Shown piece after piece: positions 1 through 21,933 of a stretch of DNA of 21,933 bases. Under the pieces are notes generated by a model, which ran no database searches, had not been told where the DNA came from, and saw nothing but the letters and a program-made list of their open reading frames with translations. The stretch is from a virus, in IMG/VR virus record IMGVR_UViG_3300028031_000015, positions 1 to 21,933 of that record. One strand, 5' to 3'. Each line of letters starts with the position of its first letter. The stretch's first letter is position 1. Both the position numbers and the translations under genes were made by a program.

Positions 1-2
1 TA

Positions 3-1034
3 GAGTTAGTAAGAGCTAACCAGAAAGATAAAGTTTTAGAATTAGTGAATGGAAGCGTCTTTAAAATAGGTAGTATTTCTCAAAGTGATAACCTTGTAGG
101 CGTGAGCAATGACTTTGTGCTATTTGACGAGTTTGGTTTGTCAAATAACGGAGGCAGTGTGTTTAATACGCAGATAGGACCTACTTTAGATAAGCCTAAC
201 TCTAAAGCGTTATTCATATCTACCCCTCGTGGTAGAGCTAATTCTCTTTACGATTTCTTCGAGAAAGGTAAAGAACCAGGACGTTGGTTTAGTATGCTAG
301 GAACGTATAAGGATAATCACTATACGGCTCCAGAGGTGATAGCAGAAGCTAAGAGTACGATGTCTAAAGCAGAATTCGGTCAAGAATTTGAATGTAAGTT
401 TAGTGTGATGCAAGGTTTAATCTGGGACATGCCTAGCGAGAGTATACAGACTCGGAAAGGAGAGCCTTTAGAGATAATTGCTGGGTTGGATGTCGGGTAT
501 CGAGACCCTACTCATCTCGTGGTTATAGCGGTCTATGAGGATGCCTTCCATATTTTAGACGAGTATCAGGCTAACGAACAGACTACAGAGAAGTATGCTA
601 AACACATAAAGAAGCTTTTAGATAAGTATGAAGTAGACTATCTCTATGTCGATAGTGCAGCAGCCCAAATGCGGTATGACTTTGCACAGAACTACGATAT
701 ATCATCTTACTCTGCAAAGAAAGATGTTCTCCCGGGTCTAGGGTTTGTAGCGTCTTTGATTGAAAACGGCCAGATTACTATAGATGAGAAGTGTGACCGC
801 ACTATAGAGTGTTTTAACAACTATGTCTGGGCACAGAACCAGAATGCGCAAGGCACCTACTTAAAGGAAAAGCCTTTACACAATAAGTACTCCCATGCTG
901 CAGACGCAGTACGGTATGCGATATATACACATGGATTGGGTATATCATTTACAGAGGTTAATGATGATAGAGATAACCCAAGCCCTGAGTTTGACAGCAG
1001 TGCTCCTACTGACCTTGGCTTATATGGCCTTTAA
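3..1034 (+). CDS. terL: Terminase large subunit, C-terminal part (5' truncated by window)
   Basis: This is the ATPase/nuclease motor that packages phage DNA into the prohead. The frame is open from the first bases, so the N-terminal Walker A region lies upstream of the window; the GTG at 45 is an internal codon, not the start. Visible motifs are a Walker B segment VLFDEF with Asp at 126-128 and the catalytic Glu at 129-131, and a coupling motif STPRG at 219-233. The RNase H-fold nuclease follows, with candidate metal-binding Asp residues in AGLDVGY (489-491), YVDSAA (651-653) and HAADAVRYA (903-905). All C-terminal nuclease elements are present, so this end looks intact. Its last 71 bases overlap the next gene. 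The family call is firm; the packaging type (cos or pac) cannot be told from this fragment. Confidence 0.95.
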   Translation, partial: ELVRANQKDKVLELVNGSVFKIGSISQSDNLVGVSNDFVLFDEFGLSNNGGSVFNTQIGPTLDKPNSKALFISTPRGRANSLYDFFEKGKEPGRWFSMLGTYKDNHYTAPEVIAEAKSTMSKAEFGQEFECKFSVMQGLIWDMPSESIQTRKGEPLEIIAGLDVGYRDPTHLVVIAVYEDAFHILDEYQANEQTTEKYAKHIKKLLDKYEVDYLYVDSAAAQMRYDFAQNYDISSYSAKKDVLPGLGFVASLIENGQITIDEKCDRTIECFNNYVWAQNQNAQGTYLKEKPLHNKYSHAADAVRYAIYTHGLGISFTEVNDDRDNPSPEFDSSAPTDLGLYGL

Positions 1035-1686
1035 GTTAACCCCTCTTTTAGTAGAGTACTTAACAAAGCGTTTAGGTAAGAAGGATTATGGAGATCCCAC
1101 AAAACATTACTTCTTTAGAGAAGTCGAGAGGCTGAAGCATACAGTACTCCCTAACCTACTGTTAGGGAGTATAGAGAAGAAGATACTAGCCATTATTACT
1201 ATACTGGTAAGACTTGAAACTTTAAAGTATAGTACCCTAGAGAATCTAAAGAGTCTACCTAAGAACTTAGACGCAGACACTTTAGCTGAAGAAATAGAGA
1301 AGAGTCTGTCAGACACTAAGACTACGGTTGATACCAATCTTAGGAGTATAGGGATACCAGAACAGTTAATAAGTAAAATATCCGCAGAAGTGGATAAGCA
1401 CTATGAGTATTTAATTTATAGTGTAGAAGTAATATTAAGTAGTAGTGCGGGTATAGACGAAAAGATATATCAAATACTCAACCTATCTACAAGCAATGTC
1501 ATCTTGACTACGAAGGAGTGTATTCAGGTAATTAAATCTTTGAATGGAGACTTAAAATACTTTGACTTAACAAAGTTAGATTTAGAATTATTAGTAGAGT
1601 ACGAAGTACCTACTTGGATTCTAACTGAAATACAGAAGGAGAGAGACGATGGAAGATCAAGTTGTAAATCTACTGACGAGTCCTGA
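964..1686 (+). CDS. Predicted single-pass membrane protein, helical, function unknown
   Basis: The protein has 240 residues from the ATG at 964. That start is preferred over in-frame ATGs at 895, 916 and 961 because AGAGG at 953-957 sits 6 bases before it, and earlier starts would run deeper into terL. Residues about 8-27 (ALSLTAVLLLTLAYMAFKLT) form a hydrophobic helix, followed by basic residues (KRLGKK) that suggest the remainder is cytoplasmic. The rest is charged and almost wholly helical, including a segment beginning KHYFFREVERLKH. I do not recognise a named family. It overlaps terL by 71 bases and the next membrane-protein gene by 38, so the two small membrane proteins are probably translated together. 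It could be a lysis or host-membrane protein, but nothing in the sequence proves that. An 11-bp inverted repeat lies inside the gene. Confidence 0.75.
   Translation: MIEITQALSLTAVLLLTLAYMAFKLTPLLVEYLTKRLGKKDYGDPTKHYFFREVERLKHTVLPNLLLGSIEKKILAIITILVRLETLKYSTLENLKSLPKNLDADTLAEEIEKSLSDTKTTVDTNLRSIGIPEQLISKISAEVDKHYEYLIYSVEVILSSSAGIDEKIYQILNLSTSNVILTTKECIQVIKSLNGDLKYFDLTKLDLELLVEYEVPTWILTEIQKERDDGRSSCKSTDES
1145..1171 (+). repeat. Perfect 11-bp stem-loop inside a coding region
   Basis: The arms 1145-1155 (TACTCCCTAAC) and 1161-1171 (GTTAGGGAGTA) are exact reverse complements around a 5-base loop (CTACT), with a possible G-U closing pair outside. It lies about 180 bases into the membrane-protein gene. 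No U-tract follows, so it is not an intrinsic terminator. It could be an RNA processing or pausing structure, or a protein-binding site. Confidence 0.7.
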
Positions 1687-1999
1687 AGCACAAGCGCTTT
1701 ATATGGGCATCGTAGGATTATTTTTAGTGAAGGTAGTGACTACTGCTGTAAGCAATCAAGTCGCAAAGTACTTTGCTCTTAGACGCCTAAAGAATAACTA
1801 CTACTTTAGACTTAATGCTAAAGTGCAGTTTCCAACCGCAGATGGTGTTTCTAAACCTATGATTATACGTTCTATGACTAAAGACAATATTGTATTGAAA
1901 GATGCAACTCATACTTGGGTTATCAATACTGTTGAAGCAAAGAATATGTCTTGGCTTATTAACGAGCAAGTTAGCGCCCAGGAGATTATGATAGGCTAA
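1649..1999 (+). CDS. Small membrane protein with a C-terminal beta-domain reminiscent of MscS
   Basis: The protein has 116 residues. The start is well supported by AAGGAG just upstream, and the gene overlaps the preceding one by 38 bases. Residues about 15-33 (QALYMGIVGLFLVKVVTTAV) form a hydrophobic helix, followed by an amphipathic basic stretch and RRL. The C-terminal half (about residues 50-105) alternates as short beta strands, with a pattern like V-x-F-P...I-I-R-S-M-T-K-D-N-I-V-L-K-D...W-V-I-N-T. That layout of a pore-lining-type helix followed by a small beta barrel resembles the central part of MscS mechanosensitive channels. The resemblance is by eye and could be fortuitous. The stop TAA shares its last base with the next ATG. 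Function is unknown; an ion-channel or membrane role is inference. Confidence 0.75.
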   Translation: MEDQVVNLLTSPEAQALYMGIVGLFLVKVVTTAVSNQVAKYFALRRLKNNYYFRLNAKVQFPTADGVSKPMIIRSMTKDNIVLKDATHTWVINTVEAKNMSWLINEQVSAQEIMIG

Positions 2000-2418
2000 T
2001 GAAAACACTAGAAGAGTTCACGGATGCATTCTTAAAGTCGATTGCCTTAAAACGGGATGTTAGGAAGTATGTAAGAGATAAGCTCAGAAACATATACCCT
2101 AAGGAAAGCGAATGTTATATATGTGGTGGGACAGAGAAACTAGAGTTTCACCACGTTAAGACAGTAATAGAAGTTTTAGATAAATGGATGAAAGACGAAG
2201 GGATCCAAGAGCCTAAGACTGAAGGCGAAGTGATGTTAATGCGAGAGCAGTTCACTTTAGCACATATTAAAGAGCTATGTATGGAGGGAGTTACATTGTG
2301 TAAAGCTCACCATTACAAGCTCCACCAAATTTACGGTATCAGACCCGGATTACACTTAGCAGATAAACAGCAGCGCTGGATAGAAATACAGAGAGGTAAG
2401 TTCCATGAAGATACCTAA
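1999..2418 (+). CDS. HNH endonuclease
   Basis: The protein has 139 residues. HNH nucleases fold a beta-beta-alpha metal site around a zinc-binding Cys cluster and cut DNA. Here the zinc ligands are a CYIC pair (Cys39, Cys42) and LCKAHH (Cys101 plus probably His104, where many relatives have Cys). The active-site part is LEFHHV (His51/His52), with a distal His in YKLH (His109). The C-terminal stretch ending HQIYGIRPG matches a common phage HNH subfamily. I see no Asn at the usual middle position before LC; Glu96 is the nearest polar residue. HNH proteins encoded beside terL are known in several cos phages to help the terminase cut (HK97 gp74 is the classic case). That is a likely job here, although a free-standing homing-type nuclease remains possible. 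It starts in a TAATG overlap with the upstream gene. Confidence 0.85.
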   Translation: MKTLEEFTDAFLKSIALKRDVRKYVRDKLRNIYPKESECYICGGTEKLEFHHVKTVIEVLDKWMKDEGIQEPKTEGEVMLMREQFTLAHIKELCMEGVTLCKAHHYKLHQIYGIRPGLHLADKQQRWIEIQRGKFHEDT

Positions 2419-2767
2419 GAGAGCTGGAAAGTTAGACATAGTAATAGAGGCTGGTACTACGTTTGATTATATATTAAGTTATGCAGATTGTGACGGCTTA
2501 CCTATAGACTTAACAGGGTATACTGCTAGAATGAAAGCTCGAACTTCTCACTCTAGCCTAACCGTCCTTTTAGATATGACTACAGCCAACGGCAAACTTG
2601 TCTTAGGCGGAATAGCTGGAACTATACAGCTACTACTAGATGCAGTAGAGACTGCAGGCTTAACTTTTACGTGTGCAGTATATGACCTAGAGCTAGTATC
2701 TCCAGGAGGAGTTGTAACTCGTTTAATCGAAGGTAAGGTGTCTGTTTCACCAGAGGTAACTTACTAA
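2405..2767 (+). CDS. Ig-like virion protein (BppU/DUF2479-like pattern)
   Basis: The protein has 120 residues and overlaps the HNH gene by 14 bases; AGAGGT lies about 8 bases before the ATG. The sequence follows a pattern seen in many small phage structural proteins: an early GTTFDYILSY strand, DGLPIDLTGYTARMKAR, a central TANGKLVLGG turn, then AVYDLELVSPGG and a final RLIEGKVSVSPEVTY strand. This is an immunoglobulin-like beta sandwich, found in baseplate, neck and fibre adaptor proteins. It opens a run of beta-rich accessory virion genes that ends with the spike. It probably acts as an adaptor or decoration subunit; which particle part it binds cannot be told. The structural class is reasonably sure, the role is inference. 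Confidence 0.75.
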   Translation: MKIPKRAGKLDIVIEAGTTFDYILSYADCDGLPIDLTGYTARMKARTSHSSLTVLLDMTTANGKLVLGGIAGTIQLLLDAVETAGLTFTCAVYDLELVSPGGVVTRLIEGKVSVSPEVTY

Positions 2768-3027
2768 TGAGCCAAGGGTTGAGGGAGGTTACTAAAAGAA
2801 TAGTAATAGAGGTTCCTTCAATAGATTTTAGAATACCAACTAACCGTAGTGCTGAAGACAGTGGCATAGGAATAGATTGGGGGACTTGGATCTGGGGGCT
2901 ATTACCTTGGGGAGCGAGTTCTAGTGCAGAAAATATAAAGTTTAGTACCGCAACAATAAAAATAAAGAGCGGTACTCGTTATATAACAGTCTATAGTCGG
3001 GAGGTCATATGTCGGGAATCACGGTAG
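2767..3027 (+). CDS. Small Trp-rich hypothetical protein
   Basis: The protein has 86 residues and is not a family I recognise. The ATG overlaps the last base of the upstream stop (TAATG), and AGAGGT near 2752-2757 can serve as its ribosome site. The N-terminal third carries VIEVPSIDFRIPTNRSAED. The middle is striking: GIDWGTWIWGLLPWGA, with four Trp in about 14 residues, too short and too interrupted by Gly/Pro for a normal transmembrane helix. The C-terminal part is beta-like (FSTATIKIKSGTRYITVYSRE). It overlaps the next gene by 19 bases. Its position within a run of virion genes suggests a small virion or assembly component. Confidence 0.6.
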   Translation: MSQGLREVTKRIVIEVPSIDFRIPTNRSAEDSGIGIDWGTWIWGLLPWGASSSAENIKFSTATIKIKSGTRYITVYSREVICRESR

Positions 3028-3494
3028 TTACTGACCAACTCGAAGTTGTTACAACTCATGTTAGAGACACGATTGTATCAACACCAAAGGTAACGGAAAT
3101 AGTATCCGTAGCGAGACAAGGCCCTCCTGGAAGAGATGGTAATGCTTTAGCTGGTAATATCAATATGGTAGCGGGAGAGAACCTCAGTGGCCATGTAGTT
3201 GTTATAAGCGATGGTAGCACTATCAAAAAACTAGATTATACTAATATTAATCATTTAGGTAGTATCTTAGGAATTACTACTAATGCGGCTCTACTTGGTG
3301 ATCCCGTAGAAGTACGAACCTCTGGTGAAATGATTAATCCGGGGTGGTCTTTTACAAGTGGAGCAGTATTTGCAAACATTACTGCCCAAATCGGTCAGAC
3401 TCCTACGCCTAATGGAATATATATCCAACTAGGTACTATAATAGATCCCACTTCAATTTTAGTTAATATAAAACGAGCAATATGGCGTACATGA
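3009..3494 (+). CDS. Virion fibre/decoration protein with collagen-like GPPGRDG turn
   Basis: The protein has 161 residues. GGGAGG ends 4-5 bases before the ATG, which is a strong site inside the preceding gene. The first 35 residues are Val/Thr-rich beta strands (VVTDQLEVVTTHVRD), then a short collagen-like motif QGPPGRDG at about residues 37-44. That motif typically links a trimeric head-binding segment to a distal domain in phage appendages. The remainder (from AGENLSGHVVVISDG to the end) is a beta domain with a turn-rich GEMINPGWSFTSG segment and a closing LGTIIDPTSILVNIKR strand. This domain has the same layout as most of the next gene product, so the two look like diverged copies. It is likely a head or neck fibre component rather than a tail fibre, judging by position. 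No enzymatic motif is visible. Confidence 0.75.
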   Translation: MSGITVVTDQLEVVTTHVRDTIVSTPKVTEIVSVARQGPPGRDGNALAGNINMVAGENLSGHVVVISDGSTIKKLDYTNINHLGSILGITTNAALLGDPVEVRTSGEMINPGWSFTSGAVFANITAQIGQTPTPNGIYIQLGTIIDPTSILVNIKRAIWRT

Positions 3495-3504
3495 GGAAAA
3501 AGAC

Positions 3505-4029
3505 ATGGTAGATAAGTATATAAAAGTTGATGCAGTAACAGCATTAGAAACAGAAGTAGAAGCTACAGTAGTAACTACTGGTGTAGCAGAAGCAGGGGAC
3601 ATTATAGGATTAGATGCAGGCGGTCATATTGACCTGAGCCTACTACCTACAGGTGTAGGTCCAGATACTAAAGTAGTACCTGCGTCAGAAGCTTTAGCTG
3701 CTGGTGATATGGTAAATATATTCCCTGATGTTGCAGTATCAAAGGCTCGTAAAGCTGATGCTAATGACACAGGTAAAACGGTAAGTGGCTTTGTAGTTGG
3801 GGCAGTAGCTTCAGGTGCGAATGCCATGGTTTTCTTTGAAGGTGTGTTGACAGGTTTAAGTGGCCTGACTATTGGAGCAGCTTATTACTTAAGCGATGCT
3901 ACAGCAGGACAAATAGTTTTAGCTGCTGCTGCACCTACCACAGCAGGTACCTTTCTTCAGAAAGTGGGTATAGCAATTAGTGCTACAGAACTTTCTTTTG
4001 AGCGTTCGAGGATAGTTGTAAGAGGGTAA
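3505..4029 (+). CDS. Beta-rich virion protein, probable fibre/decoration subunit
   Basis: The protein has 174 residues and begins 10 bases after the previous stop, with GAGGAAA as ribosome site. The N-terminus (about residues 1-50) contains a short repeat-like DIIGLDAGGHIDLSLLP, a pattern common in trimeric fibre shafts. From about residue 55 it reads as a compact beta domain: ASEALAAGDMVNI, then KARKAD, FVVGAVASGANAMVFFEG, LTIGAAYYLSDATAGQI and FLQKVGIAISATELSFE. That G-x-x-Y-Y-L-S...G followed by V-G-x-A layout recurs in phage tail-fibre and capsid accessory proteins. It resembles the C-terminal domain of the upstream gene product. Composition is Ala/Gly/Thr-rich with no Cys. The virion role is inferred from family style and neighbours. 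Confidence 0.75.
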   Translation: MVDKYIKVDAVTALETEVEATVVTTGVAEAGDIIGLDAGGHIDLSLLPTGVGPDTKVVPASEALAAGDMVNIFPDVAVSKARKADANDTGKTVSGFVVGAVASGANAMVFFEGVLTGLSGLTIGAAYYLSDATAGQIVLAAAAPTTAGTFLQKVGIAISATELSFERSRIVVRG

Positions 4030-4033
4030 GAAT

Positions 4034-4216
4034 ATGCCTAAAGTCGTAACGGTTAATAGCTCAGGAGAGTTTGAAGAAGCAGAGTTTACGGCGGGATTTC
4101 CGCCAGACTTGATTTCAACAGACTTACTAATACCTATAAACACACAATTAGTTTTAGTTAATGAAATAATTATTACAGCTACTCTTGATATACAGGGTAC
4201 TTTGGGAGTATTATAA
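4034..4216 (+). CDS. Sixty-residue beta-strand protein in the fibre cluster
   Basis: The ATG lies 4 bases after the previous stop; AGAGGG at about 4020-4025 overlaps the end of the upstream gene and can act as ribosome site. Its stop is directly followed by the ATG of the spike gene. The C-terminal half (PINTQLVLVNEIIITATLDIQGTLGVL) has the alternating pattern of one or two rungs of a beta-helix. Short proteins or domains ending with this pattern occur beside phage fibre genes. It may be a cap, chaperone or trimerising piece for the spike, but this is inference. The coding call rests on the fit between neighbours and the plausible protein pattern. Confidence 0.65.
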   Translation: MPKVVTVNSSGEFEEAEFTAGFPPDLISTDLLIPINTQLVLVNEIIITATLDIQGTLGVL

Positions 4217-6454
4217 ATGGGCGTTGCAATTTTAAGCACTGAAATAACAGTACCAACTCCTGCGGCAGGAAACCTTACTATATTCCCTAAAGCGGATAAA
4301 GAACTGTATATAAAAGATGATACAGGGTTAGAGAGTCAATTAAGTAATGTAGCTTCTACAAGTACAACTAAAGCCCCTAAAGGTAAGAATATAACGTATG
4401 TAGATCCTGATGGTGTGGCGTTACCTGGAGTCGGTCAAGCTTATAACTCTGTTAAAACAGCAGTAGAGAGCAGATCCGCAGGAGATATAGTTTTAGTTTA
4501 TCCTGGAGTATATGCAGAAGCTCCAATGACTATACCTGCAGGTGTAGATGTTATAGGTATGGGGTCTTCAGGAACAGTAATAATTGCAGCAACCAATATT
4601 AATACTAGCTGTGTACTTCTTCAAGATAGTTCTACTATAGCCAACACCACAGTAACTGGCGTGACTAATAACATAGGAGTTACTATAGCTACAACCACTG
4701 GAGCTGCTATAATAAGGTGGTGTACTTTCGCTAACTGTAATATGGGAGCTAAAGTAACCTCTGGATCAGCCAATTTTATAAATTGTAGCTTATTTGGTAC
4801 TATTGATAAAGGTATCTCGGCAATAGGTTCCTCTAGCGTCGGGATAACCGGATTAGCAGCAAATGCCCAAGCTATTAACACTTTAGTACATGCCACCGGT
4901 ATAGGAACAAAGATAACCTCAGCAGGACTTTTAGTTCAAGGTATGCCAGCTATTACAGTATATGATCTTACTGATGTAAGTTATAACTTAGGCCCCTCTA
5001 CATTCATAAATATAGGTATAGGGCTACATACCAAAGGCGCTGCAAACGGTAATGCCAAAAGCTTTATTATTGATACAGTAGCAACAGGAGTTAAGCTAGA
5101 AGATACCTCCATAGTATTTTTAGATCAGACTAGTATTCGAAACGAGACTACAAGTATACATGTTGTAGATAATAACACTAGAATACACTTTAATGATGTT
5201 CAACTTAACTCTGATACTGCAATATATCCCATGAACTACGCTAATGCCTCTGGGACTATATTTGATACTAAAGTAGGTAATGAAAATTTAAAAGTTCTTT
5301 CTGAACTATCTGTGGGTAGAGCTGGCTTTGGTAGTCAGACTAACTTAGGTGAAGGAGATGCTTATACTACAGGCATGCTTGTTTATACTTTCGATGGCGC
5401 TGTATACGTTAATGATACTAGCAAAGCACAGCAACCTGGGGACGGTAATAGAGTAAGCTTTCCTAATAATAGTGTAGGCACTATTATCTACATAAGCTCT
5501 ATGTTAGAGGATGCACAGAATAATAAGCAGCTATTTTTAGGATTAGAAATGCTTATTGATACCGTACAGACAGGCGGCACGATAGCTATAGAGTACTTTA
5601 ACGGAGCTACCTGGCAGCCTATTAATTATCAGAAGTCTGATAAAGAGCATAAAGGCAAAGACTTATTTACAGAAGTAGGGGATTTTCAGTATAACTTCGA
5701 TTATAGAATACTAAGAGATTGGGTTAAAAATGATGAGCCTAGTTCAGGTACGCTAACGTACTGGATACGCTTGCGTATAAGTGCAGGACTTACAGTGTCC
5801 CCTCAAATAGATCAAATAAAGATACATTCTAGCCGCTTCGAGATTAACCCTTTAGGAGATATTAAATATTTTGCTAGAGGTAGACCTATAGGTACGCTAC
5901 CTATAACTTATGGTAGCTTTAATGCTGCAGCGAACTCTCCTAGCTCTGAAGATATGTACCTATCAACCAATTTATTTGTAGGTCGACAAGAGAACCGATT
6001 TAATGATAATACTACAGATAGTACAGGATTTTCATTTTATGCTCCATTAGATATAGATACAAGCTGCCCATTACTTTTAGTGTTTAGTTATTCGCCTAGT
6101 GATACTGTTGTAGCTAACATAGACTGGGAAATTAGACTAGGCCATGTTAATGTAGGAAGTGTAATGTTCTCTAGTCAAGGAGCAGCACCTCCTACACATG
6201 CGACAGAACAATTAGTTTCACTGTCGCAACCTACTAACGGTATTAATGGGGGCCTGCAGATAGGTATAGTTGAGCTAGATATATCTAATATTTTAACAGA
6301 ACAAAGCGGTTTAACAAACTTTGGGGATTCTATAATTATAACTTTAACTAGACAAGGAACTACAGATGCTTATGCAGGTCATTGCCACGTTTTAGACTTA
6401 ATAGTATACTACACTAAGTGGCGAGAGGGAGGCTACGTAAACTCATTCTTATGA
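4217..6454 (+). CDS. Large beta-helix spike / receptor-binding or depolymerase candidate
   Basis: The protein has 745 residues. GGGAG lies 8 bases before the ATG, which follows the previous stop directly. Residues 1-45 contain VPTPAAGNLTIFPKADKELYIKDDTG, a head-binding peptide style common at the N-termini of phage spikes and fibres. Residues about 57-345 look like a right-handed parallel beta-helix of the pectate-lyase type: an opening YVDPDG, then GDIVLVYPGVYAEAPMTIPA and GVDVIGMGSSGTVI, followed by many rungs. A middle beta domain (about 360-560) contains EYFNGATWQPINY and YWIRLRIS. A C-terminal jelly-roll-like part (about 565-745) ends LIVYYTKW. Such proteins bind or cut surface polysaccharide. 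I cannot point to catalytic Asp/Glu residues with confidence, so enzymatic activity is unproven. Its place between terminase and portal is unusual for a tail spike. The next gene starts inside its stop codon (ATGA). Confidence 0.8.
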   Translation: MGVAILSTEITVPTPAAGNLTIFPKADKELYIKDDTGLESQLSNVASTSTTKAPKGKNITYVDPDGVALPGVGQAYNSVKTAVESRSAGDIVLVYPGVYAEAPMTIPAGVDVIGMGSSGTVIIAATNINTSCVLLQDSSTIANTTVTGVTNNIGVTIATTTGAAIIRWCTFANCNMGAKVTSGSANFINCSLFGTIDKGISAIGSSSVGITGLAANAQAINTLVHATGIGTKITSAGLLVQGMPAITVYDLTDVSYNLGPSTFINIGIGLHTKGAANGNAKSFIIDTVATGVKLEDTSIVFLDQTSIRNETTSIHVVDNNTRIHFNDVQLNSDTAIYPMNYANASGTIFDTKVGNENLKVLSELSVGRAGFGSQTNLGEGDAYTTGMLVYTFDGAVYVNDTSKAQQPGDGNRVSFPNNSVGTIIYISSMLEDAQNNKQLFLGLEMLIDTVQTGGTIAIEYFNGATWQPINYQKSDKEHKGKDLFTEVGDFQYNFDYRILRDWVKNDEPSSGTLTYWIRLRISAGLTVSPQIDQIKIHSSRFEINPLGDIKYFARGRPIGTLPITYGSFNAAANSPSSEDMYLSTNLFVGRQENRFNDNTTDSTGFSFYAPLDIDTSCPLLLVFSYSPSDTVVANIDWEIRLGHVNVGSVMFSSQGAAPPTHATEQLVSLSQPTNGINGGLQIGIVELDISNILTEQSGLTNFGDSIIITLTRQGTTDAYAGHCHVLDLIVYYTKWREGGYVNSFL

Positions 6455-6900
6455 AAATAGTTTTTATGTACGATAAATGGTCTTTTGTATCTTGGGCCAT
6501 TAGAAAGTTTACTAGGTCTGAGTTTAGTCATGTGGCTATAATGGATGAGCATGATGTTTATGAAGCCTCACAAACTGCTAACGAAGTTATTAAGTATAGT
6601 GCAGGATATATTTATAAGCCTGGCAGGGTCATAAAAGTAATAGATATTAAATCCGACTTTAACCAGACTATGGCTATGCGAACAGCAGTCTTAGAAGAAC
6701 TAGGTAAGCCCTACGACTACATGGCAATAGTAGGGTTTTTAGTAGATCGATACTGGCAGGATGATAGAAAGTGGTTTTGCAGTGAGTTTACTGCCTATGT
6801 CCTAATGAAAGGTGGAGTTAAACTTAATCTAGGTTTACTAGGTAGAATAACTCCTGGAGACTTATGGGGAGCTTTATACACTAATTACGGTAGAGGATAA
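6451..6900 (+). CDS. Permuted papain-fold enzyme (YiiX / NlpC-P60-like)
   Basis: The protein has 149 residues from the ATG at 6451, which overlaps the spike stop as ATGA. The longer frame from the GTG at 6418 would run into the spike gene and lacks a ribosome site; the GAGGGAGG at 6425-6432 is too far upstream to set the start alone, so coupling is likely. Catalytic residues occur in the circularly permuted order: His27 in FSHVAIMD, an acidic residue at Glu38 in DVYEAS, and nucleophile Cys110 in WFCSEFTAYVL. That H...E...C order separates YiiX-type enzymes from standard NlpC/P60 proteins (C...H). Family members cleave amide or ester bonds in peptidoglycan peptides or lipids. Sitting just before the portal, it may be a virion-carried enzyme that acts during DNA entry, or a lysis factor; its substrate is not known. 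Confidence 0.8.
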   Translation: MKIVFMYDKWSFVSWAIRKFTRSEFSHVAIMDEHDVYEASQTANEVIKYSAGYIYKPGRVIKVIDIKSDFNQTMAMRTAVLEELGKPYDYMAIVGFLVDRYWQDDRKWFCSEFTAYVLMKGGVKLNLGLLGRITPGDLWGALYTNYGRG

Positions 6901-6902
6901 AT

Positions 6903-8141
6903 ATGAGTATCAAGGGAAGAGTTTTAAATTTCATTCAAAAGATAAATAAGGCTCAACCTAGAATAGCTCAAGAGTACTCTACGGAAGAGCCTACTCAAGC
7001 TAGTTATACATTCAAAGTGCTAAAAGCCTATGAAGATGTAGCTATTTTTAATAGAGGAGTTAACCTTTTAGTTAATGCTTGCGCCTCTATTGATTACGAT
7101 GTAGGTAAAAAGCTACCTAGAGCGTTACATCCAGGAGTACGTAAGAAAGCTTTAGATAATATGCTAAACTTTAGCGCTAGCCCTCATATAGGTAAAGACG
7201 AGTATAGACGCAATCTATTCTTAGATCTACTGTTACATGGCGATGCCTTTACTTATTTCGATGGAGCTAATTTATTCAATTTGCCTTCAGCTTTAGTTGA
7301 TGTTGTGCCTTCTAAAAGAAACTTTATACAAGGGTATAAGTACGATGAGACTCCTTTTGATGTAGACGATATTATACGAGTAAGAGATAACTCTATACGT
7401 AGTATTTATAGAGGGACTTCTCGATTAGAAAGCACTAGACTTACAGTAGAAGCCTTACAGAATATGCTTTTATTTCAGCGTAACTTCTTCAAGAATGGTG
7501 CTATTCCAGGGTTAATACTAAAGAGTCCTAATGTACTTTCTAACAAAGTGAAAGAGAGAATATTACATAAATGGTCTAGAGATTATAATGCTACTACAGG
7601 TGGAAGACGCCCACTAATTTTAGATGGAGAGTTTGATATAGAACCTTTAGGTCCTACAGACATAAGAGAACTTGACTTTACAGACTCAGTAAAGACTCAC
7701 GAAGACACTATTCTTCAAGCTATGGGTATCCCTAGTGTACTAATTAAAGGCGGCAACAATGCTAACATACGCCCTAACCTAGAACAGTTTTACTCAGAGA
7801 CAGTGTTACCCATAGTAAACATGTATGTTAATGCTTTAGAAATGTATTTCGGTTATGATATAAAACCTATAACCCAGAACATTCTAGGACTAAGAGCCGA
7901 TCTAAAAGAACAAGCCAACTACCATAGCACTTTAGTTAATGCAGGTATCTTTACTAGAAACGAGTCTAGAGACGAGTTAAGAAAAGAAGAATTAAAAGGC
8001 CATGACTTTGCTGATGATCTTATACTGCCAGCTAATGTTGCAGGCTCTGCACAAAGTGCTGCCGTAGGTGGTAGACCAGAACAAGACCCTAACGATAATA
8101 AAGAAGACGACAATAAAGTCGTAACCACAGAAGAAGAGTAG
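6903..8141 (+). CDS. Portal protein (HK97 family)
   Basis: The protein has 412 residues, close to the usual length for HK97-type portals. It forms the dodecameric ring at one capsid vertex through which DNA enters and to which the neck attaches. Visible family landmarks are LLLHGDAFTYFDG (about residues 109-121), the IIRVRDNS...YRGTSRLES stretch in the wing/clip, and FQRNFFKNGAIPGLIL in the stem. Further on are LDGEFDIEPLG...RELDF and ILQAMGIPSVLIKGG in the crown side. The last 30 residues are acidic and low in complexity (DPNDNKEDDNK...TEEE), as is common for portal tails. It follows the papain-fold gene by 2 bases, with AGAGG upstream of the ATG. The call is firm. Confidence 0.95.
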   Translation: MSIKGRVLNFIQKINKAQPRIAQEYSTEEPTQASYTFKVLKAYEDVAIFNRGVNLLVNACASIDYDVGKKLPRALHPGVRKKALDNMLNFSASPHIGKDEYRRNLFLDLLLHGDAFTYFDGANLFNLPSALVDVVPSKRNFIQGYKYDETPFDVDDIIRVRDNSIRSIYRGTSRLESTRLTVEALQNMLLFQRNFFKNGAIPGLILKSPNVLSNKVKERILHKWSRDYNATTGGRRPLILDGEFDIEPLGPTDIRELDFTDSVKTHEDTILQAMGIPSVLIKGGNNANIRPNLEQFYSETVLPIVNMYVNALEMYFGYDIKPITQNILGLRADLKEQANYHSTLVNAGIFTRNESRDELRKEELKGHDFADDLILPANVAGSAQSAAVGGRPEQDPNDNKEDDNKVVTTEEE

Positions 8142-8165
8142 GGTCTTTCTAATTAGGAGAAATAT

Positions 8166-8462
8166 ATGACAACGCAAACTATGATAGCACCCACCACTTT
8201 AGCAGTAAGTACTGTTGCAGAGTATATAGTAGTAGGTGATGATTTACCTGCAACTTTAGTTGGTGGCCCTTTATCTGGGGTAGAAGAGATCCAAGTACAA
8301 ACTTCTTCAGATCAAGGTCTGACTTGGTTTGATTTGTATGACGATGGCGTATTAGTTAAGCTAACCTCTACTATATCCTCTATAACTTTTTATGGTCAAG
8401 TACACGTAGGGATTACAAAACCTATAACTATTAATCCTGTAGGAGTAGGAATTAATGCCTGA
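8166..8462 (+). CDS. Small beta-rich protein, probable capsid decoration or stabilisation
   Basis: The protein has 98 residues with a good site TTAGGAG 6-7 bases before the ATG, in the 24-base gap after the portal. The core contains VEEIQVQTSSDQGLTWFDL, YDDGVLVKLTSTISSITFYG and a closing KPITINPVGV strand. That layout (strand, then S-x-D-x-G-x-T-W, then Y-x-D-G) appears in small phage head proteins with an Ig-like or jelly-roll fold. Together with its place between portal and capsid genes, a decoration or accessory head role is likely. It carries one copy of a 23-base near-repeat also found in the gene at 8666. It ends overlapping the DUF3310 gene by 8 bases. Confidence 0.7.
   Translation: MTTQTMIAPTTLAVSTVAEYIVVGDDLPATLVGGPLSGVEEIQVQTSSDQGLTWFDLYDDGVLVKLTSTISSITFYGQVHVGITKPITINPVGVGINA
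8201..8223 (+). repeat. 23-base near-identical direct repeat, copy 1
   Basis: This stretch starts AGCAGTAAGTACTG and matches 8842-8864 at 22 of 23 bases, in the same reading frame, encoding AVSTVAE here. The two copies lie in genes on either side of the DUF3310 gene, 641 bases apart. Confidence 0.7.
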
Positions 8463-8673
8463 TAACATTAATCATCCGCAACACTATACTAAAGGCGGTA
8501 TCGAATGTATAGATGCCATTGAAGCTGCAGTAACAGGCCTAGAAGGGTCTGAGGCTGTACTAACTGGAAACATTATTAAGTATATTTGGCGCTGGAAACA
8601 TAAGAATGGAATAGAAGATTTAAAGAAAGCACAATTTTACTTAGGAAGGCTTATAGGTGATAAGGATGGGTAG
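8455..8673 (+). CDS. DUF3310 protein (SaV-like, putative nucleotide-kinase-associated)
   Basis: The protein has 72 residues. It shows the DUF3310 signature clearly: INHPQHYTKGGIECIDAIEA at the N-terminus and GNIIKYIWRWKHKNGIEDLKKAQFYLGRLI at the C-terminal half, covering the whole protein. The family is widespread in phages and often annotated as a nucleotide kinase, but no kinase motif exists in it and its real activity is not established. It normally sits among replication or nucleotide-metabolism genes. Here it is wedged between head genes, overlapping both neighbours by 8 bases, so it must be expressed late with them. TAGGAG about 10 bases before the ATG supports the start. Confidence 0.9.
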   Translation: MPDNINHPQHYTKGGIECIDAIEAAVTGLEGSEAVLTGNIIKYIWRWKHKNGIEDLKKAQFYLGRLIGDKDG

Positions 8674-9457
8674 TTTAACGGGTTCATTAATACATTTTGG
8701 AAATGCAGGCTTAGGTACTGGTGGCACAGATATAGACGCTATAGGGTTTAAGGCAGATCAGTTATTTTTTACCAATAACCCTGGAGGAGACCCTGTAGTA
8801 GGAGTAAATGATGGAAGCATGTCAGCAGGACATGGTTCCTCAGCAGTAGGTACTGTTGCAGAGTGTTATGGGGCAGGAGGTATTGCTACAGGAGACAATG
8901 CTAAAGCATTATTCGGAGCGCAGGTTTTAGCTGACCGTGCTATAGGTATAGGTCAGACTTTACACTCCGTTCCTTATGAGATTTCTAGTGTATCTACATT
9001 GCCTAATAGTAGCGGTATAGATAGGGAAAATGCTCAAAATTCTAGTGTTATATTAGTCAATAAGCGTATAGATTCTAATGGGGTTTACCTCCTTAGTGTG
9101 TCTAGAAATAATGTTTTCCTTCCTTCGGAAGGGTTAGATGTTAGTGGTAATCTCAGTAGTCCTAAAGATATGCGGTTTTACCGAGGATTAATCTCCATTA
9201 GGGAGCGTACAAGCACTATTCACGCTTTATATACCTGCCTGGTAGCAACATATAATGGAGCCATTATTTTTAATAGCTTCAAATTAGAAAACTCCACTTT
9301 AGTTGGGGGTATGACAGTGAGCTTTGCATTTATTATCATTAACACAAATCAAATGGTACTAGAGGCTACTATCTCCAATCATTCATTTTTTAACCCTTAT
9401 GCTGCGACATGCTCACTTGTAGGTCACAGAGGGAGTAGTCCATTTCTAACAGTTTAA
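8666..9457 (+). CDS. Gly/Ser-rich virion protein, function unknown
   Basis: The protein has 263 residues from the ATG at 8666. That start is preferred over the GTG at 8657 because it gives the common N-terminal form MGSLTGSLIHFGNAG and an AGGT element 7 bases before it. The N-terminal 90 residues are Gly-rich (GNAGLGTGGTDIDAIGFKADQLFFT, GSMSAGHGSSAVGTV), a style found in phage virion proteins with repeated short strands. The C-terminal half is beta-rich and hydrophobic (VSFAFIIINTNQMVLEATISN). No catalytic motif is visible. It follows DUF3310 and precedes the capsid gene by 12 bases, so it is probably a head accessory or head-fibre protein. It carries the second copy of the 23-base repeat at 8842-8864. 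Confidence 0.7.
   Translation: MGSLTGSLIHFGNAGLGTGGTDIDAIGFKADQLFFTNNPGGDPVVGVNDGSMSAGHGSSAVGTVAECYGAGGIATGDNAKALFGAQVLADRAIGIGQTLHSVPYEISSVSTLPNSSGIDRENAQNSSVILVNKRIDSNGVYLLSVSRNNVFLPSEGLDVSGNLSSPKDMRFYRGLISIRERTSTIHALYTCLVATYNGAIIFNSFKLENSTLVGGMTVSFAFIIINTNQMVLEATISNHSFFNPYAATCSLVGHRGSSPFLTV
8842..8864 (+). repeat. 23-base near-identical direct repeat, copy 2
   Basis: This is the second copy of the repeat at 8201-8223, differing at one base and encoding AVGTVAE in the same frame phase as copy 1. The peptide context on both sides differs between the two genes, so homology does not extend far. Confidence 0.7.
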
Positions 9458-9469
9458 CCAGGAGATATT

Positions 9470-11332
9470 ATGTCAATAACTTTAGATACACAATTTAAGA
9501 TAAAATCAATACACGAAGACGGTGAAGATATAGTAATAGAAGGGTTAGCTTCTACTCCAGGAATTGACAGAATAGGTGATGTAATCTTACCTTCTGCTTG
9601 GGTAAAAGGTATTGCTAATTACCTAAAGAACCCTATTATACTGTTCAACCATGATATGGGAGAAGCTATAGGAAAAGCTATAGAGGTAACTCCTGTACCA
9701 GAAGGACTGCGAATAGTAGCTACTATCTCTAGTGCAGCAGGCAGAACTTATGCCTTAATCAAACAAGAAATTATAAAAGCTTTTAGTATAAAGATTCTGC
9801 CAACAGCCGCAGAGTTTAATGAAACTAATGAAGTTCTAGTCATTTCAGAACTAGAACTCCTAGAGGTGTCTGTAGTAACTATTGGAATGAACGCAGATAC
9901 ATTATTTAACGTAAGAAAGTCCTTCCACTCTGATAAGGACTATAATTCATTTATTAAAGGCTTTATAGCCCCAAAAGAGGAAGAACAAATGCCAGAAGAA
10001 AAAGTAGAATATGAAGTAGACTTAGACGCTATCACAAGTGCAGTCAAAAAAGAACTTAAACTAGAAGCTGAAGCTATTGCTAAAGCTGCTGCTAAGAAAG
10101 ACTCAGATGACAAAATGATTAAAGATGCTATTGCTAAGACCGTTGCAGAACTGATCAGCACTGGTGAAGAACGCCTAAAGGCAGATATTGAGAAAGCTTT
10201 AGCTAGTGAGAAAGCAGACTTAGGTAAACTACAGGAAGAATTAAAACAAAAAGCTGTAGAATTTGAAGCTATGCAGAAGTCTAAAATGACCTTTAACGAT
10301 CACGGCAACATGGGCCGCCAGCCTTCTAAAGAAGATATTGCTGCTGCTGTTCTTAGTGCTAAAGTACTTAAGAAATCTTTGTGCGATACTAAAGCGTTTA
10401 AAAATGCTATCGAGAAACTTGGTCCCAACTATACCGCAGGTATGGAAGAATGGGAAAGTGAGTACTCTACCAATATCTATAACGAAATCCGTTTAGCTTT
10501 ACGAGTTGAGCCCGTCATTAAGTCTATGACTGTTACTCAGCCAGCAACTTATATTCCAGTGAACCCTGACGCCGGTGTAGCAGATTGGATTGACCCTGTC
10601 AATTATGATAATCAACCAACTACCCCTCCAGCCAACGACCTTACTACTGGACCAAATAAAAACCACGTAATGACTGAACAAGTCTTGCTTACCCATAAGT
10701 TAGCTACCAAGTCTTGGTTAGTAATGGAAGATGATGAAGACTCTATCATCAACCTTACTCCTTTGATTACTGAAGCTATGGTTCGTAGGATGTCTAAGTC
10801 TAGTGATATCGCGATATTGCGTGGTACAGGTGTAGGCCCAGCAGATCCTATTTTAGGTCTTACTACTTTAGCAGCTAATGCTGGTGCAAATACTGTTACT
10901 GCCTCACTGTCTGGTACTCGTATTACTGTACAGACTTTGATTGATGCTCGAGAACAGTTAGGTATTTACGGTATCGACCCAGGTGAGTTAGTCTACTTTG
11001 TAAGTACTGAAGGTTACTATAGCTTGCTACAAGACCCTAAGTTCCAGACTATTGACTTAGTAGGTGATCGTGCCACTTTAATCACGGGGCAGATCGGTTC
11101 TATTAGCGGTAGCCCTGTAGTGGTGTCTCACTCTTTTGATGTGGCAGTAATTGGTAATGCAGCTGCTGTTGTAGTTAATCCTAAGTACCAAATCATAGGT
11201 AATCAGCGTAACATGGTTACTGATACTTGGTTTGATGTTGAGAAACAGTCTCGCTTGTTTATCGCTACCCGCAGAATGGGTATGTTGGAGCAAGAAAGCG
11301 GTGGTGTTGCTGTGATCGACTGGGTAATTTAA
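9470..11332 (+). CDS. Fused prohead protease, scaffold segment and HK97-fold major capsid protein
   Basis: One 620-residue ORF carries three jobs that HK97 divides between two genes. Residues 1-150 are an S78-type maturation protease, seen as GLASTPGIDRIGDVILPSAW, the catalytic His61 in ILFNHD, Ser106 in AFSIKIL, and LELLEVSVV. Residues about 170-270 are Glu/Lys/Ala-rich coiled coil, like the delta/scaffold domain that is cut away on maturation. Residues about 275-620 are the HK97-fold major capsid protein, with a conserved middle EQVLLTHKLATKSWLVMEDDE, RRMSKSSDIAILRGTG, and a late RLFIATRRMG. AGGAG precedes the ATG. An in-frame ATG (residue 174) at 9989 has its own ribosome site and would give a 447-residue scaffold-capsid protein without protease. 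No separate scaffold gene is seen nearby. The exact cleavage site cannot be read. Confidence 0.92.
   Translation: MSITLDTQFKIKSIHEDGEDIVIEGLASTPGIDRIGDVILPSAWVKGIANYLKNPIILFNHDMGEAIGKAIEVTPVPEGLRIVATISSAAGRTYALIKQEIIKAFSIKILPTAAEFNETNEVLVISELELLEVSVVTIGMNADTLFNVRKSFHSDKDYNSFIKGFIAPKEEEQMPEEKVEYEVDLDAITSAVKKELKLEAEAIAKAAAKKDSDDKMIKDAIAKTVAELISTGEERLKADIEKALASEKADLGKLQEELKQKAVEFEAMQKSKMTFNDHGNMGRQPSKEDIAAAVLSAKVLKKSLCDTKAFKNAIEKLGPNYTAGMEEWESEYSTNIYNEIRLALRVEPVIKSMTVTQPATYIPVNPDAGVADWIDPVNYDNQPTTPPANDLTTGPNKNHVMTEQVLLTHKLATKSWLVMEDDEDSIINLTPLITEAMVRRMSKSSDIAILRGTGVGPADPILGLTTLAANAGANTVTASLSGTRITVQTLIDAREQLGIYGIDPGELVYFVSTEGYYSLLQDPKFQTIDLVGDRATLITGQIGSISGSPVVVSHSFDVAVIGNAAAVVVNPKYQIIGNQRNMVTDTWFDVEKQSRLFIATRRMGMLEQESGGVAVIDWVI
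9976..9991 (+). promoter_or_regulatory. Internal ribosome site and start for capsid-only product
   Basis: AGAGGAAG at 9976-9983 is placed about 8 bases (from the end of its GAGG core) before an in-frame ATG at 9989-9991, between the protease and coiled-coil parts of the fused ORF. Initiation here would give abundant scaffold-capsid subunits while full-length translation gives fewer protease-bearing ones. The position exactly at the domain boundary is why I consider it functional; purine-rich Glu/Lys codons could also create it by chance. Confidence 0.6.
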
Positions 11333-11339
11333 TCTAGAT

Positions 11340-11363
11340 AGTAACCTTCGAGAGAAGGTTACT
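11340..11363 (+). promoter_or_regulatory. Stem-loop 1 downstream of the capsid gene
   Basis: The arms 11340-11349 (AGTAACCTTC) and 11354-11363 (GAAGGTTACT) pair perfectly over 10 bp with a GAGA tetraloop, a GNRA-type stable loop. It begins 7 bases after the capsid stop. No U-tract follows, so it is not a standard intrinsic terminator; mRNA 3'-end protection or processing is more likely. Confidence 0.75.
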
Positions 11364-11398
11364 TAAAGTAATAATCTTTATTAAGGGCTATTACTTTA
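11364..11398 (+). promoter_or_regulatory. Stem-loop 2 downstream of the capsid gene
   Basis: The arms 11364-11373 (TAAAGTAATA) and 11389-11398 (TATTACTTTA) pair perfectly over 10 bp around a 15-base loop. It abuts stem-loop 1 with no spacer, so the two helices could stack end to end. It is AT-rich and weaker than the first, and ends just before the ribosome site (GGGAG) of the connector gene, so it could also modulate that start. Confidence 0.65.
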
Positions 11399-11412
11399 GG
11401 TAGGGAGAATGT

Positions 11413-12000
11413 ATGGCAGATTTAGCGGATTTATCACAGTATAAAGAGTATAAGCACGTTAAGAGCGATACCAATGACATTCGCCTAGAGACTATACTCC
11501 CGGCAGTTAGTGACTTTGTAAAAGACTTCTGCGGTAGAACCTTTATAGATTACATAGGTGATTTTAAAGATGAGTACTTTGACGGTACTTATGAGACTAA
11601 ATTGTACCCCAGAGAGTGTCCTATAATAGAAGTAGAACGTTTAGAAATATCTTTAGATGGGTGGTTATCTAGTAGAATCTTAGTACCTCAAAGAGATTAC
11701 TTTATAAGCCCTAGAAAGGGTAATATAATCTCTGGTAGTAATAGACCTTTCATATGTAGTAATCTAGTAGGGATACAAGAGGATAGTCTGAAGTTAGTGT
11801 ATAAAGGCGGCTATGAAAAGCTCCCTAACGATATGCTTTTAGCTGTATTAGACTTAGCTGAGTACTGGTTAAGTGAAGACTACACACCCCGTAAACAATT
11901 AGCAGGTAACTTCGTAGAGAACATAGGCTTTAGACAAGCAGGTACAGGTATTCCTGGACACGTACATAGAACTTTAAGCTTATATAGGTGGTTAGATTGA
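11413..12000 (+). CDS. Head-tail connector protein (gp6-like)
   Basis: The protein has 195 residues, starting after GGGAG with a 6-base gap. HK97 gp6-like adaptors form a ring under the portal and join head to tail. The family look is in RLETILPAVSDFVKDFCGRTF (helical N-terminal part with the typical C/G-R-T/x-F), a beta insertion (YPRECPIIEVERLEISLDGW), and LKLVYKGGYEKLPNDMLLAVLDLAEYWL, where Y-x-x-G-Y-x-x-x-P precedes a long helix. It follows directly after the capsid gene as expected for this class. The TGA stop overlaps the TTG start of the next gene. Confidence 0.8.
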   Translation: MADLADLSQYKEYKHVKSDTNDIRLETILPAVSDFVKDFCGRTFIDYIGDFKDEYFDGTYETKLYPRECPIIEVERLEISLDGWLSSRILVPQRDYFISPRKGNIISGSNRPFICSNLVGIQEDSLKLVYKGGYEKLPNDMLLAVLDLAEYWLSEDYTPRKQLAGNFVENIGFRQAGTGIPGHVHRTLSLYRWLD

Positions 12001-14060
12001 GTACTGCAGACCTAGCTAGAGTAGTTTCTCAGGCTGGCATAGATAAGTTAAGCGAGAAAGAGCTTAAGAAGATCCAGAAGGATTTAACTGCTGCACATAA
12101 ACAGATATTCTCTAACTTATTGTTTGATGATAAGTTTGGCGAAAGAGTCCGAGATAATACACAATTAGAGTTAGCTGTAGTAGACTTTAGCAAAGCAGCT
12201 TTAGAAGAAGGCTTAGGAGTGCAGATAGACCAAAGGATCTATAATAATATGATAGACCCTGTGATAAAAGAGTTTACTGTTGCAGCTAAAAGAGGTAACT
12301 TTGACCCTAAGCTATTAAATAACGTAGTAGGTAAAAGAAAGATAGCAGACTTAGAGTCTAGTTTAAATATCTTAGTAAAAAATGAAGGAAAAAAAGATAT
12401 TACTAGAGTCTTAACTAAGCCTAAGGGTACTGATGGAGTATCTCTAACCGGAGCAACGACTAAGCCTTTAGATATTAAAAGCTTTTCTGCAGGTAAGGAT
12501 ATCTTTATACCTATGACTCCTGACTTAGTAGATAAAGTAAACTTTGATGATGTTAAGCTTGTAGGCACGGGTAGAGATACTTTTATACAAGTAAACAATT
12601 TTAAGATGGTATTAAAGTTTGATAACTCGCGTAAAGTTAAAGATACGGGAAAGGCTCAAGTACAAGATATAACAGCAGCAGTTTATACCTATAGTATTCC
12701 AGGTATTGCAACTCCTTTTATAGAAAAAGTTAAAGTCGATCAAGCTATAAAGATAAAAGATGGTCAGAGACAGTTAAGCTTTAATAACAGTAAGTTTAAG
12801 ACCTTCGAAAAAGATTTCACCTTAAGTATAGGAGATAAAGCAGCCTTCAGATTCGGAGATGTATTAGTATTCAAGAACCATAAAAGCGCCACAGCTTTAG
12901 TAAAAGCTATCTCAAGAGCCTTTAGGGTAAGTAAAGATGAAGGTGGAAATAGCGCACTAGCAGATGCTTTTACAGGCCAGATGGCTAATCTTATGCATGG
13001 CTTAGGTTTCCAGTTCGGTAATTCTGCTACCACATTTGCGGCTCAAAGTATTTCAGAAGAAAGTCAAAAAATAAAAGTAAAGATCATTACTGAGCAGTTT
13101 AAAAAGCTTACTGCTAAGTTAAACAAAAAGTCTCAATCAAACGTATCTAAAGTGTCTAATGTATTAGTCAGACAAGCTGAGGCTAAAGTTAAAAATCACG
13201 TTAAAGAAATGAATAAGGTAATAGGCCAGATCAATAAGATAAATGACGAGATAGCTTTTAGCTTGGAGATAGACTTCTTGCGAGACCCAGCTAGATCTAC
13301 GGGTTCTGTATCTAGAATACAAGGTATGATAGGCAGTATAAATGTAAAGCTAGTACCTCTATTTTTAGGTAGTTCAGCCTTAAACGCTAAGACTATAAAG
13401 TTAGAGAAGCTACTAAGCGCGATTACTAGAAAGCTAGTAAAAGATCTAGAAGCTAATGTTCTAAACATAAAAGGCTCTCCTTCTTTCATACAGCTTGTTC
13501 GTAAGATGCTAAGAGGAGAGAAAGTTTCTCCAGTATCTACAAAGTTTAAGAAAGTGATTAGACCTCCTAAGCTTAAGAAACTTCCTAAAGTAAAGCTTAA
13601 TCTTAAGCAATTCAAGCCTAAAAATGTAAGTAGAAGTAGATCTAATAAAGTAAACGTAGGTAAGATAAAGCTACTAGCCTCTGCGGCAGTCGCAAAAGAA
13701 GCTAAGAAAGAAGCACAACAAAGAATAGACACAAAGCTACCTCTACTATCTTTAAAGACGACTATAAATGAAGTCTTAGCTCAAACTTTAAAGAAAGTAA
13801 TGCCTAGTAAAAATGAGGCAGCATCTAAAGAGTACTTAAGGTATCAGACAGGTAGGTTTGCTAAGTCTGCGACTATAGAGGATCTAGCCTCACCAGGAGC
13901 CAAACGCATTTTAGCTACCTACTCTTATCTGAGTGACCCGTACTCTAAGTATGAAGGTCAAGGGGGTCGAGATCCTAGGAAGATTATTACAGAGGCTATT
14001 GATATTATATGGGCAGATTTACTAAAAGATAAGTTTAATCTAGATACACGGAGAGTATAA
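11997..14060 (+). CDS. Large neck protein with C-terminal gp10-like domain
   Basis: The protein has 687 residues. I place the start at TTG 11997, which overlaps the upstream TGA and has AGGTGG 5 bases before it; the GTG at 11988 lies inside that ribosome site and is less likely. The N-terminal 150 residues are helical and charged. About 150-310 is a beta-rich section (DIFIPMTPDLVDKVNFDD...AFRFGDVLVF). About 340-510 is long coiled helix, then a Lys/Arg-rich linker at about 522-557 (RPPKLKKLPKVKLNLKQF). The last 74 residues (LRYQTGRFAKS...RDPRKIITEAI) match the C-terminal pattern of HK97 gp10-type neck/tail completion proteins, T-G-R-F-x-x-S followed by Y-x-Y...R-D-P-R. Typical gp10 proteins have under 200 residues, so most of this protein is an unusual extension. 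The neck role is likely from position and the C-terminus; the function of the rest is unknown. Confidence 0.75.
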   Translation: MSTADLARVVSQAGIDKLSEKELKKIQKDLTAAHKQIFSNLLFDDKFGERVRDNTQLELAVVDFSKAALEEGLGVQIDQRIYNNMIDPVIKEFTVAAKRGNFDPKLLNNVVGKRKIADLESSLNILVKNEGKKDITRVLTKPKGTDGVSLTGATTKPLDIKSFSAGKDIFIPMTPDLVDKVNFDDVKLVGTGRDTFIQVNNFKMVLKFDNSRKVKDTGKAQVQDITAAVYTYSIPGIATPFIEKVKVDQAIKIKDGQRQLSFNNSKFKTFEKDFTLSIGDKAAFRFGDVLVFKNHKSATALVKAISRAFRVSKDEGGNSALADAFTGQMANLMHGLGFQFGNSATTFAAQSISEESQKIKVKIITEQFKKLTAKLNKKSQSNVSKVSNVLVRQAEAKVKNHVKEMNKVIGQINKINDEIAFSLEIDFLRDPARSTGSVSRIQGMIGSINVKLVPLFLGSSALNAKTIKLEKLLSAITRKLVKDLEANVLNIKGSPSFIQLVRKMLRGEKVSPVSTKFKKVIRPPKLKKLPKVKLNLKQFKPKNVSRSRSNKVNVGKIKLLASAAVAKEAKKEAQQRIDTKLPLLSLKTTINEVLAQTLKKVMPSKNEAASKEYLRYQTGRFAKSATIEDLASPGAKRILATYSYLSDPYSKYEGQGGRDPRKIITEAIDIIWADLLKDKFNLDTRRV

Positions 14061-14530
14061 TGAGTAGACGGTCGGCTATAGCACACGCTATTGGAGAACA
14101 AATAAGAAAAATAGATGGTACTGGAGACTGGACTTCCAATATATTTACCAATGTAATATTCAAACAACCCTTTTTAGCTAATATTAATGACTTTCCCACA
14201 GTAGTAGTAGTACCTGGCGAAGAAGTACGCCAGATAGAGGCTGCCGGATTTAAGTGGGGCATACTAAACATAATTATTCGTGTCTTTATTACTGATGAAG
14301 ATGATACTATAGCTAACCTAGAGCCTATCTTATACGATATAGAAAGGGTAATAGATAGTGTAGGAGTTATAGAGTATTCTCCTGGACTTATAACACAAGA
14401 TATGCGCGTCTTGAGTATAATTACCGATGAAGGTATATTATCTCCTTTAGGTATTGGAGAGATTAGCGTGCAAGTAAGATATGATATTCCTAACACTTTA
14501 TGCATAAAAGGAGATAATACATGCCAGTAA
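14060..14530 (+). CDS. Tail terminator / tail completion protein
   Basis: The protein has 156 residues. Its ATG overlaps the last base of the upstream stop and GGAG lies about 6 bases before. Tail terminators cap the tail tube at the head-proximal end and stop polymerisation. The pattern fits: an N-terminal helix (AIAHAIGEQIRKID), FPTVVVVPGEE, a beta strand pair (WGILNIIIRVFITDEDD), helix NLEPILYDIERVID, and a last strand GIGEISVQVRYDI. The place between neck protein and tube protein is that of the terminator in siphophages. The identity rests on these patterns and order, not on a catalytic signature. Confidence 0.75.
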   Translation: MSRRSAIAHAIGEQIRKIDGTGDWTSNIFTNVIFKQPFLANINDFPTVVVVPGEEVRQIEAAGFKWGILNIIIRVFITDEDDTIANLEPILYDIERVIDSVGVIEYSPGLITQDMRVLSIITDEGILSPLGIGEISVQVRYDIPNTLCIKGDNTCQ

Positions 14531-16089
14531 ATTCAAATATGTGTGTAGCGGGTCTTAGTACCTTTAGCTTATCACGAAACACAAGATTAGTAGTTTCTAC
14601 CGTTAAGGTAGGTGGCACATTTGATGGCACACCTCCAGGAATTAACTCCTGGGAAGTACCTATTCTAGACGGTTATTCTTTTAGTCAAGATAACACTACT
14701 ACTGAAATTCAAGTAAACGAAGCTGGTTGTACACCTATTCGTGGGCAGAAACAGTTTAATACCGCAGTTAATCCAGCTCAGTTTAGCTTTACCACTTATG
14801 TAAGACCTTACCGAGATACTACCGTTTTTGCTTTAGAGAATATTCTTTGGGCAGCATTAATGAATGCTAATACTGAATTAGCGACTATTGACGAGCATGG
14901 TAATGTACCAATCTCCGCCACCTCTACTGTTGCAGATCAGTTGTTAGATTTTGAGAGCTCTGATACTAATGACTTGTTAAAGCTACAACTATATTTTGAT
15001 TTGGACGGGACTTTCTATCATATTGAAGATGCTTTGCTAGATACAGGTTCCATATCTTTCGATATTGAAGGTATCGCTCAGATTGTATGGGGTGGTCAAG
15101 GTACGGCTATTAATTCCATTGCTATCGCAGATACTCCTTTTGATGGGGATAATTTCCTAGCAGCTAATGCGGCTGTACAGAGCACTAACTCCGCAGAGTT
15201 TATTCGTAATAAAGTTTCTTTAGTGACTCTTAATGACTTTACTCCAGCAGGGATTAAAGTAGGTTATACTGCTGCTATGGCCCTTAGTGACGTAGTTACT
15301 ATGACTCCTGGGGTATTTACCACTATTGTCACTATTGATGGCGTTGCTGCTCCTATTAGTATCACTACTGTTGCAACCACAACTGTCGAAGATATTATAG
15401 CAGGAATTAATACTGATTTAGACGCTACAAACGCAGTAGCTGAACTTAGTATTGACGGTAAGAGTATAATGATTTATACTATAGACCGTAAAGATCTTAC
15501 TACCCCGTCCTCAGTAGTTATTGACGAGACTGCAGTAGGAGACACCTTATTTGATAGTATAGCTACAGCTACTCCATCTGTATACGCTGCTGCTAATACA
15601 GATATGAACAATACTGCAGTAGGTGATGTAACAGCCGTAGTAGTTACTGTGAATCTTGATAATACAAACGGTACTAACTATAATGTTGCTTTAACTGGCG
15701 GAACTCTAGATATTTCTAATAACATTACGTTCCTAACCCCAGATGCTTTAGGTGTTGTAAATACCTCTATTGGAGGCTTTGCAGGTACTCGTACTATTAG
15801 CGGTACTCTTAGCGCTTACTTGAAGTCTGGAAACAGTGAGACAGGTGGTCTATTGCAGGATCTATTAGACTCTAAAGACCAGACTGTAAACTGCTACTAC
15901 TTAGAGATTGATATTGGTGGCTGTGATTTATCTGGACCTCGCCTAGTGTTAGTAGTACCTTTTGCTAATATCGTACTACCTACTATTAATGTTCAAGACA
16001 TTCTTAGTACTGATATTAACTTCACGGGTCTAGGCTCTGACCTTAGTCAAGCTAATGAACTATACGTTCGTTATCATGCAACACCTTAA
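14521..16089 (+). CDS. Major tail (tube) protein with an inserted domain
   Basis: The protein has 522 residues and overlaps the terminator gene by 10 bases; AAGGAG lies 7 bases before the ATG. It forms the hexameric rings of the tail tube. The N-terminal half has SWEVPILDGYSFSQDNTTTE, a conserved-looking QKQFNTAVNPAQFSFTTYVRP and FALENILWAALM. The C-terminal part returns to tube-like strands (TRTISGTLSAYLK, CYYLEIDIGGCDLSGPRLVLV, VQDILSTDINFTGLG). Between them, residues about 241-365 (FTTIVTIDGVAAPISIT...VEDIIAGINTDLDA...SIMIYT) look like a separate Ig- or flagellar-hook-like domain probably displayed on the tail surface. At 522 residues it is long for a tube protein, consistent with the insertion. 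Paired stem-loops follow it. Confidence 0.8.
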   Translation: MPVNSNMCVAGLSTFSLSRNTRLVVSTVKVGGTFDGTPPGINSWEVPILDGYSFSQDNTTTEIQVNEAGCTPIRGQKQFNTAVNPAQFSFTTYVRPYRDTTVFALENILWAALMNANTELATIDEHGNVPISATSTVADQLLDFESSDTNDLLKLQLYFDLDGTFYHIEDALLDTGSISFDIEGIAQIVWGGQGTAINSIAIADTPFDGDNFLAANAAVQSTNSAEFIRNKVSLVTLNDFTPAGIKVGYTAAMALSDVVTMTPGVFTTIVTIDGVAAPISITTVATTTVEDIIAGINTDLDATNAVAELSIDGKSIMIYTIDRKDLTTPSSVVIDETAVGDTLFDSIATATPSVYAAANTDMNNTAVGDVTAVVVTVNLDNTNGTNYNVALTGGTLDISNNITFLTPDALGVVNTSIGGFAGTRTISGTLSAYLKSGNSETGGLLQDLLDSKDQTVNCYYLEIDIGGCDLSGPRLVLVVPFANIVLPTINVQDILSTDINFTGLGSDLSQANELYVRYHATP

Positions 16090-16095
16090 GTAATA

Positions 16096-16149
16096 AAGAT
16101 CCTTGCGAAAGCAGGGGTCTTACCAAATTCTAAAGTATTTGGTAAGACC
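16096..16149 (+). promoter_or_regulatory. Two overlapping, mutually exclusive stem-loops after the tube gene
   Basis: Stem-loop A pairs 16096-16106 (AAGATCCTTGC) with 16111-16121 (GCAGGGGTCTT) over 11 bp including two G-U pairs, closed by a GAAA tetraloop. Stem-loop B pairs 16116-16127 (GGTCTTACCAAA) with 16138-16149 (TTTGGTAAGACC) over 12 perfect bp with a 10-base loop. The six bases 16116-16121 belong to both, so A and B cannot form together. There is no U-tract after either. The arrangement suits read-through control or RNA processing between the abundant tube gene and the less-needed chaperone and tape measure genes. Confidence 0.75.
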
Positions 16150-16192
16150 GAGGTAGTCTGCCCTCTATTCAGCAGCAAAAGGAGAAAGACAA

Positions 16193-16630
16193 ATGGATTT
16201 AAGTAACATTAGTAATATTTTAGTTGACGTAAAAAACAACGAGTTTGATATGCCGGGCTTCCCTGGAATGACTATCTCTCTAAACTATTTAGGACGAGAT
16301 AAGTTGACCGCTATCCGAGACTCTTGTACTACTCGCAAGCGTAAGAAAAATACCAATAACAAGTATGAAATGGTTGATGACCTTGATTCAGATAAGTTCC
16401 AAAAGGAGTATATCGAATCAGTACTTGTAGGGTGGACAGGCCTAACTTTACATTATCTAGAAAAGTTAGTTCCTATGGAAGTTCCAGTAAATACCGATAT
16501 GTCACAAGAAGTACCTTTCAGTAAGGCAAGTGCAGTAGGTTTGATGTTAAATGGCTCAGTAGTCGACAATGTAGTTACAGAGTTTTTAGCTGATTTGGAA
16601 TCTTTCAATGAAAAGCGAATAGCCTCCTAA
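16193..16630 (+). CDS. Tail assembly chaperone, short form (lambda gpG-like)
   Basis: The protein has 145 residues, close to lambda gpG (140). AAAGGAG lies about 8 bases before the ATG. The protein coats the tape measure during tail assembly and is not in the finished virion. Position between tube protein and tape measure, size, and a second ORF in the -1 frame make the assignment. Sequence shows a beta N-terminus (FDMPGFPGMTISLNYLG), a basic patch (TTRKRKKN), FQKEYIESVLVGWTGLTL and a helical end (VVTEFLADLESFNEKR), the helix into which the frameshift product continues. Sequence resemblance to known gpG proteins is weak, as is normal for this fast-changing family. Confidence 0.8.
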   Translation: MDLSNISNILVDVKNNEFDMPGFPGMTISLNYLGRDKLTAIRDSCTTRKRKKNTNNKYEMVDDLDSDKFQKEYIESVLVGWTGLTLHYLEKLVPMEVPVNTDMSQEVPFSKASAVGLMLNGSVVDNVVTEFLADLESFNEKRIAS

Positions 16631-16638
16631 CAGAGGCT
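16609..16638 (+). other. Probable -1 programmed ribosomal frameshift site (G to G-T)
   Basis: The -1 frame is closed by TGA at 16609-16611 and the zero frame by TAA at 16628-16630, so any shift must occur between them. The only plausible slippery spot is GAA AAG (16610-16615), where the Lys tRNA can slip from AAG to AAA. Five bases later a perfect 6-bp stem begins, AGCCTC (16621-16626) with GAGGCT (16633-16638), enclosing the zero-frame stop in its loop. Slippery codon, short spacer and hairpin are the expected parts. The slip sequence is not a canonical heptamer, so efficiency may be low. Confidence 0.7.
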
Positions 16639-17025
16639 TTGCAGCAATACTTTCAAAATGTAGCCGCAAAAGTTACTAAAGAACGTTACCTAGAAATGTG
16701 CAATGCACTAGGTAACGCACCTATCGAAGAAGAGATACCTATCTCTTTTGAAGACTTCCCCCAATTTCTGCAACAAATCCTACAAATTTATTTCATGCTA
16801 CCTTCTCAACTGGTAGGTATGGAAGGCACCTTCGTAGGAAAAGACTTAAGTATTCTCCCCTTCTTGATTGACACTTACAAACTCCCTTATAAATTACTAA
16901 CCGTAGAAATAATACAGATGTGTAGTAATATCCAAGCAAATCACCTTTATGAGCAACGTAAGCAAAAGCAAAAAGCAAAAGAATCCCAAAAGAAACCTAA
17001 TGATCTAGTACGCGTAGGAGGTTAA
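16615..17025 (+). CDS. Tail assembly chaperone T extension, made as G-T fusion by -1 frameshift
   Basis: This frame has no credible start of its own: the first possible codon is a TTG at 16639 with AGAGG only 2 bases away, and the first ATG (16696) lacks a ribosome site. Read by -1 frameshifting after AAG at 16613-16615, it adds 136 residues to the first 141 of G, giving a 277-residue G-T protein (lambda gpGT is 279). The junction reads FNEK then ANSLLTEALQQYFQNVAAK, a continuous plausible helix, which supports the fusion. The extension has QFLQQILQIYFMLPSQLVG and a Lys/Gln-rich end (EQRKQKQKAKESQKK). In lambda the T part recruits the tube protein to the tape measure-G complex. The tape measure gene starts 3 bases after its stop. 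Confidence 0.75.
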   Translation, partial: ANSLLTEALQQYFQNVAAKVTKERYLEMCNALGNAPIEEEIPISFEDFPQFLQQILQIYFMLPSQLVGMEGTFVGKDLSILPFLIDTYKLPYKLLTVEIIQMCSNIQANHLYEQRKQKQKAKESQKKPNDLVRVGG

Positions 17026-17028
17026 GTA

Positions 17029-20000
17029 ATGCCAACAGAAGAGATAAGAGTTAACGTCATAGCTGACGGATTAAGATCGGTCGTAGATGAGTTACAAAGA
17101 TTAAACGCGACTACCGAAGAAGTATCTGGAAGTATGGTAAAGCTAGAAGATGCTATAAAAGATACAGATAGAACTTTAGATGCTTATGGCGCCTCTGCTG
17201 AAGAAGCTTCTAGCGAACAAATTAAGTTTTCTAGGTCTACTAAAGCTGCGGAAGATCGTCTTAAAGGTTTTGATGGTGCTGCTGCTAAAGCTAACAGACG
17301 TAATCAAGGTGTTGCCCAGAATACTGCAAATAGTACTAAAGCTTTCGCTAAGATGGCACAAACTTTAGGTATAGGTAAACTAAGCTTAATCTCTATCTAT
17401 GCTACTTTTGCTGCAAACTTATTCGCAGCTACCTCAGCGTTTTTAGCTTTGAAAGAGGCCGCGGACTTTACAGTGCTAGTAGAAAGTTCTAAGCGCTTTA
17501 GTCAGCAGACGGGTATTAACTTAGCCGGTATAGCTAAGAGTATGCAGAATATTACTGACTCTGCTATTACTATGCAAGAAGCTCTATCTAACACAAGTAT
17601 TGCCACTGCTGCAGGTCTTAATACTAAGACTATTCAGGACTTGACTAAAGCTGCTAGTAATGCGTCTAAGTCTTTAGGTGTTGATTTATCACAAGCTTTA
17701 GATCGTGTATTTAAGGGCGTAATTAAAGGCGAACCAGAACTACTAGATGAATTGGGTATCATACTCAGGCTTGATCCTGCAACAAAGAAATACGCAGCAT
17801 CAATAGGAAAAGCACAAAGCGAGCTAAGTGCCTTCGAGAGAACCCAAGCAGTTGCCAACGAAGTATTAGACCAAGCCAATAAGAAATTCAGAAGCCTAGA
17901 TACCTTAGAGGCTAATCCCTACGCCACGCTTAGTGCGAGCATTAAAGAAGCTAGCGTAGCTGCTTTAGAGTTTTTGAACAAGGGATTAATCCCTATAGGT
18001 AATAAAATTGCTGATAATTTGATCCCTATTCTATCAGCTATTGGATCTGCAATAGCGTTTGTCTTTGGAAATTCACTATTTAAAAGTATTACTAAGACTA
18101 TATCTATAATTAAACCTCTTGCAGATAGACTTGGTGGTTTAGGTTTGGCTGTTAAAAAACTTAGCAAATTACCTAGCACTTTAGGTCTAGTATCTAAAGC
18201 CTTAAGCCTAGTATCCAAAGCAACACCACTTTTAGCTATAACCGCATTAGTGACAGTAATAGGTGTATTAATATCTAAGTCTAAAGAAGGTGCCAAAGCT
18301 ATAAAATCTTTAGGAGACTCTCTAGAATCTGTAAAAGCAGTAACTGATGCACAGAAAGAATTTAATAACACGTTAGCACAACAACCAGCAAACTTTGATA
18401 ATGTTATTGCAAAGCAAACTTTCTTTGCAGGCCAGATGGATACTATAGCCTCCTCTACTAATGATGCAGCAGCAGCCTTGGAAAGTGCTTTTAGAGATAC
18501 AGATATATTTAGTCAAGTGGACGAAGTTGGTGAAGGTGTACAGAAACTAGCTAAGGAGTTCTTAAAGTTACCTGATAGTTTAATAACTTCTGAATTAAGA
18601 GCCTCTTTAGCTGCCATAGCTGCCGACTCTAGTATAACTAGAGAAGAGTTATTAAAATATCGTGACTCTTTACTTAGTGCTAGCGAAGCCCAAGAAAAGC
18701 AGCAAAAATCAGCTGCGAACTCCGCAGCAACATTAAAACAGCTAGCTACTGATATAGAGAATGCAGATAGATCTTTAGTAGATAGTCTTAGAGTAAAACA
18801 AACTAGCGTAGGGATTATAGCTAAATCTCTAACTCAAGTAGCTACAGATGCTGCTATACAAGGCTCTACTGTAGCATTAATTAGTCTTATAGACGGACTG
18901 TCTGATGCTGCTAAACGTGCATTAAAGATTCCACAAGAGCTACTAAAACAGATAAAAGAAGTACAGAAGGCTTTAGAAGATGTCAGTAAGCAGAAGCTAG
19001 AGATTAGTCCTGAGATAAAGTTTGTGACTAATGAAAACTCTTTTAAGAGACTTACTAATATAGGGTTTTCAGAGAAGTTACTAGAAATATTCGATAAAGA
19101 CTTAAACTCTAAAATATCCCTTAACCTTAGGAATATTTCGGAGACTACCCAAACAGGTATTAAAAAGTTTTTAGAAGATATTAAAAAGCCTTTAACTTCT
19201 AAGGAGTTTGAACAGCTTAAAAGTGCTTTCCTATTTACTATACCTAAAAATAGTGATGCATTTGCTATAGTAGAAAAGTTGTTTGCAGTAATTGATAGAC
19301 AAAGACAAGTAGCAGAAGGTGTAGAGCAACAAACTCTATTAGCTAGTAAAGCTATAGTAGGTTTCGAGTCTGCACAAGTCTCCCTATCTTCTGAAGTAGA
19401 GCAGTTGAATAAGCAATTAAATGATCAGGCAGATGCGTTAGCAGTGCTTAACTTAAATGCAGAGTTAGCTAATACAAAAGGTCTAGAAAGACTATCTATT
19501 CTAAAAAAGATTTCTGCTATTAATATAGCTAATATAGCTACTCAAACTGAAAACTTACCTAAAGCTACAAGCCCCCAGAGTTTAGCGGAGCAAAAGTTAG
19601 GGCTACAAATTGCTAAAGATTTAGTATCTGCAAATTTAGAAAAGTTTAAGCTACTAAATGACTCTATACCTAAACTCAAAGAAGACCTGAAACTAGCAGA
19701 AGAATTGGGCAGCAGTACTCTAATTTTTAGTCAAAGATTAGAAGCGGCAGAAGCTAAAAGAGATTCCGGTGCTTCCGCTGTAGAAGTCTCCCTAAAAATA
19801 CAAGGTATACAACAAAAGGTTTTAGCAGAGGCAATAAATAATACTCTACTTAGAGAAAAGGCTTTAATAGAAACACGAAAAGAAGAAATAAAGCTCTCTC
19901 AAAGCTCAGTCGGTTTTGCTGAGGCTCAGTTTGAAGCCTTAGGTTCCCAGATAGATGCTTTAGAAGCTATTAGGTCTTTAGGAATAAAGATTGAAAAGAC

Positions 20001-21933
20001 CGACGAACGTAGAGTACTTCTAGCTAAAGAAGCTGCTAAGCGTGTTGAGGATAGTGCTGCTAAAGGAAACTTTGAGTCTTCTATATTAGCTCCAGCTAAA
20101 AAACTAAGAGACTTAAAGCGAGAAGAACAAGCTATAAGACAGCAGAGTCTTCCTCTAGAAGTAAAATTAGCTAAGACTCTTAGTCAACAAGTGGATCGTT
20201 CTTTAGAAGAATTAGAAGCTAGAAAAGCTACTGCTGTAGCAGAAAATAAGTTTGGAGTAGAAGCTAAGAAAGTCTTTGAGTCTACAAAGAAAACTTTGGA
20301 AGAAATAGCTAAGTTCTCCCCTACCCTAGCAGCCGCTAGAGCCGAAGCTCAGAAACTATCTAGCGAGTTGCAGATAGCTGATATACAAGTTTCTATAGAC
20401 AATGTAGGAAAAGTCGGAGAAGATAAAGCAATAGCAGAAGCTTTAGCAGCAGTTAAGCAGAAGATTACTTTAGAGACAAAAATACAGAGTGGTCTAGAAG
20501 AGAAAGCTTTAGCAGCTTCTAAAGCTAGAAATGTTGAGACTGAGAAAGAGGCTAGAGCCTTAGGAAAGATAAACTTCCAACTTACTCTACGCAACGAACA
20601 AGAAGCTCTACAAGTATCTACTACTATAGCCTTACAGAAACAACAGCTTATCCTCCAAGGAAAAAGTACTAAGGAGATAGAACAAGAGCTTGCAATACTA
20701 CAGTTATTAAACACTGGACGTAAAGTAAATATAGCTCTTCTTAAGCAGCAGCAAGAAATAAACAAAGAGAATGCTACTCTATTGAAACTGTCTGAGCTTA
20801 GTAAAACTAAAGTTCTACAAGAAAGAGAGCTAGAGTTAATAGCTCAAGGCAAGAGTGTAGCATTAACTAAAGACGTACTTAAAATAGAAACTTTGATTAG
20901 CCAAGGCATTGATCTGCGTATAGTTCAAGAAGAGAAGTCTCTAATCCTATTGCGTAGAAAGAAGGAAGTAGCTTTAGAGATCAACAAGATTCAAGATGAA
21001 GCTCGTAAGATTGAAGCTGAGTTTATTAAGACTCAAGCCAACAAACTGAAGGGTTTATTCGGTACACTATTAAACGGTACTGGCGAAGAGCGCACAACTG
21101 GGCTTAAAAACTTTGGAGAGAGTTTCTTTAAAGACTTTCAAAAGAAACAGGCAGACCAGTTGTTTAATGCTATTACTTTAGGTTTTAGGGAAGTAGCTGG
21201 AAGTAATGACTTCGGGCAAGCGTTAGTAAAAGCTTTAGACCTAGATGGTGGAGAAGACTTAAAGACTGCTGATGCTGTATTAAGTAAGGTTATAAAAGGT
21301 GATGCTCTACAAGTACGTATAGTAGACGACAAGAAAAACTCTATAGTTGATAGACCTGCCAGCCTAATAGGTGACTTACTCAAGCCTAAAGACGTTACTA
21401 ATGAACTAACCGTAGCAGAAGTATTTAATGCAGTTTTAGTTGGTAATGCTCTTAATGTGCGTATGGTTGATGGAACTACAGAGAATGAAGACTTTGCAAA
21501 GACTATAGCAAACTTAACTGGAGCTAATGATAATATACTTACAGCTACTGTAGTTAAAGGCACTGATGAAACTACTGGTGCAGTTGAAGATGCTAGTACT
21601 AACGCGCAACAAGGTAGTGCTGAAATAGTAAAAGCAATAAACAATATAAATACTAATACAGGAAGCTCACTAACCTCTAACTCAGATAGCAGTGGAGGTT
21701 TATTCAGTAACCTTATATCTACTGGCAAAGACTTTTTTGTAGATAAATTCACAGACTTCTTTACAGGTAATGGTGGAGGTGCTAGCTTCTTTAAGAGCGC
21801 TAGTTCTACCTTTAGTAAAGGTTTCGACTCTGTAAAGAATTTCTTTAGTCCTTCTAATAGTATAGGTACTGGATTGAATGAGGGATTAAAAACGTCAATA
21901 TTTGCAGCAGACACTTTTGGTGTGCAAGCTGCC
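17029..21933 (+). CDS. Tape measure protein (3' end beyond window)
   Basis: The frame is open for 1635 codons from the ATG to the last base, with no stop. TAGGAGG at 17015-17021 is a strong site 7 bases before the ATG. The protein fills the tail tube, sets tail length and helps deliver DNA. Seen in order: a coiled N-terminus (VIADGLRSVVDELQRLNATTEE), hydrophobic segments at about residues 118-142, 316-351 and 400-417 (TPLLAITALVTVIGVLISKS), then about 900 residues of Ala/Glu/Lys/Leu-rich coiled coil up to about residue 1345. A Gly/Ser/Asn-richer C-terminal part follows, with two related units at about residues 1417-1433 and 1465-1481. No lytic or peptidase motif is visible in this portion. 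Directly following G-T is the standard place. At about 0.15 nm per helical residue, the visible part alone would span roughly 245 nm if fully extended helix. Confidence 0.9.
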   Translation, partial: MPTEEIRVNVIADGLRSVVDELQRLNATTEEVSGSMVKLEDAIKDTDRTLDAYGASAEEASSEQIKFSRSTKAAEDRLKGFDGAAAKANRRNQGVAQNTANSTKAFAKMAQTLGIGKLSLISIYATFAANLFAATSAFLALKEAADFTVLVESSKRFSQQTGINLAGIAKSMQNITDSAITMQEALSNTSIATAAGLNTKTIQDLTKAASNASKSLGVDLSQALDRVFKGVIKGEPELLDELGIILRLDPATKKYAASIGKAQSELSAFERTQAVANEVLDQANKKFRSLDTLEANPYATLSASIKEASVAALEFLNKGLIPIGNKIADNLIPILSAIGSAIAFVFGNSLFKSITKTISIIKPLADRLGGLGLAVKKLSKLPSTLGLVSKALSLVSKATPLLAITALVTVIGVLISKSKEGAKAIKSLGDSLESVKAVTDAQKEFNNTLAQQPANFDNVIAKQTFFAGQMDTIASSTNDAAAALESAFRDTDIFSQVDEVGEGVQKLAKEFLKLPDSLITSELRASLAAIAADSSITREELLKYRDSLLSASEAQEKQQKSAANSAATLKQLATDIENADRSLVDSLRVKQTSVGIIAKSLTQVATDAAIQGSTVALISLIDGLSDAAKRALKIPQELLKQIKEVQKALEDVSKQKLEISPEIKFVTNENSFKRLTNIGFSEKLLEIFDKDLNSKISLNLRNISETTQTGIKKFLEDIKKPLTSKEFEQLKSAFLFTIPKNSDAFAIVEKLFAVIDRQRQVAEGVEQQTLLASKAIVGFESAQVSLSSEVEQLNKQLNDQADALAVLNLNAELANTKGLERLSILKKISAINIANIATQTENLPKATSPQSLAEQKLGLQIAKDLVSANLEKFKLLNDSIPKLKEDLKLAEELGSSTLIFSQRLEAAEAKRDSGASAVEVSLKIQGIQQKVLAEAINNTLLREKALIETRKEEIKLSQSSVGFAEAQFEALGSQIDALEAIRSLGIKIEKTDERRVLLAKEAAKRVEDSAAKGNFESSILAPAKKLRDLKREEQAIRQQSLPLEVKLAKTLSQQVDRSLEELEARKATAVAENKFGVEAKKVFESTKKTLEEIAKFSPTLAAARAEAQKLSSELQIADIQVSIDNVGKVGEDKAIAEALAAVKQKITLETKIQSGLEEKALAASKARNVETEKEARALGKINFQLTLRNEQEALQVSTTIALQKQQLILQGKSTKEIEQELAILQLLNTGRKVNIALLKQQQEINKENATLLKLSELSKTKVLQERELELIAQGKSVALTKDVLKIETLISQGIDLRIVQEEKSLILLRRKKEVALEINKIQDEARKIEAEFIKTQANKLKGLFGTLLNGTGEERTTGLKNFGESFFKDFQKKQADQLFNAITLGFREVAGSNDFGQALVKALDLDGGEDLKTADAVLSKVIKGDALQVRIVDDKKNSIVDRPASLIGDLLKPKDVTNELTVAEVFNAVLVGNALNVRMVDGTTENEDFAKTIANLTGANDNILTATVVKGTDETTGAVEDASTNAQQGSAEIVKAINNINTNTGSSLTSNSDSSGGLFSNLISTGKDFFVDKFTDFFTGNGGGASFFKSASSTFSKGFDSVKNFFSPSNSIGTGLNEGLKTSIFAADTFGVQAA

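Follow-up and report, generated by a model that had tools for sequence, protein, structure and literature searches.

A T5-type tail assembly chaperone pair with a probable -1 frameshift at an A_AAG tetramer

The locus and its two reading frames

The window analyzed here, a viral stretch of 21,933 nt (IMG/VR record IMGVR_UViG_3300028031_000015), carries two overlapping reading frames, G and T, between its major tail protein and tape measure genes, with the following features at and around the locus.

14521–16089, plus strand: major tail protein of T5 type (phrog_3575, E 9e-67)
16179–16184, plus strand: Shine-Dalgarno sequence of G, AAGGAG, spacing 8
16193–16630, plus strand: G, the short tail assembly chaperone, zero frame, 145 aa from ATG 16193 to TAA
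16609–16611, plus strand: TGA, a -1-frame stop that bounds entry into T on the upstream side
16612–16615, plus strand: putative slip site A_AAG in the context U_GAA_AAG_C, at which tRNA-Lys would move from AAG to AAA
16612–17025, plus strand: T, the C-terminal domain, frame -1, predicted to be translated solely as a continuation of G
16621–16638, plus strand: 6-bp hairpin AGCCTC/GAGGCT with a 6-nt loop, starting 5 nt after AAG
16628–16630, plus strand: zero-frame stop TAA of G, in the hairpin loop
17029–21930, plus strand: tape measure protein (phrog_3779, E 2e-47), with Shine-Dalgarno sequence AGGAGGT at spacing 6

The T frame is displaced by -1 relative to G, is open from 16612 to its stop at 17023–17025, and overlaps G by just 19 nt (16612–16630). 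The initial annotation had given this offset, together with lengths of 277 residues for the long product and 145 for the short form, and our frame analysis and recomputation returned the same values; its interval for entry into T, 16610–16630, was right in substance but starts slightly too early, the tighter limits being 16612–16630. The genes adjoining G/T are intact, the tape measure frame is still open where the window ends, and the neighbors, which include a tail terminator (phrog_3907, PF23818) as well as the tape measure protein, match T5-type families. The tape measure protein is the expected client of G and of the GT fusion. No tRNA genes were found in the window, and an Rfam search gave no match.

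Two further parts of the window are described for the record. The head maturation protease and the major capsid protein lie in a single 620-aa frame (9470–11332) and are apparently fused. A perfect 13-bp hairpin (GGTCTTACCAAAT...ATTTGGTAAGACC) lies at 16116–16149, in the gap that separates G from the major tail gene, and has no T-run behind it; the 103-nt stretch has a z of -3.95, and protection or processing of the abundant tail mRNA is a possible role. The T5-like loci L005–L019 have an extra gene between the major tail protein and G, annotated as base plate tail tube or minor tail protein, where the window has only about 100 nt (16090–16192).

The G protein matches the profile phrog_313 (E 6e-9) and is about 30–36% identical to the G proteins of its relatives, while T matches phrog_3914 (E 9e-13) with identities of about 33–50%. 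The phrog_313 family itself spans a fusion, in that G aligns to positions 25–140 and the T of phage T5 to positions 170–258 of its 258. An AlphaFold model of G (pLDDT 75) found its best solved match in YqbN (3KLU) with a Z-score of 5.5, the next being 3.1, and a Foldseek search of the model against the PDB gave nothing significant. We take YqbN to be a prophage tail chaperone of the XkdN type, and weak similarity to two XkdN-like families, phrog_389 and Phage_TAC_5 (Pfam, below the cut-off), was seen for G as well; the profile matches reported for G and T are confined to T5-type and XkdN-like families. Judged by their sequences, G and T are thus tail assembly chaperones of T5 type and T5 descent, and because this assignment follows from homology, both of the pair (phrog_313 and phrog_3914) and of its neighbors, the earlier description of the pair as lambda-like is apt for working mode and size only.

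The resemblance to lambda G/GT nevertheless extends to several features. Both pairs lie before the tape measure gene, make or would make two forms, place T in the -1 frame and have AAG as the slipping A-site codon, the lambda site being G_GGA_AAG (reviewed in PMC5009743). The sizes are also parallel, as had been proposed, with 145/277 residues for the window against 140/279 for lambda (the lambda figures being those of the initial annotation). The window differs in that none of its reported profile matches is to lambda G/T and in that an A_AAG tetramer with a hairpin takes the place of the heptamer.

The slip site and the hairpin

The zero-frame codons from 16610 onward are GAA (16610), AAG (16613), CGA, ATA, GCC, TCC, and TAA. 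Within the 19-nt overlap AAG is the sole codon that allows cognate re-pairing at -1, as AAA, and a slip there would yield the junction FNEK|ANSLL within a 277-residue product. The overlap holds no in-frame X_XXY_YYZ heptamer; it contains an in-frame tetramer of the A_AAG class, a sequence that accounts for 1.0% of codons in the window's genes. The codon after AAG is CGA, which is fairly uncommon, and the base 3' of AAG is therefore C, which in a related cassette favors shifting more than U when 3'-adjacent (PMC5009743). No clear Shine-Dalgarno-like stimulator was seen upstream of the slip site.

The initial annotation had suggested that this could be a little-described signal, but the signal type is already known. 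Among 16 Z_ZZN tetranucleotide -1 motifs tested in Escherichia coli, A_AAG was the most efficient, at as much as 5.6% when the strong pseudoknot of IS3 followed, a figure for E. coli that may not carry over to the host of the window's phage, and the tetramers as a group hardly exceeded background when no stimulator was present (PMC4066793). Outside a heptamer, A_AAG is used in IS1222 (G_CGA_AAG) and occurs in Bacillus cdd (A_CGA_AAG), and in both, as proposed for the window, a single tRNA-Lys slips from AAG to AAA; these genes encode a transposase and a cytidine deaminase, and their preceding codon is CGA, with an I:A wobble, rather than GAA (PMC5009743). What is unusual in the window is the heptamer-free use of A_AAG in a tail chaperone, at a junction where relatives have a canonical heptamer or a +1 site.

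The perfect 6-bp hairpin that had been noted 5 bases after GAA AAG, with the stop enclosed, is present as described: its arms AGCCTC (16621–16626) and GAGGCT (16633–16638) flank the loop CTAACA, which encloses the TAA of G. Its folding energy is -8.9 kcal/mol, with a z of -2.7 for the 35-nt segment. Dinucleotide shuffling of the gene pair gave perfect stems of at least 6 bp at a spacing of 4–10 nt at 1.2% of positions, and such a stem follows 2 of the 55 in-frame A_AAG sites in the window's genes. The second of these, a perfect 7-bp stem at 1790, falls within a 116-aa ORF (1649–1999), and its presence there is probably due to chance. The rule given for 3' stems asks for a spacing of 4–10 nt after the motif and G-C as the first pair (PMC4066793); the window's stem conforms in spacing (5 nt), but its first pair is A-U, and at 6 bp it is modest in strength. 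It is probably a stimulator of slippage. Since 3' structure is not general in the clade of relatives that carry heptamers (mean z -1.1, with 45% below -1), the window's hairpin cannot be called ancestral.

Relatives with -1 and +1 junctions

Scans of IMG/VR for homologues, after removal of duplicate junctions, gave 106 loci with a -1 junction, the window included. An in-frame canonical heptamer is found at the homologous junction in 103 of the 105 others, as G_GGA_AAC (85 loci), A_AAU_UUC or A_AAU_UUU (16), and G_GGA_AAG (2). The remaining two, L181 and L201, have the degenerate forms G_AAU_UUU and C_AAU_UUU, in which the first heptamer base is lost and the U_UUU tetramer alone would remain. 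The L002 group of uncultivated T5-type phages from IMG/VR shares with the window homologous G and T, the same offset and a colinear fusion, but has a canonical heptamer upstream of the window's slip position, which lies about three codons downstream of the heptamer position in relatives. No close relative of the window was found: the IMG/VR search, which may omit near-identical records, gave no second copy of its junction, the phage collection held no relative at the DNA level, and the genome contigs searched contained no relative.

The T5-like phages arrange the same pair differently. They have homologous G and T and a colinear fusion, like the window, but T lies in the +1 frame in all 15 T5-like phages compared, which belong to several genera, and all have TTT CGN at the junction. 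With IMG/VR records added (loci L005–L019, L223–L252, and L253), TTT CGT occurs in 30 and TTT CGA in 4, which covers all 34 distinct intact loci; in L001, one further locus called +1, G is broken upstream of an intact GGGAAAC. In phage T5 itself (L253) the pair is T5.143/T5.142 (AY543070, 97054–97458 and 96624–96992), annotated, as in the T5-like phages generally, as separate genes; the sequence over its junction is ...CTAGATACTTTTCGTAGC..., from which slippage by +1 at UUU_C would give HLDTF|VAQKRKELL.... When closely related T5-like phages are compared over the stretch that follows the G stop and precedes the annotated start of T, codon differences number 167 synonymous to 73 nonsynonymous in the T frame, whereas the remaining frames give 15:216 and 12:219, all counted over overlapping and thus nonindependent pairs of phages. 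The synonymous excess in the T frame ahead of the annotated T start indicates that this stretch is translated.

These comparisons of sequence make it probable that T5-like phages use a +1 programmed frameshift at UUU_CGU or UUU_CGA that has gone unreported. Sequences of the form UUU_Ynn are prone to +1 slippage (PMC5009743), the influenza PA-X site is UCC_UUU_CGU (PMC8310308), and UUU_CGN has been proposed for plant amalgaviruses (PMC5052127). T5 and Sugarland have been stated to be without a predicted frameshift signal (PMC6256483), the literature searched held no report of the T5 +1 site, and the available text of a 2016 recoding review does not mention "phage T5."

Despite the difference in direction, the fusion proteins predicted for the window, for the relatives with heptamers and for the +1 T5-like phages give a gap-free alignment over the junction, and the distance from the end of the G core to the YF motif that starts the T core is equal in the window, L002, and L005. 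In the DNA, the Phe codon and the YF codons are separated by 41 nt both in the window and in L002 but by 43 nt in L005, as counted by eye, and this 2-nt difference is exactly what -1 and +1 shifts require. In a tree of the fused proteins, a split supported at 99/98 divides the T5-like phages from the heptamer group, and the window falls on the latter's side of it without being nested in that group; by this phylogeny the window is a deep branch of the -1 side, but the length of its branch (1.44) makes the exact depth uncertain. The comparison with relatives makes the GT fusion near-certain.

Weighing the alternatives

A -1 overlap leads at this locus into a conserved domain that lacks a start of its own, as in programmed -1 frameshifting, and we consider it highly likely that a single tail assembly chaperone is made from 16193–17025 in a short and a long version, the longer by a -1 slip at A_AAG. 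That T might instead be translated alone, with no fusion, by reinitiation at TTG 16639 or from ATG 16696, is unlikely. The T genes of T5-like phages mostly carry an annotated ATG of their own, and TTG 16639 lies close behind the G stop (8 nt), but its GAGG is merely 2 nt upstream, compared with spacings of 5–8 in the genes for the portal, protease-capsid, major tail, G and tape measure proteins, and a start codon is absent from this position in relatives. ATG 16696 has no Shine-Dalgarno sequence and falls inside the conserved core LEMC, and the Met at which the T5 annotations begin (MTKQ/MTKE) is Val, GTT, in the window, so that the earlier statement that T has no credible start is upheld. The T-frame substitution pattern before the annotated ATG of the T5-like phages likewise speaks against separate initiation.

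The window's junction is known from one metagenomic contig, and in the related L001 locus the frame of G is indeed broken, so an artifact of sequencing or assembly might have produced the frame change in a gene whose true signal is a canonical heptamer or a +1 site. We regard such an error as very unlikely, since the -1 offset agrees with that of the sister clade, the 41-nt spacing from F to YF is identical to that in L002, and the genes around G/T are unbroken. Still less probable is a shift within the overlap by another route, either RNA-polymerase slippage, for which the A run is short (4 A, 16611–16614), or slippage on one of the other codons, CGA, ATA, GCC, and TCC, which are unable to re-pair at -1. 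A +2 shift and transcriptional slippage were set aside, there being no suitable site.

The preferred reading, a -1 slip of tRNA-Lys at A_AAG, draws on the arrangement of the two frames, the one codon able to re-pair, the hairpin, the homology of both domains and the colinearity of the fusion, all taken directly from the sequence, and from these we infer slippage in vivo, its efficiency, stimulation by the hairpin and the roles of G and GT. The majority of ribosomes would terminate at TAA 16628 to give G (145 aa), while a minority would pause with tRNA-Lys on AAG (16613–16615), the hairpin 5 nt downstream and CGA next; tRNA-Lys would then move back one base to AAA, and the T frame would be read to give the 277-aa GT fusion, with an efficiency that is probably a few per cent or less. 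By analogy with lambda, G may form a coat on the tape measure protein, with the T domain of GT bringing in major tail protein and so starting tube assembly. Of the initial annotation as a whole, the tail-chaperone pair, the -1 shift at AAG and the hairpin are retained, the likeness to lambda is narrowed to working mode and size, and the suggested novelty of the signal is not kept.

Taken across the relatives, it seems likely that one chaperone family has kept its fused protein while the recoding signal was replaced several times, as +1 at UUU_CGN, as -1 at heptamers, and as -1 at A_AAG with a hairpin. On this reading the direction of the frameshift can be switched by a 2-nt difference with the length of the fused protein unaltered, and the comparison suggests that the slip site, and even its direction, turns over within a homologous family in which the fusion is retained. 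It also suggests that a tail chaperone can be frameshifted by means of a signal overlooked by finders built around heptamers. The comparison of +1 and -1 junctions, with the apparently unreported +1 site of T5, may be of greater interest than the window alone, and it yields a testable claim about a model phage, that T5.143 and T5.142 are halves of one +1 frameshift product.
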